Assembly (NCBI RefSeq): GCF_902506345.1
Contig: NZ_LR733413.1
Span: 2,540,617 to 2,604,616, forward strand
Source: Flavobacterium sp. 9R
GTDB lineage: Bacteria > Bacteroidota > Bacteroidia > Flavobacteriales > Flavobacteriaceae
DNA length: 64,000 nt
Direction of reading: 5' to 3'
In this document: positions 1 through 64,000 of the stretch, piece after piece
Layout: each line of letters begins with the position of its first letter
Numbering within the stretch: the first letter of the stretch is position 1
Notes under the pieces: generated by a model
Seen by the model: only the letters and a program-made list of their open reading frames with translations
The model's database searches: none
Told to the model about the DNA's origin: nothing
Position numbers and translations under genes: made by a program

Positions 1-59
1 AAAGAAACCTATCTTGATAAATTTATGATGTTTACGAATAAAAATAACTTATGAAAGGC

Positions 60-112
60 ACAACAAACCTTCGTGTAATTCTTATTCGAAGGCTTGTTAT
101 GTCTTTTTTTTA
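60..112 (+). terminator. Rho-independent terminator-like hairpin
   Basis: Two imperfectly complementary arms (60-73 and 87-102) are followed by a run of eight to nine T on the plus strand. It would end a plus-strand transcript that enters from outside the window. The rest of 1-195 holds nothing I can support as a gene. Confidence 0.6.
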
Positions 113-195
113 AACTAAAAAATAAATAAATTTTTAGTTTGTATATATCATAGTAATCGGGGCTAAAGAGAAGCCAATTGCTTTTTAGGGTACAT

Positions 196-552
196 TTATT
201 CAATCACCTCGCGTTCTACAAAATAATTCACAATGGCTTCTTTCATCAAAACGGTTTGTTCACCGGCTTTCAAAGGTGGTAACTCTTCCTTGACTTTGTA
301 ATGTGGCCAACCTTCTTCATCAAAAAAATCGAATTCATAAAATCCATAAGGTTCCAGCAATCTGCAAATAGCAATGTGCATCAGGTTTACCTTTTCATCT
401 TTCTTAAACTCGCGGTGCACTTGCCCCAACTCCTGAACCCCGATAAGGTAAATTATAGCGTCTAAATCCAAATCTTCACCTTGCGAAAATCGATCTGACA
501 ATAAGGAAACCAAGCGTTCCCAACGTTCTTTTAACTGTATATCTCTAGACAT
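196..552 (-). CDS. Conserved hypothetical protein, 118 aa
   Basis: A soluble acidic protein without signal peptide, membrane segment or motif I can name. The N-terminal half looks helical, and the centre is rich in aromatic and acidic residues (FYEFDFFDEEGWPHY). Codon use and composition look like a real gene, and the intergenic space on the left holds no competing frame. I believe similar small proteins are conserved in flavobacteria but cannot give a function. It is transcribed divergently from the CvpA-family gene, with about 160 bp between the two start codons. Confidence 0.75.
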   Translation of the reverse strand: MSRDIQLKERWERLVSLLSDRFSQGEDLDLDAIIYLIGVQELGQVHREFKKDEKVNLMHIAICRLLEPYGFYEFDFFDEEGWPHYKVKEELPPLKAGEQTVLMKEAIVNYFVEREVIE

Positions 553-652
553 TATTTAAAATTTAGGAATTAGGATTAAAAAAATTAGGATTTGAGAACA
601 AATACCATCATTTAATGCTAAATAATTTTCGGCAAAGATAAGCACTTGAAAA

Positions 653-687
653 TTGAGTTACGGTATCGCCTATTTCTTTTATATTTG
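653..687 (+). promoter_or_regulatory. Bacteroidota-type promoter of the CvpA-family gene
   Basis: A -7 box TATATTTG (680-687) matches TAnnTTTG exactly, with a TTG at 653-655 about 24 bp upstream. The spacing is one base longer than the usual 17-23. It lies 25 bp before the chosen ATG at 713 and argues against the longer reading frame that begins at 653. Confidence 0.5.
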
Positions 688-712
688 CCGTTTTAATTTT
701 TACCCTAAAAAT

Positions 713-1213
713 ATGACTTTTTTTGATCTTTTAATCGGTGGTTTATTGGCGTATGCCTTGTTCAAAGGCATTCAAAACGGACTTTTTGCCGAATTGGCTT
801 CTTTAGTTTCTTTGTTAATTGGAATTTACGTAGCGGTAAAATTCTCAGCACTTATGGCATCCATAATCTCAAGTATTGTAAAATGGAATCCGTATACAAT
901 ACAAATAGTGGCTTTTATACTCACCTTCATTGTGGTGGTCGTGGGTATCTATATGCTTAGTAAATTTTTTACAGGTCTAGCCGATTTTGCTTATCTAGGT
1001 TGGATCAATAAAGTAGGTGGTGGCGTATTTCGAGTGTTGAAATTTGTACTAATTATCAGTGTATTTTTGACCATTTTCGAAAAAATCAATTACCATAATT
1101 TCTTAGCTAAAAAAGAGACCTTGGATAAATCACTATTTTTTAATCCGATACAAAAAACTTCTGCTTTTATTTTTCCTTCACTAGAAAAGCTATACGATAA
1201 AGCTAAAAAATAA
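713..1213 (+). CDS. CvpA family membrane protein
   Basis: A 166-residue protein with four predicted transmembrane helices and the typical CvpA opening (FDLLIGGLLAYALFKGIQNG), in which a Gly-rich first helix leads into a short loop. In other bacteria CvpA is needed for colicin V production and affects envelope homeostasis; the molecular role is unclear. The frame is open further upstream to 653, but those 20 residues overlap the promoter box and precede the normal CvpA start, so ATG 713 is preferred. The gene stands alone and converges on the end of the Bat operon across a shared terminator. Confidence 0.85.
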   Translation: MTFFDLLIGGLLAYALFKGIQNGLFAELASLVSLLIGIYVAVKFSALMASIISSIVKWNPYTIQIVAFILTFIVVVVGIYMLSKFFTGLADFAYLGWINKVGGGVFRVLKFVLIISVFLTIFEKINYHNFLAKKETLDKSLFFNPIQKTSAFIFPSLEKLYDKAKK

Positions 1214-1232
1214 GATTCTTTATTTAAAGTAT

Positions 1233-1275
1233 ACAAAAGCGCCCTTGGAATATTGAATTTCAAGGGCGCTTTTGT
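1233..1275. terminator. Bidirectional terminator between cvpA-like gene and batE
   Basis: A perfect 15-bp inverted repeat (1233-1247 and 1261-1275) with a GC-rich core GCGCCCTTG and A/T flanks on both sides sits between two convergent stop codons. It can serve both transcripts. Confidence 0.85.
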
Positions 1276-1288
1276 ATATAATCATTAA

Positions 1289-2035
1289 TTACTTTACTTC
1301 TTTTATCGCACTAGCATTGAGCCACCCCTCAGTCCCATCGGTAAGTTGCACTTTTCTCCATTGCTCTAAATTTTCCAACACATAGACTTTGGCGCCTTCG
1401 TGAAGCATTATAACAGCTGGGCTGGAGTTCTGCGGCTCGCTTTTGACTTCCGTCATAGCAGCAAAAAGAATGGCTGGTCGATCATTTTTAAAATGACTTT
1501 GTTCAAAATAACCCGCAAAAACGCTTATCAAAACGAGTAGCAATCCAAAAAACATCCCAAAGAAAAAAACTCGTTTCGCTAAAGAAGTTTGAGTAAAGTA
1601 ATACCCTAAAAAAAGTAATAGCACTACCACAGCAAAACCAATCGCAATCCATCCCCAAGTATCATAATGAAAGAAAGCGGTAAAATCGTGTACTAGTTTC
1701 TCAAAACCTACTTTGGGAACCACTTTAATCTCATCAATGGTTTTCTTTTGGGCAAATTTCAAATTGTTTAGAATTTCTGTATCATTAGGTTTTAAGACCA
1801 AAGCTTTTTCATAATTATAAATCGCTGGCGCTACCTGATTGAGCTTGTAATAACAATTACCCAAATTGAAATACAAATCAGCCGATTCTTTTTTATCCGT
1901 TTGCACCACCGATTCATAGGCCTGAATGGCTTGTTCATACTGCCCTTTTTTGTACAATGCATTCCCTGATTCAAAACCATTTTGAGCAGTTAAAACACTG
2001 GTTATAAACAATAATAAATAAACTATATTTTTCAT
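1289..2035 (-). CDS. batE: BatE: TPR and SH3-type protein of the Bat aerotolerance operon
   Basis: A 248-residue envelope protein. A signal peptide (MKNIVYLLLFITSVLTAQ) leads into about two TPR repeats (residues 20-100, motifs NLGNCYYKLNQ and AIYNYEKALVLKPND). Two transmembrane helices follow (about 128-150 and 157-178), then a C-terminal bacterial SH3 domain (GAKVYVLENLEQWRKVQL, GTEGWLNAS). This is the BatE order. Bat proteins were described in Bacteroides fragilis, where the locus supports oxygen tolerance. It is the last gene of the operon and is separated from batD by a 104-bp palindromic spacer. ATG 2035 is chosen because it starts directly at the signal peptide; the frame extends to 2059. 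Confidence 0.88.
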   Translation of the reverse strand: MKNIVYLLLFITSVLTAQNGFESGNALYKKGQYEQAIQAYESVVQTDKKESADLYFNLGNCYYKLNQVAPAIYNYEKALVLKPNDTEILNNLKFAQKKTIDEIKVVPKVGFEKLVHDFTAFFHYDTWGWIAIGFAVVVLLLFLGYYFTQTSLAKRVFFFGMFFGLLLVLISVFAGYFEQSHFKNDRPAILFAAMTEVKSEPQNSSPAVIMLHEGAKVYVLENLEQWRKVQLTDGTEGWLNASAIKEVK

Positions 2036-2051
2036 TTGTTGATTTAATTTT

Positions 2052-2127
2052 AAACACAAAGATCACAAAGAAAGCACTAAGACCACTATTTTAAAGTGCT
2101 CATTTAATTTTTCTTGATTACACTTCT
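2052..2127. repeat. Nested inverted repeat in the batD-batE spacer
   Basis: The outer arms contain CACAAAG-type words (2052-2070 versus 2118-2145). An inner pair AGCACT/AGTGCT lies at 2073-2078 and 2095-2100. It resembles the CACAAAG-rich intergenic repeats of flavobacteria and could form a processing or attenuation hairpin inside the polycistronic mRNA. Confidence 0.5.
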
Positions 2128-2139
2128 GTTCTTTGTGGT

Positions 2140-3894
2140 TCACACAATTTGTTTTTCTAATCCCGAAATAATTTCGACAGCTTTATCAAAATCCTGTTGA
2201 ATTGAAGCACTAGAAGAAGGCGCATAACGAGCAATCTCACAATTTTCTGTCAAGGTAATAAAATCGTTTACAGCTTCAGGATTGGCTTTTCTAGACAACA
2301 ACAACTCTTGAATGTTATCCTTACTCATTTCTGAGGTTTCGATGTGTAATTTGGCTTTTAAGAAATTATGCATCGCTTTTTCGAGTGCCACATAGAACAA
2401 CTCTTTGTTCGCAATTTGTTTTTTGGCTTCCGACAAATATTTTTTAGCCAATTTATTATTCATTTTGATTCGGTTACCAAAGACATCGCTATCTATGGCT
2501 TCCTTTTTCTTTTTGAAAATCACAATCAAAGGAATTATTCCAAAAGGAAGTAATAACAACGCATAAAAGCTATTGGAGCCTAAGAAATCCTTTCCGTGAA
2601 CATCTTCAAGTTCTGTTTTAAGCTTAATGAACTTGAATTGCTCCAAATTGCTGATTTTATTTTTAGCCGTGCTCGCCACTGCGGTACTGTCTGTAGCAGT
2701 CGGACCATCTAAAACAGTCACTAAAATTTCTGGTGAAGTAATCGTTTTGTAGCTGCCCGAATTCAAATCAAAATAAGAGAACTGCATAGGCTTAATCGGA
2801 TAGGTTCCTTTGAACTGCGGAATAATGGTATAACTATCCGAAATTTTACCTGCCATTCCAGAAAGTGGCGTATTTACGGATTCCGTATGAACAGGATCAT
2901 ACATTTCTAGTGCGTTTGGAACAACTGGTTTAGGCAAGGTAAATAATTTAAGATTTCCTTTTCCAGCGGCGCTAACTACCAATTCTAAACTTTCTCCATT
3001 GTGAAGCGTTGTTTTGCTTGGCGTAACTTTAAAATCAAAACTTCCCACGGCACCTGAAAAATCTGCTGGCTTACCCGATTCTGGCAATCCTTTCACCGCA
3101 ATAGTTTTTGCTCCTGTAGTTACATTCTTAGTTACATCTTTTACAATAAATTGCCCAAACATATCTCTTCTATTGGTAGGCAATTGAACAGGTATATCTA
3201 ATGAAAGTGGCTCTATCACTAATTTCCCTGATTTTTGAGGATACAAAACTGTTTTGCGAAGGACTACATACCTAAAACGTTCCCCTCTAAACATTCCCTC
3301 TTCAGGAACCAATTGCTTGATATCAATATTTTGGCTCCAAAAATCATTGTATTTTGGTTTACTCTTTTCTTCCCAATTTACCCCAATTCCGATATTGTAG
3401 CTGAAATACAATTTATATACAACGGTAATTGGCTCGTTTATATACGGATTGGTTTTAGAAACATCGGCTACTAAATACAAATTATTATCGGCAGAAATTT
3501 GGCCGTCATTCTCTTCTTGACTTTGTTGTACAGCATTGGTCACAGTAATCTTTACAGGAGAAGTTTTGTATACCTGGCCATTGAACTCAATGGCGGCTTG
3601 TTTAATCACTAAAGCTCCTTTTTTAGCGGGTACCAAAAAATAAGAATAGACTTTTTCAAAAGAACTTCTTCCGTTCACCCACGATTGACTCACTTGTTGG
3701 CTAGGTCCAGCGATGATTCGGAAACCATCGAAAGAAGGTTGAATAAAATTATCACCATCTACATTCATAATAAAGTCAACACGAAGGCGTTCGTTTAGTG
3801 CCAAAGTGTTTTTACTCACTCGTGTCTCGAACTGAACTTGAGCCAGAAGTGGGTTAGCAATTATAAAAAGTGCAACTGCAATAAATTTTTTCAT
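2140..3894 (-). CDS. batD: BatD: oxygen-tolerance family membrane protein
   Basis: A 584-residue BatD-family protein with an N-terminal signal peptide (MKKFIAVALFIIANPLLAQ) and a long extracytoplasmic beta-rich region with repeated Ig-like segments (for example PYINEPITVVYKLYFS). One transmembrane helix lies near residue 450 (SFYALLLLPFGIIPLIVIF), followed by a basic helical cytoplasmic tail. Family knowledge places it in a membrane complex with the VWA proteins BatA and BatB. It lies 20 bp after batC. ATG 3894 is chosen because it begins the signal peptide; nine further upstream codons would overlap batC. Confidence 0.9.
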   Translation of the reverse strand: MKKFIAVALFIIANPLLAQVQFETRVSKNTLALNERLRVDFIMNVDGDNFIQPSFDGFRIIAGPSQQVSQSWVNGRSSFEKVYSYFLVPAKKGALVIKQAAIEFNGQVYKTSPVKITVTNAVQQSQEENDGQISADNNLYLVADVSKTNPYINEPITVVYKLYFSYNIGIGVNWEEKSKPKYNDFWSQNIDIKQLVPEEGMFRGERFRYVVLRKTVLYPQKSGKLVIEPLSLDIPVQLPTNRRDMFGQFIVKDVTKNVTTGAKTIAVKGLPESGKPADFSGAVGSFDFKVTPSKTTLHNGESLELVVSAAGKGNLKLFTLPKPVVPNALEMYDPVHTESVNTPLSGMAGKISDSYTIIPQFKGTYPIKPMQFSYFDLNSGSYKTITSPEILVTVLDGPTATDSTAVASTAKNKISNLEQFKFIKLKTELEDVHGKDFLGSNSFYALLLLPFGIIPLIVIFKKKKEAIDSDVFGNRIKMNNKLAKKYLSEAKKQIANKELFYVALEKAMHNFLKAKLHIETSEMSKDNIQELLLSRKANPEAVNDFITLTENCEIARYAPSSSASIQQDFDKAVEIISGLEKQIV

Positions 3895-3914
3895 TTTAAA
3901 ATGCGGTTTTTGAA

Positions 3915-4676
3915 TTACCAATCTTTTTCGGTTTGAACTGGTTTTCCTTGGCCTTGTTTGGCTTTTACTTTATCTTGAATTTTCTTTTCTTCGTTGTTTA
4001 CAGCATCCAAAAGGTTTTCTAAACGATCTTTAGAAATGTCTCCAGGTTTGGGTTTGGGTTGTCCTTTTTGGTCTTGATTTTTGCTGTTTTTTTGCTCGTT
4101 TTGATTAGGATCTTGTTTTTTGTCCTGATCGCCTTTATCGTCTTTTTTGTCTTTGTCTTTATCGCCGTCTTTCTTGTCGTCCTTCTTATCTTTATCCTTG
4201 TCTTTGTCTTTTTTATTATCCTTATCGTTTTTCGGTGGATTGTCTTTTAGCATTTTTTTGGCCAAAGCATAATTGTAACGTGTTTCCTCGTCTTCGGGAT
4301 TAGAACGTAAAGCGTTTTTGTAGGCATCAACTGCGGCTTCATAATTTTTATCTTTCATAAAAGTATTGCCCAAATTGTGCAATATTTTGTGCTTTTGAGA
4401 TTTTATTTTTGCTTTGCGTAATGCTTCAACATAGGCGTATTGTGCTTCGGCATTTTGATTTTGCTTGTAAATTGCATTTCCTAAATTGTAAGGAGCTACC
4501 GTTCGGTTAGGGAATTTAGATTGTGAAACTCTATAATTTGCTTCCGCTTCTACAAACTTTTTTTCTGCAAATTCTTCATTCGCTTTTGGTAATGCTTTGT
4601 CTTTTTGTTGAGCAAATAGACCTCCTAGCCCCAAAAGGGAAAACAAGAAAAGGAATATGAAATATTTTTTAATCAT
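3915..4676 (-). CDS. batC: BatC: TPR protein with a Lys/Asp-rich low-complexity tail
   Basis: A 253-residue exported TPR protein. A signal peptide (MIKKYFIFLFLFSLLGLGGLFAQ) is followed by two to three TPR units (about residues 30-145; motifs YNLGNAIYKQNQ, HNLGNTFMKDKNYEAAV, ALRSNPEDEETRYNYA). A strikingly repetitive Lys/Asp/Gln-rich stretch of about 55 residues follows (about 150-205), then a short helical end. It sits between batB and batD in the order known for the Bat operon. The low-complexity part is likely a flexible linker whose length could vary by slippage. Confidence 0.88.
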   Translation of the reverse strand: MIKKYFIFLFLFSLLGLGGLFAQQKDKALPKANEEFAEKKFVEAEANYRVSQSKFPNRTVAPYNLGNAIYKQNQNAEAQYAYVEALRKAKIKSQKHKILHNLGNTFMKDKNYEAAVDAYKNALRSNPEDEETRYNYALAKKMLKDNPPKNDKDNKKDKDKDKDKKDDKKDGDKDKDKKDDKGDQDKKQDPNQNEQKNSKNQDQKGQPKPKPGDISKDRLENLLDAVNNEEKKIQDKVKAKQGQGKPVQTEKDW

Positions 4677-4742
4677 TTGTAATTTTGTATTTTATCACTT
4701 TCAAGTACATTTATCAACTTCACATTGGGAGGTTAGAAAACT

Positions 4743-5774
4743 TTATTTCTCGTTAAACAAATTCAATTTTTTCACCCAACTTGTTTTGCGTTCTAACAGA
4801 AAAACATCTACCAAAAGCAGCAGAAAACCAATGGCTAAAAACCATTGAAATTGAGATTGATACTCTGCCATTTCAGTCGCTTCGAATTCTGTTTTTTGGA
4901 TTTTATCCAAAGTGTTTTTTACAAACTCTAACACTTCTTTAGTATTGGCGCCGTTTACATAATTTCCATTCGTCGCCTTTGCAATGCTTTTTAAGCTTTC
5001 TGGATTCAACTTTGTGATAACGATTTGATTGTCTTTATCTCTTTTATAGCTTTCAATCACACCGTTTCGGCGCAAAGGAATCGTACCACCCTTCTCAGTA
5101 CCAACACCAATCGTAATGATTTTCATCCCAATTTTATTGGCTTCTTCGGCGGCGCTTTCGGATCCTTCAGAATGGTCTTCTCCATCCGAAATCATAATCA
5201 TCAACTTGCTTGTTTTGCTTTTTTCATCAAAATAAGTAGCCGATAATTTAATCGCTTCGTCCAAAGAAGTTCCTTGAGACGAAACAATGTCGGTATTCAT
5301 ACTTTGTAAAAACATTTTCGCCACACCGTAATCTGAGGTGATTGGCAACACTGGAAAAGCACTTCCAGCATAAGCAACAATACCAATGCGGTCACTGCCG
5401 AGTTGGTTGATGATTTGCGATACAATTTGCTTACTTTTTTCTAAACGACTTGGCGCGATATCCTCTGCCAGCATACTTTTAGAAACATCGACCGCGAAAA
5501 CAATATCAATACCTTCACGCTTCACCGTTTCCATTTTGGTGCCAATTTTAGGATTCACCAAGCCTAAAATCAAGGATGCAAAAGCCAATACTAAAACAAT
5601 TAGTTTCAATACCGATTTAAAACTAGAGCTATCTGGACTCAACTTTTGCACCATTTCAACCGAACCAAATTCGCGTTGTTTTTTTCTTTTCCAATACAAA
5701 TTGTACAAGAAAACCACTACCAAAAGAGGCAATAAGATGAGTAGGTATAAATATTTTTTTTCGTCTAATTCCAT
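4743..5774 (-). CDS. batB: BatB: VWA-domain membrane protein
   Basis: A 343-residue protein with an N-terminal transmembrane pair (YLYLLILLPLLVVVFLYNLYW and VLKLIVLVLAFASLILGLV). A von Willebrand factor A domain (about 88-280) carries the MIDAS metal site DVSKS plus the later SDGED motif, and a C-terminal membrane helix (FLAIGFLLLLVDVFLL) follows. This topology is that of BatA/BatB. It follows batA by 126 bp that contain a palindrome, and precedes batC by 66 bp. The assignment as BatB rather than BatA rests on gene order. Confidence 0.87.
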   Translation of the reverse strand: MELDEKKYLYLLILLPLLVVVFLYNLYWKRKKQREFGSVEMVQKLSPDSSSFKSVLKLIVLVLAFASLILGLVNPKIGTKMETVKREGIDIVFAVDVSKSMLAEDIAPSRLEKSKQIVSQIINQLGSDRIGIVAYAGSAFPVLPITSDYGVAKMFLQSMNTDIVSSQGTSLDEAIKLSATYFDEKSKTSKLMIMISDGEDHSEGSESAAEEANKIGMKIITIGVGTEKGGTIPLRRNGVIESYKRDKDNQIVITKLNPESLKSIAKATNGNYVNGANTKEVLEFVKNTLDKIQKTEFEATEMAEYQSQFQWFLAIGFLLLLVDVFLLERKTSWVKKLNLFNEK

Positions 5775-5779
5775 TTTTT

Positions 5780-5895
5780 ATTTAAATTCCAAAAATTAAA
5801 TCCCAAATTCCAATTGGGAGTGTAACTACTCCGAAATAAATCCCATCCATTGGAATTTGGAGTTTTAAAAATTGATTTTTGTTTTATTTAAATCA
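5780..5895. repeat. Long imperfect palindrome in the batA-batB spacer
   Basis: The arms CCAAATTCCAATTGGGA (5803-5819) and its near complement (5843-5862) are extended outward by A/T-rich complementary tracts. The element fills nearly the whole spacer and would fold into a long stem in the operon mRNA. Confidence 0.6.
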
Positions 5896-5900
5896 ATATT

Positions 5901-6902
5901 TTAAATAAAACTTCTGTACACTGTATTTCTCAAACCAACTTCAATGAGCAACAATAGTCCTGCTAGCAACACAAAAAATCTGAACTTTTCATCATAGTCA
6001 TAGAATTTTAACTCTTCTATTTCTGTGGTTTCGAGTTTGTTGATTTCGTTGTAAATCTGTGCTAGTTTGTCATTACTCGTCGCTCTAAAATATTTACCAT
6101 CGGTTTTTCGGGCTATGTTTTTCATCAATTGCTCGTCGATTTCTACTTTCATCATTTGGAACAAAAAGCCTCCATTCGGTGCGATTGCATAAGGAAACAT
6201 TGCCATTCCGTTTGTTCCAATTCCGATAGTGTAGACTTTGATTCCGTATTGTCTGGCAATATCTGAAGCGGTTTCTGGTTCAATAAAACCAGCATTGTTT
6301 ACACCATCGGTCAAGAGAATAATGACTTTACTTTTAGCTTTGCTGTCTTTCAAACGGTTTACAGCTGTCGCCAATCCCATTCCAATTCCAGTTCCGTCTT
6401 GCAAAACGTTGTCGTATTTTATGCTTTTGATAGCTTCTTGAACAATCGCTTTATCACTAGTCACAGGAGTTTTAGTGTAGGATTCGGCAGCATACACTAC
6501 CAATCCAATACGGTCATTGGGTCTTTCGTCAACGAAACTGGCTGCCACACGTTTTAGGGCTTCCATTCGGTTGGGCTTTAAATCTTTGGCCAACATACTT
6601 CCTGAAACGTCTATTGCCATAACAATATCAATTCCTTTGGTGGTTTTGGTTCTATTGCTTACATCGACTGTTCTTGGTCTTGCCATTGCGATAATCAGCG
6701 ACGCTAAAGCCAAAATTCTAAACACACTTAAGTACGGTTTCAACAACACCCAAAATGATTTTTTGCCTTGAAAACCTGCTGTAGAACTCACTTTAAGCGA
6801 GGCCACTTGCTGGTTCTTTTTCCAAAACAACCAAGCAATAACTACTGGTAGTAACAAGAACAACCAAAAAAACTCAGGATTTAAAAAAGTGATTTTTTCC
6901 AT
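5901..6902 (-). CDS. batA: BatA: VWA-domain membrane protein
   Basis: A 333-residue protein with the Bat topology. An N-terminal membrane segment (FFWLFLLLPVVIAWLFW) and a second one (about 55-75) are followed by a VWA domain starting with the intact MIDAS DVSGS, with TDGVNN as the distal metal motif, and a C-terminal helix (FFVLLAGLLLLIEVGL). It is presumed to bind partner proteins through Mg2+ at the membrane. Its start codon overlaps the stop of the upstream gene by one base (TAATG), which suggests translational coupling. Confidence 0.88.
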   Translation of the reverse strand: MEKITFLNPEFFWLFLLLPVVIAWLFWKKNQQVASLKVSSTAGFQGKKSFWVLLKPYLSVFRILALASLIIAMARPRTVDVSNRTKTTKGIDIVMAIDVSGSMLAKDLKPNRMEALKRVAASFVDERPNDRIGLVVYAAESYTKTPVTSDKAIVQEAIKSIKYDNVLQDGTGIGMGLATAVNRLKDSKAKSKVIILLTDGVNNAGFIEPETASDIARQYGIKVYTIGIGTNGMAMFPYAIAPNGGFLFQMMKVEIDEQLMKNIARKTDGKYFRATSNDKLAQIYNEINKLETTEIEELKFYDYDEKFRFFVLLAGLLLLIEVGLRNTVYRSFI

Positions 6903-8530
6903 TAGTTCCTTGTTAGTTTTAATTCAACAGAATTCAATATACGTTCTGCTATTTTTATAGCGTACTCATCTCCTTCTTCGTGCAAAATCATAATTTGTTG
7001 CAATCCGCCATTTTGACTAAACAATAATATCTCATAATACAATTTAGTACTGCTATTGGATTTATCGTCAACTTTGGAGAATGTTCCGTACCCTTTAATA
7101 CCCTTTAATCCTTCAGGAGTTTCAAAATCCTCTTGTTTAACGAGCATATTTTGAGCGCCTTGTAATTCCATCATTTTTATAGAACCTTCGAGGGCTTTTG
7201 ACAAATCAAGGGCATTTTCTTGTTTGAAACTATAAGTAGACACCATCAAATAGAAATCTCCTAAAAAGCTTCCATAACCAAAGGATTGCATATCTTTAAT
7301 TAAGGCCAAACCTTCTTTTGGTAATGCTTTTTTCAAATCGACACGCGTCAATACTTCTGGAGTTTCAATGATTACACCTGGGTTTCCGTATTGACTTTTC
7401 ACCCATTCTCCTTCCAATAATTCTTTGGTTTGATGTCCGATAATAGAGTGTACCGTGTACATAAGTCCTTTGGTCACTACAAAAAACAAGAATACTCCAA
7501 CTACGATTCCTACACCAACACCAACATAAGTCCTAATTTTAGCTTTGCGTTCTTTTTCTAATTGCAGTTGCAATTGTTTTTGTTTTTGTGCTTCGTTCAA
7601 CACATTTTCCTCTTCAGATTCAACTACAACAGGTATTGCATTATCTAAGGTTAAAATGGCTTTCTGAATTTTGTTTCTATCTTCGGTAATTTCGAAATCT
7701 AGGGGTTTTGATTTGGCAAATTTTACCAAATCCGCTTGTTTTAAAACACGCTCTAAATTCTCAATCGTTTCTTGAGATAACTTCATTTTCTTTTTCTGAG
7801 AAGCCGCTTTTAATCCCGCAACTAATTCCGCTGTGGTACTTTCCATCGCTGGAATGGCAATGGCTTCTTCAATATAATTTCTAGCAATATCCGTCAATTC
7901 GCTATAATACGCTTTTACATCGCCTTTTTGCCAAAGCTCTTTTTGCTCTAAAGTATTCAATAAACTCGTGGCTTTTTCGATAGGCGTTTTGTAAACGACA
8001 ACTTCTGATACCACTGTTTTTTTACGAATTTTGAAGTACCAATAGGCTACTGCCCCAATGATAACAAGAGCTATCAAAAGGTACAACCACCAATTGCCCC
8101 ACGAATCTTGCGCTTTGATGATGCCTTTGATATCGTACATTTTTTGTTTCAAAGTATCAACAGCAACATTGGCTACTTCCACTTTAATAGAATCCGAGAA
8201 AAAAGGCTTTTTATCAATTAAAATTTTAACCGAAGGAATCGTGTATTTTCCAGAATCAAACTGAGTCAAACCATATTTTTTGACCAACTCCAATTGATCA
8301 TTTTTTTTAACGGTGTCAATTGGATAAGATTCGATTACTTCAAGTGGTCCTACATTTTTTAGGTTAGGAAAAGTAACCTTAGAAGTGGCCTTTACGGTGG
8401 TCTTTAGGGTCAATTTAAACTCGGCACCAATTTTATTTTTGGTGGTGTCTATAGACGTCAGTACTTGTTTTTGCTGAGCAAAAAGAGAAGTCGATAGAAC
8501 AATAAATAATAGGTAAAGTTTAATTTTCAT
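6902..8530 (-). CDS. BatD-like membrane protein of the Bat locus
   Basis: A 542-residue protein with signal peptide (MKIKLYLLFIVLSTSLFAQ) and an extracytoplasmic N-terminal domain that resembles the beta-rich unit of BatD (TFPNLKNVGPLEVIESYPID, YTIPSVKILI). A membrane helix lies near 147-165 (WWLYLLIALVIIGAVAYWYF), and a helical cytoplasmic part includes a segment like the BatD tail (DVKAYYSELTDIARNYIEEA). A second membrane helix lies near 350 and a final soluble domain of about 180 residues follows. It sits between the DUF58 gene and batA, coupled to batA by a TAATG overlap. I recognise the context and partial BatD resemblance, not a named family for the whole protein. Confidence 0.75.
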   Translation of the reverse strand: MKIKLYLLFIVLSTSLFAQQKQVLTSIDTTKNKIGAEFKLTLKTTVKATSKVTFPNLKNVGPLEVIESYPIDTVKKNDQLELVKKYGLTQFDSGKYTIPSVKILIDKKPFFSDSIKVEVANVAVDTLKQKMYDIKGIIKAQDSWGNWWLYLLIALVIIGAVAYWYFKIRKKTVVSEVVVYKTPIEKATSLLNTLEQKELWQKGDVKAYYSELTDIARNYIEEAIAIPAMESTTAELVAGLKAASQKKKMKLSQETIENLERVLKQADLVKFAKSKPLDFEITEDRNKIQKAILTLDNAIPVVVESEEENVLNEAQKQKQLQLQLEKERKAKIRTYVGVGVGIVVGVFLFFVVTKGLMYTVHSIIGHQTKELLEGEWVKSQYGNPGVIIETPEVLTRVDLKKALPKEGLALIKDMQSFGYGSFLGDFYLMVSTYSFKQENALDLSKALEGSIKMMELQGAQNMLVKQEDFETPEGLKGIKGYGTFSKVDDKSNSSTKLYYEILLFSQNGGLQQIMILHEEGDEYAIKIAERILNSVELKLTRN

Positions 8531-8581
8531 TGGTTTTTAACTTTAACTTTTTCAACGATTTAAAAGACTGAAAAAGCTAGT

Positions 8582-9445
8582 TTAACGAGATTTAAAGTAA
8601 CTTAATAATTTGGTCACATAACTTTCATCGACTCTTGTATTAACTACTCCTGAGCCTGACTTACGAAAAGATTCTTTGAAATAATTTACTTTATCTTGAT
8701 AATGTTTTTCATAATTCATTCGAACTGTTTTTGAACCAGTATTTATCAATTGAGTTCGTCCTGTTTCGGCATCGAGCATCGTCACCATTCCTAAATTGGG
8801 CATTTTTTCTTCGCGAATATCGTACACTCGTATTCCAGTAATATCGTGCTTTTTGGAAGCAATCTTCAGGGTTTGCTCGTAGTTTTCACACATAAAATCA
8901 GAAATCATAAACACAATCGCTTTCTTTTTTTGAGTGCTTGATAGAAATTTCAAGGCTTGAGCAATATCCGTTTTATGGCTTTTAGGCTCAAATTCGATTA
9001 GTTCACGTATCAGACGCAAAACGTGAGAACGTCCTTTTTTGGGTGGAATGTACAATTCTATTTCGTCAGAAAACAAAATCAAACCTATTTTGTCATTGTT
9101 TTGAGTGGCTGAAAAAGCCATAGTAGCGGCAATTTCAATGACAATTTCTTTCTTGAACTGACTTGTAGAGCCAAAATTTTCAGAACCCGAAATATCGACC
9201 ATTAACATCATCGTCAATTCGCGTTCTTCTTCAAAAACTTTTACGTGGGCTTCGTTGTAACGGGCAGTTACATTCCAATCGATAGCGCGAATATCGTCAC
9301 CATATTGGTATTGACGCACTTCGCTAAACGTCATTCCGCGGCCTTTGAAAGAGGTATGATACTCACCAGAGAAGATATGATCACTCAATCGTCTGGTTTT
9401 GATTTCTATTTTTCGTACTTTTTTTAAAAGCTCTTTTGTATCCAT
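8582..9445 (-). CDS. DUF58 domain protein of the MoxR/Bat locus
   Basis: A 287-residue soluble protein with the DUF58 signature (GRGMTFSEVRQYQYGDDIR then IDWNVTARYNEAHVKVFEEE) followed by a VWA-like fold with DISGS metal motif and ISDFM. DUF58 proteins almost always lie next to MoxR ATPases and VWA proteins and are thought to act with them in assembling or activating protein complexes. Here it is second in the operon, 74 bp after the MoxR gene and 51 bp before the BatD-like gene. Its length is normal for the family. Confidence 0.92.
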   Translation of the reverse strand: MDTKELLKKVRKIEIKTRRLSDHIFSGEYHTSFKGRGMTFSEVRQYQYGDDIRAIDWNVTARYNEAHVKVFEEERELTMMLMVDISGSENFGSTSQFKKEIVIEIAATMAFSATQNNDKIGLILFSDEIELYIPPKKGRSHVLRLIRELIEFEPKSHKTDIAQALKFLSSTQKKKAIVFMISDFMCENYEQTLKIASKKHDITGIRVYDIREEKMPNLGMVTMLDAETGRTQLINTGSKTVRMNYEKHYQDKVNYFKESFRKSGSGVVNTRVDESYVTKLLSYFKSR

Positions 9446-9450
9446 TTATT

Positions 9451-9518
9451 AAGTGATTAGTGATTAGTAATTAGTGAATAGTAAAAGCTAATTACTAATC
9501 ACTAGTTACTAGTCACTT
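9451..9518. repeat. Inverted repeat of ATTAGT/ACTAAT words between moxR and DUF58 genes
   Basis: The left arm at 9451-9481 is built from repeated GTGATTAGT/GTAATTAGT words. The right arm at 9487-9518 is its near complement. The loop is only about five bases. It is another stem placed between two cistrons of the Bat operon. Confidence 0.65.
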
Positions 9519-9519
9519 T

Positions 9520-10524
9520 TTAGGGTACTTCGATTTCGTTTACGATTTTGTTGATGATGTCTACCGAAGTTACATTTTCAGCTTCGGCTTCGTAGGTTAC
9601 ACCGATACGGTGACGCAATACATCGTGAACCACTGCGCGAACATCTTCTGGAATTACATAGCCACGACGTTTGATAAACGCATAACATTTAGCAGCATTG
9701 GCCAAATTGATACTTCCACGAGGCGAAGCTCCAAAACCAATCAAAGGTTTCAAATCGGCTAGTTTATATTTTTCAGGGTAACGCGTTGCAAAAATGATAT
9801 CCAAGATATATTTTTCTATTTTTTCGTCCATATACACTTCACGAACCGCTTCTTGAGCACGTAAAATTTGTTCGACAGAGACTACTGGATTTACTTTTTC
9901 GTAGCTTCCTTTTAAATTTTGACGAATTACATAGCGTTCGTCTTCCATTTTAGGATAGTCAATTACTGTTTTAAGCATAAAACGGTCCACTTGAGCTTCT
10001 GGCAACTGGTAGGTTCCTTCTTGCTCAATTGGGTTTTGTGTGGCTAATACCAAAAAGGGTTTGTCTAATTTGAAGGTAGTATCACCAATGGTTACTTGCT
10101 TTTCCTGCATCGCTTCTAGCAAAGCTGATTGTACTTTTGCAGGTGCACGGTTAATCTCATCGGCAAGCACAAAATTGGCAAAAATGGGTCCTTTTTTAAT
10201 AGAGAATTCATTTTGCTTGATGTTATAAATCATTGTTCCAATAACATCGGCAGGCAATAAATCTGGGGTAAATTGAATTCTGCTAAAAGAACCTTGAACG
10301 GCTTGTGATAGGGTATTGATGGCTAATGTTTTGGCTAATCCTGGCACTCCTTCTAACAGAATGTGTCCTTGACCTAAAAGCCCGATTAGCAATCGCTCTA
10401 CCATATGTTTTTGTCCCACAATAACTTTGTTCATTTCCATTGTAAGCAAATCTATAAAAGCACTCTCCCTTTCTATTTTCTCATTGATTGCTCTAATGTC
10501 TAAAGTTGTTGTATTTTCTTCCAT
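9520..10524 (-). CDS. MoxR family AAA+ ATPase, first gene of the Bat operon
   Basis: A 334-residue AAA+ ATPase. Walker A (GVPGLAKTL, about residue 59), Walker B (NFVLADEINRAPAKVQSALL), sensor 1 (VLATQNPIEQEGTYQLPEAQVDRF) and the C-terminal lid with GASPRGSINL are all intact and typical of MoxR. These ATPases act as chaperones with VWA-domain partners; the DUF58, BatA and BatB genes downstream are the obvious partners. The spacer of 211 bp to the divergent aldo/keto reductase should hold the operon promoter. A minus-strand TAACTTTG box at 10702-10709 is a candidate, giving a leader of about 180 nt. Confidence 0.93.
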   Translation of the reverse strand: MEENTTTLDIRAINEKIERESAFIDLLTMEMNKVIVGQKHMVERLLIGLLGQGHILLEGVPGLAKTLAINTLSQAVQGSFSRIQFTPDLLPADVIGTMIYNIKQNEFSIKKGPIFANFVLADEINRAPAKVQSALLEAMQEKQVTIGDTTFKLDKPFLVLATQNPIEQEGTYQLPEAQVDRFMLKTVIDYPKMEDERYVIRQNLKGSYEKVNPVVSVEQILRAQEAVREVYMDEKIEKYILDIIFATRYPEKYKLADLKPLIGFGASPRGSINLANAAKCYAFIKRRGYVIPEDVRAVVHDVLRHRIGVTYEAEAENVTSVDIINKIVNEIEVP

Positions 10525-10735
10525 TGTTTAGTTTTTATTCTCTTTGATATTTGTCCCTTGTTTTGATGGTGCAAATTGAATTTTTTTTTAGACGTTTGGT
10601 GTTAAAAAATGGTTAAAAGTTCGGAAGATTCCCGAATTTTAAGTAAGAATTATGATACTATCTATTAAATTTTAAGAACTTTGAAAAAATTACTTTATTT
10701 CCAAAGTTAAATTACAATTTAATCACATTTTAAGC

Positions 10736-11608
10736 ATGACTAAATCTTCATTATCCCCTATTATTGCTGGTGCGATGAATTGGGGCGTTTGGGACAAAAA
10801 TCTCAAAACAAAAGAGATGGAAAATCTCATCCACATCTGTTTTGAAAACAAAATAACCACTTTTGACCACGCCGATATTTATGGCAGTTATACCACTGAA
10901 GCTCAGTTTGGAAAAGCACTTTCGAATTCAAAAATTAAAAGAGAGCAAATTCAATTGATTTCGAAATGTGGCATTCAAATGCTGGCTGAAAAAAGAAACA
11001 ACACCATTAAGCATTACGATTATTCGAAAGACTACATTATTTGGTCTGTAGAAAATTCTTTGAAAAACCTAAAGACAGACTACCTTGATGTCCTTTTATT
11101 GCACCGACCAAGTCCGTTGATGCAAGCCGACGAAATTGCTGAAGCGGTTGAAAAGTTAAAATCCGAAGGAAAAATTATTGATTTTGGAGTGTCGAATTTT
11201 ACCAGTTCACAAACGGAATTGATTCGACAAAAAACTCCGATTTCGTTTAACCAAATTCAATTTTCGGCTACGGATTATCAGCCGATGCTTGACGGCAGCT
11301 TGGATTATATGCAATTGCACCAAATTCGTCCGTTGTCTTGGAATCCGCTAGGAAGTGTTTTTCGTCAAGAAAATATGCAAACTTTCCGCTTGCGTAAATT
11401 ATTGGCGACGCTGGTTTCTAAATATGAAATTGGTGCCGATACGATTTTATTGGCTTGGATTTTAAAACACCCTGCTCATATTGTTCCAATTGCTGGAACG
11501 GTAAATGTGGCGCGTATTCAGTCGTTGATGAAAGCTACTGAATTACAATTGTCGCAAGAAGATTGGTTTGCGATTTGGACAGAAAGTATGGGTAACGAAG
11601 TACCTTAG
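10736..11608 (+). CDS. Aldo/keto reductase
   Basis: A 290-residue NADPH-dependent oxidoreductase of the aldo/keto reductase family. The catalytic tetrad is visible: Asp and Tyr in DHADIYGSY, Lys in ISKCGIQ and His in LLHRPSP. The later GVSNF and FNQIQFS motifs are typical of the YdhF branch. It should reduce carbonyl compounds, but the substrate cannot be read from the sequence. It is a single gene divergent from the Bat operon and followed by a REP-like element. Confidence 0.92.
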   Translation: MTKSSLSPIIAGAMNWGVWDKNLKTKEMENLIHICFENKITTFDHADIYGSYTTEAQFGKALSNSKIKREQIQLISKCGIQMLAEKRNNTIKHYDYSKDYIIWSVENSLKNLKTDYLDVLLLHRPSPLMQADEIAEAVEKLKSEGKIIDFGVSNFTSSQTELIRQKTPISFNQIQFSATDYQPMLDGSLDYMQLHQIRPLSWNPLGSVFRQENMQTFRLRKLLATLVSKYEIGADTILLAWILKHPAHIVPIAGTVNVARIQSLMKATELQLSQEDWFAIWTESMGNEVP

Positions 11609-11649
11609 TGGTAGTATAAATGATACCAAAAAGGTAATTTGTTGCCTTT

Positions 11650-11753
11650 TAACCCCGATAGGAGCGGCATCCTTTTTTTATAAACCTGACAGGTGTTAAA
11701 AACCTGTCAGGTTTATAAAAAAAGATATAGCGGATAGCGGGACTTTGTCTCCT
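11650..11753. repeat. REP-like intergenic element, copy 1
   Basis: The left block (CCCCGATAGGAGCGGCATCC) and right block (AAAGATATAGCGGATAGCGG) enclose a perfect hairpin (11680-11695 and 11702-11717) with core AACCTGACAGGT. The same outer blocks, with different central hairpins, recur at 21459, 30046, 38573, 45017 and, diverged, 46487. The hairpin could also terminate the reductase transcript. Confidence 0.75.
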
Positions 11754-11811
11754 GATAATTCCCTTTGTTACTGTTCCTAAAAATTCTTAAACTCTTATCA
11801 ACTTATATTTT

Positions 11812-12564
11812 ATGATAAAAACTGCCTTAATCACTGGTGCTACCAGCGGTATCGGAAAAGCAACCGCCATACTACTGGCTCAAAACAACTTTAAAATTGT
11901 GCTTTGTGGCCGAAGAAAAGACCGATTGGAAGCCTTGGAAAAAGAATTGAGCGCCTTTACTGCTGTTCAGCATTTGTGTTTTGATGTTCGCGATAAAAAA
12001 GCGGTTTTTGAAAGCATTGGGTCTTTACCCGAAGCCTTTGCGGATATTGACATTTTGGTAAATAACGCTGGAAATGCCCACGGTCTTGACTCCATCCAAA
12101 ATGGGGATATGGACGATTGGGACGCTATGATAGATATCAACGTCAAAGGATTGCTGTATGTTTCTAAAGCGATTATTCCAAAAATGATTGCTAAAGAATC
12201 TGGACATATCATTAACATTGGTTCGATTGCGGGAAAGGAAGTGTACCCGAATGGCAATGTGTATTGTGCTTCAAAATATGCGGTAGATGCGCTCAATCAG
12301 AGTATGCGAATCGATTTGAATCCTTACGGAATTCGTGTTGGGGGCATTCATCCCGGAATGGTAGAAACGGAGTTTAGCGAAGTCCGTTTTAAAGGCGATA
12401 CCGAACGCGCTGCTACTGTTTACAAAGGATTAACGCCTTTGCGACCGGAAGATATTGCGGATATTATTCACTTTGTGGTGACACGACCTTATCACGTCAA
12501 TATCGCAGACTTGATTGTGTATCCAACGGCTCAGGCTTCGCCAACTATTGTAAAAAGGAATTAA
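11812..12564 (+). CDS. SDR family NAD(P)-dependent oxidoreductase (YdfG-like)
   Basis: A 250-residue classical short-chain dehydrogenase. The nucleotide motif TGATSGIG, the NNAGNAHG motif, the catalytic Ser in INIGSIAG and the YCASK active-site Tyr/Lys are all present. CGRRKDRLEAL after strand two (two Arg) suggests NADP preference. The overall pattern resembles YdfG, an L-allo-threonine or 3-hydroxy acid dehydrogenase, although substrate is inference. It starts about 60 bp after the REP-like element and has its own upstream space. Confidence 0.9.
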   Translation: MIKTALITGATSGIGKATAILLAQNNFKIVLCGRRKDRLEALEKELSAFTAVQHLCFDVRDKKAVFESIGSLPEAFADIDILVNNAGNAHGLDSIQNGDMDDWDAMIDINVKGLLYVSKAIIPKMIAKESGHIINIGSIAGKEVYPNGNVYCASKYAVDALNQSMRIDLNPYGIRVGGIHPGMVETEFSEVRFKGDTERAATVYKGLTPLRPEDIADIIHFVVTRPYHVNIADLIVYPTAQASPTIVKRN

Positions 12565-12573
12565 CCTTTTATC

Positions 12574-12714
12574 ACCACATAGAAACATAGAATTCATAGT
12601 TTTTAAAAGTATGCAATAGACGTTTTACTTTTCACATAGCCATTCTATGTGTAAAATAGTGCTATTTCTATTTTATGCTTCTTCAAATTAACTTAACCTA
12701 TGATTCTAAGTGGT
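12574..12714. repeat. 141-bp MITE-like repeat, copy 1
   Basis: It starts with ACCACATAGAAACATAG and ends with a near-complementary CCTATGATTCTAAGTGGT. An internal CACATAG/CTATGTG hairpin lies near the middle. Copy 2 at 48648-48788 has exactly the same length and clearly similar sequence throughout. It carries no coding capacity. Confidence 0.8.
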
Positions 12715-12854
12715 TACATTTTTGTTTTATTCGAAATAAGAGCTATTCAACCTTTTATTACATTCAAAAAAAGCTAGATAGTTCTTTTTCTTTACTATAC
12801 CATCAAAAAAGTGTACTTTTAGAGACCCAAAGTCCATAAAAGACAACCTTAGTT

Positions 12855-14006
12855 ATGATTAATAAACGCTTGCTTATTAAGAACCTATTGGCTCATAATG
12901 ATGAGAGCAGTTTTTATGACAAAAAGCGACAATTGAATTTGCATTCTAGGGAAGGGAAAGCGAAATTTTTGAAACACATTTGCGCCTTATCCAATTCCAA
13001 TCCTACCAACAATTCATATATAGTCGTCGGCGTTGAAGACCAAGACAATGCCATTGTAGGCGATGATTTTTTTGATGATAGTCGGATTCAGAATTTAGTC
13101 AATGCCTTTCTCGAAAATCCGCCTCAGATTCAGTATGAAAATGTGCCTTTCCCCAATCTGCCCAAAGATAAAGTGGTAGGTCTTGTCACTATTAAACCCA
13201 ATCCGAAAACCTCTTTTTTCAAAAAAGGAATTCATACCATACTTGCTAATAGTGTTTTTATTCGAAGAGGCAGTAATACGCTCCCGATAGAAGGCGAAAT
13301 AGAACGCAATCATCAAAACACCGAAACAGTTATTGGAATCGAAAATAATTCGCGTAACAGCATTGCGTATACATTAGACGGTGTGATTGATTTTATGAAT
13401 TTTCGTCATAAAGATATGTCGCCGAAATACAAAGTCTTCAAAGAGTTGTTCGTGATTTGCTGGGCGGGAATAGCTAAACATTACAAAGGAAAAACGTATT
13501 TGTCTAGAGTAGATATTGCCCTTATCAACGAACAAATTAAGCTGTTTTACTCTGCTCAAGACGTGGTAGAAATTACTTTTGATGAGGATACCTTTACGAT
13601 TATTGAATATGTGCCTTTGGGATTGAATGACAAAACCAGTTATTATCCTTTGGAAAAACAAACCTTGCGTTTTCACGATAATGGCTATTACAAAATCGAC
13701 AGGGATTTTCTGTTTGAACCTCCCGAATTCAATACCAAAATGTTGTACCACATTTATAATGCAAACGGCGCTTTGCTCAACAAACTCGAAAAAGGACAAC
13801 AACTTAACGATAGAGAGTTAAAAGACCTAGAAAACTTACCTTCAACCTTGATGATTTGCTACCTCAACGGATTTGACGATGCCAAACAAAAATTAATTGA
13901 TGCCAAAACTTTTCTTAAACCATTCCCTCAAGTGTATTTGTCTTTCAAAGAAGCCTTGAGGATTTTGAGAAAAATGAAATATGATGGGCAGTCGGCGGCT
14001 AATTAA
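12855..14006 (+). CDS. ATP-binding/AlbA_2 (Schlafen-type) domain protein
   Basis: A 383-residue protein. Residues 25-145 resemble the AlbA_2/Schlafen nucleic-acid-binding domain: an N-terminal helix pair (EGKAKFLKHICALSNSN), the strand YIVVGVEDQ and the end FIRRGSNT. The remaining 240 residues are helical and beta mixed with no motif I know. Relatives are often annotated as ATP-binding or RNA-binding proteins; some occur in defence loci, others are solitary. Nothing next to it suggests a defence island: a MITE-like repeat lies upstream and the accessory cassette downstream. Confidence 0.7.
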   Translation: MINKRLLIKNLLAHNDESSFYDKKRQLNLHSREGKAKFLKHICALSNSNPTNNSYIVVGVEDQDNAIVGDDFFDDSRIQNLVNAFLENPPQIQYENVPFPNLPKDKVVGLVTIKPNPKTSFFKKGIHTILANSVFIRRGSNTLPIEGEIERNHQNTETVIGIENNSRNSIAYTLDGVIDFMNFRHKDMSPKYKVFKELFVICWAGIAKHYKGKTYLSRVDIALINEQIKLFYSAQDVVEITFDEDTFTIIEYVPLGLNDKTSYYPLEKQTLRFHDNGYYKIDRDFLFEPPEFNTKMLYHIYNANGALLNKLEKGQQLNDRELKDLENLPSTLMICYLNGFDDAKQKLIDAKTFLKPFPQVYLSFKEALRILRKMKYDGQSAAN

Positions 14007-14097
14007 AGGTATTTTTTTATCTAACAAAATCAATTATTAAAATAAAGATTTATTTTACAAAATTATTATATGTATTTGATTAATAAATTTTTATGAT

Positions 14098-15582
14098 ATG
14101 AGTTTGATTTTAAGAACAAATAAAGTAAAGAAGACAATTTTGTTTTCTTCTTTGAATTTATTTTTAGTTATGATCCTCTTTTCTTGTACCAATGATGATC
14201 TTGAAATCAAGAATTCTTCTTCGGTTATAAACCAACTAAAAAAAGAATTAAAATTAGATGATTTTTCACAGAAAAACTTTGCTAAAAACATTGTGGTTAA
14301 TTGGGAAACTATTACAACTCTTGAAAAAGAGCAATTAACCATATATGAAGTTCAAATTTCAGAAAAAAATCAAACTACCATTGAATCAAATATATTTCAG
14401 GCGCCATTAAAATATGGATTGATTGCTATTAAAAAAGGGGAGCTTATGCATTCCTATCTTATTGAAGCGTATTCTAGTGTGAATCATTCATTATATACCA
14501 ATAAAATAGACGATTTAGCACAATTTACAGGTACACTTAGTGTGTATGAGTTAAGCGGAAAATTAATAGGACAATTGGTGGTCTTTAACGGGAAAAGCAC
14601 AAATACATCTAAAAACAATAAGCTCACACTCCTTGATGAAACTATAAACTCGTTCTACATTTCAAAAAACACCACAAGTAAAGTACCTTCATGCAACATG
14701 ACACAGTTTGTGCAAATCATTAATGTACATGAAACCCGTCATTATGTACCCACTATTATTGTGGGCACCTACACCAATTGGGGATACACTTATTCTACAT
14801 ATACCACCACCATTACAGGAACCTATATGAGTGTGCCGTATCCGTGCGGAACCGATGCAGATTTTCACCACGTACCCTATCGAGTGACTACTTATGAAGA
14901 TGTGTATGTTGATCCTTGTGCTCAAATTAAAAATGTTATGAACTATAACCCGAATGATGCAAATAGTCTAAAAGCTAGTCTAAATTGGTTAAAAAGCAAA
15001 GTTAATGCTTCAGTTAACAACAAAGAATGTGGTATAGAAGTAAAAAAGATGATGAATCCTGACGAAAGTTATAGATATGAATTTGCTCAGGTTTTATCTG
15101 AGGATGAATTTTCAGTATCTTTATCAACAGGTTCAAGTTATGTTGGAGCTTCTCATTCACATCCAACAAATGGAGAAGCGATGTTTTCTTTCCAAGATGT
15201 CCGCTTTTTGCTTTCGCTTTATGATGGAGCGAGTTCAACAAGAAAGGGCGAAGTATTTAATTCTGTTGTTTGCAAAGATAAAGCAGGAAACATCAATACC
15301 TATATACTAAAAATAGACAACATAGACGCCTTAAGAGCTCAAATCGATGCAGTATGGAATGACCCAAATTATGTTATATTTCAAGAGGAAGAGGCAAGAA
15401 TCAAAGCAATTCACAAAGATCAAGCAAAACTCTATGCCAAAAGTAACGGACAATTAGAAAAAAGTTTTCTAGAGCAATTTGCTGCCTTTGGCATCTCGAT
15501 TTATAAAGCCGATGCCACACTTAGCGGCTTTAATAAGCTGGTATTAAATAACTCAACCGTAACCTCAATTTCTTGTAACTAA
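14098..15582 (+). CDS. Lipoprotein with a C-terminal JAMM/MPN+-type metalloprotease signature
   Basis: A 494-residue protein with a lipobox ending at Cys30 (MILFSC followed by TNDD, which suits outer-membrane or surface lipoproteins). A first domain of about 150 residues is followed by a Thr/Tyr/Cys-rich middle. The C-terminal part begins at DPCAQIKN (about 278). It carries H353-S-H355-P, eight residues, then S364-x-x-D367, which fits the zinc-binding JAMM pattern HxHx(7-10)SxxD; a Glu upstream (for example in GIEVKKM or YRYEFAQ) could complete the site. JAMM/JAB domains are deubiquitinase-like proteases that also occur in bacterial polymorphic toxin systems. The gene is followed 9 bp later by a small secreted DUF6705-like protein, so the two are probably cotranscribed. 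Its substrate is unknown. Confidence 0.65.
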   Translation: MSLILRTNKVKKTILFSSLNLFLVMILFSCTNDDLEIKNSSSVINQLKKELKLDDFSQKNFAKNIVVNWETITTLEKEQLTIYEVQISEKNQTTIESNIFQAPLKYGLIAIKKGELMHSYLIEAYSSVNHSLYTNKIDDLAQFTGTLSVYELSGKLIGQLVVFNGKSTNTSKNNKLTLLDETINSFYISKNTTSKVPSCNMTQFVQIINVHETRHYVPTIIVGTYTNWGYTYSTYTTTITGTYMSVPYPCGTDADFHHVPYRVTTYEDVYVDPCAQIKNVMNYNPNDANSLKASLNWLKSKVNASVNNKECGIEVKKMMNPDESYRYEFAQVLSEDEFSVSLSTGSSYVGASHSHPTNGEAMFSFQDVRFLLSLYDGASSTRKGEVFNSVVCKDKAGNINTYILKIDNIDALRAQIDAVWNDPNYVIFQEEEARIKAIHKDQAKLYAKSNGQLEKSFLEQFAAFGISIYKADATLSGFNKLVLNNSTVTSISCN

Positions 15583-15591
15583 AAAAACATT

Positions 15592-16191
15592 ATGAAAAAA
15601 TATTTAAATTTTATAGTATTTATAATTCTAGGTACTGCTTGTAAAGCCCAAAGTCCTGTTTATGATATTTCAGAACCAAAAAGAGGTAAGCCTCAAGGAG
15701 CTTACTACAAGGATATCAATGGCGTACTCGATGGGTACGACGGCACTTATTTATATGCCAATGGCAACACTTCTTTCAAGCTCCTCTTAAAGAAAAAAGT
15801 AAAATCCTATGGATATTATTATGAGGACCTTGTTGTGGGGGAATTCCAGTACATCTTAGAAGGGGTAGAAATAGGAAACACATTAGCTAATATGGCTATC
15901 AACTATACAGATGAAGCCGTGAATCATATTATAACAGGAAACACCATTATAATAGGAACTGAATTGGGTTGCCCGGATTGCTCTCCAACAGAGAAAAGAC
16001 TAAGGCTTGGTTTTGTTGACAACAAATCGCCCAACATCGCAGATATGGATGTAAGAAAAACAACCGTAAATGGTGTAGCAGCTATTAAAGTAAAGATTTG
16101 GTGGGACGGGTTTATCACTCGCAAAGAAGGTGATCCTGCTCCTGGTCCCGCAAGTATAAGAATTGGAGAATACCTTATGATAAAGCAATAG
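15592..16191 (+). CDS. DUF6705-like secreted protein, copy A
   Basis: A 199-residue protein with a signal peptide ending CKAQ (about residue 20). The mature protein is beta-rich with YDGTYLYANGNTSFKLLLKK and a Cys pair GCPDCSPTEKR. I believe it belongs to the flavobacterial family DUF6705, but no function is known to me. It is only 9 bp after the JAMM-type lipoprotein stop, implying cotranscription. A close paralogue lies at 17732 and a broken relative at 16206. Possible roles are an inhibitor or partner of the neighbouring lipoprotein; that is inference from position alone. Confidence 0.75.
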   Translation: MKKYLNFIVFIILGTACKAQSPVYDISEPKRGKPQGAYYKDINGVLDGYDGTYLYANGNTSFKLLLKKKVKSYGYYYEDLVVGEFQYILEGVEIGNTLANMAINYTDEAVNHIITGNTIIIGTELGCPDCSPTEKRLRLGFVDNKSPNIADMDVRKTTVNGVAAIKVKIWWDGFITRKEGDPAPGPASIRIGEYLMIKQ

Positions 16192-16205
16192 ACTGAAAAA
16201 AAATA

Positions 16206-16765
16206 ATGCTTTTTGGTTTACTTTACAGATTTGTGCTTTCTTTCAAAGCACAATCAACTGTTTCAATTGAAAAAAGATAGATTATATTATCGCTAGAAAT
16301 GGTATTCCTGAAAATATTACATATTTACAAGATACCAATAGTTTATTAAATAAATTTATAGGGACTTGGAAAGGCACTTACAGTAATAAAATCTTTGAAT
16401 TTAGTATAGTAAAAAGCACTATCAAGCCCGGAAGAATAAAAGAAGATATACTAATTATTCGTTATTTTATTACAAACACAAATGGAGTAATCATTGCGGA
16501 TACTAGAGCACTCGCAGAATCTAGTCCTTTTGTAATAAAAGGAGACTACATAGAAAGTTCTACATATGCATTAAATTATATTGGAACAGACTGTAAATGT
16601 GGACAATTAGGAACTATATTTATTGATTGGCTTAAAGACAGTAATAAAAGTAAGATGAGATTATTTCTAGAGCCAGAGCAAATAATGATTTCGTCTGAGG
16701 AGTGTCCATACGGTAAATTAGAACAAATAATTCCGCAAGAACAAATCATTTTGACTAAACAATAA
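16206..16765 (+). pseudogene. Frameshifted DUF6705-like gene
   Basis: From ATG 16206 one frame reads a degenerate signal peptide ending FKAQSTVSIEKR and stops at 16278-16280. Another frame, open from 16271 to the stop at 16763-16765, continues with DYIIARNGIPENI, GTWKGTYSNK, a Cys-x-Cys (TDCKCGQLG) and ends ILTKQ, like the family end LMIKQ. Joining the frames near 16277 gives a normal-length family member, so a two-base gain (or equivalent loss) looks responsible. The downstream frame has no early ATG. It is more diverged from copies A and B than they are from each other. A sequencing error cannot be excluded. Confidence 0.65.
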
Positions 16766-16806
16766 TTTTCTTAATTAACTATCTGCTATTTTACTAATAA
16801 CCAGTT

Positions 16807-17631
16807 ATGAAAGTGATTTTTACAATTATTTTAGTTTCTATTTTATGCATCACAAATATTTACGCACAAGAAAAACCAAAGGACACTCTCTTTTTTGCAT
16901 TGGAAAAATATTATACCATATCGCCAACAATTACACCAAATATGGCTAATTTAAGAAACCCAGATTTAATTACTGCAACAGAAGATGAATTAAAAAACAC
17001 AAACACTCTTGGATATATTTATTTTATAGGAAATGGATTTTTATACACAGGGCTAAAGCCTAAAAAAATTCTATCAATTAAAGATTTCATAGAAAACAGA
17101 AATTTTTATATGGATGGTAAATACAACAATGTAGTAGATGTATACAAGTTAAACGATTCACTATTTAGAAAATACACTATATTTTTTGTTATTGGAAAGG
17201 AGTTTATCCAACCTAGAGTAATAGAATATAAGCAATACTATACTAATATGGATAAAGAAGGTAATCGTTTACCTCATCCATTAACCAAAAAAGACACTCT
17301 CTATTTTAACTATGATGAAAAATATATAACTCCCTCAAAGCATGCTAAAAACAAATTTATTCTAAATGGTGAAAACTGTTTAGGGGGAGCTGCTTTTTCG
17401 TTTGATTTTGAATTCAAAGAGCTAAGAGAAAACTTAAAACCGCAACTAATATTAGATTTAAAAAAGTATATACACTCCTCACGATTTTATAACTTAAAAG
17501 ATGGAGGACCTGAATGTTTTTCTCTTGCATATTTTATGGACAATTATGTGTTGATTTTTGTCCAAAAAAATGATAATAAAGCATTTTTTTTTAAGGCTAA
17601 AGTAGGTGCCTATCATACAATTGACGACTAA
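16807..17631 (+). CDS. Secreted hypothetical protein, 274 aa
   Basis: A signal peptide (MKVIFTIILVSILCITNIYAQ) is followed by about 250 residues rich in Lys, Tyr, Phe and Asn, with no family I recognise. There are two Cys near 192 (NGENCLGG) and 240 (GGPECFSL), each following a Gly or acidic turn; they could pair in the periplasm or outside the cell. Base composition is more A/T-rich than in neighbouring core genes. It lies between the frameshifted DUF6705-like gene and the intact copy B, within what looks like a cassette of secreted accessory proteins. Confidence 0.7.
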   Translation: MKVIFTIILVSILCITNIYAQEKPKDTLFFALEKYYTISPTITPNMANLRNPDLITATEDELKNTNTLGYIYFIGNGFLYTGLKPKKILSIKDFIENRNFYMDGKYNNVVDVYKLNDSLFRKYTIFFVIGKEFIQPRVIEYKQYYTNMDKEGNRLPHPLTKKDTLYFNYDEKYITPSKHAKNKFILNGENCLGGAAFSFDFEFKELRENLKPQLILDLKKYIHSSRFYNLKDGGPECFSLAYFMDNYVLIFVQKNDNKAFFFKAKVGAYHTIDD

Positions 17632-17731
17632 CCTATAAAATCGATATAGAAATCAAAATTATGAAAATAACACCTTAACAACAATCTTAAACAAGCTTTT
17701 TCAAAATAATATTTAAGAGAATATTTGTTGT

Positions 17732-18328
17732 ATGAAAAATTATCTAAATTATATAGTATTTATAATTCTAGGGACTACTTGTAAAGCCCAAAGTCCCGTT
17801 TATGATATTTCAGAACCTAAAGAAGGTCCCCAAGGAGCTTACTACAAAGATATCAATGGCGTACTCGATGGCTATGATGGTACTTACCTTTATACTAATG
17901 GAAATACCTCTTTAAAATTTATTTTGAAGAAAAAAATAAAATCCTATGGGTATTATTATGTAGATCTTGTGGTAGGAGAATTTCAGTTTATCAAAAACGG
18001 AATAGAAAAAGGAAATACCTTAGCCAATATGGCAATTAATTATACTGATGAAGAGTTGAACCATATTATAACAGGAAATAGAATCATAACTGGAACCGAA
18101 TTGGGTTGCCCAGATTGTTCCCCAACAGAGAAACGGCTAAGACTTAGTTTTGTTGATGATAAATCGCCCAACATTGCTGGTATCGACATCCGAAAAGTAG
18201 AAGTAAATGGTGTTAGCGCAATAAAAGTAAAAATTTTTTGGGATGGATTCATAACCTTAAAGGAGGGAGATCCACCGCCACCACCAGCAAGCATAAATAC
18301 AGGAGAATACCTCATGATAAAGCAATAG
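17732..18328 (+). CDS. DUF6705-like secreted protein, copy B
   Basis: A 198-residue close paralogue of the protein at 15592. Signal peptide, YKDINGVLDGYDGTYLY, the GCPDCSPTEKRLRL Cys motif and the end GEYLMIKQ are shared, and most positions agree. Differences cluster in short segments (for example a Pro-rich PPPPPAS near the C-terminus in place of PAPGPAS). The close DNA similarity suggests a fairly recent duplication. It has no lipoprotein gene directly upstream, unlike copy A. Confidence 0.75.
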   Translation: MKNYLNYIVFIILGTTCKAQSPVYDISEPKEGPQGAYYKDINGVLDGYDGTYLYTNGNTSLKFILKKKIKSYGYYYVDLVVGEFQFIKNGIEKGNTLANMAINYTDEELNHIITGNRIITGTELGCPDCSPTEKRLRLSFVDDKSPNIAGIDIRKVEVNGVSAIKVKIFWDGFITLKEGDPPPPPASINTGEYLMIKQ

Positions 18329-18387
18329 AATGAAAATTATAAGCTTATTTGAGGGAATTCCTAAAATCTAAAACCTTTTGTATCTGC

Positions 18388-19095
18388 TTATCGCGTCACT
18401 TCTTCAATCAAATAAAAAATAGAAGTAAACGACATTCCGCTGGCTTTTTCTAAACCAATTTCGCAAGTTCTACTAGTAGAATAGCCACTAGTACAATTAC
18501 TCGGTATTTGATTTTTAATATCTCTTAATCCGTGTTCGTTTAATTCAGGAATCAAGAAACCACGGTCACCTGCAAAGCCACAACAGTTGCTGTCAATCAT
18601 CGTTACGTCCTCAGCACAATAGTGCGCCAAAGCCAATAATTGCTCCATTTTTCCAATTTTTTTAACCGAACAAACGGGGAAAATAGTCACTGCTTCCTTT
18701 TTCTTTTTTACGGTTAATTTTGGGAGCACAAAATCCAACATAAACTCTATGGGGTCTACTATCTTCAAAGCACTGGTGAATTCTTCTTTGGAATGGTAAA
18801 AACAAGGACTCATATCATACAAAATAGGATACTTGCCATTCCCTGAAACACGAAGCAAATCCGCTTCTAAAAGTTGGGATTGCTTATGATTCACGGCAAC
18901 AAAACCTTTGCTCGAAAAAGGCATTCCACAACAATGCGCATCCACTTCTTTTGGATAAATAATGGTGTAGCCCGCCCGCAACAACAACTGATGGGTCAGT
19001 GCTGTGAGTTGTAGGTCTTCTTCTTTTTGAAATTCGTTTTTTCCCATCGCACGATTGATGCAGGAAGGGAAATACACTACTTTTAAATCAGCCAT
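18388..19095 (-). CDS. (Fe-S)-binding protein with two CCG domains; detached C-terminal part of a D-lactate/glycolate-type oxidoreductase
   Basis: A 235-residue protein with two cysteine-rich CCG domains: FPSC then HCCGMPFSSKG, and FPVC then NCCGFAGDRG. CCG domains bind a non-cubane Fe-S cluster or serve as quinone-reducing modules in LutA, GlcF and HdrB. Its N-terminus (KVVYFPSCINRAMG) begins where the protein encoded by the neighbouring FAD/ferredoxin gene stops. In relatives the two are, to my knowledge, one polypeptide of about 950-1000 residues. The two genes are co-oriented and separated by about 195 bp of inverted repeat. It probably works with the upstream product in oxidising D-lactate or another 2-hydroxy acid. 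Confidence 0.85.
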   Translation of the reverse strand: MADLKVVYFPSCINRAMGKNEFQKEEDLQLTALTHQLLLRAGYTIIYPKEVDAHCCGMPFSSKGFVAVNHKQSQLLEADLLRVSGNGKYPILYDMSPCFYHSKEEFTSALKIVDPIEFMLDFVLPKLTVKKKKEAVTIFPVCSVKKIGKMEQLLALAHYCAEDVTMIDSNCCGFAGDRGFLIPELNEHGLRDIKNQIPSNCTSGYSTSRTCEIGLEKASGMSFTSIFYLIEEVTR

Positions 19096-19110
19096 CTTTC
19101 TTTATTTTTT

Positions 19111-19285
19111 GCCACGAATGCACTAAATTTTAAATTTATTTCACCGCAAATTCGCAAATTAAGTTTTACAACTACTTAAATTAAAATTTGCGAATTTGCG
19201 GTTATTTCCTTTATGCTATTCCAATTAAAATCTGCGAATCAGTGGCCCTTTTTTTTAAACCAATTTGTGAATTCGCGGTCAATAT
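19111..19285. repeat. Nested inverted repeat in the split oxidoreductase locus
   Basis: ACCGCAAATTCGCAAATT (19143-19160) is matched by a perfect reverse complement at 19185-19202. Outer words GCCACGAATGCACT (19111) and CTGCGAATCAGTGGC (19232-19246) pair imperfectly, and a further GAATTCGCGGTC lies at 19269-19280. The element occupies nearly all of the space between the two oxidoreductase genes and would form a strong stem in their mRNA. Confidence 0.75.
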
Positions 19286-19290
19286 TTCGT

Positions 19291-21390
19291 TTACTTAATT
19301 TTATCCGCTCCTTTCGGGATTTGAGGAATCCATTTTGGGATATTGCCTCCTGAAATCCAATGTAATCCACTAGAAATCGATGACATAACACTTGTACCCA
19401 AAATCGAATGAAAAAACGACACTACTTTTAATCCCATTCGCATCATAGCGGTGGTACTTGCCATATTTGAACCTATGTAGTTGGCCACTTTCTTTTGCGT
19501 ATCCGTAATCGCATCGGCTCGCCAATGTTTGACAAACTTGCCCGTATCAATATGAACAGGACAAGCCAAAGCGCACAAACCATCGGTAGCACAAGTTTCA
19601 TCCAGTTGATAAGTAACATCTTTTCGAATGGCTGCCAATCGTTGCGGGTCGTCATTAGTTGCTTCTAATCGGCTGATTTCTCTGGCAATAACAATGCGTT
19701 GTCTAGGTGAAAGCGTCAATCCTTCGGAGACACAATGCGGTTCACAGAATCCACATTCCATACATTTATCAATAATAGCGTGAGATTCTGGTAAAGGTTT
19801 TAAGTGTTTCAAATGCACTTTTGGATCGGGATTGATCAAAACATCGGGATTGATTTGATTCTTAGGATCGAAGATCTTCTTAATCCGCTTCATAATATCA
19901 TAAGCCGCCGCTCCCCATTCTTTTTCCACAAAAGGCGCCATATTACGCCCCGTTCCGTGTTCCGCCTTCAAAGAACCTCCAAATTGATCCACAACAATTA
20001 TAGCCAATTCAGCCATTAAATCTTCATAGCGCTGCACTTCCTTCGGATTCGAGAAATCTTGCGAAAACACAAAATGCAAATTCCCTTCTAGCGCGTGTCC
20101 AAACAAAACCGCGTCGTGGTATTCGTATTTTTTGAATAATCCTTTCAAAGCCACACAAGCTTCTGCCAATTGCGGTAACGGAAAAGCCACATCTTCAATA
20201 ATCACCGTAGTTCCCGTTTTTCGCAAACCGCCTACCGTCGGCAACAAACCTTTTCTTGCCTTCCAATTAAAATAATATTGTTTGGGGTCTGATGTGAATT
20301 CATAATCCGTAAAAGTCGGTATACTCACAATTTGAGCTTTCACTTGTTGTTGTTTTTGCAACAACACTTCTTTATCATTATCTCTACATTCTACCAATAA
20401 TGCGCAAGCATCTTCGTGCAACGTTTTAAAATAATCAGGTGCTTCAGGGTCATTTTCTACCGAGCGAATGGAATCTCTGTCTAGCAATTCTACTGCAGCA
20501 ACGGGACTTGACTTCAGCAAAATCGTCGCGTTGCAAGCATCCTGAATCGAATTGAAAATCAACAACGAGCAAGATTTATGCTTTTCGTCTACAACCGTTT
20601 TAAAAGTCACATTCGAAATAAACGCCAAAGTTCCTTCAGAACCCACCATCAAATGCTTGATAATTTCAATAGGCTCTTCGTAATCCACCAAAGCATTGAT
20701 GCTATATCCCGTAGTATTTTTGATTTTAAATTTCTGACGAATGCGTTCCTCCAAAGCTGGATTCGCAACAATCGTATGTCGCAAGTCTTTAATTTCCTCA
20801 ATTAAATGCGCCTGAATTTCATAAAACGAAGCCACACTAGCCGCATCGGCTGTGTCTAGGACTGTCCCGTCGTGCAAAATCATCCGAATATCTGCAATCG
20901 TTTTATAGGAATTCTGAGCCGTTCCGCAGCACATTCCGCTGGCGTTGTTGGCTACAATTCCACCAATCATCGCCGCACCAATAGAAGCCGGGTCGGGACC
21001 AATTTTTAGTCCGTATGGCGCCAAAAAAGTATTCGCTCTAGCGCCTACAATTCCGGGTTCTAGCTTTATCTTTTGCTTATCATCTAGTAATTCGTAATTC
21101 TTCCAGCCGTGCGTCGCCACGACCAAAACCGAGTCCGTTATCGCTTGTCCCGACAAACTCGTTCCCGCCGCTCGAAACGTCAAAGCAATATTCAAGGCAT
21201 TTGCCGCTTTGATAATCGCCACCACTTCGGCTTCAGAATGTACCAAAAGCACCATCTTCGGAATCAACCGATAAAAACTCGCATCCGTTCCATACGCCAA
21301 GGTTTGCAAAGGATTCGTCAATATGCGCCCAGTGTCGAGCACAGCTGCAATTTGGTCTTTAAACTTTTGATAAGAAGGAGATAATGACAT
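19291..21390 (-). CDS. FAD-binding oxidoreductase with ferredoxin domain (D-lactate/glycolate type)
   Basis: A 699-residue protein. An N-terminal FAD-binding PCMH domain (LTFRAAGTSLSGQA, GPDPASIGAAMIGGIVANN) and the FAD oxidase C-terminal domain (FGHALEGNLHF, LKAEHGTGRN) are followed by a ferredoxin-like domain (CMECGFCEPHC and CATDGLCALACP). The family oxidises D-lactate, glycolate or 2-hydroxyglutarate with electron transfer to quinone. It ends just after PKWIPQIPKGADKIK, and the CCG domains expected next are encoded by the separate downstream gene. ATG 21390 gives the normal start MSLSPSYQKFKDQI; the frame extends to 21423. Confidence 0.9.
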   Translation of the reverse strand: MSLSPSYQKFKDQIAAVLDTGRILTNPLQTLAYGTDASFYRLIPKMVLLVHSEAEVVAIIKAANALNIALTFRAAGTSLSGQAITDSVLVVATHGWKNYELLDDKQKIKLEPGIVGARANTFLAPYGLKIGPDPASIGAAMIGGIVANNASGMCCGTAQNSYKTIADIRMILHDGTVLDTADAASVASFYEIQAHLIEEIKDLRHTIVANPALEERIRQKFKIKNTTGYSINALVDYEEPIEIIKHLMVGSEGTLAFISNVTFKTVVDEKHKSCSLLIFNSIQDACNATILLKSSPVAAVELLDRDSIRSVENDPEAPDYFKTLHEDACALLVECRDNDKEVLLQKQQQVKAQIVSIPTFTDYEFTSDPKQYYFNWKARKGLLPTVGGLRKTGTTVIIEDVAFPLPQLAEACVALKGLFKKYEYHDAVLFGHALEGNLHFVFSQDFSNPKEVQRYEDLMAELAIIVVDQFGGSLKAEHGTGRNMAPFVEKEWGAAAYDIMKRIKKIFDPKNQINPDVLINPDPKVHLKHLKPLPESHAIIDKCMECGFCEPHCVSEGLTLSPRQRIVIAREISRLEATNDDPQRLAAIRKDVTYQLDETCATDGLCALACPVHIDTGKFVKHWRADAITDTQKKVANYIGSNMASTTAMMRMGLKVVSFFHSILGTSVMSSISSGLHWISGGNIPKWIPQIPKGADKIK

Positions 21391-21458
21391 TGTTTTGCGT
21401 AATAAAAATGTAAATTTAAGCATTAGCGACCATTAATTTCACCCCAAGACGCACCATT

Positions 21459-21569
21459 GTTTTTTGGAGCAGCAAAAAATGGATATATCAGTAAGCAAAG
21501 TCCCGCTGTCCTTCCTATCTTTTTATCCAGAAAAAGGATAAAAAGGATATTCCCTCCCATCGGGGCTAA
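21459..21569. repeat. REP-like intergenic element, copy 2
   Basis: Inverted relative to copy 1: it contains TGGAGCAGCAAA, GCAAAGTCCCGCTGTCCTTCC, a central TTTTTATCC/GGATAAAAA hairpin, and CCCTCCCATCGGGGCTA. It is very close to the copy at 30046. The spacer 21391-21668 carries no other feature; a 69-codon frame through it is an artefact of the repeat. Confidence 0.75.
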
Positions 21570-21668
21570 GAGTAAGCATAGTCTTTTTTTGTAAACATTT
21601 CTTTGACTTTCTTGCACAAAAAAACGAAGCACTAGGCCTCGTTTTCATACTATTTTTGGAATGTATTC

Positions 21669-22325
21669 CTAATTTTTCAAGTCTTTGATTACTTTAAAGG
21701 CTACATCCACTTCATTCTCACTCACCAAGATTGTAAACTCATTCGAAGTCGAAATCACCTCATTAATAATGATTCCTTCCCAAGCCAAACGCTGAAAAAT
21801 GAAGTAGTAAATACCCGGAACCACTATGTTTTCTTTTGGTAACTTAACCGTAATCGAGGCCAAATTTTCTAATTTCTGAATTAATTTCTCACTAGAAAAA
21901 TGCTTTTCAACCAAGTGATTCACGCTATTACTCACTACAATGTTAATCTCATTAACTCCACGTGAGGAAGTATAGAAAATATCCGAAAACGTATTAATGT
22001 CGGTAATCAAATCAGCTTGCTTGTTCAAAACAGTGTCAGAAACCGCAAAAGTGTAATCCGTCAACTCCGAGCGAACGGTAATTTCACCAATATTTTTGAT
22101 TACTTTATTGATTTTATGATTCAATTTGAAATCCAATTCTTCTGTTAATCGTTTCAAAGCCATCACCACTGCGCCTTGTTTTACCTCTTTACCAAATTCA
22201 CTTTCTAATTCGGTCATAATATTCCGAGATAATGAAGTCAAGTTGATAATACCCAAAGAAAGAGCGTTCAATAAAAAAGGTTTGGTTTTGATGTAATTTT
22301 CAACAATTGAAGAAACAGTTTTCAT
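21669..22325 (-). CDS. ACT-like regulatory-fold protein, 218 aa
   Basis: The N-terminal 75 residues look like a helical DNA-binding-type domain (IVENYIKTKPFLLNALSLGIINLTSLSRNI and GAVVMALKRLTEEL). The rest resembles two ACT-like beta-alpha-beta units (ITVKLPKENIVVPGIYYFIF, NEFTILVSENEVDVAFKVI). ACT domains bind amino acids or act as dimerisation modules in aspartate kinases. I know such stand-alone proteins in Bacteroidota only as hypotheticals. The gene is followed by a REP-like element and sits downstream of yraN in the same direction. Confidence 0.6.
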   Translation of the reverse strand: MKTVSSIVENYIKTKPFLLNALSLGIINLTSLSRNIMTELESEFGKEVKQGAVVMALKRLTEELDFKLNHKINKVIKNIGEITVRSELTDYTFAVSDTVLNKQADLITDINTFSDIFYTSSRGVNEINIVVSNSVNHLVEKHFSSEKLIQKLENLASITVKLPKENIVVPGIYYFIFQRLAWEGIIINEVISTSNEFTILVSENEVDVAFKVIKDLKN

Positions 22326-22447
22326 AACAAATACATTTTTAATTTTTTTAGAGAAAGATTAGATTTAACTGACAAAATGTGTTAAATCTCTTTGCAAATA
22401 TAAATAAAAAACAATTTGTTACAAATATAACATTGGATTTTTTTTGA

Positions 22448-22807
22448 TTAAAAGTGAAAAAAAGCGTCGGTAAGGTGTTCAATAGCAAAGGATTCCTTCT
22501 CTTTATGAATCGCAATAATGTCAAATCGTACATTTACATCGATTTCGTTGAGGGTCACATAAGCATCGACAGCTTTTACCAATAATTGGATTTTTTGGGG
22601 TTTTACAAAGTCCTGAGGCAATCCAAACTCGATAGAAGACCGTGTTTTGACCTCAACAACCGCCAAAATATCTTCTTTTTGAGCCAAAATATCAATCTCC
22701 GCCTTCTGAAAAATCCAGTTCGTTGCTAAAATCGTGTATCCTTCTTTTTTCAGAAAATCAACCGCTAGCTCCTCACCTAGTTTTCCTAATTCGTTATGTG
22801 CTGCCAT
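22448..22807 (-). CDS. YraN family protein (UPF0102)
   Basis: A 119-residue endonuclease-fold protein. It has GKLGEELAVDFLKKEGYTIL, the acidic EIDILAQKED and VVEVKTRSS, which correspond to the E-D-ExK restriction-endonuclease-like core of the UPF0102 family. Family members are conserved and may act on branched or damaged DNA; activity has rarely been shown. Its length is typical. It lies upstream of the ACT-like gene with a gap of 122 bp. Confidence 0.9.
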   Translation of the reverse strand: MAAHNELGKLGEELAVDFLKKEGYTILATNWIFQKAEIDILAQKEDILAVVEVKTRSSIEFGLPQDFVKPQKIQLLVKAVDAYVTLNEIDVNVRFDIIAIHKEKESFAIEHLTDAFFHF

Positions 22808-22835
22808 ATTTTAAATCAAAATCCTTTTCAAATTT

Positions 22836-22908
22836 TAAACATATAAGTCATAGTAGTTTTTTAAATTCACCATATAATAATTGTAAACTAATATGACTCC
22901 TATGTTTC
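22836..22908. repeat. AACATATAAGTCAT-type inverted repeat, copy 1
   Basis: AAACATATAAGTCATAGTAG (22838-22857) faces a near-complementary TAATATGACTCCTATGTTT (22889-22908). The same end sequence occurs at 26878 and 38403, so this is a dispersed short palindromic element. It fills the yraN upstream spacer. Confidence 0.6.
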
Positions 22909-22918
22909 AACCCAAAAA

Positions 22919-23968
22919 CTATTCAAAAACCACAGTAGTTCTTGTAGCCGTGACTTCAAGTGTAATGGTGTTTCCCAAAATCAACGCGCGATTGTCCTTA
23001 ATATGCCCCGCTGGGAAATTATATACCACGGGAATGTTATAGGATTTGGTTACATCTTCAATAATTTCAAGCGCATTTTTGCCCCAAGGAATATCATTAT
23101 CTTTCATTTTGGTCATACCGCCTACGATAATTCCTTTGATGCTTTCCAAACAACCGTTACGTTTCAAATTCATCATCATACGGTCGATGTGGTACAAATA
23201 CTCATCCAAATCTTCGATAAAAAGAATTTTATCCGAACAATCAATAGCAGAAGGCGAACCAAACAAACTATACAAAATCGATAAATTTCCACCTACCAGT
23301 TCTCCTTTGGCTTTGCCCAAACGATTCATTGCAGTAGGTTCAATAGTGTAGGCTAAAGGTTGTCCAAACAAGGCTTTGTACAAAGTAGCAATCGATTCAG
23401 GAGCGGTTCTAGGAATACTCACAGGCATCGTTCCGTGGATGGTTTTATAACCCAACGTATTCAAATGATTGTGCAAAACGGTTACATCGCTAAAACCTAC
23501 AATCCATTTAGGATGCTTTTTGAAAGTTGAAAAATCCAATAAATCAATCATTCTCACCGTTCCATAACCGCCACGAGCGCACCAAATGGCTTTAATATTT
23601 GGGTTGTCCATTTGCTTTTGAAAATCAGCCGCACGTTGCGCATCTGTTCCCGCCAATTGATTTTGGTCTAAACCAATGGTGCTTCCAATGACCACTTCGA
23701 GTCCCCAACTGTGCAGCAAATCGATAGTAGGTTGTAAATTGTCTTCGATATTTTTTCGAGCAGTAGCCAAAATGGCAACGGTATCTCCTTTTTGAAGTAC
23801 GGGTGGTGTAATCATCTTTTTTTGAGCTTGACTGTTAGTAATCGAGCATACAAAAACAAAAAACAAAGCTTGCCATAAAAAATGACTCTTGCTATTGGCT
23901 TTTGCTTGTCGATTTGTAATAATGTTTAAATTGGGTTTCAATAGATTCAAAACTGAGTTAAAAAACAA
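22919..23968 (-). CDS. S66 family LD-carboxypeptidase, probably exported
   Basis: The core (from MITPPVLQKGDTVAI at 23815, 299 residues) is a complete S66 peptidase: ARGGYGTVRM, the nucleophile motif GFSDVTVL, Glu in LFIEDLDEYL and His in FPAGHIKDNRALILG. The enzyme removes the terminal D-Ala from muropeptide tetrapeptides, usually in the cytoplasm for cell-wall recycling. The frame extends 51 codons further and contains a convincing signal peptide (FLWQALFFVFVCSITNSQAQ), so an exported form is likely. The first ATG is at 23968. Which start is used decides cytoplasmic or periplasmic placement. Confidence 0.85.
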   Translation of the reverse strand: MFFNSVLNLLKPNLNIITNRQAKANSKSHFLWQALFFVFVCSITNSQAQKKMITPPVLQKGDTVAILATARKNIEDNLQPTIDLLHSWGLEVVIGSTIGLDQNQLAGTDAQRAADFQKQMDNPNIKAIWCARGGYGTVRMIDLLDFSTFKKHPKWIVGFSDVTVLHNHLNTLGYKTIHGTMPVSIPRTAPESIATLYKALFGQPLAYTIEPTAMNRLGKAKGELVGGNLSILYSLFGSPSAIDCSDKILFIEDLDEYLYHIDRMMMNLKRNGCLESIKGIIVGGMTKMKDNDIPWGKNALEIIEDVTKSYNIPVVYNFPAGHIKDNRALILGNTITLEVTATRTTVVFE

Positions 23969-24049
23969 ATATAGGCAAATCCTAAAATATGCAGCGGTTT
24001 CTAACGGAAATCCCTTAACTTTACTTGTAGCGATTTTAGTATAATAAAT

Positions 24050-25159
24050 ATGAGATATAAATGGTTGATTTTTGGATTCTTGCTTGCTTTGGGGACATCT
24101 CCTCTATTTTCACAAACCAAAAAATTCAAAATACACACGGTTGCGTTTTACAATTTTGAAAACCTTTTTGACACCATCAACGACCCCGATACTTTTGACG
24201 AAGAATGGACGCCCGATGGTTTGCAACGATGGACAAAAGCAAAATACCAAACCAAACTCCATCATTTGGCACAAGTACTTTCAGAAATAGGCACTCCTGA
24301 AAACAAAGAATTGCCCACTTTTATCGGTGGTTGTGAAATCGAAAACCGAGCCGTACTCGAAGATTTGATTCAACAATCTCAACTACAAGAGGCCGAATAT
24401 GGTATCATTCACTTTGATTCGCCCGACAAGCGCGGTATTGATGTGGCTTTGTTATACCGAAAAAAATGGTTTCGACCAACAAACTTCAGTGTGATTCCAT
24501 TGTATTTGAATGCTAGTCCAGAATCTGAAAAAAACAATACCGCTGCATCAATAGCTGAAAAAACAGAAGATGATGTTCCCATTCTAGCACCAACCAAAAG
24601 GATTTACACTCGAGACCAATTGCTCGTTAGTGGCTATTTAGATGGAGAAGAAATCCATCTCCTTGTCAATCACTGGCCTTCTCGTTCGGGTGGCGAGCAA
24701 AAAACAAGTGCGTACAGAGAAGCCGCAGGAAAACTGAACAAGAAAATTATCGATTCGTTGCAACAACTCAATGTCAATGCAAAAATCATTACGATGGGTG
24801 ACCTCAATGATGGTCCTCATAACAAGAGTATAAAAGTAGCTTTAGGAGCCAAAGGAATAAAAACAGCGGTAGCTCCATACGAAATCTTCAATCCGTTTGA
24901 AGCTTTGTTGAGCAAAGGATTAGGTACGATTGCACACCAAGATGCTTGGGATGTTTTTGACCAAATTATGCTTACAGGCACTTGGCTCAGTTCAGATTAT
25001 TCGACTTGGCAGTATTGGAAAGCAGGCATTTTCCAACGGAATTACCTCATTCAAACTCAAGGAAAATTCAAAGGCTATCCACTCAGGCATTCCCTAACCG
25101 AAGTTGGGTATAGCGACCATTTCCCTGTGTATGTCTATTTGATTAGAGAAGGGAAATAG
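24050..25159 (+). CDS. Exported endonuclease/exonuclease/phosphatase family protein
   Basis: A 369-residue protein with signal peptide (MRYKWLIFGFLLALGTSPLFSQ). The EEP fold is seen from FYNFENLFDT (Asn/Glu metal ligands), CEIENRAVLEDL, RGIDVALLYR, LLVNHWPSRSGG, ITMGDLNDGP and the final SDHFPVYV; these are the catalytic Glu, Asp, Asn and His blocks. Family members hydrolyse phosphodiester or phosphate esters in DNA, lipids or inositides. Export suggests degradation of extracellular DNA or phosphate scavenging, which is inference. It is divergent from the S66 gene. Confidence 0.88.
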   Translation: MRYKWLIFGFLLALGTSPLFSQTKKFKIHTVAFYNFENLFDTINDPDTFDEEWTPDGLQRWTKAKYQTKLHHLAQVLSEIGTPENKELPTFIGGCEIENRAVLEDLIQQSQLQEAEYGIIHFDSPDKRGIDVALLYRKKWFRPTNFSVIPLYLNASPESEKNNTAASIAEKTEDDVPILAPTKRIYTRDQLLVSGYLDGEEIHLLVNHWPSRSGGEQKTSAYREAAGKLNKKIIDSLQQLNVNAKIITMGDLNDGPHNKSIKVALGAKGIKTAVAPYEIFNPFEALLSKGLGTIAHQDAWDVFDQIMLTGTWLSSDYSTWQYWKAGIFQRNYLIQTQGKFKGYPLRHSLTEVGYSDHFPVYVYLIREGK

Positions 25160-25168
25160 GCGGAAAAT

Positions 25169-26125
25169 CTAAACGCTTTTTTGGTAAATGGTATTTTTCT
25201 GGTCTCCTTCTTTAGTGATTAAGCCTTTTAAAATTCCGTTTTTTAAATCTCTACTTGCTGTAGCCGTAGACAATTCCGTAAAAAACTTTAAGTAATCTTT
25301 CCTAGAAAAAACAGTGATAGGTTGTTCTAAAAACAATTCCAATCGTTCGGTTTCATTTAATTTTCGGTTACTATTTAGTAGTAATTCAGTCAATGAGACT
25401 TCAATAATTTGAAGCATATAGACAATAAACGCAGTTGATTTTCCTTCTTTGTCAGAGGTTGACAACGCTTTGTAATAAGCCTCCTGGTTTTTAGCAATAA
25501 GTGATTCAAAAGGCAAGAATTCAAATATCGGATATTCATTCATTAAGATAATGGTTTGCCATAATCTCCCCATTCTACCATTTCCGTCCATAAAAGGATG
25601 AATAAATTCCATCTCATAATGAAAAACACAACTTTTAATGAGCGTCAATTCTGAAGTGTCTTTTAAATAATGAAACAAATCTTGCATCAAAAAAGGTAAA
25701 TTCTCGTAGGGAGGAGCAATATGTTCTACTTGAGTTCCTTTTACAATACCAACACCTTTTGTTCGATATTTTCCTGGATTTTCGACCAATCCTTTCATCA
25801 ACATTTGATGAGCCTTTAGAAAATCTTTATTGGAATGATACTTAAAAGAACGGATTTTTTTATAGACCTCTAAAGCGTTTAACACCTCTACAATATCTTT
25901 TTCGGGACCTATCACTCTCTTGTTTTCAAGAATTGCAGTAATCTGTGACTCAGACAAGGTATTCCCTTCAATACTAAGAGAAGAATGAATCGTTTTTATT
26001 TGATTTTGCTTTCTTAATGTTGGACTTTGTTTCACTAGATATTTGGCATTAACCTCTCCTATTTTAGTTGAAATAGAAGCAATTAATCGCAAAATATCAG
26101 GAGTAATATCGTAGGGTGGTTTCAT
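25169..26125 (-). CDS. Class II Fic family protein with C-terminal winged helix
   Basis: A 318-residue AMP-transferase-type protein. The Fic core motif HPFMDGNGRMGR (176-187) is intact. An inhibitory helix S-x-x-x-E-G (S49 to G54, SLSIEGN) lies before the Fic domain, making it a class II, self-inhibited enzyme. The last 60 residues (ERLELFLEQPITVFSRKDYL onward) look like a winged-helix DNA-binding domain. It should transfer AMP from ATP to a protein target, and the winged helix suggests it also binds DNA. Start ATG 26125 is chosen because the longer frame (to 26224) runs through the promoter and operator. The gene is convergent with the EEP gene. Confidence 0.9.
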   Translation of the reverse strand: MKPPYDITPDILRLIASISTKIGEVNAKYLVKQSPTLRKQNQIKTIHSSLSIEGNTLSESQITAILENKRVIGPEKDIVEVLNALEVYKKIRSFKYHSNKDFLKAHQMLMKGLVENPGKYRTKGVGIVKGTQVEHIAPPYENLPFLMQDLFHYLKDTSELTLIKSCVFHYEMEFIHPFMDGNGRMGRLWQTIILMNEYPIFEFLPFESLIAKNQEAYYKALSTSDKEGKSTAFIVYMLQIIEVSLTELLLNSNRKLNETERLELFLEQPITVFSRKDYLKFFTELSTATASRDLKNGILKGLITKEGDQKNTIYQKSV

Positions 26126-26127
26126 TA

Positions 26128-26181
26128 TGATAGTATCATTTGATAGTATCAAAAGTACTATTTTTATGATTTCATTATCAA
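26128..26181 (-). promoter_or_regulatory. Promoter and tandem palindromic operator of the fic gene
   Basis: Two identical 11-bp palindromes TGATAGTATCA (26128-26138 and 26141-26151) stand immediately before the ATG. On the minus strand a -7 box TACTTTTG (26150-26157) overlaps the second palindrome, and a TTG at 26179-26181 lies 21 bp further upstream. Any protein bound to the pair would block both promoter and leader. The Fic protein's own winged helix is the obvious candidate. Confidence 0.75.
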
Positions 26182-26318
26182 TTTTTAAATCAAAAAAAAT
26201 TAATTTGTAAACATTTACAAACATAAAATTAGATTGAATAGTATGCTCTCACACGCTCAACGATTCAAAAGTCAAGCCTTTTCCTTATCTTAGCCTTTCC
26301 AATTTTAGCACAAAAACA

Positions 26319-26858
26319 ATGGCCATAGCAAAACCCTTCAACCTCAACCAATGGATTCAAGATAACCGAGCGTTATTAAAACCACCCGTTGGCAACAAGA
26401 ATCTTTATGTTGATTCTGGCGACTATATCGTGATGATTGTGGCGGGTCCGAATGCCCGAAAAGATTACCACTACAACGAAACGGAAGAGCTGTTTTACCA
26501 ACTCGAAGGCAGCATAAAAGTGATCATTCAAGAAGAAGGGCAGCGCAAAGAAATGGAACTGCACGCAGGAGATATGTATTTGCATCCCGCTAAAATTCCG
26601 CACTCGCCTGTACGTTCCGAAGGTTCTATTGGACTAGTCATTGAACGCAAAAGAGCAGGATTGGGTTTTACCGATGGTTTGCTTTGGCATTGTGAGTCTT
26701 GTAATCATAAACTGCACGAAGTCTATTTTGAACTCCACAACATTGAAAAAGATTTTCTGCCTCATTTTCAACATTTCTATAGTTCTGAGACGTTGCGTAC
26801 TTGCCAAAATTGTGGCACCGTGATGGATACCGACCCAAGATTTATGGGGAAGAAATAA
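26319..26858 (+). CDS. nbaC: 3-hydroxyanthranilate 3,4-dioxygenase
   Basis: A 179-residue cupin dioxygenase that opens 3-hydroxyanthranilate to aminocarboxymuconate semialdehyde in the kynurenine route of tryptophan breakdown and NAD synthesis. The Fe(II) ligands are visible as His in DYHYNETEELFYQLEG, the Glu of the same stretch, and His in YLHPAKIPHSPVR. The C-terminal rubredoxin-like metal site of the bacterial enzyme (CESC and CQNC) is present. Length is typical. It is a single gene; a TATCTTAG box about 26 bp before the ATG is a possible promoter. Other kynurenine genes are not in the window. Confidence 0.95.
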   Translation: MAIAKPFNLNQWIQDNRALLKPPVGNKNLYVDSGDYIVMIVAGPNARKDYHYNETEELFYQLEGSIKVIIQEEGQRKEMELHAGDMYLHPAKIPHSPVRSEGSIGLVIERKRAGLGFTDGLLWHCESCNHKLHEVYFELHNIEKDFLPHFQHFYSSETLRTCQNCGTVMDTDPRFMGKK

Positions 26859-26877
26859 GCATTGAACTAAATTTTTT

Positions 26878-27185
26878 AAAACATATAAGTCATAGGAGTT
26901 TGTTCTTTGTGAGCTTTGCAATTTTTAACCGCAAGGTTCGCAAAGAAAAAACGCAAGGCACGCAAGGTTTTGCACTTTTTGGTTAAATTGAAAAGAATTA
27001 TATAGAATTACACAGACCGACAAAAATTAAAAAAAAAGAAACTTTGCGTCCATTGCGTAAACCCTTGCGAACTTGGCGTTTAAGCTTTTAACCCAGATTC
27101 AAGCGAAACTTAAATGACCTTTAATACCTTATATGATTGAAAAAAATCGAAACAGACACAAAAACTTAAATGTCTTATATGTTTT
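26878..27185. repeat. About 308-bp imperfect palindromic element with AAAACATATAAG ends
   Basis: The ends AAAACATATAAGTCAT (26878-26893) and the complementary ATGTCTTATATGTTTT (27170-27185) enclose a second inverted pair of CGCAAGG/CTTGCG words (26929-26970 versus 27041-27082). This accounts for nearly the whole 337-bp gap between the dioxygenase and the MBL gene. No gene is visible in it. Confidence 0.65.
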
Positions 27186-27195
27186 GAATAATACT

Positions 27196-28152
27196 CTACA
27201 ACTCCATACGTACCCCTTGTTCAGGAAAAACAAAAGTCAATCCCAAATCGTTTGGAGCCGCTAATTGTTGCTTTATTTTTTGGATTGAAGCTGCAGGAGG
27301 TTTCAAATGGGTAATGATGATTTTGCATTTTTGCAAGGCTTCTTTCCCAGTGAGTGCTGCTAAAACCTGCATTTCTTTCATCAAATGTTTTGGTGTTAAA
27401 TGTCCGAATAGGAATGCATCGGGTTGTTCGTTAGGAAACGAAACTTCTATAAAAATGCCTTTCAACTCTTGTTTTTGAATCAAGGGCGCGATGGCCTTCC
27501 AAAGGTCGGCTAGGTTTGTGGTTTTTTCTACGGAGTCGGGTCCTGTGTCGCCTAAATACAAGACCGCATTGTTGTCTTTTTTGATTAAAAAAGCTGTGCT
27601 TTCGTAAGGATTTACGTGACTCAACGGAAATGCTTGTACCGTCATTGAGGTATTCGAAATGGGTATGGTTTTCCCAAAAGAAAGCGTTTCGAAATGGTAT
27701 TTTTTTAAGGGTTTCCCCAAACCTTCATCGCCAAAATTCGCCCAAGTCTGGTCGTTGAAATAATGGTTTTGCATCATTTTCATAGCAGGAGCTATGGCGT
27801 AAACGGTTTTGGTCGAATCGGCGGGTGAATTGATAATCAAACCCGACACGTGGTCCAAATGCGCGTGTGAAATACAATAGCCTTTGATGTATTGGCGCAA
27901 AACTGTACTTGAAGGTACAGAGAAAGTACCTTTTTCAATTGCTTTTTCAATGCCTGAATGAACGGTTCCTGCATCTAAACAAACGTATTCCTTTGTCCCG
28001 AAAGGAGCCACTAAATAGGCCGACAAATTTCGTTCATCGATTCCGCCATAAACTCCCAAAGGCACCACTTCAAAAACGGGTTTCGCTTTTTGTCCAAAAG
28101 AAACTATCGTGGACACTAAAAACAACAGCACCCATCCAAAAACCTTTCTCAT
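27196..28152 (-). CDS. Exported class II cyclic-nucleotide phosphodiesterase (MBL fold)
   Basis: A 318-residue protein with signal peptide (MRKVFGWVLLFLVSTIVSFGQ). The motif H96-A-H98-L-D100-H101-VSGLIINSP matches the class II cAMP phosphodiesterase signature. Further metal-ligand motifs are LSHVNPYEST, LYLGDTGPDS and IITHLKPP. Class II PDEs hydrolyse 3',5'-cAMP or cGMP; yeast PDE1 and Vibrio CpdP belong here. The signal peptide places it in the periplasm, like CpdP, where it may scavenge external cyclic nucleotides. It is followed by the large palindromic element. Confidence 0.9.
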   Translation of the reverse strand: MRKVFGWVLLFLVSTIVSFGQKAKPVFEVVPLGVYGGIDERNLSAYLVAPFGTKEYVCLDAGTVHSGIEKAIEKGTFSVPSSTVLRQYIKGYCISHAHLDHVSGLIINSPADSTKTVYAIAPAMKMMQNHYFNDQTWANFGDEGLGKPLKKYHFETLSFGKTIPISNTSMTVQAFPLSHVNPYESTAFLIKKDNNAVLYLGDTGPDSVEKTTNLADLWKAIAPLIQKQELKGIFIEVSFPNEQPDAFLFGHLTPKHLMKEMQVLAALTGKEALQKCKIIITHLKPPAASIQKIKQQLAAPNDLGLTFVFPEQGVRMEL

Positions 28153-28332
28153 CTTTTCTGCATTGAAAATTAAAGGTTAAAAGTACGGCTTCTGCTGAAA
28201 ATGACTGTTTTTTCTATATGAAATCTATCTTAATTTTGGGATTTAGGTTACTTTTACGGCTTCTCAAAAGGACTTCAATCAACAGAAAGTCTTGATTTTT
28301 TGGTGTTTACTAATTTTAACTAGAAACACTTC

Positions 28333-28362
28333 TTTGAAATTTGCATCTAAATATTATCTTTA
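28333..28362 (+). promoter_or_regulatory. Promoter of the aldehyde dehydrogenase gene
   Basis: TTTG at 28333-28336, an 18-bp spacer, and TATCTTTA at 28355-28362, seven of eight positions of TAnnTTTG. It lies 36 bp before the ATG. Confidence 0.55.
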
Positions 28363-28398
28363 CGAAAAAATATAACAATTTTAACTAAAAAAGTTACA

Positions 28399-29952
28399 AT
28401 GACAACAATAGCAACTCAATTCGGAATGAACGAAGCCCTAGCGCAACTAGGAATTAAAGCAGTAAATGAAGGAACTTCTACTGGAACGCAGCATTTTGCG
28501 AGCGGTTCATTATTAGAAAGTTATTCTCCTGTAGACGGACAATTAATTGCATCGGTAACGACAAGTTCTGCTGCGGATTATGAAAAAGTGATGCAAACTG
28601 CTACGGTTGCTTTCAAAACGTTTCGATTGATGCCAGCCCCACAACGTGGAGAAATTGTACGTCAGTTTGGAGAAAAATTACGCAAAAACAAAGAAGCTTT
28701 AGGAAAACTGGTTTCTTATGAAATGGGGAAATCGTTGCAAGAAGGCTATGGTGAAGTTCAGGAAATGATTGACATTTGTGACTTTGCAGTAGGATTGTCT
28801 CGACAGTTACACGGATTGACAATGCACTCCGAGCGTCCGGGACACAGGATGTATGAGCAATACCATTCGCTTGGGGTAGTCGGTATTATTTCTGCTTTCA
28901 ACTTTCCGGTAGCGGTTTGGGCTTGGAATACGGCTTTGGCTTGGATTTGTGGCGATGTTTGCGTTTGGAAACCTTCTGAGAAAACACCTCTTTGCGGAGT
29001 AGCTTGTCAAAATATTATTGCCGAAGTGTTAAAAGAAAACAACCTTCCAGAAGGAATTTCTTGTTTGATTAACGGCGATTACACTATTGGTGAATTGTTA
29101 ACCAAAGACGCTCGTGTTCCCTTAATTTCGGCTACAGGTTCTACTAGAATGGGGAAAATTGTAGCACAAACAGTTGCAGGTCGTTTAGGAAAATCACTTT
29201 TAGAATTGGGCGGAAACAATGCGATAATTGTGACTCCTGATGCTGATATCAAAATGACGGTAATTGGTGCTGTTTTTGGCGCTGTTGGAACCGCAGGACA
29301 ACGTTGCACTTCAACACGCAGATTGATTATCCACGAAAGTATGTATGACAAAGTAAAAGACGCTATTGTGGCTGCATATGGACAATTGCGAATTGGAAAT
29401 CCATTGGATGAAAAAAACCACGTGGGACCACTTATTGACACACAAGCCGTTGCAATGTATAACCAAGCGTTGACTAAAGTAGTAGCCGAAGGCGGTAAAA
29501 TTCTAGTTGAAGGTGGCGTACTTTCGGGTGAAGGATATGAGAGCGGTTGTTATGTAAAACCAGCTATTGCTGAGGCTCAAAACAATTTCGAAATTGTACA
29601 ACACGAAACGTTTGCCCCTGTATTGTATTTGATGAAATACAGTGGCGATGTTGAAAATGCGATTGAAATACAAAATGGTGTAGCTCAAGGTTTGTCTTCT
29701 GCTATTATGACGAATAATTTACGTGAAGCAGAACGTTTCTTATCTGTAGCAGGATCGGATTGTGGCATTGCCAATGTGAATATTGGTACTTCTGGAGCGG
29801 AAATTGGAGGTGCTTTTGGTGGAGAAAAAGAAACTGGTGGCGGAAGAGAGTCAGGATCTGACGCTTGGAAAGTGTATATGCGTCGCCAAACGAATACCAT
29901 CAATTACACGACCAATTTACCTTTGGCACAAGGGATTAAATTTGATTTGTAA
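28399..29952 (+). CDS. amaB: Aldehyde dehydrogenase, ALDH7 type (aminoadipate semialdehyde dehydrogenase)
   Basis: A 517-residue NAD-dependent dehydrogenase. The catalytic Glu lies in LLELGGNNAI and the nucleophilic Cys in GTAGQRCTSTRRL; FNFPVAVWAWN and the tail GGAFGGEKETGGGRESGSDAWK are characteristic of the ALDH7/antiquitin group. This group oxidises 2-aminoadipate 6-semialdehyde in lysine catabolism. Length is normal and no residue is missing. It is a single gene with its own promoter and a strong downstream terminator. The AmaB assignment over other ALDH7 substrates is from family knowledge. Confidence 0.9.
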   Translation: MTTIATQFGMNEALAQLGIKAVNEGTSTGTQHFASGSLLESYSPVDGQLIASVTTSSAADYEKVMQTATVAFKTFRLMPAPQRGEIVRQFGEKLRKNKEALGKLVSYEMGKSLQEGYGEVQEMIDICDFAVGLSRQLHGLTMHSERPGHRMYEQYHSLGVVGIISAFNFPVAVWAWNTALAWICGDVCVWKPSEKTPLCGVACQNIIAEVLKENNLPEGISCLINGDYTIGELLTKDARVPLISATGSTRMGKIVAQTVAGRLGKSLLELGGNNAIIVTPDADIKMTVIGAVFGAVGTAGQRCTSTRRLIIHESMYDKVKDAIVAAYGQLRIGNPLDEKNHVGPLIDTQAVAMYNQALTKVVAEGGKILVEGGVLSGEGYESGCYVKPAIAEAQNNFEIVQHETFAPVLYLMKYSGDVENAIEIQNGVAQGLSSAIMTNNLREAERFLSVAGSDCGIANVNIGTSGAEIGGAFGGEKETGGGRESGSDAWKVYMRRQTNTINYTTNLPLAQGIKFDL

Positions 29953-29970
29953 TATCGATTTATATAAATG

Positions 29971-30006
29971 AAAACCCTTTCAGTATGAAAACTGAAAGGG
30001 TTTTTT
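29971..30006 (+). terminator. Terminator after the aldehyde dehydrogenase gene
   Basis: AAACCCTTTCAGT, a six-base loop, and ACTGAAAGGGTTT followed by T residues; perfectly paired. Confidence 0.9.
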
Positions 30007-30045
30007 ATGGCTAATTGTTTCCAAAAAAAAGACTAATGTAACTCC

Positions 30046-30124
30046 TTAGCCCCGATGGGAGGGAAAATCCTTTTTATCCCTTTTTCGGGATAAAAAGATT
30101 GGAAGGACAGCGGGACTTTGCTCC
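30046..30124. repeat. REP-like intergenic element, copy 3
   Basis: TAGCCCCGATGGGAGGG, a central TTTTTATCCC/GGGATAAAAA hairpin, and GGACAGCGGGACTTTGCTCC. It is a close inverted match to the copy at 21459. Confidence 0.8.
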
Positions 30125-30159
30125 AAAAAAAGCCTAATGACTACTGCTCCTAAAAAACT

Positions 30160-30885
30160 TTAATTTCTTCCTTTTTCGTCGAAATATAACTGATGTAAGG
30201 GTTCGCTTTGCCAGTATTCTTTGGTATCGATATCCATAATTGTGAGTGGCCCTTTGAAGGCGGCACCTGTGTCTACATTCCAAACATTGGCCATTTGAAC
30301 GGGTATCGTTTGCTCTAATCGAGTGACTGGAGTGTGGCCAATATAAATTTCGTTATAAAGCGTTAGGCGTTTGGGGTACGACAAATGGTCTTTTGGCAAT
30401 GCTTTATCCAAGGCTACAGCCGTTTCCCAAAGGGTTCTATCCCAATAAAATAAGCGAGGAAAATATTCGTAATGAATTCCATTAAGATTGGTAAAACCCG
30501 CGTGAATAAACAATCGATTGTGATCATCTAGGTAATAATTTTCTAAAGAGTGTAAGAATTCGATATGTTGTTGAATGGTAGCATCGTCCACTTTTTCATA
30601 AGCCAATACGGTTGCTTCTCCACCGTGTTTGTACCACAAGGGATTGTCTTTTCCGCTATCGAGGTAATCTAAAAAAAGTTCATCGTGATTCCCTTTAATA
30701 CAGATTATGTTATGTGTTTTTTTCATTTCGATGAGCAAATCGATAACTTGTGGAGATTGGCTCCAGCCGTCGACATAATCGCCCAAAAAAATCAATTGAT
30801 CGGAGGGCGTAACTTTTGCTCGCTCCAACACTTGATGCAAGGCACGCAAACCGCCGTGTATATCTCCAATAACTAATGTTCTCAT
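30160..30885 (-). CDS. Metallophosphoesterase, serine/threonine phosphatase type
   Basis: A 241-residue PPP-type phosphoesterase. The metal-binding blocks GDIHGGLRAL, FLGDYVDGWSQS, CIKGNHDELF and later His motifs (FIHAGF, IGHTPV) are intact. Members dephosphorylate phosphoproteins or cleave Ap4A; the target cannot be told. ATG 30885 starts directly at MRTLVIGDIHG, the normal N-terminus; the frame extends ten codons upstream. The gene stands between the REP-like element and the VOC gene. Confidence 0.88.
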   Translation of the reverse strand: MRTLVIGDIHGGLRALHQVLERAKVTPSDQLIFLGDYVDGWSQSPQVIDLLIEMKKTHNIICIKGNHDELFLDYLDSGKDNPLWYKHGGEATVLAYEKVDDATIQQHIEFLHSLENYYLDDHNRLFIHAGFTNLNGIHYEYFPRLFYWDRTLWETAVALDKALPKDHLSYPKRLTLYNEIYIGHTPVTRLEQTIPVQMANVWNVDTGAAFKGPLTIMDIDTKEYWQSEPLHQLYFDEKGRN

Positions 30886-30949
30886 ATAGTGTGGTATTCT
30901 AAAATAGAAATGCAAAAATAGGGGAAAAAAACGCTTGAATTATTTTAAA

Positions 30950-31405
30950 TTATTTGCTTGCGACACTATTAACCTCGATCCAATACCCATCTGGATCCTG
31001 AAAATAAACTTGCTGAATACCATCAGCACGGGTGGTGATTTTGTTGGGTTCTCCTGGCCAATCGGAGTATGGAATGTGTTCTTTTTGCAATTGTTTTATC
31101 AAAGCCTCAAAATGTGGCGTTGTTAAAGCCAAATGCACCGCCTTGTTGATTGTCACAGGCGAAGTAATCGTTGAAACCAAATGCAACTCTTTGCCATCGC
31201 CTAAAGAAAACCAACGAATGCCTTCTTTTTGAGTGCGATTGGTAATCTCGGGCAAGTACAAGATTTTGGAATAAAAAGTCGCGGCTGTATTGACATCTTT
31301 TACCGAAATAGCCAAATGATTCAAGGTTAATCCTAATGTTGTTTTTTCTTGAGAGTACAAGCAAATTACCCAAAGAAACAATATGCACGTAATTGCTTTT
31401 TTCAT
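30950..31405 (-). CDS. Exported VOC (glyoxalase-like) protein
   Basis: A 151-residue protein with signal peptide (MKKAITCILFLWVICLYSQ) and one vicinal oxygen chelate domain: LNHLAISVKDVNTAATFYSKIL, KELHLVST, HLALTTPHFEAL and the end YFQDPDGYWIEVNS. The His and Glu metal ligands of the fold are present. Substrate is unknown; exported VOC proteins are common in Bacteroidota. It is co-oriented with the phosphoesterase, 64 bp upstream. Confidence 0.85.
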   Translation of the reverse strand: MKKAITCILFLWVICLYSQEKTTLGLTLNHLAISVKDVNTAATFYSKILYLPEITNRTQKEGIRWFSLGDGKELHLVSTITSPVTINKAVHLALTTPHFEALIKQLQKEHIPYSDWPGEPNKITTRADGIQQVYFQDPDGYWIEVNSVASK

Positions 31406-31504
31406 AATTTTTATGGTTTTATTTCATAAATATAGTGTTTAATCGTCATTTACAAAAAACCTTGATGGTCAAGACCTTCAAATAGGAATCACTATTTGGC
31501 TAAA

Positions 31505-31534
31505 TTGGTAATTAGCAAAAAATAAATAAATTTG
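31505..31534 (+). promoter_or_regulatory. Promoter of the PKD-domain gene
   Basis: TTG at 31505-31507, a 19-bp spacer and a perfect TAAATTTG at 31527-31534, 27 bp before the ATG. Confidence 0.6.
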
Positions 31535-31561
31535 TACTAGTAATTTAAAAAAATTCATTTA

Positions 31562-31930
31562 ATGAAAAAGCTAGTACTTATTTTAGCAATTGTTTGCATT
31601 GGTTTTGGTGGAGTTTATAGCTCTTGTTCTTCAGATGCCGAAAGAATTGTAGATTGTCTAACGGAACAAATCAACTTAAAGCTTTCGCATTCATTAGATA
31701 CTCAAAATCAAAAGAAAAGCTTGTACACGGTCCGATACACTGGGTCACTTTCATTGAATAACACCATTCAATGGGATTTTGGTGACGGTCAAAAAGCAAC
31801 GTTAAGTGGCACCACGGCAGAACATATTTTTACCGCAGCAGGCAAATACACTGTAAAAGCAAAAGTAACCCTGAATAAAGGAAATTCTTCTTGTACGACT
31901 ACTTTAGAAACTACGGTTACTATTCCGTAG
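31562..31930 (+). CDS. Secreted single PKD-domain protein
   Basis: A 122-residue protein with an N-terminal signal (MKKLVLILAIVCIGFGGVYS, possibly a lipoprotein with Cys near residue 22) and one PKD domain: IQWDFGDGQKATLSG, AEHIFTAAGKYTVKAKVTL. PKD domains are beta-sandwich adhesion or spacer modules, usually part of larger surface proteins; a protein of one domain is unusually small. Its promoter is well defined. Function unknown. Confidence 0.75.
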   Translation: MKKLVLILAIVCIGFGGVYSSCSSDAERIVDCLTEQINLKLSHSLDTQNQKKSLYTVRYTGSLSLNNTIQWDFGDGQKATLSGTTAEHIFTAAGKYTVKAKVTLNKGNSSCTTTLETTVTIP

Positions 31931-31939
31931 ATTTTGAAG

Positions 31940-32503
31940 TTACACTCGCAAACTACCTCTAAACCCTCTGGCTGCATAATAAGATGATGCGCCATTGTGG
32001 TATACAAAAACCGTTTTGTAACGGTAATCGCCAAATAAAGCACCTCCTAAAGCGCGAATTGGAGAGGGCGTCAACAACCAACTAGAAGTTTTCGTGTCGA
32101 ATGGTCCAAATTGTTGCAAATAGCGGTATTCGGATTCGTTTAGTAGCGTAATTCCCATAGCTTCAGCCGCTGCTACCGCAAAATTTTCAGGTTTGAATTC
32201 TTTTCTTTCGTCTAAAGCTTTGGCATCATAACACCAACTGCGACGCCCTTTGGGGCTCTCAGCCGAACAATCATAAAAAAGATATTCATTAGTAACCTCA
32301 TCATAGCCCACCACATCTGGTTCACCACCAGTTTCTTCCATAGCTTGGAGCGAATGCAACTTCAACGGTTGTTGCTGTAGTTTTGTTACTACGTTCTCCC
32401 ACAGTATGCCCTGATGCCGATGGCTATTTTGCTCAAAACGTTTTTGTAGCAATTGCAACAATTGCTTTTGTTCTTCGGAAGTAAGGGGCTGTAGAGGGAG
32501 CAT
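31940..32503 (-). CDS. DUF4256 family protein
   Basis: A 187-residue soluble protein. The features I associate with DUF4256 are all present: METGGEPDVVGYD, EYLFYDCSAESPKGRRSWCYD, AMGITLLNESEYR and a C-terminal GALFGDYRYKTVFVYHNGASSYYAARGFRGSLRV-type end. The motif GEPDVV with Asp and Lys/Arg may suggest an enzyme, but no activity is known to me. It is convergent with the PKD gene, with only 9 bp between stops. Confidence 0.85.
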   Translation of the reverse strand: MLPLQPLTSEEQKQLLQLLQKRFEQNSHRHQGILWENVVTKLQQQPLKLHSLQAMEETGGEPDVVGYDEVTNEYLFYDCSAESPKGRRSWCYDAKALDERKEFKPENFAVAAAEAMGITLLNESEYRYLQQFGPFDTKTSSWLLTPSPIRALGGALFGDYRYKTVFVYHNGASSYYAARGFRGSLRV

Positions 32504-32573
32504 AGGTTTTGAATTAGAAAATTATAATCGAAATTCCTTTTCGAAATCGAATATAAAAAGAAGAAAACAGAAA

Positions 32574-32873
32574 TTATCTAACTTTTCGTTTTTCTGAATC
32601 TTGTCGATTATCCCAAAAAGCTACAATTTCAATAGTATTCTCTCGTATCTCATAAAAAATCAAGTACTTTTTTACAGGAATAACACGAGTAAATTTGTTA
32701 GAAGTTAGTCTTCCAATAAAAGGTGTTTTGGATAACGTTTCTAATAAATCTTCTACTTCCGACAGAAATTTCATACTATAATTTGCATTTCCATTTCTGT
32801 AGTAATAAAATTCAAGTATCGTTTTGAACTGAATTTCGGATAAAGTTGACCAAACTATTTCTTTTGGAACCAT
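32574..32873 (-). CDS. parE: RelE/ParE family toxin
   Basis: A 99-residue basic protein with the RelE/ParE fold pattern: IQFKTILEFYYYRNGNANYSMKF, IGRLTSN, RVIPVKKYLIFYEIRENTIEIVAFWDNRQDSEK. The last part (YLIFYEI and IVAFWDNRQ) is the usual core strand pair and arginine. It would inhibit growth by blocking gyrase (ParE) or cutting mRNA (RelE); the sequence alone does not decide. Its start overlaps the end of the upstream antitoxin gene by 19 bp. Confidence 0.85.
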   Translation of the reverse strand: MVPKEIVWSTLSEIQFKTILEFYYYRNGNANYSMKFLSEVEDLLETLSKTPFIGRLTSNKFTRVIPVKKYLIFYEIRENTIEIVAFWDNRQDSEKRKVR

Positions 32874-33091
32874 TCTCTCAATTCTGAAATTACTTGGTCG
32901 TTTTTACGAAATTTACCTTCTTGTAGTTCTGCTCTCGAAATTTCAATTGAAGCCTCTTGTTCGTTTGTTAACTGATAGAGTTCTTGCTCTGAGGAATCAA
33001 AAATGGTCTGTAAAGCACTTAAAAAATTTACATCCTTTGACTCTTTTATCCTTGAAATCAAATTTTTCTTTAATTGTGAAGTACTATCCAT
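32855..33091 (-). CDS. Antitoxin of the RelE/ParE-type pair
   Basis: A 78-residue acidic, helical protein (SRIKESKDVNFLSALQTIFD, EASIEISRAELQEGKFRKNDQVISELREWFQKK). The C-terminal segment with EISRAELQEGK and a final LREWF is typical of antitoxins paired with ParE in Bacteroidota. The antitoxin-first order with overlapping genes is the standard arrangement. A minus-strand TATTTTTG box at 33113-33120, about 22 bp upstream, may be the promoter. Confidence 0.8.
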   Translation of the reverse strand: MDSTSQLKKNLISRIKESKDVNFLSALQTIFDSSEQELYQLTNEQEASIEISRAELQEGKFRKNDQVISELREWFQKK

Positions 33092-33229
33092 TACGCCAAT
33101 TTTTTAATTATCAAAAATAAACAATTTATTTCTAATTAACAGAAAGTTACAAAACCTTTAAAAGTACAATAGTTATAGTACTTCAAACAGAATCAATAAT
33201 TTTAAAGTAAATGATTTTCTTCTTAATAA

Positions 33230-36200
33230 CTACTTCTCCCCTCCCAACAATTCCATCAACTCCAAACATCTACGGGTAGTTTTGGCATTATCGAAAGTCA
33301 GCAACAAACGCAGGCCTGCTGGGGTTTGCTTTTCTTTCATTTTGCATAGATTAGGATGCTTTTGTACAAAATCCAAAACTTTATTGAAACGATTCGATTG
33401 GTAAAAATCCGATTGTTGGTCGGAAACAAAATACCCAATCATTTTGCCTTGTTTGAGCACTAGTTTTTCGATACCTACGCGGGTTGCAATCCACTTAATG
33501 CGAATACTGTTCATCAAGGCATTGGCTCTTGCTGGCAAAGGTCCAAATCTGTCTATCAACTTGTTGATGAAAACGGTCAGTTCTTCTTCGTTTTTGACCT
33601 CTCCTAATTCGTTGTACAACAGCAATCGCTCCGAAACGGTATTGATGTATTCATCTGGGAATAACAACTCAAAATCGGTGTCGAGTTGCAGGTCTTTTAC
33701 GTATTGTTTGGTTTCGATGTTGTTCTCTTCTGGATATAGGTCTTTGAATTCATTCTCCTTGAGTTCCTCAATAGCTTCGTTCATAATTTTTTGATAGGTA
33801 TCAAAGCCAATTTCATTGATGAAACCACTTTGTTCGCCTCCCAACAAATCGCCTGCGCCACGAATCTCTAAATCCTTCATCGCAATATTGAAACCACTTC
33901 CCAATTCACTAAATTGTTCCAAGGCTTGGATGCGTTTTCGAGCCTCCTCGGTCATCGCAGAATACGGCGGACAAATGAAATAACAAAACGCTTTTTTGTT
34001 GCTTCGTCCCACACGTCCTCGCATTTGGTGCAAATCCGACAGTCCAAAATTATTCGCATTATTAATGAAAATGGTATTGGCATTAGGCACATCCAATCCG
34101 CTTTCGATGATGGTGGTCGCTACCAAAACATCGAATTCGCCGTTCATAAAGGCCAACATCAATTCTTCGAGTTTTTTACCATCCATTTGCCCGTGACCAA
34201 TACCTACTCGTGCGTTGGGCACCAAACGCTGAATCATACCCGCGATTTCCTTAATATTTTCAATGCGGTTATTGATGAAATACACTTGACCATTGCGCTG
34301 AATTTCATACGAAATCGCATCTCGAATGGTTTCTTCATTAAAACCTACCACGTGGGTTTCTATCGGATAACGATTGGGCGGTGGCGTAGTAATTACCGAT
34401 AAATCTCTGGCCGCCATCAACGAAAACTGCAAGGTTCTTGGAATAGGCGTTGCTGTCAAAGTTAAAGTATCTACATTGGCAGCAATGGTTTTCAGTTTGT
34501 CTTTTACATTTACGCCAAACTTTTGCTCCTCGTCTACAATCAACAAACCTAAATCTTTGAAGACCACATTTTTGTTGACCAATTGGTGCGTACCAATAAG
34601 AATATCTAATTTTCCTTCAGCGAGTTGCTTTAGGGTTTCTGCTTTTTGCTTGGCGGTTCTAAAACGGTTCAAATAACCTACAGTCACAGGCATATCTTTC
34701 AAACGCTCGCTAAACGTTCGGAAATGTTGGTAGGCCAAAATCGTGGTGGGTACCAAAACCGCCACTTGTTTGCTATTGTCCACTGCTTTGAAAGCGGCAC
34801 GAATCGCCACTTCGGTTTTACCAAAACCTACATCCCCACAGACCAATCGGTCCATTGGGCGTTCGCTTTCCATATCGGCTTTGACATCCTGAGTCGATTT
34901 TACTTGGTCAGGGGTGTCTTCGTAGATAAACGAACTTTCCAACTCGTTTTGCAAATAACTATCGGGTGCAAATTGAAAGCCTTTTTCCAAGCGACGTTTG
35001 GCGTACAACTGAATCAAATTGAACGCAATATGTTTGACTCTCGCTTTGGTTTTTTGTTTTAAAACTTTCCAAGCATTCGAGCCTAATTTGTAAATTTTGG
35101 GAGGTGTTCCGTCTTTGCCGTTGTATTTGGAGATTTTGTGTAGCGAATGAATGCTCACATACACAATGTCATTATCGGCATACACCAACTTAATCGCTTC
35201 TTGGTTTTTGCCTTCGACCTGTATTTTTTGCAAGCCTCCGAATTTCCCAATTCCGTGGTCAATATGCGTCACGTAATCGCCAACCGAAAGTGAGGTCAGT
35301 TCTTTGAGCGTTAAATTTTGCTTTTTCGAATAGCCGTTTTTGATGCTGAATTTGTGATAGCGCTCAAAAATCTGGTGGTCGGTGTAACAGGCTATTTGGT
35401 TTTCTTCATCGATAAAGCCTTGATACATTGGCAACACGATAGTATGGTATTGCTTTCGAATGTTTTCGGCATTGGCTTCATCTAATGACTCAAAAATATC
35501 GTGAAAGCGTTTGACTTGTCCGTCATTGGAACAAAATAAATAATTTTTGTAACCGTTGAAATGGTTTTCGTTCAGGTTATTCAATAACAAATCGAATTGT
35601 TTGTTGAATGACGGTTGTGGCTGAAAATGAAAAGGAAACGTTTTTGTGGTTTTGAAAACCGCTTTACTCCCCCATTCTACGACCGAAAAATCCAAAGCAC
35701 GTTTGATGAAACTGGCTTGGTTCAAGAATAACTGCTCTGGTGTGGAGCGTTTGATTTCTTGGGATAATTTTGCGAAAGCTTCTTCGGCCTTGCCAAATTG
35801 TTTGTCTAAATCAGCTAACAACAACTCGGTATTTTGAATAAAAATCACCGTTTGTGGCGAAATATAATCTAGAAAAGATTCCCGATTTTCTTGAAAAAAG
35901 GAGTTTTCTACATTGGGAATAATCGTGATTTTTTTCTTAGTCTCAATCGACAATTGGGTGGCGACATCAAAGGTTCGGATACTTTCGACTTCGTTGCCAA
36001 AAAACTCGATGCGGTACGGATTATCATTCGAAAACGAAAAGACGTCTACAATTCCTCCGCGCACGGAAAATTCTCCGGGTTCGGTAATAAAATCGACTCT
36101 TTTGAACTCGTATTCAAACAACACCTCGTTGATAAAATCGATAGAAATCTTATCATTAACGGCGACTTTCAAAGTGTTCTTGTCCAATTCCTTTCGGGTA

Positions 36201-36601
36201 ACCACTTTTTCAAAAAGCGCTTCGGGATAAGTGACAATTACAGCTGGTTTTTTACGCGAATTGATGCGGTTCAACACCTCAGCGCGCAACAGTACATTGG
36301 CGTTGTCGGTTTCTTCTATTTGATACGGTCTTCGGAAAGAGGCGGGATAAAACAACACATCTTTTTCGCCCACCAATTGCTCCATATCGTTCAAGTAATA
36401 CGCTGCTTCCTCTTTGTTATTGAACACCAACAAAAAAGGCAATTCGGTTTGGGTAAATAACGAACGCGTCACAAATGAGAATCCTGAACCTAACAAACCT
36501 GTCAAATGCCATTTGCTGGCGGGTTGCACCGTCAAACTCGAACTTATTTGAATACACTTGGGTGATTTCTCGTAGGTACTGTATAAAATTGGCTTACTCA
36601 A
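33230..36601 (-). CDS. mfd: Transcription-repair coupling factor Mfd
   Basis: A full-length 1123-residue Mfd that pushes stalled RNA polymerase off DNA lesions and recruits UvrA. The UvrB-like N-terminal region (VNDKISIDFINEVLFEYEF, GEFSVRGGIVDVF) is followed by the RNA-polymerase-interacting CarD/RID domain (LSVGDYVTHIDHGIGKFGG). The RecG-like motor has Walker A GDVGFGKTEVA, DEEQKFGV, TATPIPRTL and QMRGRVGRS, and a C-terminal TRCF domain ends the protein. Nothing is missing. Its start overlaps the end of the upstream lipoprotein gene by 8 bp, so the two are likely cotranscribed and perhaps translationally coupled. Confidence 0.97.
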   Translation of the reverse strand: MSKPILYSTYEKSPKCIQISSSLTVQPASKWHLTGLLGSGFSFVTRSLFTQTELPFLLVFNNKEEAAYYLNDMEQLVGEKDVLFYPASFRRPYQIEETDNANVLLRAEVLNRINSRKKPAVIVTYPEALFEKVVTRKELDKNTLKVAVNDKISIDFINEVLFEYEFKRVDFITEPGEFSVRGGIVDVFSFSNDNPYRIEFFGNEVESIRTFDVATQLSIETKKKITIIPNVENSFFQENRESFLDYISPQTVIFIQNTELLLADLDKQFGKAEEAFAKLSQEIKRSTPEQLFLNQASFIKRALDFSVVEWGSKAVFKTTKTFPFHFQPQPSFNKQFDLLLNNLNENHFNGYKNYLFCSNDGQVKRFHDIFESLDEANAENIRKQYHTIVLPMYQGFIDEENQIACYTDHQIFERYHKFSIKNGYSKKQNLTLKELTSLSVGDYVTHIDHGIGKFGGLQKIQVEGKNQEAIKLVYADNDIVYVSIHSLHKISKYNGKDGTPPKIYKLGSNAWKVLKQKTKARVKHIAFNLIQLYAKRRLEKGFQFAPDSYLQNELESSFIYEDTPDQVKSTQDVKADMESERPMDRLVCGDVGFGKTEVAIRAAFKAVDNSKQVAVLVPTTILAYQHFRTFSERLKDMPVTVGYLNRFRTAKQKAETLKQLAEGKLDILIGTHQLVNKNVVFKDLGLLIVDEEQKFGVNVKDKLKTIAANVDTLTLTATPIPRTLQFSLMAARDLSVITTPPPNRYPIETHVVGFNEETIRDAISYEIQRNGQVYFINNRIENIKEIAGMIQRLVPNARVGIGHGQMDGKKLEELMLAFMNGEFDVLVATTIIESGLDVPNANTIFINNANNFGLSDLHQMRGRVGRSNKKAFCYFICPPYSAMTEEARKRIQALEQFSELGSGFNIAMKDLEIRGAGDLLGGEQSGFINEIGFDTYQKIMNEAIEELKENEFKDLYPEENNIETKQYVKDLQLDTDFELLFPDEYINTVSERLLLYNELGEVKNEEELTVFINKLIDRFGPLPARANALMNSIRIKWIATRVGIEKLVLKQGKMIGYFVSDQQSDFYQSNRFNKVLDFVQKHPNLCKMKEKQTPAGLRLLLTFDNAKTTRRCLELMELLGGEK

Positions 36602-37202
36602 CGCGTGGGGTATTTTGTGAAGGTGGCATACTAGATGGAATCGCTCTTGCAGTATCTCTTATCATTTGTAACATTTCAGACTCTCCCGCTTCAACAGGTA
36701 TCTTACTTTTTACATCAATCTTGTCCATTTCGCGTTGCAAAGCAATCAATTCCAAGTTAATTTCAGCAACTTGTTTGACTACTTTTTTATGTGGAATTTG
36801 AGTCAAATGCAAGTACATATCCAACAAACTTACATTGGTTATCAAAATCGAAATCCTGCTTTTGATGGCGGGATTGTTGTATTGTCCTGGAATATTATCT
36901 TTTAATTCCAACGCTTTTTTGGTCAATACTTTGGATTTCTTTTGAAAAGCACTAATTGAACTTTTTGGTTTCTGTGACAATTCATCCATAAACGTACGCC
37001 ATTGTGGCCAAAAAGACATACTATTTTCAGCAACTGCATTTATTGGCGCAGACTGAAAAACCCAGCCTTTGTTGATATTGGTAAAAATGATTTCGTTTTT
37101 TTGGGCTTCCTTTTTTTGGGCTTCCATTCGGAGTTTGTTGTCATCGTTGCAAGAAGACAAAAAAAGTACGACTACAAAAAGGAACCAGAATTGGTGTTTC
37201 AT
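36594..37202 (-). CDS. Lipoprotein of unknown function upstream of mfd
   Basis: A 202-residue lipoprotein with signal MKHQFWFLFVVVLFLSSC and mature start NDDNK, then a helical Lys/Gln/Ser-rich body (KNEIIFTNINKGWVFQSAPINA, FWPQWRTFMDEL). I think similar proteins precede mfd in other flavobacteria but cannot name a family or function. The reading frame ends inside the mfd start region (8-bp overlap). It is divergent from tdh across about 240 bp. Confidence 0.8.
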   Translation of the reverse strand: MKHQFWFLFVVVLFLSSCNDDNKLRMEAQKKEAQKNEIIFTNINKGWVFQSAPINAVAENSMSFWPQWRTFMDELSQKPKSSISAFQKKSKVLTKKALELKDNIPGQYNNPAIKSRISILITNVSLLDMYLHLTQIPHKKVVKQVAEINLELIALQREMDKIDVKSKIPVEAGESEMLQMIRDTARAIPSSMPPSQNTPRVE

Positions 37203-37412
37203 CTGAAGAATATATTAAAAGCACAAAGTTACAAAGTAAATTTAAGTTATTGGTTTCCGGATTTTCTCTTTTCTGAATCTATCCTCGAATTTATGAATGT
37301 TGTATTCTTTTGTGTTGTTTCTATTTTTTTAAAGATTAATCTGAGTTCAATTACATTTTTTTATTAAATTTATTGTCATTTTTGCGAAATCGATATTTTT
37401 AAGATAAATTCC

Positions 37413-37420
37413 TATCTTTG
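37413..37420 (+). promoter_or_regulatory. -7 box of the tdh promoter
   Basis: TATCTTTG, an exact TAnnTTTG match, 20 bp before the tdh ATG. No well-spaced -33 TTG is evident. Confidence 0.5.
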
Positions 37421-37440
37421 TTCTTTTAAAACGGCAACTT

Positions 37441-38379
37441 ATGAATCCAAAAATATTAATCATTGGCGCGTGTGGTCAAATCGGAACCGAACTGACCCAA
37501 AAATTGAGAAAAATTTACGGTACCGAGAACGTCATCGCTTCCGATATTCGAAAACTGAATGTAGATGTGGTCAACTCGGGTCCTTTTGAAGTCATCAATG
37601 CGCTCGATTTTAACCAAATCGAACATTTAGTCGAAGTGCACCAAATCACCGATGTCTATTTGATGGCCGCTTTGCTCTCGGCTACTGCCGAAAAAAACCC
37701 AGCCTTTGCTTGGGATTTGAATATGAATTCCTTGTTTCACGTCCTGAATTTGGCCAAAGCCGGAAAAATCAAAAAAATATTTTGGCCTTCAAGTATTGCG
37801 GTTTTCGGACCTACTACTCCCAAAGAAAACACGCCTCAATACACCATAATGGAGCCTTCGACCGTGTATGGCATTAGCAAACAATCAGGCGAAAGATGGT
37901 GCGAATACTACCATAATATTTTTGGCGTAGACGTGCGCAGTATCCGTTATCCGGGCTTGATTAGCTGGTCTTCACCTCCGGGCGGCGGTACTACGGATTA
38001 TGCGGTAGACATTTACCACAAAGCCCTCGAAAACCAATCGTACGAATGTTTCTTGTCGGCCGAAACCAAAATGCCTATGATGTATATGGACGACGCTATT
38101 GCGGCTACCATCCAAATTATGCAGGCGCCAGCGGAGCAAATCAAAATTCGTTCGTCGTATAACTTGGCCGCTATGAGTTTTACACCCACCGAAATCGCTG
38201 CCGAAATCCAAAAGCACATTCCTGATTTCACCATCAGCTATGCACCCGATTTCCGTCAAAAAATTGCCGACAGTTGGCCTGCCATCATCGACGACAGCCG
38301 AGCGCGCGAAGATTGGGGTTGGAACCACCATTTTGCCCTCGACAATATGACGGTAGATATGCTCGAACATTTGAAATAA
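37441..38379 (+). CDS. tdh: L-threonine 3-dehydrogenase, SDR type
   Basis: A 312-residue extended short-chain dehydrogenase of the UDP-galactose-epimerase-like group. The NAD motif GACGQIG, catalytic Ser in WPSSIAVFGP and YGISK are present; VRSIRYPGLISW and PGGGTTDYAV are typical of the SDR-type threonine dehydrogenase known from Flavobacterium frigidimaris and many Bacteroidota. It oxidises L-threonine to 2-amino-3-ketobutyrate. Length and residues are complete. It is a single gene with its own promoter. Confidence 0.93.
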   Translation: MNPKILIIGACGQIGTELTQKLRKIYGTENVIASDIRKLNVDVVNSGPFEVINALDFNQIEHLVEVHQITDVYLMAALLSATAEKNPAFAWDLNMNSLFHVLNLAKAGKIKKIFWPSSIAVFGPTTPKENTPQYTIMEPSTVYGISKQSGERWCEYYHNIFGVDVRSIRYPGLISWSSPPGGGTTDYAVDIYHKALENQSYECFLSAETKMPMMYMDDAIAATIQIMQAPAEQIKIRSSYNLAAMSFTPTEIAAEIQKHIPDFTISYAPDFRQKIADSWPAIIDDSRAREDWGWNHHFALDNMTVDMLEHLK

Positions 38380-38402
38380 AACGGCAACTGGCTGATGTTT
38401 TC

Positions 38403-38560
38403 GAACATATAAGTCATTGAAGTTTTTCTTATAATAGTAAGCAGAAAGTAGCGCATAGAAGTTGTATTCGTGGCTGCATTTTTAAAACCATATAAGGCAC
38501 ATAAGGACATTTAAGTTATTCCTTTTTTTAACTTAAATCTTTATGTGCCTTAGTTTTTTT
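38403..38560 (+). repeat. AACATATAAGTCAT-type repeat and terminator-like hairpin after tdh
   Basis: GAACATATAAGTCATTGAAG at 38403-38422 shares the end of the elements at 22836 and 26878. Further on, AAGGCACATAAGGACATTTA (38494-38513) pairs with TAAATCTTTATGTGCCTTA (38534-38552), followed by seven T, which is a good terminator for tdh. Confidence 0.65.
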
Positions 38561-38572
38561 GAACAATTCATT

Positions 38573-38673
38573 AGGAGCACACAAACAGATTGTACCACAC
38601 ATCCCCTCCCGTGATACACTATATCTTTGCTGCCGAACCCCGTCAGCAAAGGATGCCGCTCCACCCGGGGCTA
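38573..38673. repeat. REP-like intergenic element, copy 4
   Basis: GGAGCACACAAACAG, CACTATATCTTTGCTG, a central hairpin around CCGAACCCCGTCAGCAAAGG and CCACCCGGGGCTA. It is close to the copy at 45017, both in inverted orientation relative to copy 1. Together with the preceding repeat it explains the 345-bp gap after tdh. Confidence 0.8.
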
Positions 38674-38724
38674 GTAGAGGCGAATTGTTTTCAAAATTTC
38701 CAAAAAAAAGCAACTTATCTTAAA

Positions 38725-38934
38725 TTATTTGCTCTTGTTTTTTGAACTATTTTGTTCTGCAGATTGTTTTTGATTAATATCATTTTTCAGCATTATTTTA
38801 CTAATTACAAAACTTCTTAAAAAACGAAAAAAACCGATTGTCTTTTTTACTGTTTTAATTACGGTAAAAAGACCTTCAAGAACGTCGTTAGCATCTTCAA
38901 AACTTTCTAAAAATAGTTGTATTTTATCAATCAT
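38725..38934 (-). CDS. Small basic hypothetical protein, 69 aa
   Basis: An open frame in an otherwise empty 750-bp region. It has a helical N-terminus (MIDKIQLFLESFEDANDVLEG), a hydrophobic/basic middle (GLFTVIKTVKKTIGFFRFLR, FVISKIML) and a Lys/Ser/Asn-rich tail. It could be a membrane-associated peptide. Codon use fits an A/T-rich genome but the frame is short. No promoter is convincing. It may be a chance frame. Confidence 0.35.
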   Translation of the reverse strand: MIDKIQLFLESFEDANDVLEGLFTVIKTVKKTIGFFRFLRSFVISKIMLKNDINQKQSAEQNSSKNKSK

Positions 38935-39038
38935 AATCGATGAATTTTTTGTTACACTTATTAAACGAAAAATTCATAAAGTGTACCTTTTAAGAAAGTT
39001 TGGTATTCAATAGAAATGAGCCATTTTTTCTAAATAAA

Positions 39039-39074
39039 AAACCCTTTCAGAGTTTTGAACTCTGAAAGGGTTTT
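39039..39074. terminator. Terminator hairpin after the membrane-bound regulator
   Basis: AAACCCTTTCAGAG, loop TTTTGA, ACTCTGAAAGGGTTTT. On the minus strand it ends in a T-rich tract and lies 56 bp after the stop of the regulator gene. Confidence 0.8.
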
Positions 39075-39129
39075 ATTTTAAAATGTTTTCTTCCCACTCC
39101 CCACTTTTGGCAGCCGTGTTAGTTTTCCT

Positions 39130-40017
39130 TTAAACCGTTACTTCCAGCTTGTATCCTTTGCCGCGTACCACTACGATGTTGCTCTTTGGGTCAAGTTCTA
39201 GTTTTTTTCTGAGTTTTGAGATGAACATATCCAGACTACGGCCCACGATGACACCTTCGTCTTCCCAAATTTCTTTTTGCAAGCGGCTTCGCTCAATAGT
39301 TTCGTTGGGAGCTGAAGCAAAAATGCGCAACAAACGTGTTTCGGTTGCGGTGAGGACTTCGGTTGTTTCGTTGATTTTCAGTTGTCGTTGCTGTGCATCA
39401 AAAACCACCGAACCAAAAGTGAAAAGCTTGGCATCCTCCGTTTTAGCTACTGTATTTTTCGGCTTAGCTGGCTTAAAAAAGACAAAACCAAGCAGGGCAA
39501 AAAAGGACAAACCTCCCAAAATGTAAGCATAGTTTGTTGCGATGCCATTGGGTTTAAAGGTAATAATGATGGTATAACAAGCCACCGGTTGTTTTCTTCC
39601 TAAACAGGCTACAATATCATCTTTTTTATTTTTGGAAATGGCGTATCCATAAGCGACAGTCGAGTTGGCGCAGTTAAGCACGCTAACCACATAATCGTTG
39701 GCGAGCGGGTCTTTGGCTAACCAACGCTGCGTCGTTTTCACCAGAGCATCGGGTTGAAAGCTAAACGCACTCTCAAAAGTAATTTGATACTCGTTTTCTG
39801 CTATCTTTTTTATGGGAAGCACTCTTGAAGTACTGTCGCCAGACTGCAGGAGTATATCGTGTCCGATGCGGCGCAATAACACTTCTCGTTTAGAACTAGC
39901 ATAGTTGTCATTATCCCCAAAGCTAAACCCAACGCAGATTACCACAATGAATAAGATGCCCATCCATACGAAAAGGTAGTTGCGTTGTCTGGAAAGGAGA
40001 TATTGTGTAAATTGCAT
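39130..40017 (-). CDS. Membrane-tethered OmpR-type winged-helix regulator
   Basis: A 295-residue protein with an unusual layout. A short N-terminal cytoplasmic end and a membrane helix (YLFVWMGILFIVVICVGFSF) are followed by an extracytoplasmic domain of about 130 residues with two or three Cys (NCANST, ACLGRKQPVACYT). A second membrane helix (YAYILGGLSFFALLGFVFF) leads to a C-terminal cytoplasmic Trans_reg_C winged helix (LTATETRLLRIFASAPNETIERSRL, GRSLDMFISKLRKKL, VRGKGYKLEV). It should sense an envelope signal and bind DNA directly without a kinase, like ToxR or CadC but with the DNA-binding domain at the C-terminus. It is divergent from a small exported protein. Confidence 0.85.
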   Translation of the reverse strand: MQFTQYLLSRQRNYLFVWMGILFIVVICVGFSFGDNDNYASSKREVLLRRIGHDILLQSGDSTSRVLPIKKIAENEYQITFESAFSFQPDALVKTTQRWLAKDPLANDYVVSVLNCANSTVAYGYAISKNKKDDIVACLGRKQPVACYTIIITFKPNGIATNYAYILGGLSFFALLGFVFFKPAKPKNTVAKTEDAKLFTFGSVVFDAQQRQLKINETTEVLTATETRLLRIFASAPNETIERSRLQKEIWEDEGVIVGRSLDMFISKLRKKLELDPKSNIVVVRGKGYKLEVTV

Positions 40018-40032
40018 AGTGTCAAGTTTATA

Positions 40033-40059
40033 TTTACAAAGTTTACATTTTTATTTACA
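40033..40059. promoter_or_regulatory. Three TTTACA direct repeats in the divergent spacer
   Basis: TTTACA occurs at 40033, 40042 and 40054 within 27 bp, just upstream of the regulator start and about 70 bp before the divergent gene. OmpR-type winged helices bind direct repeats, so this is a candidate operator for the neighbouring regulator. The spacing (9 and 12 bp) is irregular, and A/T-rich DNA makes such repeats fairly likely by chance. Confidence 0.35.
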
Positions 40060-40128
40060 ATCCCAATTGCTTCAGCCTTAAAATATTCAAATACATTCGC
40101 AGTATCAATTTTAAAAAACGGCAACGCT

Positions 40129-40677
40129 ATGAAAAAAACCATCTATTTATTGACCTTAGTCCTGACTTTAGTAAGCGGAGTTGTATTGGCTAATTATGAA
40201 ATGAAAAATGAAAACAATGTCCCCAAGAAACCAAGCTCGATTGCTGACAAAAAAGCCAATGAAAAAGCAAGAAAAAAATGGGAAGCTTCCCCTGACGGCA
40301 AACGGTATATGGCTTGGAAAGTTTCTCCATTGGGGAAAAAAGTACAGGCTAGTTATGAAAAAATAAAGCCTTCTTTAAAAGCTTTCAGCAAAATGGAAGC
40401 CGTGGTTACTTGTGTTAATTATCAGCGTCCAAGCACAAATAATTCGGGTCCTAAATGGCTTATTGTGGAAATTAATGGTGAACGATATATGATGCAATTC
40501 ATTCCTAAAGAATTCGAGCTATTAAAAGACTTAAAAGTTAACGACAAAATAACTATCAAAAGCCGCAGCGCCGGACTTTCTGATAATCATCCCCATTTGA
40601 TTTTATCTAGCGACTATATTGAGCACGATAATAAGGTGCTTTATGAACGTGATTTGAGCAAAAATAATGGTTGTTAA
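40129..40677 (+). CDS. Exported hypothetical protein divergent from the membrane regulator
   Basis: A 182-residue protein with an N-terminal signal or anchor (MKKTIYLLTLVLTLVSGVVLA). A Lys-rich helical segment with near-repeats (ARKKWEASPDGKRYMAWKVSPLGKKVQAS) is followed by a small beta-rich domain (AVVTCVNYQR, KWLIVEINGERYMMQFIPKEF, KVNDKITIKSRSAG) that resembles an OB-like fold. Start 40129 gives the signal peptide directly; the frame opens upstream at 39985 but would overlap the regulator gene. Function unknown; its divergent position makes it a likely target of the regulator. Confidence 0.7.
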   Translation: MKKTIYLLTLVLTLVSGVVLANYEMKNENNVPKKPSSIADKKANEKARKKWEASPDGKRYMAWKVSPLGKKVQASYEKIKPSLKAFSKMEAVVTCVNYQRPSTNNSGPKWLIVEINGERYMMQFIPKEFELLKDLKVNDKITIKSRSAGLSDNHPHLILSSDYIEHDNKVLYERDLSKNNGC

Positions 40678-40716
40678 TACAGCTTTTTGTGTAAATTTGT
40701 ATCCAAACGAATACAA
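40671..40716 (+). promoter_or_regulatory. Promoter and palindromic operator of the HigBA pair
   Basis: TTG at 40671-40673, an 18-bp spacer and a perfect -7 box TAAATTTG (40692-40699). An inverted repeat TTGTAT-N8-ATACAA (40697-40716) begins inside the -7 box and ends 6 bp before the toxin ATG. This is the expected layout for repression by the HigA antitoxin. Confidence 0.7.
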
Positions 40717-40722
40717 TTTTAA

Positions 40723-41022
40723 ATGTACTTTCTTGAAAAAACAGTAGAATTTGATAAATGGTTGCGAAAGCTAAATGACCTTAAAGCAAAAGCTAAAATC
40801 TTATTCCGACTTCAAAAATTAGAAAAAGACGAACATTTTGGCGATTGTGAAGCGGTTGGAGAAGGCATTAGGGAACTAAAAATTAACTATGCAAAAGGCT
40901 ACCGAGTCTATTTCAAAGAAATGGATGGCAAAATTATCATTCTGCTTATTGGAGGAGACAAATCAAGTCAACAAAGAGACATTGAAAAAGCAAAAGAGAT
41001 TTGGAGAAAATTAAAACAATAG
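40723..41022 (+). CDS. higB: HigB/RelE family toxin (addiction module killer protein)
   Basis: A 99-residue basic protein: FDKWLRKLNDLKAKAKILFRLQKLEKDEHFGDCEAVGEGIRELKI with RVYFKEMDGKIIILLIGGDKSSQQRDIEKAKEIW. The GEGIRELKI, YRVYF and LLIGGDKSSQ blocks are diagnostic of the phage-derived Gp49/HigB killer group, which cut mRNA on the ribosome. Toxin-first order is typical of HigBA. The antitoxin starts 3 bp after its stop. Confidence 0.93.
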   Translation: MYFLEKTVEFDKWLRKLNDLKAKAKILFRLQKLEKDEHFGDCEAVGEGIRELKINYAKGYRVYFKEMDGKIIILLIGGDKSSQQRDIEKAKEIWRKLKQ

Positions 41023-41025
41023 GAA

Positions 41026-41310
41026 ATGGAAACATCAAAATTTGATATCTCAGATTATTTGGATAGCAACGAAATGATTGCCGAGTATCTAAATTCGGTA
41101 TTAGAAGAAGGAAATGACACAGAAATGGTTACTGCTATCGGACATATTGCAAAAGCCATTGGTATGACTAAAATAGCCGAAGAAACAGGTATGAGCAGAC
41201 CGAGTTTGTACAAAGCATTATCAGAAGGGGCAAATCCACAATTTTCAACTATAATGAAAGTTTTAAAAGCAATTGGTGGACAAATACAAATAAATCCATT
41301 ACCCGCTTAA
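41026..41310 (+). CDS. higA: HigA-type antitoxin with HTH
   Basis: A 94-residue addiction-module antidote protein. The N-terminal segment DISDYLDSNEMIAEYLNSVLEE is followed by a helix-turn-helix (AIGMTKIAEETGMSRPSLYKAL) and the tail FSTIMKVLKAIGGQI, all as in the HigA group that pairs with this toxin. It should neutralise the toxin and repress the operon through the upstream palindrome. Confidence 0.93.
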   Translation: METSKFDISDYLDSNEMIAEYLNSVLEEGNDTEMVTAIGHIAKAIGMTKIAEETGMSRPSLYKALSEGANPQFSTIMKVLKAIGGQIQINPLPA

Positions 41311-41330
41311 GCTCCATTGAGTAACCACAA

Positions 41331-41358
41331 AAAAAGCCCAACGTCTGTTGGGCTTTTG
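41331..41358. terminator. Bidirectional terminator between higA and the M13 peptidase gene
   Basis: AAAAGCCCAAC, loop GTCTG, TTGGGCTTTT between two convergent stops, with A-rich and T-rich flanks. Confidence 0.9.
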
Positions 41359-41376
41359 CTTTATTAACTTTATCGA

Positions 41377-43395
41377 TTACCAAATTTTAACACGCTTTTC
41401 TGGTGCTAAATACAAAGAATCTTTAGGTTGTACTTTAAACGCTTCGTAGAATTCCGGTATGTTACGAACCACACCGTTTACTCTAAATTTAGCTGGCGAA
41501 TGTGGATCCGTGGCGATTTGGTTGCGCAAAGAAGCTTCACGCGATTTCTCCAACCAAACTTGTCCCCAACCCAAAAATACACGTTGCACGCCTGTAAAAC
41601 CATCCATCACTGGAGCTTCCTTGCCGTTTAGCGACATTTTGTAAGCTTTTAAGGCAATGGTTAATCCACCCAAATCTCCAATATTTTCTCCCAAAGTAAA
41701 CGCTCCGTTTACATTCAAATCTGGAAAAACTTTGAAGGTATTGTATTGTGCCACCAAAGCATTGGTTTTGGCTTTGAATGCAGCCAAATCTGCTGGCGTC
41801 CACCAGTTTTTCATTACGCCATCTCCGTCAAAAGTACTCCCTTGATCGTCAAATCCGTGACCAATTTCGTGACCGATTACAGCCCCGATTCCACCATAAT
41901 TTACGGCATCGTCTGCTTCTAAATTAAAGAAAGGCGCTTGCAAAATAGCCGCTGGAAATACAATTTCGTTTAGCGTTGGGTTGTAGTAAGCGTTTACCGT
42001 TTGTGGTGTCATTCCCCACTCGGTTCTGTCTACAGGCTTACCTAATTTGGCAATCATTCTGTTGTATTCAAAGGCTTTCGCACGGGCACGGTTGCCATAC
42101 AAATCATTCTTTACTACTTTCATAGAAGAATAATCTTTCCATTGGTCTGGATAACCAATTTTGATCATAAATTTATCCACTTTAGCCAAGGCTTCTTTTT
42201 TGGTTTTAGCACTCATCCAATCCAAATTTTTAATGCTTTCGGCATAGGCTTTCAACAAGTTTTTCACCAATTCGGTCATACGCTCTTTGGCTTCAGGTGT
42301 AAAATGTTTTTTCACATAGACTTTCCCGATGATTTCGCCCAAACCACCATTTACGGCATTCACGGCTCTTTTCCAATCCTCTTCTTGCTCTGGAGTTCCG
42401 TACAATATTTTATTATAAAACTCAAAATCCTCTTTATCCAAAGCAGTGGTCAAACTACTCGCGCTCTTATTGATCAATCCCCATTTCAAATAAGTTTTCC
42501 AAGTATCAATTGGTGTATTTTTGATCAAGCCGTTCAAGTTTTTAGTATACGCCACTTGCGATAAAACAAGGCTTTTTTCTTTATCCATTCCCGCTTTTTT
42601 GAGCATAGCCGACCAATCAAAATCTGGCATCACCGTTTTCAAGTCTTTGATGGCGTATTTGTTGTACAAAGCTGCGGTATTTCTTGTTTCTTCTTTGGTC
42701 ATTTGGATCTTCGCTATAGCTGTTTCCAAGTCCATAATTTTTGCCGCATTTTCTTTTGGATTAGCAATCCCTCCTAATTGAAGTTTTTTCTCAATATGCG
42801 CCACATATTTTTTACGAATATCCGCTGTTTTGGCATCGCTTTGAAGATAATATTCACGTTCTGGTAAGCCCAAGCCACCTTGCCAAGTCATCAAAGTGTA
42901 TTGTTTTGGATCCTTAAAATCCTCTGTAACTGCAATCGAAAACGGCACAGAAAGCCCCGTTCTATTGGCTTCGCCAAAATAAGCCGCCAAATCCGAATAG
43001 GTAGCAATCGCGTCTATGGCTTTTAATTCGGGTTGAAGTGGTGTAATCCCTTTGGCGTCTCGGTCTTTTCGGTTCAAAAATGAATTGTAGAAGTCACCGA
43101 TTTTTTGCTCATCCGAACCTTCAGAAAAATTCCCTTTCGAAGCTTCTTCGATAATCGTTTTTACGTCTTTTTGAGCTTGTTCGTACAGCATATAACCCGC
43201 ACCATAATTGGATTTATCGGCAGGAATTTTGGTATTTTTTACCCAAGTTCCGTTGACATAAGCCGCAAAATTGTCTCCCGGTTTCACTAAAGTATCCATA
43301 TTTTTTTGGAGTATTCCCGAAACCAGCTCTGGTTTTTTATCGCAAGAAGCCAAAATCAATGTGGCCGCCAAAAGCGATAGTTTGATGTTTTTCAT
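41377..43395 (-). CDS. M13 family zinc endopeptidase lipoprotein (PepO/neprilysin-like)
   Basis: A 672-residue lipoprotein (signal ending LAATLILASC) with the complete M13 peptidase fold. An N-terminal helical domain (NFAAYVNGTWVKNTKIPADKS) precedes NAYYNPTLNEIVFPAAILQAPFF, the zinc motif HEIGHGFDD, the third ligand region ENIGDLGGL, and a C-terminal end RVKIW; the final Trp is conserved in the family. It cleaves short peptides outside the cytoplasm. It is a single gene, convergent with HigBA. Confidence 0.94.
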   Translation of the reverse strand: MKNIKLSLLAATLILASCDKKPELVSGILQKNMDTLVKPGDNFAAYVNGTWVKNTKIPADKSNYGAGYMLYEQAQKDVKTIIEEASKGNFSEGSDEQKIGDFYNSFLNRKDRDAKGITPLQPELKAIDAIATYSDLAAYFGEANRTGLSVPFSIAVTEDFKDPKQYTLMTWQGGLGLPEREYYLQSDAKTADIRKKYVAHIEKKLQLGGIANPKENAAKIMDLETAIAKIQMTKEETRNTAALYNKYAIKDLKTVMPDFDWSAMLKKAGMDKEKSLVLSQVAYTKNLNGLIKNTPIDTWKTYLKWGLINKSASSLTTALDKEDFEFYNKILYGTPEQEEDWKRAVNAVNGGLGEIIGKVYVKKHFTPEAKERMTELVKNLLKAYAESIKNLDWMSAKTKKEALAKVDKFMIKIGYPDQWKDYSSMKVVKNDLYGNRARAKAFEYNRMIAKLGKPVDRTEWGMTPQTVNAYYNPTLNEIVFPAAILQAPFFNLEADDAVNYGGIGAVIGHEIGHGFDDQGSTFDGDGVMKNWWTPADLAAFKAKTNALVAQYNTFKVFPDLNVNGAFTLGENIGDLGGLTIALKAYKMSLNGKEAPVMDGFTGVQRVFLGWGQVWLEKSREASLRNQIATDPHSPAKFRVNGVVRNIPEFYEAFKVQPKDSLYLAPEKRVKIW

Positions 43396-43519
43396 AAAGT
43401 GTTTTTTTGATTAAGGCTAATCTAATGGTTATTTAATTATTGGTATTGGTATGCTTTCCTAACGATTTGTTACATTATTTTGAAAATGAAAGCTTTGAAT
43501 TGGTTTTTGTAACAGAAAA

Positions 43520-44773
43520 TTACTTTTTTCCGTATTCCGAAGCGATTAAATTCGCTACCAATCGACCGGATTTCATTGCGGCATTGATGGAACCGTTTAA
43601 CAAATGATCCCCACAACAGTATAGATTGGGAGCCAATTTCAGTTCCGATTCCGAAACCTCATCTTGGAGTACTGGTAACTTGGGTAACGCATACGCAATG
43701 GTATAAGTTTTCAAATGCGACCAATTTTCGACTTGATTTCCAAACCAAGGTCGCAATTCTGCTTTGATGTTTTGAGACCATTCGGCATCGCTGAGATCAT
43801 AAGCTCCATTGCAAGACACCGAAATCAAAACCTTCCCTTCAGGAGCATAGGCTTTACTTATGTTGGTCATCACCGTGAGGTTATTCACCCATTGTTTGTT
43901 TTCAGAAGCATTCAAAATAACCACCGCTTGATGAGAAGGCGCTACCGTAGCTTGAAAATAGACATTGGTTACCGAATGATGATCCGTAATTGCATTTTCT
44001 TTATGTTTCGAAAGTAAAGCATTGGCCTCAGTCGCAATCACAATAACATCCGAAGTGATTTCCAAACCTTCACTGGTCACGATTGTTACATCTTGAATAG
44101 CAGTGACATTAGTATGAAACATAAAAGTATTCGAAGGCAATTGATCCGCCAATTGTTTTGAAATTTCCTCCATACCCAATGCCGGAATAGCCGCATCGCC
44201 CTCGGAAAACATTTTCATTACAAAATCAAACATTCGGTTGGGTGTCGAAAATTCGTTTTCTAGAAAAATCCCAGAGAAAAACGGTTTGTAAAAACGATTG
44301 ATCATTTTGGCACTGAAACCGTAGTCCGAAAGTTGCGCCAAGCTGGATTGTTGCTCTTGCGAAAAAATCTTCTGAATCGATTTGCCTAGCAATTTTTGCT
44401 TCAATACAAAAGTGTTGATTTTATCTTTAAGCGAACCAACAGGAGCCAAAACCGTTGCCAAAAAAGCCGACGGTCTTCGGAACGGATCCGCAAGGTCAAA
44501 TTGACCACCGTCATACAAAACGGTAGCGCCCGGCAAAAAAGTTTTGAGCTGCAACGCCTCATAATTCAAAAGACTTTGAGCCTCTGGATAAGAAGTAAGC
44601 AAGACCTGAAACCCGCGATCTAGCCTAAATCCCTCCACCATATCCGTCTTGATGCGTCCGCCGGGTCGATCACTAGCCTCTATAATTTTTACAGAAAATC
44701 CTTGACGGTGCAAATGCAAAGCCGCCGAAAGCCCCGAAATTCCTGCGCCAATAATGGTTACCTTTGGTTTCAT
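43520..44773 (-). CDS. FAD-dependent amine oxidase/protoporphyrinogen-oxidase-like protein
   Basis: A 417-residue flavoprotein. The ADP-binding motif GAGISGLSAALHLHRQGFSV with EASDRPGGR, the FxLDRGFQVLLTSYPEA segment and the C-terminal YCCGDHLLNGSINAAMKSGR fit the NAD(P)/FAD-dependent oxidoreductases related to phytoene desaturase and monoamine oxidase. Substrate unknown. It lies upstream of the M13 gene in the same direction with a 124-bp gap, and its upstream region is occupied by repeats. Confidence 0.85.
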   Translation of the reverse strand: MKPKVTIIGAGISGLSAALHLHRQGFSVKIIEASDRPGGRIKTDMVEGFRLDRGFQVLLTSYPEAQSLLNYEALQLKTFLPGATVLYDGGQFDLADPFRRPSAFLATVLAPVGSLKDKINTFVLKQKLLGKSIQKIFSQEQQSSLAQLSDYGFSAKMINRFYKPFFSGIFLENEFSTPNRMFDFVMKMFSEGDAAIPALGMEEISKQLADQLPSNTFMFHTNVTAIQDVTIVTSEGLEITSDVIVIATEANALLSKHKENAITDHHSVTNVYFQATVAPSHQAVVILNASENKQWVNNLTVMTNISKAYAPEGKVLISVSCNGAYDLSDAEWSQNIKAELRPWFGNQVENWSHLKTYTIAYALPKLPVLQDEVSESELKLAPNLYCCGDHLLNGSINAAMKSGRLVANLIASEYGKK

Positions 44774-45016
44774 ATATGTAAAAGTTATTTGTTACGCCTT
44801 TTTTTATAGCTGTTTGTTTGCAACAAAGCTGTTGTTAATGGCGATTTCATAGTTCTGAATCTATTGATGTCCTCACAAAACTACGCTTTAATTTATTCGA
44901 TCACAATAGTTTCGGCGGAACAAAAAAGCCAAGTTATCATCGCCTCAAAATGCATCCTAATGAAAAAATAAATAGGTCGACTAGACTCCAACAATAGCAG
45001 TATTGTTCATAGCATT

Positions 45017-45119
45017 TGGAGCACACGAACGGTCTTTACCACACGACTCCTCCCGTGATCCGCTATATCTTTGCTGCCGAACCCCGTCAGCAAAGGATGC
45101 CGCTCCTCCCGAGGCTAAT
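45017..45119. repeat. REP-like intergenic element, copy 5
   Basis: GGAGCACACGAACGG, CCGCTATATCTTTGCTG, central CCGAACCCCGTCAGCAAAGG and CGCTCCTCCCGAGGCTA; a near match to copy 4. A further short palindrome of the CCTGCAAGGTTTT/AAAACCTTGTAGG type follows at 45168-45195. Outside these, 44774-45263 shows nothing I can support. Confidence 0.8.
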
Positions 45120-45263
45120 CGAGACGTATTGTTTAAATAACGCGTAGTATAAGCTATAAACCTAGCTCCTGCAAGGTTTTTAAAACCTTGTAGGTGTTTT
45201 AGTCTTTACTTAGAAACTGCTATAAAATAAATAGTTTGATTATGTTTTGTAGGAATAATTGAA

Positions 45264-45271
45264 TATATTTG
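45264..45271 (+). promoter_or_regulatory. -7 box upstream of the coiled-coil membrane protein gene
   Basis: TATATTTG, an exact TAnnTTTG match. A TTTG at 45246 is 14 bp upstream and another at 45235 is 25 bp upstream, so the -33 element is uncertain. Its place supports a translation start downstream rather than at 45269. Confidence 0.4.
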
Positions 45272-45385
45272 AAAGAACATAAAACAAGATTAAGCTTTGC
45301 TTGGCTCCCTGATTATGGATGTATATACAAGGTCTATTTAGACTATAAACAACTTGGCAATAAGATTAATAAATATAAAAAAAAG

Positions 45386-45898
45386 ATGCATTTTAACAGA
45401 AAAAGACATTTCATTCTAAAGAAATTAGTAGAAAAACGCAATACTAAAATTGATGTTAGAAATGCTAGAATAGACGCAAATGAAATAGGTTTAAGTTTAG
45501 ATGAAATTGACCGTTTTTTAAAAGTTACTAGTACAGAAAGAGAGTTAATTCTTTCTGAGTTATACAAAAATGATGAAATAATTTCTTTTTCTCTTTCTGT
45601 AAATGGATGTTTTATAAATGAAAATGGTGTTTCTTCATTCTCAAATAAAAAGTATTTAAAAAAAAATGAAGACATAATTATTAATTGGTTTAAACTTTTT
45701 GTTCAAATTGTTATACCTGTATTAGCTCTATTGGTTGCTGTATTATCATTAACAGCTAAATTTACAATATTAAAAATGCAATCCGATAAAGAACTACAAG
45801 AAATAAAATATGTAATGAAAGAGCAAAAAAAACGTATTGAAGAATTGGAAAAAAAAACAGGAGCTCATCCATATCATAAAAAAAATAACTCTAAATAA
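45386..45898 (+). CDS. Hypothetical membrane protein with C-terminal coiled coil
   Basis: A 170-residue protein. The Lys/Arg-rich N-terminal part (MHFNRKRHFILKKLVEKRN) and a helix-turn-helix-like segment (IGLSLDEIDRFLKVTSTERELILSEL) may form a small winged-helix-like domain. One membrane helix (FVQIVIPVLALLVAVLSLTA) and a charged coiled coil (KEQKKRIEELEKKTG) follow. The frame is open to 45269, but that start overlaps a promoter box; ATG 45386 fits better. The gene is very A/T-rich and lies in a repeat-rich region, which suggests an accessory gene. No function known. Confidence 0.6.
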   Translation: MHFNRKRHFILKKLVEKRNTKIDVRNARIDANEIGLSLDEIDRFLKVTSTERELILSELYKNDEIISFSLSVNGCFINENGVSSFSNKKYLKKNEDIIINWFKLFVQIVIPVLALLVAVLSLTAKFTILKMQSDKELQEIKYVMKEQKKRIEELEKKTGAHPYHKKNNSK

Positions 45899-45993
45899 TC
45901 TCTTTTATTCCCCGTTAGTGCGAGCGTCACGCTCGTACCCAATATAAAAATAGTTTATAAACTTCAACATTCTCGAGACAAATCTGAAATATT

Positions 45994-46001
45994 TATCTTT
46001 G
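45994..46001 (+). promoter_or_regulatory. -7 box upstream of the orphan antitoxin gene
   Basis: TATCTTTG, an exact TAnnTTTG match 90 bp before the ATG. A GCGAGCGT/ACGCTCG hairpin lies just upstream (45920-45936). Confidence 0.4.
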
Positions 46002-46090
46002 TGCGCACGAGCCAGAGGCATCGCGCTAGCTGTTGAACATAATTCTACTATAACTATTTAGGAATTTTTTCAACAGAAAAACGAATAACT

Positions 46091-46390
46091 ATGAAAGAGT
46101 ATAAAAACATTCAAACTTTTGATCAACTTATTGAAGTTGAACACGGAAAAATTGGTACAGAAAGCAGAAATACTTACGAAGAAAAATCTCAGATGTTTAT
46201 CATTAGTGAAATGCTCAAAGAAGCCAGAAGAGAAGCCAAAATCACACAAGAAGAGCTTGCTGCAAAAACAGGTACCAAGAAAAGCTACATTTCGAGAATT
46301 GAAAATGGAAAAGGAAACATTCAGCTCTCCACACTAATCAGAATTTTCGAAATTGGGTTGAATAAACGAATTGGGTTCACTTTTTTATAA
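46091..46390 (+). CDS. Orphan HigA/XRE-type antitoxin-like regulator
   Basis: A 99-residue protein with an Xre helix-turn-helix (SEMLKEARREAKITQEELAAKTGTKKSYISRIENG then IQLSTLIRIFEIGLNKRIGF). The N-terminal segment and Xre core match antitoxins that normally follow a RelE-type toxin in flavobacteria. Here the 190 bp upstream contain no toxin frame, only a hairpin and promoter box. It may be a solitary repressor, or the remainder of a toxin-antitoxin pair that lost its toxin. Confidence 0.8.
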   Translation: MKEYKNIQTFDQLIEVEHGKIGTESRNTYEEKSQMFIISEMLKEARREAKITQEELAAKTGTKKSYISRIENGKGNIQLSTLIRIFEIGLNKRIGFTFL

Positions 46391-46428
46391 AAAAACTTTA
46401 AGACAAAGACATCGCTCTAGCGAAGGAG

Positions 46429-46464
46429 AACAGCATATAGTATTAAAACGATAGTGCTGTTTTA
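46429..46464 (+). terminator. Terminator after the orphan antitoxin gene
   Basis: AACAGCA (46429-46435) and TGCTGTT (46455-46461), with partly complementary sequence between them, followed by a short T-rich tract. Confidence 0.5.
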
Positions 46465-46486
46465 TTATGAAAACAAAACATTCTCA

Positions 46487-46600
46487 CCTAGACCCGATTG
46501 TAGTGGAAATCCTTATGGCCCGGGGTTCGGGGCATAAGATTATAACGGAAAGCGGGACAACTCGTGTGGTACGCAAAGAAGTGCTGCTCCAAAAAAAATA
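46487..46600. repeat. REP-like intergenic element, copy 6 (diverged)
   Basis: ACCCGATTGTAGTGGAAATC, a central TTATGGCCC/GGGGCATAA hairpin, GATTATAACGGAAAGCGGGA and a final GTGCTGCTCC. It shares the layout and the end words of the other copies but differs in detail. Confidence 0.7.
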
Positions 46601-46646
46601 AACACGAATGGGCACGAATTCGTAGTCAAATGGTAGTCCCTTCTTC

Positions 46647-46713
46647 AACCCTGTCAGAGTTTTGAACTCTGACAGGGTTAAATAAAAAAAGTCTAGCTTT
46701 CACTAGACTTTTT
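46647..46713. terminator. Two hairpins after the M1 peptidase gene
   Basis: AACCCTGTCAGAG/CTCTGACAGGGTT (46647-46679) and AAAAGTCTAG/CTAGACTTTT (46687-46712). The second is a good minus-strand terminator 18 bp after the M1 stop. With copy 6 of the REP-like element they account for the 46391-46730 gap. Confidence 0.75.
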
Positions 46714-46730
46714 AAGATATTTCGAAAAAA

Positions 46731-48605
46731 TTATTTCAGTTCCAAAATGTTGTTGGCGGGTTTTACATCGGCTAGTAAACCACTAGGATCGATGGTGATT
46801 TTTTTGATGGCTGACTTGGGTTTGCCAATCATTAATTCATAGGTGGGATACGCCCAAGCCCAATCTTTGGCCACCGTTCTTTTGATGGCTGGCGTTGGAT
46901 TTTCTTTTTCAAAACTCATCATTCGCAACGGAATGTAGAAGCTTTCGGTAGTGCCATCGGTGTATTCTACATACAAATCGATAGGCATTGGCATACGCCC
47001 GATACGTTCTAACGTCACCACGGTTTTTCCGGAGGCGTCTTTGGCGTCTTTTATGGCGTAATCAATCGTGTTGGTGGTTTGGGTCCAGTCGGTCAAATAC
47101 CAGTCCAAATTGGCGCCAGAAATGCGTTCTGCGCTTCTTTTGATATCATTTGGCGTTGGATGTTTGAATTGAAAGTCTTGGTAGTACTTTTTTAGGGTTT
47201 TCAATAGGTTGTCTTTCCCAATCAAATAACCCAATTGCGTTAAGAAAACTTCGCCTTTGCTGTAAGAGGTAATGCTGTACCAACGGTTTTTGTCGAAACG
47301 ATCGGCGTGCGTGCTTTGAGGCTGCTCTTCACCAGAATTGGCCATAGCAAGGTAACCTTTGTAAGCATTAATAAAAGGATTTTCAACGGGCTTATCGGAA
47401 ATGGCATTCAGACCAAAATCTTCCAAAAACGAGGTGAATCCTTCGTCCATCCATCCGTGTTTAGATTCGTTAGACGCCAAAACGTGTTGGAACCAAGAAT
47501 GCGCCATTTCGTGACCCGTAACTCCTAATAAACCTTCGAAAGTTCCTTCGCCTAAAATCAAAGTGCACATTGCGTACTCCATTCCGCCGTCGCCTCCCTG
47601 AATTACAGAATATTGCTTGTAAGGATAGTTGCCAACGGTTTCATTATAGATTTCCATTAGCTTTGCGGTTTTGGGTTGCAAGGCTTTCCAATTGGCAATT
47701 ATCTTTGGATTGTTTTTGTACAAAAAGTGTAAATCGACATTGTTCGGTCCTTTTATCACATCGTGCAAATAGTCTTTGTCGGCAGCCCAAGTAAAATCGT
47801 GCACGTCTGGAGCATAAAAATGCCAAGTCAGCGTTTTTGCTTTTTTGTTGACTGGCACCGTAACACCAGCATCTTGGTAGCCATAACCAATGTTGTTTTT
47901 GTTTTGCAAGTAACCCGATCCGCCCAAAACGTAGGCCTTGTCAATCGTAATTTTCACATCAAAATTACCCCAAACACCGTGAAATTCACGAGCGATATAC
48001 GGATCGGCATGCCAACCTTCAAAATCGAATTCGGCCATTTTTGGGTACCATTGCGTCATCGATAATTCAACACCTTCTTTGTTATTGCGCCCAGAACGAC
48101 GAATTTGAACGGGAACTTGTCCTTCAAAATCTAGAGTGAAAATCGTTTTTGCGCCTGGTAATAAAGGCTTAGCCAAAGTAACTTCGAGTATCGTTCCAAC
48201 TTCTTTCGCCGAAGCCGCTACTCCATCTTGTTTAAAATTAGCAATATGCAAAAAACCAATTTCGTTGGGTTTCAAATCTTTGATGCGGCTTTGTTTGGTT
48301 TCCACTCCATTTACCGTGGCTTTGTGCACCATACGCGCATCAGGATCTTTGATGCTTTGGATTCTCGCATCCATTTCGCTTCCAGGTGAAAAAGCATTGG
48401 GATACAAATGATAGAAAACTCTAGTCAAGGTCTCAGGCGAATTATTGGTGTACACCAATTCTTGTTTGCCTTTGTATTGATAGGTTTTGACATCCATTGA
48501 CACCTCCATTTTGTAATCGACGTGCTGTTGCCAATAGCTAGTGTTTTGAGCCGAAAGCCATCCAAAAACGGATAATAAAAAGGAGACTAAAACTATTTTT
48601 TTCAT
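46731..48605 (-). CDS. M1 family zinc aminopeptidase, exported
   Basis: A 624-residue protein with signal peptide (MKKIVLVSFLLSVFGWLSAQ), an N-terminal beta domain (YQYKGKQELVYTNNSPE) and the gluzincin core: GGMEYAMCTL, HEMAHSWFQH and the downstream Glu in GWMDEGFTSFLEDF. Together these make a typical M1 peptidase of Bacteroidota. It removes N-terminal residues from peptides in the periplasm or outside. The MITE-like repeat copy 2 lies in its upstream region. Confidence 0.93.
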   Translation of the reverse strand: MKKIVLVSFLLSVFGWLSAQNTSYWQQHVDYKMEVSMDVKTYQYKGKQELVYTNNSPETLTRVFYHLYPNAFSPGSEMDARIQSIKDPDARMVHKATVNGVETKQSRIKDLKPNEIGFLHIANFKQDGVAASAKEVGTILEVTLAKPLLPGAKTIFTLDFEGQVPVQIRRSGRNNKEGVELSMTQWYPKMAEFDFEGWHADPYIAREFHGVWGNFDVKITIDKAYVLGGSGYLQNKNNIGYGYQDAGVTVPVNKKAKTLTWHFYAPDVHDFTWAADKDYLHDVIKGPNNVDLHFLYKNNPKIIANWKALQPKTAKLMEIYNETVGNYPYKQYSVIQGGDGGMEYAMCTLILGEGTFEGLLGVTGHEMAHSWFQHVLASNESKHGWMDEGFTSFLEDFGLNAISDKPVENPFINAYKGYLAMANSGEEQPQSTHADRFDKNRWYSITSYSKGEVFLTQLGYLIGKDNLLKTLKKYYQDFQFKHPTPNDIKRSAERISGANLDWYLTDWTQTTNTIDYAIKDAKDASGKTVVTLERIGRMPMPIDLYVEYTDGTTESFYIPLRMMSFEKENPTPAIKRTVAKDWAWAYPTYELMIGKPKSAIKKITIDPSGLLADVKPANNILELK

Positions 48606-48647
48606 ACTTTTTTATTTATTATGACCCGTTAAGTGAAACTTTTTTTT

Positions 48648-48788
48648 ACCACATAGAGACATAGGGTTTATAGTTTTTAATAGAATGAAAATAGACGTTT
48701 TACTATTCACATAGCCATCTATGTGCGAAATAAAACTATTTCTATTCCTTCTTTGTTTAATTAGCTTTGACCTATGTTTCTATGTGGT
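48648..48788. repeat. 141-bp MITE-like repeat, copy 2
   Basis: It begins ACCACATAGAGACATAG and ends CCTATGTTTCTATGTGGT, an almost perfect terminal inverted repeat. Internal sequence (ATAGACGTTTTACT, CACATAGCCAT) matches copy 1 at 12574, and both are 141 bp long. Confidence 0.85.
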
Positions 48789-48839
48789 TATAATTTATTT
48801 GAAATTCACCAACGGTTTATTATTATTCATAACAAGGTT

Positions 48840-50435
48840 TTATCCTTGGATTTTCAGTTTTGCTTTTGGATTTTTACTCAATTGCTCTGCCATTTTAAAA
48901 GCATTATAGGCATTAATCATTGAAGCCGATTTGCCTACTTCGGTAGCGTTTTTCAATTCTTTCTTTTCGCCAACAACTACTTTTGATGGTAATGGTGTTC
49001 CAGAACTCATCAAAATTTGTTTTACTTGTTTGGCTGATAATTTTGGGAAATAAGAACGAATCATTGCCGCTACACCCGCTACATTTGGAGAAGCCATTGA
49101 AGTTCCTTGCAAATATTTGTATTTGTTATTCGGGATGGTAGCATAGATTTCTTCACCTGGAGCAAAAACGTCTACATTGAAAGCGCCATAATTTGAAAAA
49201 GAAGCAATTACTCCTTCGCCATAGTTATAGTTTAAAGCGCCAACCGTGATTACATTCGAAGCAAATTCTATTTTATTATCGTCTGAATCATTTGGGAAAT
49301 TAGCATTTTCGGCTAAATCTATATTAAGTCCATCATTACCCGCTGCGTGTACAAAAAGCACATCCTTTTTCTCAGCATATTTGATAGCGTCATACACCCA
49401 TTGCTTGTGTGGTGAGAAACTTTTTCCAAAACTTCCGTTAATGACTTTCGCTCCATTGTCTACCGCATAACGAATAGCCAAAGCAATGTCTTTATCATAT
49501 TCATCTCCATCTGGAACGGCACGAATGGTCATAATCTCAACATTGTTGGCAATTCCATCTCCACCTAAATTGTTGTTTCGTGATTGTGCAACAATCCCCG
49601 CAACGTGAGTCCCGTGTAAAGCCTCTTCTTTGTCTGGACCAAAAACAATATTGTTACCGTATTTGGTGTTTTTGATGTCGTCTGGATTGTCGCCAACCGC
49701 TTTACGTCCGTCTAACTCCAAATTCAAATTGTAGTTCAATTGATCGTAGACATACTTACGGTATTCTTCGATTTGCCCTTTAAAGTCTGCTCCAGCATTG
49801 GTCAAAATTTGAGTCATCACGGCTTTCGCATTGGTCAACTCAGGCTCTGTAGTCGTAATAGCTTTTACTTCATCTAGCGTATATACCTCTTTTTGAAGGT
49901 GTTTTTGCACGACTTTATCAACATTGATAATAAAATCAACTTGTTGCTTACCTTGCATCGCCTCAGCATATTTTTTATCATAGGCTGCTTTGGCTTGCTT
50001 GTAAGTAGCTGAACCATCGTCACCTTTTTTGACAACACGCGTCATTTCTAAGGTTTCGTGCAAATCGTTGCCCAAGAAATTCCATCCGTGTACATCGTCA
50101 ATAAACCCATTCTTGTCATCGTCAATACCGTTGCCAGCAATTTCTTTTTTGTTGGTCCAAAGCACTGATTTCAGGTCTTCGTGCTCGATATCCACTCCAG
50201 AATCGATGATTCCCACAATGACTTTTTTTCCTTTTTTATCTTTGATTAATTCCGCATACATTTTGTCGACGCTCATCCCAGGTATGCTGTCTTTCCCCAA
50301 ATCTAAATGCGACCAACGTTGCAATTCTTTCTCGGTTAATTTTCCTTTTTTACCGGTAAATGTCTGTGCGTTCCCTGATAAACAAAAGGCCAAAGCAACT
50401 GCCAAAGCCCATTGGGTATATTTCATTTTTTTCAT
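48840..50435 (-). CDS. S8 family subtilisin-like serine peptidase, exported
   Basis: A 531-residue protease with signal peptide (MKYTQWALAVALAFCLSGNAQ). The catalytic Asp lies in GIIDSGVDIEHEDL, His in HGTHVAGIVAQ, the oxyanion Asn near FVHAAGNDG and Ser in GTSMASPNVAGVAA. An insertion of about 140 helical residues separates the Asp and His blocks, seen in many Bacteroidota S8 peptidases. No C-terminal secretion-sorting domain is visible, so it is probably periplasmic or on the membrane. ATG 50435 (or 50426) starts the signal peptide; the frame extends to 50528. Confidence 0.92.
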   Translation of the reverse strand: MKKMKYTQWALAVALAFCLSGNAQTFTGKKGKLTEKELQRWSHLDLGKDSIPGMSVDKMYAELIKDKKGKKVIVGIIDSGVDIEHEDLKSVLWTNKKEIAGNGIDDDKNGFIDDVHGWNFLGNDLHETLEMTRVVKKGDDGSATYKQAKAAYDKKYAEAMQGKQQVDFIINVDKVVQKHLQKEVYTLDEVKAITTTEPELTNAKAVMTQILTNAGADFKGQIEEYRKYVYDQLNYNLNLELDGRKAVGDNPDDIKNTKYGNNIVFGPDKEEALHGTHVAGIVAQSRNNNLGGDGIANNVEIMTIRAVPDGDEYDKDIALAIRYAVDNGAKVINGSFGKSFSPHKQWVYDAIKYAEKKDVLFVHAAGNDGLNIDLAENANFPNDSDDNKIEFASNVITVGALNYNYGEGVIASFSNYGAFNVDVFAPGEEIYATIPNNKYKYLQGTSMASPNVAGVAAMIRSYFPKLSAKQVKQILMSSGTPLPSKVVVGEKKELKNATEVGKSASMINAYNAFKMAEQLSKNPKAKLKIQG

Positions 50436-50571
50436 TGATGAAGTATTAGAATTAGTTTTTCTTTCCAAAAATAAGAGAAGTGAATTAGATAGCGTGCAAT
50501 TGTTAACTGTTTTTTGTGAGAAAAGCAACTTGCATCTATTTCAAACCCTCTTTATTGATAGGCGTTTGTTT

Positions 50572-51429
50572 TTACAACACCTCTTCACATTTAAAAACAT
50601 TTTTTAAACGAACGCCTTTTTCGGTGTGTTGTACCGTAATGATTTCGTTATGGGCATCGTGTTCTAAGAACAAAAAGTGGTTGTGGTCAGCAGCTGCGGT
50701 GAGTACTTTGTTTTTCTCAGGCATAGTCAACAACGGGCGGGTGTCGTAACCCATCACATATGGCAGCGGAATATGACCTGCAGTAGCTAGCAAATCGGCA
50801 CAAAAAACGATGGTCTTTCCGTTGTATGAAATATGGGGCAGCATTTGTTTTTCGGTGTGGCCGTCGGCGTAGAAAATGTCAAAACCCATTTCGGTTGATA
50901 CACCAAAATCACCTTCTGGACGTTGGATAAAATGAAGCTGACCGCTTTCTTGCATGGGCAAAATATTTTCGGACAGAAAAGAGGCTTTTTCACGCGCATT
51001 GGGTTGTGTGGCCCATTGCCAATGGTTTTCGTTGGTCCAAAATTTAGCGTTTTTGAAGGCGGGTTCATAGCCTGTTCTCTCTTTATTCCATTGAATGCTT
51101 CCTCCGCAATGGTCAAAATGTAAATGGGTCATAAAAACATCGGTAATATCATCGCGATGGAATCCATGCTTTGCCAAGGAAGCGTCCAAAGAATGACTGC
51201 CCCAAAGCGAATAATACCCAAAAAACTTTTCGGATTGTTTGTTTCCCATTCCAGTATCTATCAAAATCAAGCGATTGCCTTCATCGATTAACAAACAACG
51301 TGCGGCAATGTCTATCAAATTATTAGCATCGGCGGGATTGGTTTTGTTCCAAATGGTTTTGGGCACCACGCCAAACATAGCGCCTCCGTCAAGCTTAAAA
51401 TTTCCTGTTTCTATAGCGTATAACTTCAT
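50572..51429 (-). CDS. MBL fold metallo-hydrolase (AHL lactonase-like)
   Basis: A 285-residue cytoplasmic-looking metallo-beta-lactamase-fold enzyme. The zinc ligands are in THLHFDHCGG, the later His/Asp in YADGHTEKQM and FCADLLATAGHI, and a final His in HDAHNE. The pattern RLILIDTGMGNKQSEKFF after the first strands is found in the N-acyl-homoserine-lactonase-related group, but most members have other or unknown substrates. It lies 137 bp upstream of the S8 peptidase gene in the same direction. Confidence 0.85.
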   Translation of the reverse strand: MKLYAIETGNFKLDGGAMFGVVPKTIWNKTNPADANNLIDIAARCLLIDEGNRLILIDTGMGNKQSEKFFGYYSLWGSHSLDASLAKHGFHRDDITDVFMTHLHFDHCGGSIQWNKERTGYEPAFKNAKFWTNENHWQWATQPNAREKASFLSENILPMQESGQLHFIQRPEGDFGVSTEMGFDIFYADGHTEKQMLPHISYNGKTIVFCADLLATAGHIPLPYVMGYDTRPLLTMPEKNKVLTAAADHNHFLFLEHDAHNEIITVQHTEKGVRLKNVFKCEEVL

Positions 51430-51489
51430 TTTTGATTTTTATTTCAAAAGTATGATTTATTGTGAAGAAAAATGAAAATTATAAGTTAA

Positions 51490-51592
51490 GATAGGGATTT
51501 GCGTGAGGGATGGCAGTGGAGCTCTCCCGATTTTTCATCGGGAAGCGGGAACGTACAGCCCGACCCGAAGTTTTTACGTAGGGGCACGCCCA
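51490..51592. repeat. Palindromic intergenic element of a second REP-like type
   Basis: GATAGGGATTTGCGTGAGGG, a TCTCCCGAT/ATCGGGAAG hairpin and GCCCGACCCGAAG followed by GTAGGGGCACGCCC. It differs from the other REP-like copies but has the same size and placement after a gene. It separates dprA from the MBL gene. Confidence 0.6.
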
Positions 51593-51607
51593 TATAAAAA
51601 ATCATAA

Positions 51608-52708
51608 CTAAATCGCCTCAAACAATTTCCCTGGTAAAGGACGAATGACCCCTTTGAGTTCCATATTTAAGAGTAAACTCGAAAGTTTGAAAGTAGGCAA
51701 TTGACAATCTATTGCAATATTATCGAGCATTTCTTTGCCGGATTGTAAAAGGTAATCGTAGATTTTTTGTTCATCGGGCTCTAAAGCCACAAAGAGTTGT
51801 TTTTGAATGGCTTTTGGATTGGTTTGTATATCCCAATTGAGATTATATATTAAATCGGCAGCGCTGGTAAGCATTGCAGCTTTTTGAGTTTTGATAAGAT
51901 TGTTGCAACCTAATGAATACTTATCGGTTGATCGACCCGGAACCGCAAATACGTCACGATTATAATCGTTGGCCATTTGAGCGGTGATTAATGAACCCCC
52001 ACGTTCGGCAGACTCTATGACGATAGTTGCCTGAGCCATACCGGCTACAATGCGATTGCGACGGACAAAGTTTTCTTTATCTGGTGGTGTTGTACTCCAA
52101 AATTCGGAGATAAATCCGCCATTTTGTTCCATTTTGACCATGTGTTTTTTATGGTTTTTGGGATAAATATGTTGCATCCCATGTGCCAAGACTCCAATAG
52201 TTTGAAGACCATGATCCATTGCTGCTTGGTGCGCCACTATATCTACACCGTAAGCAAATCCGCTAATGATTACTGGATTTAAAGGAGCCAAATCGGAGAT
52301 GAATTGTTTGCAAAATTCGGTACCATAGGCGGTGATTTGACGCGTACCAACAATGCTAATCATTTTTTTATTGTTCCAATCTTGTTCGCCTGTACTGAAC
52401 AAAAGTAGTGGACCATCAACACATTGTTTTAAAGATTCTGGATAATTTTTGTCTTGAAAAAACGAAACATTTATCTGATTTTTAAGAAGGTAATCGAGTT
52501 CCGCTTGTGCTTTCGAAAATACGGTTGGGTCTTTTAAATTTTTAATGAGGGTCGCTCCTATTCCATCAATAGCAGCCAATTGCTGTGGTTTTGCTTTGAA
52601 AACGGCTTCGGCTGTACCTAAATGTTGTAGTAATTTCTTAGCAACTATATCGCCAACCCCTTCAACACGCTGCAGGGCTAGCAGAAAAAATAAATCTTGA
52701 TTGGTCAT
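51608..52708 (-). CDS. dprA: DNA-processing protein DprA
   Basis: A 366-residue DprA: N-terminal HhH/SAM-like region (VGDIVAKKLLQHLGTAEAVF), the Rossmann-like core (SIVGTRQITAYG, ISGFAYGVDIVAHQAA, GVLAHGMQHIYPKNH, ESAERGGSLITAQMAND, VFAVPG) and a C-terminal winged helix (LLQSGKEMLDNIAIDCQLPTF). It loads RecA on incoming single-stranded DNA during natural transformation. Complete and of normal length. It is divergent from the HU/SPOR gene. Confidence 0.96.
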   Translation of the reverse strand: MTNQDLFFLLALQRVEGVGDIVAKKLLQHLGTAEAVFKAKPQQLAAIDGIGATLIKNLKDPTVFSKAQAELDYLLKNQINVSFFQDKNYPESLKQCVDGPLLLFSTGEQDWNNKKMISIVGTRQITAYGTEFCKQFISDLAPLNPVIISGFAYGVDIVAHQAAMDHGLQTIGVLAHGMQHIYPKNHKKHMVKMEQNGGFISEFWSTTPPDKENFVRRNRIVAGMAQATIVIESAERGGSLITAQMANDYNRDVFAVPGRSTDKYSLGCNNLIKTQKAAMLTSAADLIYNLNWDIQTNPKAIQKQLFVALEPDEQKIYDYLLQSGKEMLDNIAIDCQLPTFKLSSLLLNMELKGVIRPLPGKLFEAI

Positions 52709-52893
52709 GCTTTTACTTTAAAATTTTGGCGTATAGAAAAAAATTGAACAGAAATAAACCAAAAAACATCCTCAAAAAATTTTTTTTTTAAGAGGAATCA
52801 AATGGAACTATCGCTGATTCAAATGTAATAAGTTATTGAAAGTGAAATATATAAATTTTAATGGAATTTGTTAATAAAAATTGTGAATAAAAT

Positions 52894-52923
52894 TTTGATA
52901 ACTATTTTGGTTGGCTAACTTTG
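52894..52923 (+). promoter_or_regulatory. Promoter of the HU/SPOR gene, very close to its start codon
   Basis: TTTG (52894-52897), an 18-bp spacer and a perfect TAACTTTG (52916-52923) give an excellent Bacteroidota promoter. The ATG at 52929 begins only 5 bp after the -7 box, so the mRNA may have no leader. The box lies inside the longer TTG-initiated frame (52911), which is therefore unlikely. Confidence 0.7.
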
Positions 52924-52928
52924 TTACT

Positions 52929-53921
52929 ATGAAAATCGAACAATACATCTCTCAGCTTTTGTACCGTTACCAATGTGTAGCTGTACCGGGTTTTGGTGCT
53001 TTTTTAACTGAAACACAGTCTGCTCAATTGCATGAAAGTAGCACGTCTTTTTTTCCGCCCAAAAAAATGATTTCGTTTAATGCGAATTTAAAAAACAATG
53101 ATGGATTACTAGCGCATCACATCGCTCAAGCGGAAAAGACTTCTTACGATTATGCCGTAAGTGCCATTCAATTTGAAGTATTTAATTGGAAAAAAAGGTT
53201 AGAGACACACGGTGTTCTTTCTTTCAAAAACATTGGTACTTTTCGTTTGAACGCTGATGCTAACTTGGTCTTTACTGCCGAAGATAGCAACAATTACTTG
53301 ACTAGTTCATTTGGACTTAGTCCGTTTGTTTCTCCAATGGTTAAAAGAGAGCTGTTCGAAAAAGCAGTAGAAGCTAAAACTTTGGTTGAAGAACCGATAA
53401 TTAAACATACACTTACTTTATCTCCTGAAGAAGAGGAAGAAGAAGTTACAAAAGGACAACGTTACCCGTTTTTACGTTATGCAGCAATCTTTGTATTAGG
53501 TTTGGGTATCACTTCTAGTGTTGGGTATAGCATTTACCAAAAACAAATAGAAGATGCTACTCTTTTGGTAGAGACATCTGTACAAAAGAAAGTGCAAAAC
53601 AAAATACAAGAAGCTACTTTTTTTATAGAAAGCCCAATCCCAACAGTAACATTGTCAGTTAAAACGAATCCGAAAAAAGAAGTAGTTTCGTTTAAATATC
53701 ACATTATGGCAGGAGCTTACAGAAGTGAAGTTAATGCCAATAAAGAACTTAGAGAATTAAAAAAATTAGGCTATGATGCCAAAAGAATTCCAGAGAACAA
53801 AAATGGTCTTTACCCCGTTGTTTATGGAAGCTATGCTACGTTTGCCGAAGCTCAAAAAGCTCAAAAAGAAATCATAGAAGACCATAATCCTGATGCTTGG
53901 ATTTTAATTCAATCTTTATAA
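52929..53921 (+). CDS. HU-CCDC81 and SPOR domain membrane protein
   Basis: A 330-residue protein. Two N-terminal HU-type CCDC81-like domains (MKIEQYISQLLYRYQCVAVP with GFGAFL, and YDYAVSAIQFEVFNWKKRL with LSFKNIGTFRL) precede a membrane helix (about 180-200, LRYAAIFVLGLGITSSVGYS). A C-terminal SPOR domain (YHIMAGAYRSEVNANKEL, LYPVVYGSYATFAEAQKA) follows. SPOR domains bind denuded septal peptidoglycan, while HU-like parts may bind DNA or proteins on the cytoplasmic side. This combination is typical of Bacteroidota and suggests a role at the division site. Confidence 0.9.
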   Translation: MKIEQYISQLLYRYQCVAVPGFGAFLTETQSAQLHESSTSFFPPKKMISFNANLKNNDGLLAHHIAQAEKTSYDYAVSAIQFEVFNWKKRLETHGVLSFKNIGTFRLNADANLVFTAEDSNNYLTSSFGLSPFVSPMVKRELFEKAVEAKTLVEEPIIKHTLTLSPEEEEEEVTKGQRYPFLRYAAIFVLGLGITSSVGYSIYQKQIEDATLLVETSVQKKVQNKIQEATFFIESPIPTVTLSVKTNPKKEVVSFKYHIMAGAYRSEVNANKELRELKKLGYDAKRIPENKNGLYPVVYGSYATFAEAQKAQKEIIEDHNPDAWILIQSL

Positions 53922-53929
53922 ATAAATAA

Positions 53930-53963
53930 AAAAAACCTATTCACAAACGAATAGGTTTTTTTT
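53930..53963. terminator. Bidirectional terminator between HU/SPOR and helicase genes
   Basis: AAAAACCTATTC, short loop, GAATAGGTTTTTTT between convergent stops. Confidence 0.9.
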
Positions 53964-53968
53964 GTAAA

Positions 53969-56239
53969 TCAGCTATTTAAACTCGCCTTAAACATTCGAA
54001 GTTCCTCCCAAGTGAAGGTTTCACCGTATTTTTCTTTTAGAGGTGCCAATGTTTCTTCACTATAACCGTAAAAAGCTTCCGAAAGTGCTTTGAGTTTATC
54101 CTCTGATAAAACAGCTTCTATTTTTATTTTTTGTTGCGTTATTAGCTTAGTTAAATGCGACAAAATAGTTTCTTTTGTCAACATTCGAAGAAGCGCTATT
54201 TCTGTTATGGTTTTACTTTCTAACCACAAAGCATAGGTTTCTTCAACGGTATTTTTCTTTTGTTTTTTGGTTCCTATATCCTTTGATTTATAGCGTATAA
54301 CAGATGTTTCCTCTTCAATTAAATTGGCATATTGTTCATTAAAAGCATTTTTTACTTTTTCAATTTTATGGGACAAATAATTTTTTATTTCGGGAGAGGA
54401 TAACTTTTCTTTTGAAATAGCTTCGCCAGCAACTACCGTTGTGACTAAAAGTTGAGCTTTCATCAATCTAAGAACTGCTTTGGTCTGTAATTCTTCCAAA
54501 AGGGATAATTCCTCAAAATAACCTTTGGATTTCTTACTATACTGTGTTTCTTGCAATTTCCAAAGTAGTGATTCTACCATTGCATCCATTGGCTTCCAAA
54601 AATAATCGAATGCGGCATTGATACGTTGTAAAATAAGATTGAGGTCGACCGTTTCATTTGCGAATAGTTTTTGCAATTGCAAAATAAATTTAGACGCAGG
54701 CTCTAATAGCTGTTCCATAGTATCAGCTTGTTCCTTTGCCCAATTTGCATTCTTAGATTTAAGAGAAGAATCAGAAACCTCTGCGTAACTAAATCGATGA
54801 TTGCGCCATTCTTGTGCTAATTCCTTCCAATTGAAGGTCGTACACAAATAGTCTAAAATAAAATGTTTGGTTTCAAAATGTAATGCAGATTGCAAATACG
54901 TATCACTAGCTTTGTTTTGAGCATACTCCATCACATCTTGATCGCTAGAAATACCATTCATTCGTAGCTGAGAAAGCAAAATAAGCCCTTCTAAGGAACG
55001 TAAACGAGATAATGCCACATATGCTTGTCCGGGTAAAAAAACTTGCGATACATCAATTGCAGCTTTGTCAAAAGTTAAACCTTGGCTTTTATGCACTGTA
55101 ATTGCCCAAGCCAATTTGATGGGATACTGAACAAAAGTACCCAAAACTTCTTCCTGAATCTCCTTGGTAAGAGGATCTACTTGATAACGGATGTTTTGCC
55201 ATTCGTACTTTTCAACGTCTATTGTTTTGTTCTCCTCTGGAAAATGTACCCTAATTTCTTTCTCGGTCAAAGAGGCAATAGTTCCCATTTTACCGTTAAA
55301 ATATTGTTTATCAAAAGATAAATCATTTTTAACAAACATAATTTGTGCACCCACTTTTAATTCTAACTGCGAATCTAGAGGATAAATTTTTTCGGGGAAA
55401 TCTCCAGTTATTTCAGGATAAAAACGATATAATTTCCCTGCTAATTCTTTTAAGGATTCCGTATTAATCGTATCTGCTTTAGCATTATGAGTGGTCAAAC
55501 AAATAAAACCTTTATTCTCTTTCAAATCAAAATCGGGCTTAACAAATTGATTTAGAGTAGCAATATCTTGATTAGTGATTTGATTATTTCTCAAATGATT
55601 CAAAACCGTAATGAATCGCTCATCTGTTTGTCTGTAAATATGTGACAACTCAATATACAAAGGCGGAAATTGGACTAAAACTTGAGCGTGAAAAAAGAAT
55701 TTTCCTCTATAATGATTACGCAAAATACGCCATTCTTCATCTTTAACAACAGGAGGTAATTGTAGTAAATCTCCTATAAATAATATTTGCACCCCACCAA
55801 AAGGAAATGAATTTTTACGAACAGTCTGCATCATAAAGTCCATTGCATCCAATAAATCAGCACGTAACATACTCACCTCGTCGATTATAAGCAATTCCAT
55901 ATTGCGAATAACCGCTTTCTTGACACCATTCATCTTAAAATGGCGTTTAAGCGTGGACTTGGTTTCAAACTTAGTGCTTTCAAAGAACTGTGGGTCAGAA
56001 TGGTCTGGTATGAAAGCACCGAAAGGCAATTGAAACATAGAGTGAATAGTTACTCCATTTGCGTTTAAAGCAGCGATACCTGTAGGAGCTACAACAACTG
56101 TGTTTTTATGAGTCGTTTTAATAATCTCTTTTAACAAAGTAGTTTTTCCAGTACCTGCCTTCCCTGTCAAAAAAATAGAACGATTGGTTTGGTTGATAAA
56201 TTGCAACGTATAAGCAGCAGCTGGTGATAAAGTTTTCAT
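53969..56239 (-). CDS. Pif1/RecD2-like helicase with C-terminal HTH
   Basis: A 756-residue SF1B-type helicase. Walker A GKAGTGKTTLLKEI, GIAALNANGVTIHSMFQLPFG, Walker B LLIIDEVSMLRADLLD, FIGDLLQLPPV and the motif V/VI region AITVHKSQGLTFDKA, VALSRLRSLEGL are all present. The C-terminal 300 residues are helical and end with a helix-turn-helix (ALWLESKTITEIALLRMLTKETILSHL) like that at the end of some RecQ helicases. It unwinds DNA 5' to 3', probably in repair or replication of difficult structures. It is a single gene, complete. Confidence 0.92.
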   Translation of the reverse strand: MKTLSPAAAYTLQFINQTNRSIFLTGKAGTGKTTLLKEIIKTTHKNTVVVAPTGIAALNANGVTIHSMFQLPFGAFIPDHSDPQFFESTKFETKSTLKRHFKMNGVKKAVIRNMELLIIDEVSMLRADLLDAMDFMMQTVRKNSFPFGGVQILFIGDLLQLPPVVKDEEWRILRNHYRGKFFFHAQVLVQFPPLYIELSHIYRQTDERFITVLNHLRNNQITNQDIATLNQFVKPDFDLKENKGFICLTTHNAKADTINTESLKELAGKLYRFYPEITGDFPEKIYPLDSQLELKVGAQIMFVKNDLSFDKQYFNGKMGTIASLTEKEIRVHFPEENKTIDVEKYEWQNIRYQVDPLTKEIQEEVLGTFVQYPIKLAWAITVHKSQGLTFDKAAIDVSQVFLPGQAYVALSRLRSLEGLILLSQLRMNGISSDQDVMEYAQNKASDTYLQSALHFETKHFILDYLCTTFNWKELAQEWRNHRFSYAEVSDSSLKSKNANWAKEQADTMEQLLEPASKFILQLQKLFANETVDLNLILQRINAAFDYFWKPMDAMVESLLWKLQETQYSKKSKGYFEELSLLEELQTKAVLRLMKAQLLVTTVVAGEAISKEKLSSPEIKNYLSHKIEKVKNAFNEQYANLIEEETSVIRYKSKDIGTKKQKKNTVEETYALWLESKTITEIALLRMLTKETILSHLTKLITQQKIKIEAVLSEDKLKALSEAFYGYSEETLAPLKEKYGETFTWEELRMFKASLNS

Positions 56240-56348
56240 AAGGCGTATAATAAAAAACTAAAATAATATAAAAATAGAGAGCATCAAATAAACTTTAATC
56301 AAAAAAATAGAAATAAGTATCTTGAAATCACTCCATAAAAAGTAAAAA

Positions 56349-56382
56349 AAAAGCCTTCAATCTTTAATAGATGAAGGCTTTT
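56349..56382 (-). terminator. Terminator after the Skp-like gene
   Basis: AAAAGCCTTCA, loop, TGAAGGCTTTT; on the minus strand followed by T residues, 17 bp after the stop. Confidence 0.85.
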
Positions 56383-56398
56383 CAATAGCTAAAAAAGC

Positions 56399-56962
56399 TT
56401 ATTTCTTTGTTTCTTCTTTTTCTTTAGTAGAACCAGAAGCTTTATATTTTTCATTTAAAGCTTTGATAATATCTTTAGTAATATCAAATTTATCTTCCGC
56501 GTACAAAATTGAAGCAGCATCGCCTGTACCGTAGATGTAAGCGTATCCTTTTTCTTTACCGTAAGCCTTTATAAATTTCTTTACACCACTAACTAATGAA
56601 TCCATCTCTTTACCACTTTCCATTTGCAACTGCTGAGACAATGCTTGTTGAGCATAACCTAACTGTTGCTCTCTTTTTTGCAATTCAGCACCTTTCTTTT
56701 GAGCCCATTCTTGACCATTTGCTTGTGCTTGAGCTTGAAAATTGGAAGCTTCTTGTTTGAAACGATTAATTTCAGCTTCTAATTGACGACCTTTCTCTTG
56801 TGCTTGTGCTTTGTATTTAGCTTCAAGGTCTTTTGCCTCTGTATATTCCTTCATTAATTCAGAAGTATCTACATACGCCGTTTTTACTTCTTTTACTTCT
56901 GCTTTTTTATCACAAGACACGATAGAAATTGCTAGTGCAAGGATAAGTAATGATTTTTTCAT
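56399..56962 (-). CDS. OmpH/Skp family lipoprotein
   Basis: A 187-residue lipoprotein (signal ending AISIVSC, then DKKAEVK). The long helical coiled-coil hairpin (EYTEAKDLEAKYKAQAQEKG through QQALSQQLQMESGKEMDSLV) and end region KEKGYAYIYGTGDAASILYA, DITKDIIKALNEKYK correspond to Skp/OmpH chaperones. Skp holds unfolded outer-membrane proteins; a lipid anchor in place of a soluble form is seen in Bacteroidota. A minus-strand TATTTTTG box at 56994-57001 may be its promoter. The 243-bp gap upstream shows nothing else. Confidence 0.87.
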   Translation of the reverse strand: MKKSLLILALAISIVSCDKKAEVKEVKTAYVDTSELMKEYTEAKDLEAKYKAQAQEKGRQLEAEINRFKQEASNFQAQAQANGQEWAQKKGAELQKREQQLGYAQQALSQQLQMESGKEMDSLVSGVKKFIKAYGKEKGYAYIYGTGDAASILYAEDKFDITKDIIKALNEKYKASGSTKEKEETKK

Positions 56963-57205
56963 TTGAGTTAATTTATTATTTTAAGATGTTTGACAAAAAT
57001 ATAAAAAAATAGTTAGTAGCGACATAAAGTTTAAAAAATGAACAAAATTAACAACATCAATTTTTATTATTAAAGCCTTAAATACAATAAGAATACTTGA
57101 TAAAAAATGACTTTCATAAATTAAAAATAAGGCGCGTTTTAAAAAAAACGACCAAATAGACTGTTTTCTATTAAAATCGTGGCTAAAAAAGCTTAAAAAT
57201 AGATT

Positions 57206-58054
57206 CTACTTGTTTTTTAGCACATAAATTAACGAAGAATACTCATTTGTGCGTCTTGCTTTCCAATTAGAACGCAATCCAACAAAAAAAGCTGAAAAAT
57301 AATTCATTTTTCCCGTTTTATATTTTTCTGATAATAGACTCACATAAAATGAATCAAACTTCATTGGAAGTACTCTTTTCAATTTCATATTTTCTTTTTG
57401 AAAAAGTATTTCGATAGCTTTTTTCGAAAAATGCCAAAAATGAATGGGTACATCATAAGCTGCCCAAAACTGTTGGTAGTGATTGGCATCATAGGATTTG
57501 AAATTGGGTACAGCAACAATTAAAGTTCCAGTAGGTTTCAATAATCGCTTTAATTCTTTTATTTGAAAATCTAAATCAGGTACGTGTTCTAATACATGCC
57601 ACATAGTAATACAATCAAAACTATGAGAAGCTAAAGAAGATGTATCGGGTACAAAAGAAATTCCTTTTGTAATTGCTATGGCTTTAGCTTTCTCACTTGG
57701 TTCGATACCTGTCGTATTCCAGCCATTATTTTTGGCTACTAACAAAAAATCACCTGTACCAGCACCAATATCCAAAAGCTGACCTTTTGAAGTTTGCTCT
57801 GTATTGATTAATTCTAATTTATTTTTCAAAGCAATACCTTTTACAAAATGATAGGCTTTTTCAAATAAACTGCGTTTTGAGTCAGTATGCGAAATATAAT
57901 CTACACTTTCGTAGTACCTTCCTAATTTATCCAATTCTGGTTGTGGATAGGTAACTAACATATCCAAAGTTGCATCGTGATGCAAATCAAAAATTTCTTG
58001 GGAAACGGAATAATCTTTTACGGTAAGAAAATGTTTTTTATCAGTTAAATTCAT
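57206..58054 (-). CDS. Class I SAM-dependent methyltransferase
   Basis: A 282-residue protein. The SAM motif LLDIGAGTGDFLLVAKNNGW with acidic GIEPSEKA, motif DCITMWHVLEHVPDLDFQ and LKPTGTLIVAVPNF mark a class I, UbiE/Coq3-like methyltransferase. The N-terminal (HFLTVKDYSVSQEIFDL) and C-terminal parts resemble methyltransferases of polysaccharide or lipid pathways, but the substrate is unknown. ATG 58054 is preferred; the longer frame begins in the mnmG terminator region. Confidence 0.88.
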   Translation of the reverse strand: MNLTDKKHFLTVKDYSVSQEIFDLHHDATLDMLVTYPQPELDKLGRYYESVDYISHTDSKRSLFEKAYHFVKGIALKNKLELINTEQTSKGQLLDIGAGTGDFLLVAKNNGWNTTGIEPSEKAKAIAITKGISFVPDTSSLASHSFDCITMWHVLEHVPDLDFQIKELKRLLKPTGTLIVAVPNFKSYDANHYQQFWAAYDVPIHFWHFSKKAIEILFQKENMKLKRVLPMKFDSFYVSLLSEKYKTGKMNYFSAFFVGLRSNWKARRTNEYSSLIYVLKNK

Positions 58055-58073
58055 TTGAGGTTGATTAATTGCT

Positions 58074-58105
58074 AAAAAAGGCACTACTCGAAAAGAGTAA
58101 TGCCA
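58074..58105 (-). terminator. Terminator after mnmG
   Basis: GGCATTACTC, loop TTTTC, GAGTAGTGCC on the minus strand followed by six T; about 45 bp after the mnmG stop. Confidence 0.8.
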
Positions 58106-58120
58106 ATATTATTTTATTTA

Positions 58121-58136
58121 AGTTTCACGTGGAACA
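58121..58136. other. parS-like site F (14 of 16)
   Basis: AGTTTCACGTGGAACA compared with the ParB-site consensus TGTTNCACGTGAAACA; differences at positions 1 and 12. It lies just after the mnmG stop, about 1.9 kb from the main cluster. Confidence 0.65.
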
Positions 58137-58151
58137 ATTCGATTAAAAATT

Positions 58152-60023
58152 TTATCTGCCCATATAGATTAAAAGCACAGATATATCACTAGGAGACACT
58201 CCACTAATACGTGATGCCTGAGAAATCGTTACTGGACGTATCTTGCTCAGCTTTTGTCTTGCTTCAATAGACATTGATTTAATTTTAGAATAATCAAAAT
58301 TTTCAGGAATCTTTACTTCTTCCAAACGGGTTAATTTATCTGCATTATTACGTTCTTTTTCGATGTAACCAGAATATTTAACTTGTATTTCTGCTTGTTC
58401 TAAAATTTCTTGGTCTAGATTATTATCCTGAACGTATTGCTGCACTTTTTCAAATTTTAAAATATCTTCTAAATCAATCTGTGGACGTGAAAATACTTTG
58501 AACATTTTATCCCCTTGAGAAATCAAAGCAGTTCCTTTGGATTCTAAAATTGGATTTGCTTCAGCAACAGTAACACTCGTTTCTTTGAAAAAGGAAACCA
58601 TTTTTTCCGATTCATTTAACTTGTGCTCCATTCTACGCAATCTTTTCTCAGAAGCTAAACCAATCTCATAAGATAAAGGAGTAAGTCTAAAATCTGCATT
58701 GTCTTGACGCAATAAAGTTCTATACTCTGCTCTAGAAGTAAACATACGATAAGGCTCTTCAGTTCCTTTGGTAATTAAATCATCTATAAGAACACCAATA
58801 TACGCTTCATCACGTTTCAAAATTAATGACTTTTTTTCATTAATTTTCAAATGCGCATTGATACCAGCCATCAATCCTTGCGAAGCAGCTTCTTCATAAC
58901 CGGTCGTTCCATTAATTTGACCAGCAAAATATAAACCTTCGATTAATTTTGTTTCTAAAGTATGCTTTAACTGAGTTGGTGGAAAATAATCGTACTCGAT
59001 AGCATAACCAGGTCTAAAAAATTTTACGTTTTCAAAACCTACAACGGAACGCAATGCTTTAAATTGAATATCCTCGGGTAAAGATGTAGAAAAACCATTT
59101 ACATAAACTTCACAAGTATTCCACCCTTCTGGTTCAATAAAAAGTTGATGACGCTCTTTATCCGCAAAACGATTTATTTTATCTTCTATAGAAGGGCAAT
59201 AACGAGGACCTAAACTTTTAATACGTCCGTTAAACATTGGCGAACGGTCAAAACCTTCTCTCAAAATAGAATGCACCTCATTTGAAGTATATGTCATAAA
59301 ACAAGAACGCTGATGAGTAAGCGGAGAAGTCACATCAGAATAAGAAAATTTATCAGGACGTGCATCCCCTTTTTCTTCATTCATTTTTGAGTAATCCAAG
59401 GAACGACCATCAACTCTTGGCGGTGTACCTGTTTTCATTCTTCCAGATTCAAAACCTACTTTTACCAAATCTTCGGTTATACCATAAGCAGCACTTTCCC
59501 CTGCTCTACCACCACCAAATTGTTTTTCTCCAATATGAATTAAACCATTTAAAAAAGTACCATTAGTTAAAACAACTGCTTTAGAACGAATCTCTACACC
59601 AAGTGAAGTTTTAATTCCTTTTATACGACCATTTTCAATAATAAGCCCACTAACCATTTCTTGATAAAAATCAAGATTAGGAGTACCTTCTAACATCATT
59701 CTCCATTCTTCAGCAAAACGCATACGGTCACTTTGAACACGTGGTGACCACATTGCTGGACCTTTTGATTTGTTCAACATTTTAAATTGAATTGCAGTAC
59801 GATCAGAAACTATCCCAGAATATCCACCAAGAGCATCAATTTCACGAACAATCTGACCTTTCGCAATTCCACCCATAGCGGGATTACAAGACATCTGAGC
59901 AATGTTTTGAAGACTCATTGTAACCAATAAAGTCGAAGAACCTAAATTTGCGGCGGCAGCAGCAGCTTCAGAACCTGCGTGTCCTGCACCAACCACAATA
60001 ACATCATACTCATTTAAAAACAT
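58152..60023 (-). CDS. mnmG: tRNA uridine-5-carboxymethylaminomethyl modification enzyme MnmG
   Basis: A full-length 623-residue MnmG (GidA). The FAD motif VVGAGHAGSEAAAAAANLG, SCNPAMGGIAKG, TNGTFLNGLIHIG, GQINGTTGYEEAASQGL and the C-terminal helical SGVSPSDISVLLIYM are all as expected. With MnmE it installs the cmnm5 group on the wobble uridine of several tRNAs. In many bacteria gidA lies near the replication origin; the parS-like sites beside it fit this. It is in the same direction as ybeY, 144 bp after it. Confidence 0.98.
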   Translation of the reverse strand: MFLNEYDVIVVGAGHAGSEAAAAAANLGSSTLLVTMSLQNIAQMSCNPAMGGIAKGQIVREIDALGGYSGIVSDRTAIQFKMLNKSKGPAMWSPRVQSDRMRFAEEWRMMLEGTPNLDFYQEMVSGLIIENGRIKGIKTSLGVEIRSKAVVLTNGTFLNGLIHIGEKQFGGGRAGESAAYGITEDLVKVGFESGRMKTGTPPRVDGRSLDYSKMNEEKGDARPDKFSYSDVTSPLTHQRSCFMTYTSNEVHSILREGFDRSPMFNGRIKSLGPRYCPSIEDKINRFADKERHQLFIEPEGWNTCEVYVNGFSTSLPEDIQFKALRSVVGFENVKFFRPGYAIEYDYFPPTQLKHTLETKLIEGLYFAGQINGTTGYEEAASQGLMAGINAHLKINEKKSLILKRDEAYIGVLIDDLITKGTEEPYRMFTSRAEYRTLLRQDNADFRLTPLSYEIGLASEKRLRRMEHKLNESEKMVSFFKETSVTVAEANPILESKGTALISQGDKMFKVFSRPQIDLEDILKFEKVQQYVQDNNLDQEILEQAEIQVKYSGYIEKERNNADKLTRLEEVKIPENFDYSKIKSMSIEARQKLSKIRPVTISQASRISGVSPSDISVLLIYMGR

Positions 60024-60047
60024 AAAACTAAAATTAAAATCTATAAA

Positions 60048-60063
60048 TGTTCCACGTGAAACT
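60048..60063. other. parS-like site A (15 of 16)
   Basis: TGTTCCACGTGAAACT, one mismatch (last base) to TGTTNCACGTGAAACA, in the mnmG upstream spacer. Confidence 0.75.
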
Positions 60064-60094
60064 ATACTTCAGTTACAAATAAAACCCGTGTTAG

Positions 60095-60110
60095 AGTTCC
60101 ACGTGGAACA
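60095..60110. other. parS-like site B (14 of 16)
   Basis: AGTTCCACGTGGAACA; the inner 14 bases are a perfect palindrome, with differences at positions 1 and 12 of the consensus. Confidence 0.7.
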
Positions 60111-60133
60111 AACAAAAAAACATACTTAAAAAA

Positions 60134-60149
60134 TGTTTCACGTGAAACA
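60134..60149. other. parS site C (perfect)
   Basis: TGTTTCACGTGAAACA, a perfect 16-bp palindrome identical to the canonical parS sequence bound by ParB. Confidence 0.88.
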
Positions 60150-60167
60150 TAAAAGAGAGCTTATAAA

Positions 60168-60587
60168 TTACTGTTCCACGTGAAACAGTTGTATTTTTTC
60201 ATCTTCCTTTTGACGCATTAAAAATTCATCGGACTCCGATTTGTCTTTATATCCGCAGTAGTGTAAAACACCATGAACCATAACGCGTTTCAATTCTTCA
60301 GTAAATGAAACATTAAAATCATTAGCATTATCTCTAACTCTTTCAATAGAAATAAAAATATCACCATTCAATTCATTGCCTAATGAATAGTCAAAACTAA
60401 TAATATCCGTTAAAGTGTCGTGATTTAAATACTCAACATTTATAGCAAGTAAATATTCGTCATCACAAAAAATGTAATTAATTTCACCCAACTTTTTGTT
60501 TTCAGACTCTATAACCTTTGTAAGCCAAGAAGCATAAACCGCTTCATCATCTAGAGTAAACTCTAGTTCGTAATTAAAATCAATCAT
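60168..60587 (-). CDS. ybeY: Endoribonuclease YbeY
   Basis: A 139-residue YbeY, the zinc-dependent rRNA maturation RNase. The metal motif reads HGVLHYCGYKDKSESDE, with the usual two His and with Lys-Ser where many bacteria have the third His; this form is, to my knowledge, normal in Bacteroidota. ISFDYSLGNELNGDIFISIERV is the other conserved block. Its last codons (LFHVEQ, stop) are written in a perfect parS site. Its start overlaps the end of the DUF4175-type gene by 8 bp. Confidence 0.95.
   Translation of the reverse strand: MIDFNYELEFTLDDEAVYASWLTKVIESENKKLGEINYIFCDDEYLLAINVEYLNHDTLTDIISFDYSLGNELNGDIFISIERVRDNANDFNVSFTEELKRVMVHGVLHYCGYKDKSESDEFLMRQKEDEKIQLFHVEQ
60172..60187. other. parS site D inside ybeY
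   Basis: TGTTCCACGTGAAACA, full match to TGTTNCACGTGAAACA, entirely within the ybeY coding sequence and ending just before the stop codon. Confidence 0.88.
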
Positions 60588-63500
60588 TTTTATTAAAATA
60601 TTCTTGAACCTTTTGGTTAAAATTGGAGCGCAAAGGTAGTGATTGTCTGTTTAATATTTCTATACTATTTATAAATTGAAGTAAGTTAGTTGGCAGCTGT
60701 TTAACAGGGTTAGAAAAAGACTTAAGATTAGTTTCAGATTGACGTTTTGTGTCTTGACCCTGCTGTTGTAAAGCATTATCAAGTTTAAGCAATTCGTGGT
60801 TGAGATTTAGAATACGTTGTAATACTTCATTCTTAAAACCCTTGTTCAATAATTGCTTTTCTATCTGTTTCATTTGTTCTAATGCATTTTGTCCCGCACC
60901 ATTGATGCCGTTTTTATTCAACTCTTTTTGCAATGCATCACGCAATTGTTTTTGCTCTCTATAGATTTCTAAAATAGATTTTGCATCACCTTCCCCACTT
61001 GAGCCCTCCTCACCTTGCTTAGAATTACTACCACTGGAAGAAGGTTTAGAGTTACCCTCACCAGGCTTACCCTCACCCTTCATTTGTTGCTTCATTTTTT
61101 CACCAAGACCTTTTTGTTTGGAAATAATATCAGGAAGCTGCATACCTTTACCTTGTCCAGGTTTTGGATTTCCACTACTCATACCAGAAAGATCCATTTG
61201 CATATTATGAAGAATTTCACTTAAAAAATCCGCAAGTTTATTAGCAGATGCAACACTAAATTGTTGATGAGAAATACCTTTAGATACTATGCCGTTTCCT
61301 AATTTATCAATTGCATTATCTATATTATACTGAACATTACCGATTTCTTTTGTAACATCCTCAGCAATTTTAGCATTACGCAATGACATAGCAAATAAAG
61401 AATCATCAACATGCTTGAATTGCGTTTTTAGAGTTTGCTGCGTTTTTAAATATTTGTTATAAGTAGCAGAACCAACTTTGGTGGCTTTAAATTGCTTCAT
61501 AACGTCTTCCTGAGAATTTGAAAATGCCAATAAATTATCTAGAACTTGACGTAGCATTTTAACATCTTCTTGCAATTGTTCCTGCTCTCCCCCTTCCATA
61601 GCTTGTTTAAGTGATTGACTCATTTTCTTCAAATTCTGGGAAGCATTCTTTTGAGAATCTTTTGCTTTAGATGGGTTCTTTTTACTTAACTGCTCCTTGG
61701 CGTTATTAAGGTCATTTTGAATCCTATTTTCTAACTCTTTAGTATTAGGTAAATCTAGCGGAGATTTTAAGGCATTATTATCTTTAGTTAATTCATTCAA
61801 TTGCTCTTCAATTGATTTAAATTCATCATTGATTTTATCCTGCTCTTTAAGTGTATTACCATCTTGTTCTTCTGATATTTTTTTTTGATCTTCTGATAAT
61901 TTCTCTAATTTATCAGCCAATTGATTAGCTTTTTTATCAACATAATAACGCTTAGTCAATTCGACTAATTGCTCTAAAGTCTTTACTTGATTCTTACTAG
62001 ATTGCTTAAATTGCTGTAATTTATCTTGAAGTTCTTCCTTATATAGTTTATCATTTAATTCTTTTAATTCGTCTAATAACTTTTTATTCTTATCTAAAGC
62101 ATCCGTAACTTTATCTAATCTTTTTTCTAAAGATTCTTTGGTTTTGTCATTAGCATCCTTCTTATCTTGATTTAAATTTTCTTTGATTTTTTCAGAAAAA
62201 TTTTTCATCAACTGATCTTGTGCTTCTTGTTTTTTGATGAAATCATTGATCATTTGTTGGTCCTTAAACTCTAAATCTTTCTTCTCTTTATCTGATTTAT
62301 TTAGCTTATCAATATCAGAAAATTGTTTAGACTGATTCTTTAGCGTTTTTGCTAAACTATTCAAATTAGAATTTTGATTCTCAATCAAAGCATCCTGCTG
62401 TTCAATTTCAGTACTTATACGATTACTAAAAACAGAAGAACGAACACTTTTAAAATTATGAAGTATATCATTATCAAAAATCTCAAAGTAAAAATCATAA
62501 GCAACACCTTGATTAACTTTTAAATTACCAGGAAAAGAAAAAACAAATTGATCAAAAACTCCTGTATTAGTAGTTAATGTTCCACGTGTGGCAGTAGCAG
62601 GTTTTCCTTTTTCATAATAAACAATTTGAAGTTTAGAAAAGCCATAATCATCTGCAATTTTACCAATAAAGAAACTCTTATCAACCTTAAGACTGTCGGG
62701 AGCTTGTTGTACATCTATGGAAGGAAACTGGTCTTTTACTATAGCTATCTGATATTGTAATTTTTCGAAGTTTTTAAGATTACTATTAGATGTAATTACT
62801 TGATATTCTGTATTTTGATTTATTTTTTTTGCAAAAACAAAAGAATTATCATTAGCTACAAATTTTGATGACATTTTATTTGAATTAAAAACTATAGATT
62901 CAGTTGAAGAACCAATAATTTTCCATTCCACTAGAGTTCCTTCGGGTATAACCGCATTACCAGTACCCTTGATTATTTGCGTTTTTCTTTTTAAGTAATT
63001 GGGAAAAGTTAACTTCATTTCAAAACTAGAAATTGTAGGCACAGAAACGACATTTAACTCATAATCGGGTGAAATAACAGTATTAGCCTCTAGATGAAAA
63101 AAGACTGTTTCTGAAGGGGAATTGATTTTGTATTGAAAAATACCCGAGCCATTGTTCTCCATAAAATAACTTTCATCCCCTATAAAAAGAAGAATATTTT
63201 CAGGTAAAATTGAGCCTTCCGCTTTAACTTTCAGAACAAAATCACTATTCTGTTGTACAACCAAATTAGGATTAAGAATAACTAAATTAAAAGGTGCGGG
63301 CTTAATAAATGATGCCTTGTAGTGAATAACACGATTTAAACTTTGAGAAATAACGCTACTGTTGCCAGAAATAAAAAAAAGTAAAAGGAAAACTAAAGGA
63401 ATTAAAGCTATAGGAAGATAACGCTTATTCTCACCAAAGTTTATAGCTCTACCAAATGGAATAGGTGCTAAATTTTGAGACTTTTGTTCAATTGAAGCAT

Positions 63501-63876
63501 ATAAAAGTTCTGAACCAGCGTTTGAATTCTGTGATAACTGGAGAAAATTAAGTAGTTTATCACTCACCTCTGGGAAATGACTACCAATAATCTTAGATGC
63601 CTCAAGGTAAGAAATTCCTTCTTTCAACTTAAAAAGTTTAAAAATTGGAAATGCAATAAAACGAGTTAGCAAATAAACTTCAACAAGGATAAATGTCCAA
63701 AACAAAAACGTTCTAGCCGCTGGTTGCAACCATAAAAAGTATTCGATAAAAAGCGTAAATAAGAAATACAAAAGACCAAAACCAATGAATAATAATGTTC
63801 CACGCAAAAGTTCATTAGTGTAAAACTTCTTTATAAAAGCTTCTAATTTTTGATATATGATAGTAGATGTATTCAC
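60580..63876 (-). CDS. DUF4175-type large membrane protein with long coiled coil
   Basis: A 1098-residue protein. The N-terminal membrane part has about three helices (GTLLFIGFGLLYFLFTLFIE, FLFWTFILVEVYLLTRFI, YLPIALIPLVFLLLFFI). A beta-rich extracytoplasmic domain of about 300 residues follows, then 500 residues of Lys/Gln/Glu/Asn-rich coiled coil with repeated QLNELTKDN-like heptads. A Gly/Ser/Lys-rich linker (GKPGEGNSKPSSSGSNSKQG) and a final helical segment end the protein. This fits the DUF4175 family; in Bacteroidota it commonly sits beside ybeY and mnmG. Function unknown, perhaps an envelope scaffold. The overlap with ybeY suggests cotranscription. The upstream promoter region is at the window edge. 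Confidence 0.8.
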   Translation of the reverse strand: MNTSTIIYQKLEAFIKKFYTNELLRGTLLFIGFGLLYFLFTLFIEYFLWLQPAARTFLFWTFILVEVYLLTRFIAFPIFKLFKLKEGISYLEASKIIGSHFPEVSDKLLNFLQLSQNSNAGSELLYASIEQKSQNLAPIPFGRAINFGENKRYLPIALIPLVFLLLFFISGNSSVISQSLNRVIHYKASFIKPAPFNLVILNPNLVVQQNSDFVLKVKAEGSILPENILLFIGDESYFMENNGSGIFQYKINSPSETVFFHLEANTVISPDYELNVVSVPTISSFEMKLTFPNYLKRKTQIIKGTGNAVIPEGTLVEWKIIGSSTESIVFNSNKMSSKFVANDNSFVFAKKINQNTEYQVITSNSNLKNFEKLQYQIAIVKDQFPSIDVQQAPDSLKVDKSFFIGKIADDYGFSKLQIVYYEKGKPATATRGTLTTNTGVFDQFVFSFPGNLKVNQGVAYDFYFEIFDNDILHNFKSVRSSVFSNRISTEIEQQDALIENQNSNLNSLAKTLKNQSKQFSDIDKLNKSDKEKKDLEFKDQQMINDFIKKQEAQDQLMKNFSEKIKENLNQDKKDANDKTKESLEKRLDKVTDALDKNKKLLDELKELNDKLYKEELQDKLQQFKQSSKNQVKTLEQLVELTKRYYVDKKANQLADKLEKLSEDQKKISEEQDGNTLKEQDKINDEFKSIEEQLNELTKDNNALKSPLDLPNTKELENRIQNDLNNAKEQLSKKNPSKAKDSQKNASQNLKKMSQSLKQAMEGGEQEQLQEDVKMLRQVLDNLLAFSNSQEDVMKQFKATKVGSATYNKYLKTQQTLKTQFKHVDDSLFAMSLRNAKIAEDVTKEIGNVQYNIDNAIDKLGNGIVSKGISHQQFSVASANKLADFLSEILHNMQMDLSGMSSGNPKPGQGKGMQLPDIISKQKGLGEKMKQQMKGEGKPGEGNSKPSSSGSNSKQGEEGSSGEGDAKSILEIYREQKQLRDALQKELNKNGINGAGQNALEQMKQIEKQLLNKGFKNEVLQRILNLNHELLKLDNALQQQGQDTKRQSETNLKSFSNPVKQLPTNLLQFINSIEILNRQSLPLRSNFNQKVQEYFNKND

Positions 63877-64000
63877 AATAATTAAAATTGATGATATAAC
63901 CTATAAAAGTACAATTTTATATGAATTACAAAGTTAAAAGACCATCAAAAACATGGTATATAGCTCATGTAAAATCATAAAGGAGACTAAAATCGTATAT

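Follow-up and report, generated by a model that had tools for sequence, protein, structure and literature searches.

A putative chromosomal parS array around mnmG in Flavobacterium and its relatives

Five putative ParB-binding sites around mnmG in Flavobacterium sp. 9R very probably constitute the chromosomal parS (centromere) locus of this Flavobacterium-type bacterium. The evidence comprises the sequence match of the sites to parS, their concentration at a single place, the nearness of a GC-skew switch, an encoded ParA–ParB pair with ParB-type motifs, and deep conservation. Points that weigh on the other side are the distance of parAB from the sites, a Noc model as the best NCBIfam score of ParB, a second and weaker ParB_N match, the failure to find ScpA, and the skew around parS in the relatives G162 and G014. 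In this way an expected feature, parS near the origin, becomes a comparative case across a whole genus. The term 'window' denotes the whole stretch of 64,000 nucleotides analysed here (C1:2540617-2604616); it is part of a 3.43-Mb contig (C1) in a genome of 3.58 Mb and 16 contigs, all of which was searched.

Sites and neighbouring genes

The sites and the genes around them are as follows (window positions; no strand is assigned to the sites).

60172..60187, no strand: putative parS site 1, TGTTCCACGTGAAACA on the + strand; inside the 3′ end of ybeY
60134..60149, no strand: putative parS site 2, perfect palindrome TGTTTCACGTGAAACA; 0 mismatches on either strand
60095..60110, no strand: putative parS site 3, AGTTCCACGTGGAACA; 14-bp core exact
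60048..60063, no strand: putative parS site 4, TGTTCCACGTGAAACT; 14-bp core exact
58121..58136, no strand: putative parS site 5, directly past the 3′ end of mnmG
60168..60587, − strand: ybeY (rRNA maturation RNase); TIGR00043, 101.1 bits, cut-off 45; site 1 in its last codons
58152..60023, − strand: mnmG/gidA; TIGR00136, 843 bits, cut-off 524.85; parS sites on both sides
57206..58084, − strand: methyltransferase-like gene, downstream of mnmG; below every NCBIfam cut-off

Each of the five sites contains the exact core GTTYCACGTGRAAC. Relative to the consensus TGTTNCACGTGAAACA on the + strand, there are 1 (60048), 2 (60095), 0 (60134) and 0 (60172) mismatches, and the site at 58121 has 2 on the + strand and 1 on the − strand; relative to the palindrome TGTTYCACGTGRAACA, the five sites have 0, 0, 1, 1 and 1. 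When up to 3 mismatches are allowed, the window holds 16 strand-matches, compared with a mean of 2.86 in 100 shuffles, none of which reached 16. The original prediction, namely four near-perfect parS-like copies at 60048, 60095, 60134 and 60172 with spacings of 47, 39 and 38 bp, and a fifth copy at 58121, is borne out by this mismatch scan; the fifth copy lies past mnmG. The four had been placed between mnmG and ybeY, which is correct for three of them, but the site at 60172-60187 lies inside ybeY, in the codons of the last residues LFHVEQ. The suggested step of four helical turns does not stand; at 10.5 bp per turn the three spacings correspond to 4.5, 3.7 and 3.6 turns, and the sites are therefore not in helical phase. 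Elsewhere in the window, positions 62578-62593 carry TGTTCCACGTGTGGCA, with 3 mismatches and one good half-site, within the coding region of a 1098-aa gene adjoining ybeY.

A genome-wide count of matches, proposed earlier as a check, finds the close ones concentrated at this locus: the exact core occurs five times in the whole genome, always here, and the pattern read backwards is absent. Allowing 1 mismatch to the first consensus adds a single isolated place (C1:2454235, 147 kb away). With 2 mismatches allowed, there are 20 strand-matches genome-wide versus 22 for the reversed control; since the pattern is then no commoner than its control, only close matches are meaningful.

Conservation of the locus

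The locus is old and deeply conserved. Within the genus, the exact core is present in 150 of 150 genomes (this one included), at 2-12 copies. In a YbeY scan, from which the best 80 of 584 loci were taken (titles mostly Flavobacterium; 14 are metagenome bins), the CACGTG core is found at the same ybeY codon position in all 80. Among these, every locus that is long enough (76 of 76) has a site 2.2-3.7 kb from the ybeY start, past mnmG. A site after the mnmG stop is present in all 51 cases checked (50 loci and the window), always within 1.3 kb and in 50 of the 51 within 900 bp. The embedded site is spelled CAC GTG in 81 of 81 ybeY genes, window included; in the rest of ybeY, 50 of 707 Val codons are GTG and 142 of 331 His codons are CAC. 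This codon usage is a base-level constraint within a gene, to be read with the caution that the ybeY genes compared are related.

Two other views of the palindromes bear on these data. A mobile palindrome of the REP-like kind, dispersed through the genome and present here by chance, would account for several near-identical copies in one gap; its likelihood is practically nil, because all five exact genome copies are at this locus and the same place is occupied in 80 of 80 relatives (best 80 of 584). It is exceedingly unlikely that the palindromes are RNA-level elements, i.e. terminators or processing hairpins between ybeY and mnmG. Sites do lie at the 3′ ends of both genes, and the coding-strand RNA folds far better than shuffles (z −6.3), as that of any palindrome set would; however, the predicted stems join neighbouring sites instead of pairing each site with itself, the sites have a ParB-site sequence with base-level conservation exceeding the needs of pairing, and exact cores occur at this locus only.

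Conservation extends beyond the genus. In a family-level search of 60 genomes, this one included, 56 match, G002 only away from mnmG; of the four unmatched genomes, three (G016, G033 and G058) have exact cores of a looser pattern and one (G005) has none. Among 29 family loci read (one per genome, from the 60), 25 have mnmG within 1.5 kb, and two more are near the gene that follows mnmG in the window. Many of the Flavobacteriaceae loci read also have a relative of the methyltransferase-like gene close to the site. Among the 18 loci read from the class but not the family, 12 have mnmG within 1.5 kb; five of the six loci without mnmG nearby come from one family (f5). At the level of the phylum, the exact core is present in 184 of 198 genomes, most frequently in two copies. 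A renewed search at 1 mismatch covered the 14 phylum genomes without an exact core and four family genomes (these with exact cores). It gave a match in 16 of the 18, and mnmG adjoins in 13 of these 16 (10 from the 14 phylum genomes and three from the four family genomes); the reversed control also matches at 1 mismatch in 12 of the 18, so that the place beside mnmG is what counts. ParB is present in all 18, which form part of the 34 genomes asked for ParB, all of which have it. In some loci (L357, L358 and L363-L365) the mnmG-flanking sites have a CATGTG or CACATG core in place of CACGTG, and the genomes concerned also have a ParB relative; these lineages of Bacteroidota may represent a natural shift of parS specificity.

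There is a slim chance that the main role of the array is regulatory, with bound ParB repressing or insulating mnmG and segregation being secondary. The array fills the gap upstream of mnmG, and in Pseudomonas aeruginosa, ParB at the intergenic sites parS3 and parS4 lowers adjacent gene expression, going by the accessible part of that report (PMC7022226). Yet a site is also retained downstream of mnmG, and 6 of the 18 class loci outside the family have no mnmG within 1.5 kb; the gene link is thus not universal.

The ParA–ParB pair, dnaA and ScpA

A ParA–ParB pair is encoded at C1:1,772,183-1,773,855, 0.83 Mb from the parS sites. The ParB scores 171.6 bits on TIGR00180 (cut-off 58.45). Its best-scoring NCBIfam model is Noc (TIGR04285), with 239.2 bits, under the cut-off of 315; this score speaks against the sites being Noc binding sites (NBS), as does their retained parS core. 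By sequence, the closest solved relative is 7bnk, a ParB family protein which we take to be that of Myxococcus xanthus. ParA contains the motif KGGVGKTT, and ParB the motifs GERRLR and ENIQR, presumably serving ATP binding in the former and CTP binding in the latter. ParB also has the conserved R and G, placed by motif, with the Caulobacter sequence and numbering as the assumed reference for their positions. Both residues are described as absolutely conserved in ParB orthologues in the portion of the source available (PMC7383237). A second, weak ParB_N match (29.5 bits) lies in a 508-codon open frame at C1:3001590-3001805.

dnaA might have been expected nearby, but is found at 238 kb on C1, 1.07 Mb from the array. 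The dnaA search covered 12 genomes. In all nine single-record relatives, parS is separated from dnaA by 0.75-1.70 Mb and from parB by 0.80-1.60 Mb, measured the shorter way round the circle; in the three multi-contig genomes (G024, G034 and G127), dnaA is on the same contig as parS, 0.8-1.3 Mb away. In the metagenome-derived G256, the DnaA match (C1:794940-796333) is in two overlapping pieces with six internal stops (5 + 1), which reflects either sequencing error or true decay.

ScpA was not found in the one genome searched for it, this one; among 14 named genomes searched as a control, 9 gave a match, but the one Bacteroides did not. From this absence, the usual parS–Smc–ScpAB link would be missing or replaced. 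The absence agrees with the report, as far as its accessible text goes, that two gut Bacteroidetes lack known condensins (PMC10197239).

The skew switch and a candidate origin

GC skew was sampled along C1 at intervals and read unbroken over 103 kb near the array. Negative values prevail between about 1.66 and 2.62 Mb, the exceptions being positive or near-zero samples at 2.10-2.12, 2.18-2.20, 2.44-2.46 and about 2.5 Mb. Positive values prevail between 2.62 Mb and, via the contig end, about 1.62 Mb, apart from samples at 0.47, 0.57 and 1.23 Mb, which are negative. In 5-kb steps near the array, the values are −0.106, 0.044, −0.072 and −0.104, then 0.124 from 2,619 kb onward. Skew near the array had been proposed as a further check, and a change from negative to positive is indeed found at 2,614-2,619 kb, about 15-19 kb from the array end (2,600,803) and by the AT-rich gap between rnr and rpiB. 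The cumulative skew minimum of the unbroken stretch is at 2,619,617.

The rnr–rpiB gap itself (2,615,907-2,616,984) starts 15.1 kb from the array and 11.3 kb past the window edge. It contains the start (2,616,267) of the most AT-rich 700 bp of the 103-kb stretch (20% GC), and five repeats of the type TTATTAAC occur within 500 bp at the same place. Only one exact E. coli-type DnaA box was found near the skew switch, so that the gap's standing as a candidate origin derives from AT content, the TTATTAAC repeats and skew. The original prediction that this is the main centromere gains support from the concentration of matches, the nearby skew switch and the encoded ParA–ParB pair; judged from skew, the origin may lie close to the window edge, as was also predicted. 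About 7 kb past the window (L049:7137-7952, i.e. C1:2,611,137-2,611,952), a tRNA-Cys is followed by about seven tandem copies of a 90-bp unit that includes a piece resembling the 3′ part of this tRNA.

The nine single-record relatives were read around parS for skew. In four of them (G228, G116, G255 and G032), the local skew minimum falls inside the rnr–rpiB gap; it is 6.6 kb from the gap in G256 and 22 kb in G014. In G023, only rnr was found, and the minimum is 20 kb from this gene and 15 kb from parS; the record of G025 starts beside rnr and shows one side of it. The 80 kb of G162 read around parS contain neither rnr nor rpiB nor a skew switch, and this genome gives no support to an origin near parS. 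Three of the nine records begin at dnaA (G014, G162 and G228). The origin region in Flavobacteriaceae may be better sought by mnmG and rnr–rpiB than at dnaA.

The sampled skew suggests very unequal arms in C1 (about 0.97 and 2.45 Mb), and one 16S gene was found; the arms of G014 and G228 seem better balanced. The unequal arms could stem from a misjoin at a collapsed repeat or from a true rearrangement.

Number and spacing of sites

In the best 80 of 584 loci, between 1 and 12 sites (up to 2 mismatches allowed) lie in the ybeY–mnmG gap. The commonest of the 305 spacings in these loci is 46 bp, and a single one falls below 37 bp. With end sites fixed and overlap forbidden, random placement predicts 91 of 291 spacings below 37 bp (lowest of 500 runs, 73), compared with 1 of 291 observed. 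Judged from spacing, the floor near 37 bp looks like a steric rule for adjacent ParB dimers, and suggests that these must fit side by side. Helical phasing was considered and rejected, since periodicity is weak: for the 288 spacings of up to 130 bp from the 80 loci, which are not independent of one another, R at 10.5 bp is 0.125 (p about 0.01); for the 203 spacings of up to 60 bp it is 0.18, with a preferred phase near half a turn, not a whole one. In one locus (L118), the gap has six sites, spaced 116-118 bp apart, whose core has decayed to CACATG and which lie in tandem units with TGTTCCACATGGAACA-like sites; this suggests that arrays can grow by duplication and then decay.

Across the 150 genus genomes, the number of core copies correlates with genome size (Pearson 0.857, Spearman 0.779), as it does within size classes (rho 0.40 below 4.5 Mb, n = 107; rho 0.54 at 4.5 Mb or more, n = 43). 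Outside the genus, 39 rows at the family, order and class levels show no relation with size (rho 0.01). After phylogenetic correction on 51 genomes, with sizes rounded to 0.1 Mb and a tree built from two linked genes (ybeY and mnmG), the slope is 1.53 sites/Mb (p 5e-5, lambda 0.725), and 1.23 sites/Mb at lambda 1 (p 0.0025). The tree set took 50 of the 80 loci, omitting the 14 metagenome bins, three loci that end early past ybeY, every fifth of the remainder, and L152. Larger genomes also tend to have a higher non-coding fraction in the flank upstream of ybeY (rho 0.40, p 0.005; 48 of the 50 loci, two with too short a flank being left out). When this fraction enters the model, the size slope persists, with p 2e-5 for lambda 0.65 and p 0.0019 for lambda 1.

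Two accounts of the array can be given, both of which leave the identity of the sites as parS untouched. It is only a little short of an even chance that site numbers above one or two are neutral: palindromes in AT-rich gaps would multiply by tandem duplication wherever non-coding DNA is tolerated, and the link with size would be a side effect. The stepped, decayed array of L118, the parallel rise of the non-coding flank and the flat relation outside the genus all favour neutrality, but the persistence of the slope in the controlled model, the spacing floor, and the fact that most copies retain the core though gap length and spacing differ between loci argue against it. More tentatively, and with some doubt, the Flavobacterium centromere may be a size-adjustable array at one origin-side point, in bacteria whose one tested member has no detectable ScpA; selection would keep about 1.2-1.5 more parS sites per extra Mb, and clamp loading would scale with the amount of DNA moved. 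The genus offers a natural experiment: its members have between 1 and 12 centromere sites at one fixed locus, and larger genomes tend to have more of them. The question of why bacteria have several parS sites becomes testable by comparison and by site removal.

Likely mode of action

The likely working of the locus is standard ParABS segregation of the origin region, all steps of which are inferred beyond the DNA sequence. ParB dimers would load on each site as CTP clamps and then slide to flanking DNA; ParA would move the ParB complex, giving early segregation of the newly copied origin region. With several sites, mostly 37-60 bp apart, more clamps could be loaded per centromere while the entry points are not spread over the chromosome. 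A tight array that adds loading sites at one point would fit a low-collision arrangement, or a system without Smc–ScpAB.

Comparison with known systems

Literature searches on parS with Bacteroidetes, Flavobacterium and ParB returned no title on this locus; the survey of Livny et al. 2007, which is said to be the main one for parS and may already list such sites, fell outside their scope. There was likewise no title on the subject for parS with mnmG and ParB, or for oriC and dnaA in Flavobacteria, and nothing was found on parS sites with Flavobacterium johnsoniae and oriC, or on the number of parS sites versus genome size. In these searched topics, a fixed, coding-embedded, mnmG-bracketing locus whose copy number follows genome size was thus not found. 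The parS site class itself is already known, as is the dense array, from the accessible text on M. xanthus.

The comparisons below extend as far as the parts of each source that were available. The locus resembles the ParABS systems of Bacillus subtilis, Caulobacter and P. aeruginosa in its 16-bp site and encoded ParA and ParB (PMC7022226, PMC8357415), and in having its sites clustered within tens of kb of a skew switch. It differs from these three in that most sites are 37-60 bp apart and one is inside a coding region, that parAB and dnaA are about 1 Mb away, and that no ScpA was found. Smc collisions in Bacillus become more of a risk when several parS sites are present; the authors' speculation is that a weaker Smc can be tolerated where parS sites are tightly clustered (PMC8357415).

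Gut bacteria including Bacteroides caecimuris and Muribaculum have 1-10 parS sites per genome, mostly clustered, and parS together with GC skew was used to place the origin, which is not always at dnaA (PMC10197239). The present sites are similar in being clustered, in a phylum (Bacteroidota) represented in that study. Neither mnmG nor gidA occurs in its main text, and the accessible part makes no mention of array spacing, a coding-embedded site or site number versus genome size.

The nearest published analogue seen is M. xanthus, with 22 parS sites in 3 kb, about 4 kb from parA (PMC3899335, as far as its available text extends). The two share a dense multi-copy parS array, near the origin there and near the candidate origin here, and the M. 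xanthus consensus, TGTTCCACGTGGAACG, is almost identical. Unlike that array, the one described here brackets mnmG, lies 0.83 Mb from parAB, and has 1-12 gap sites among the relatives read.
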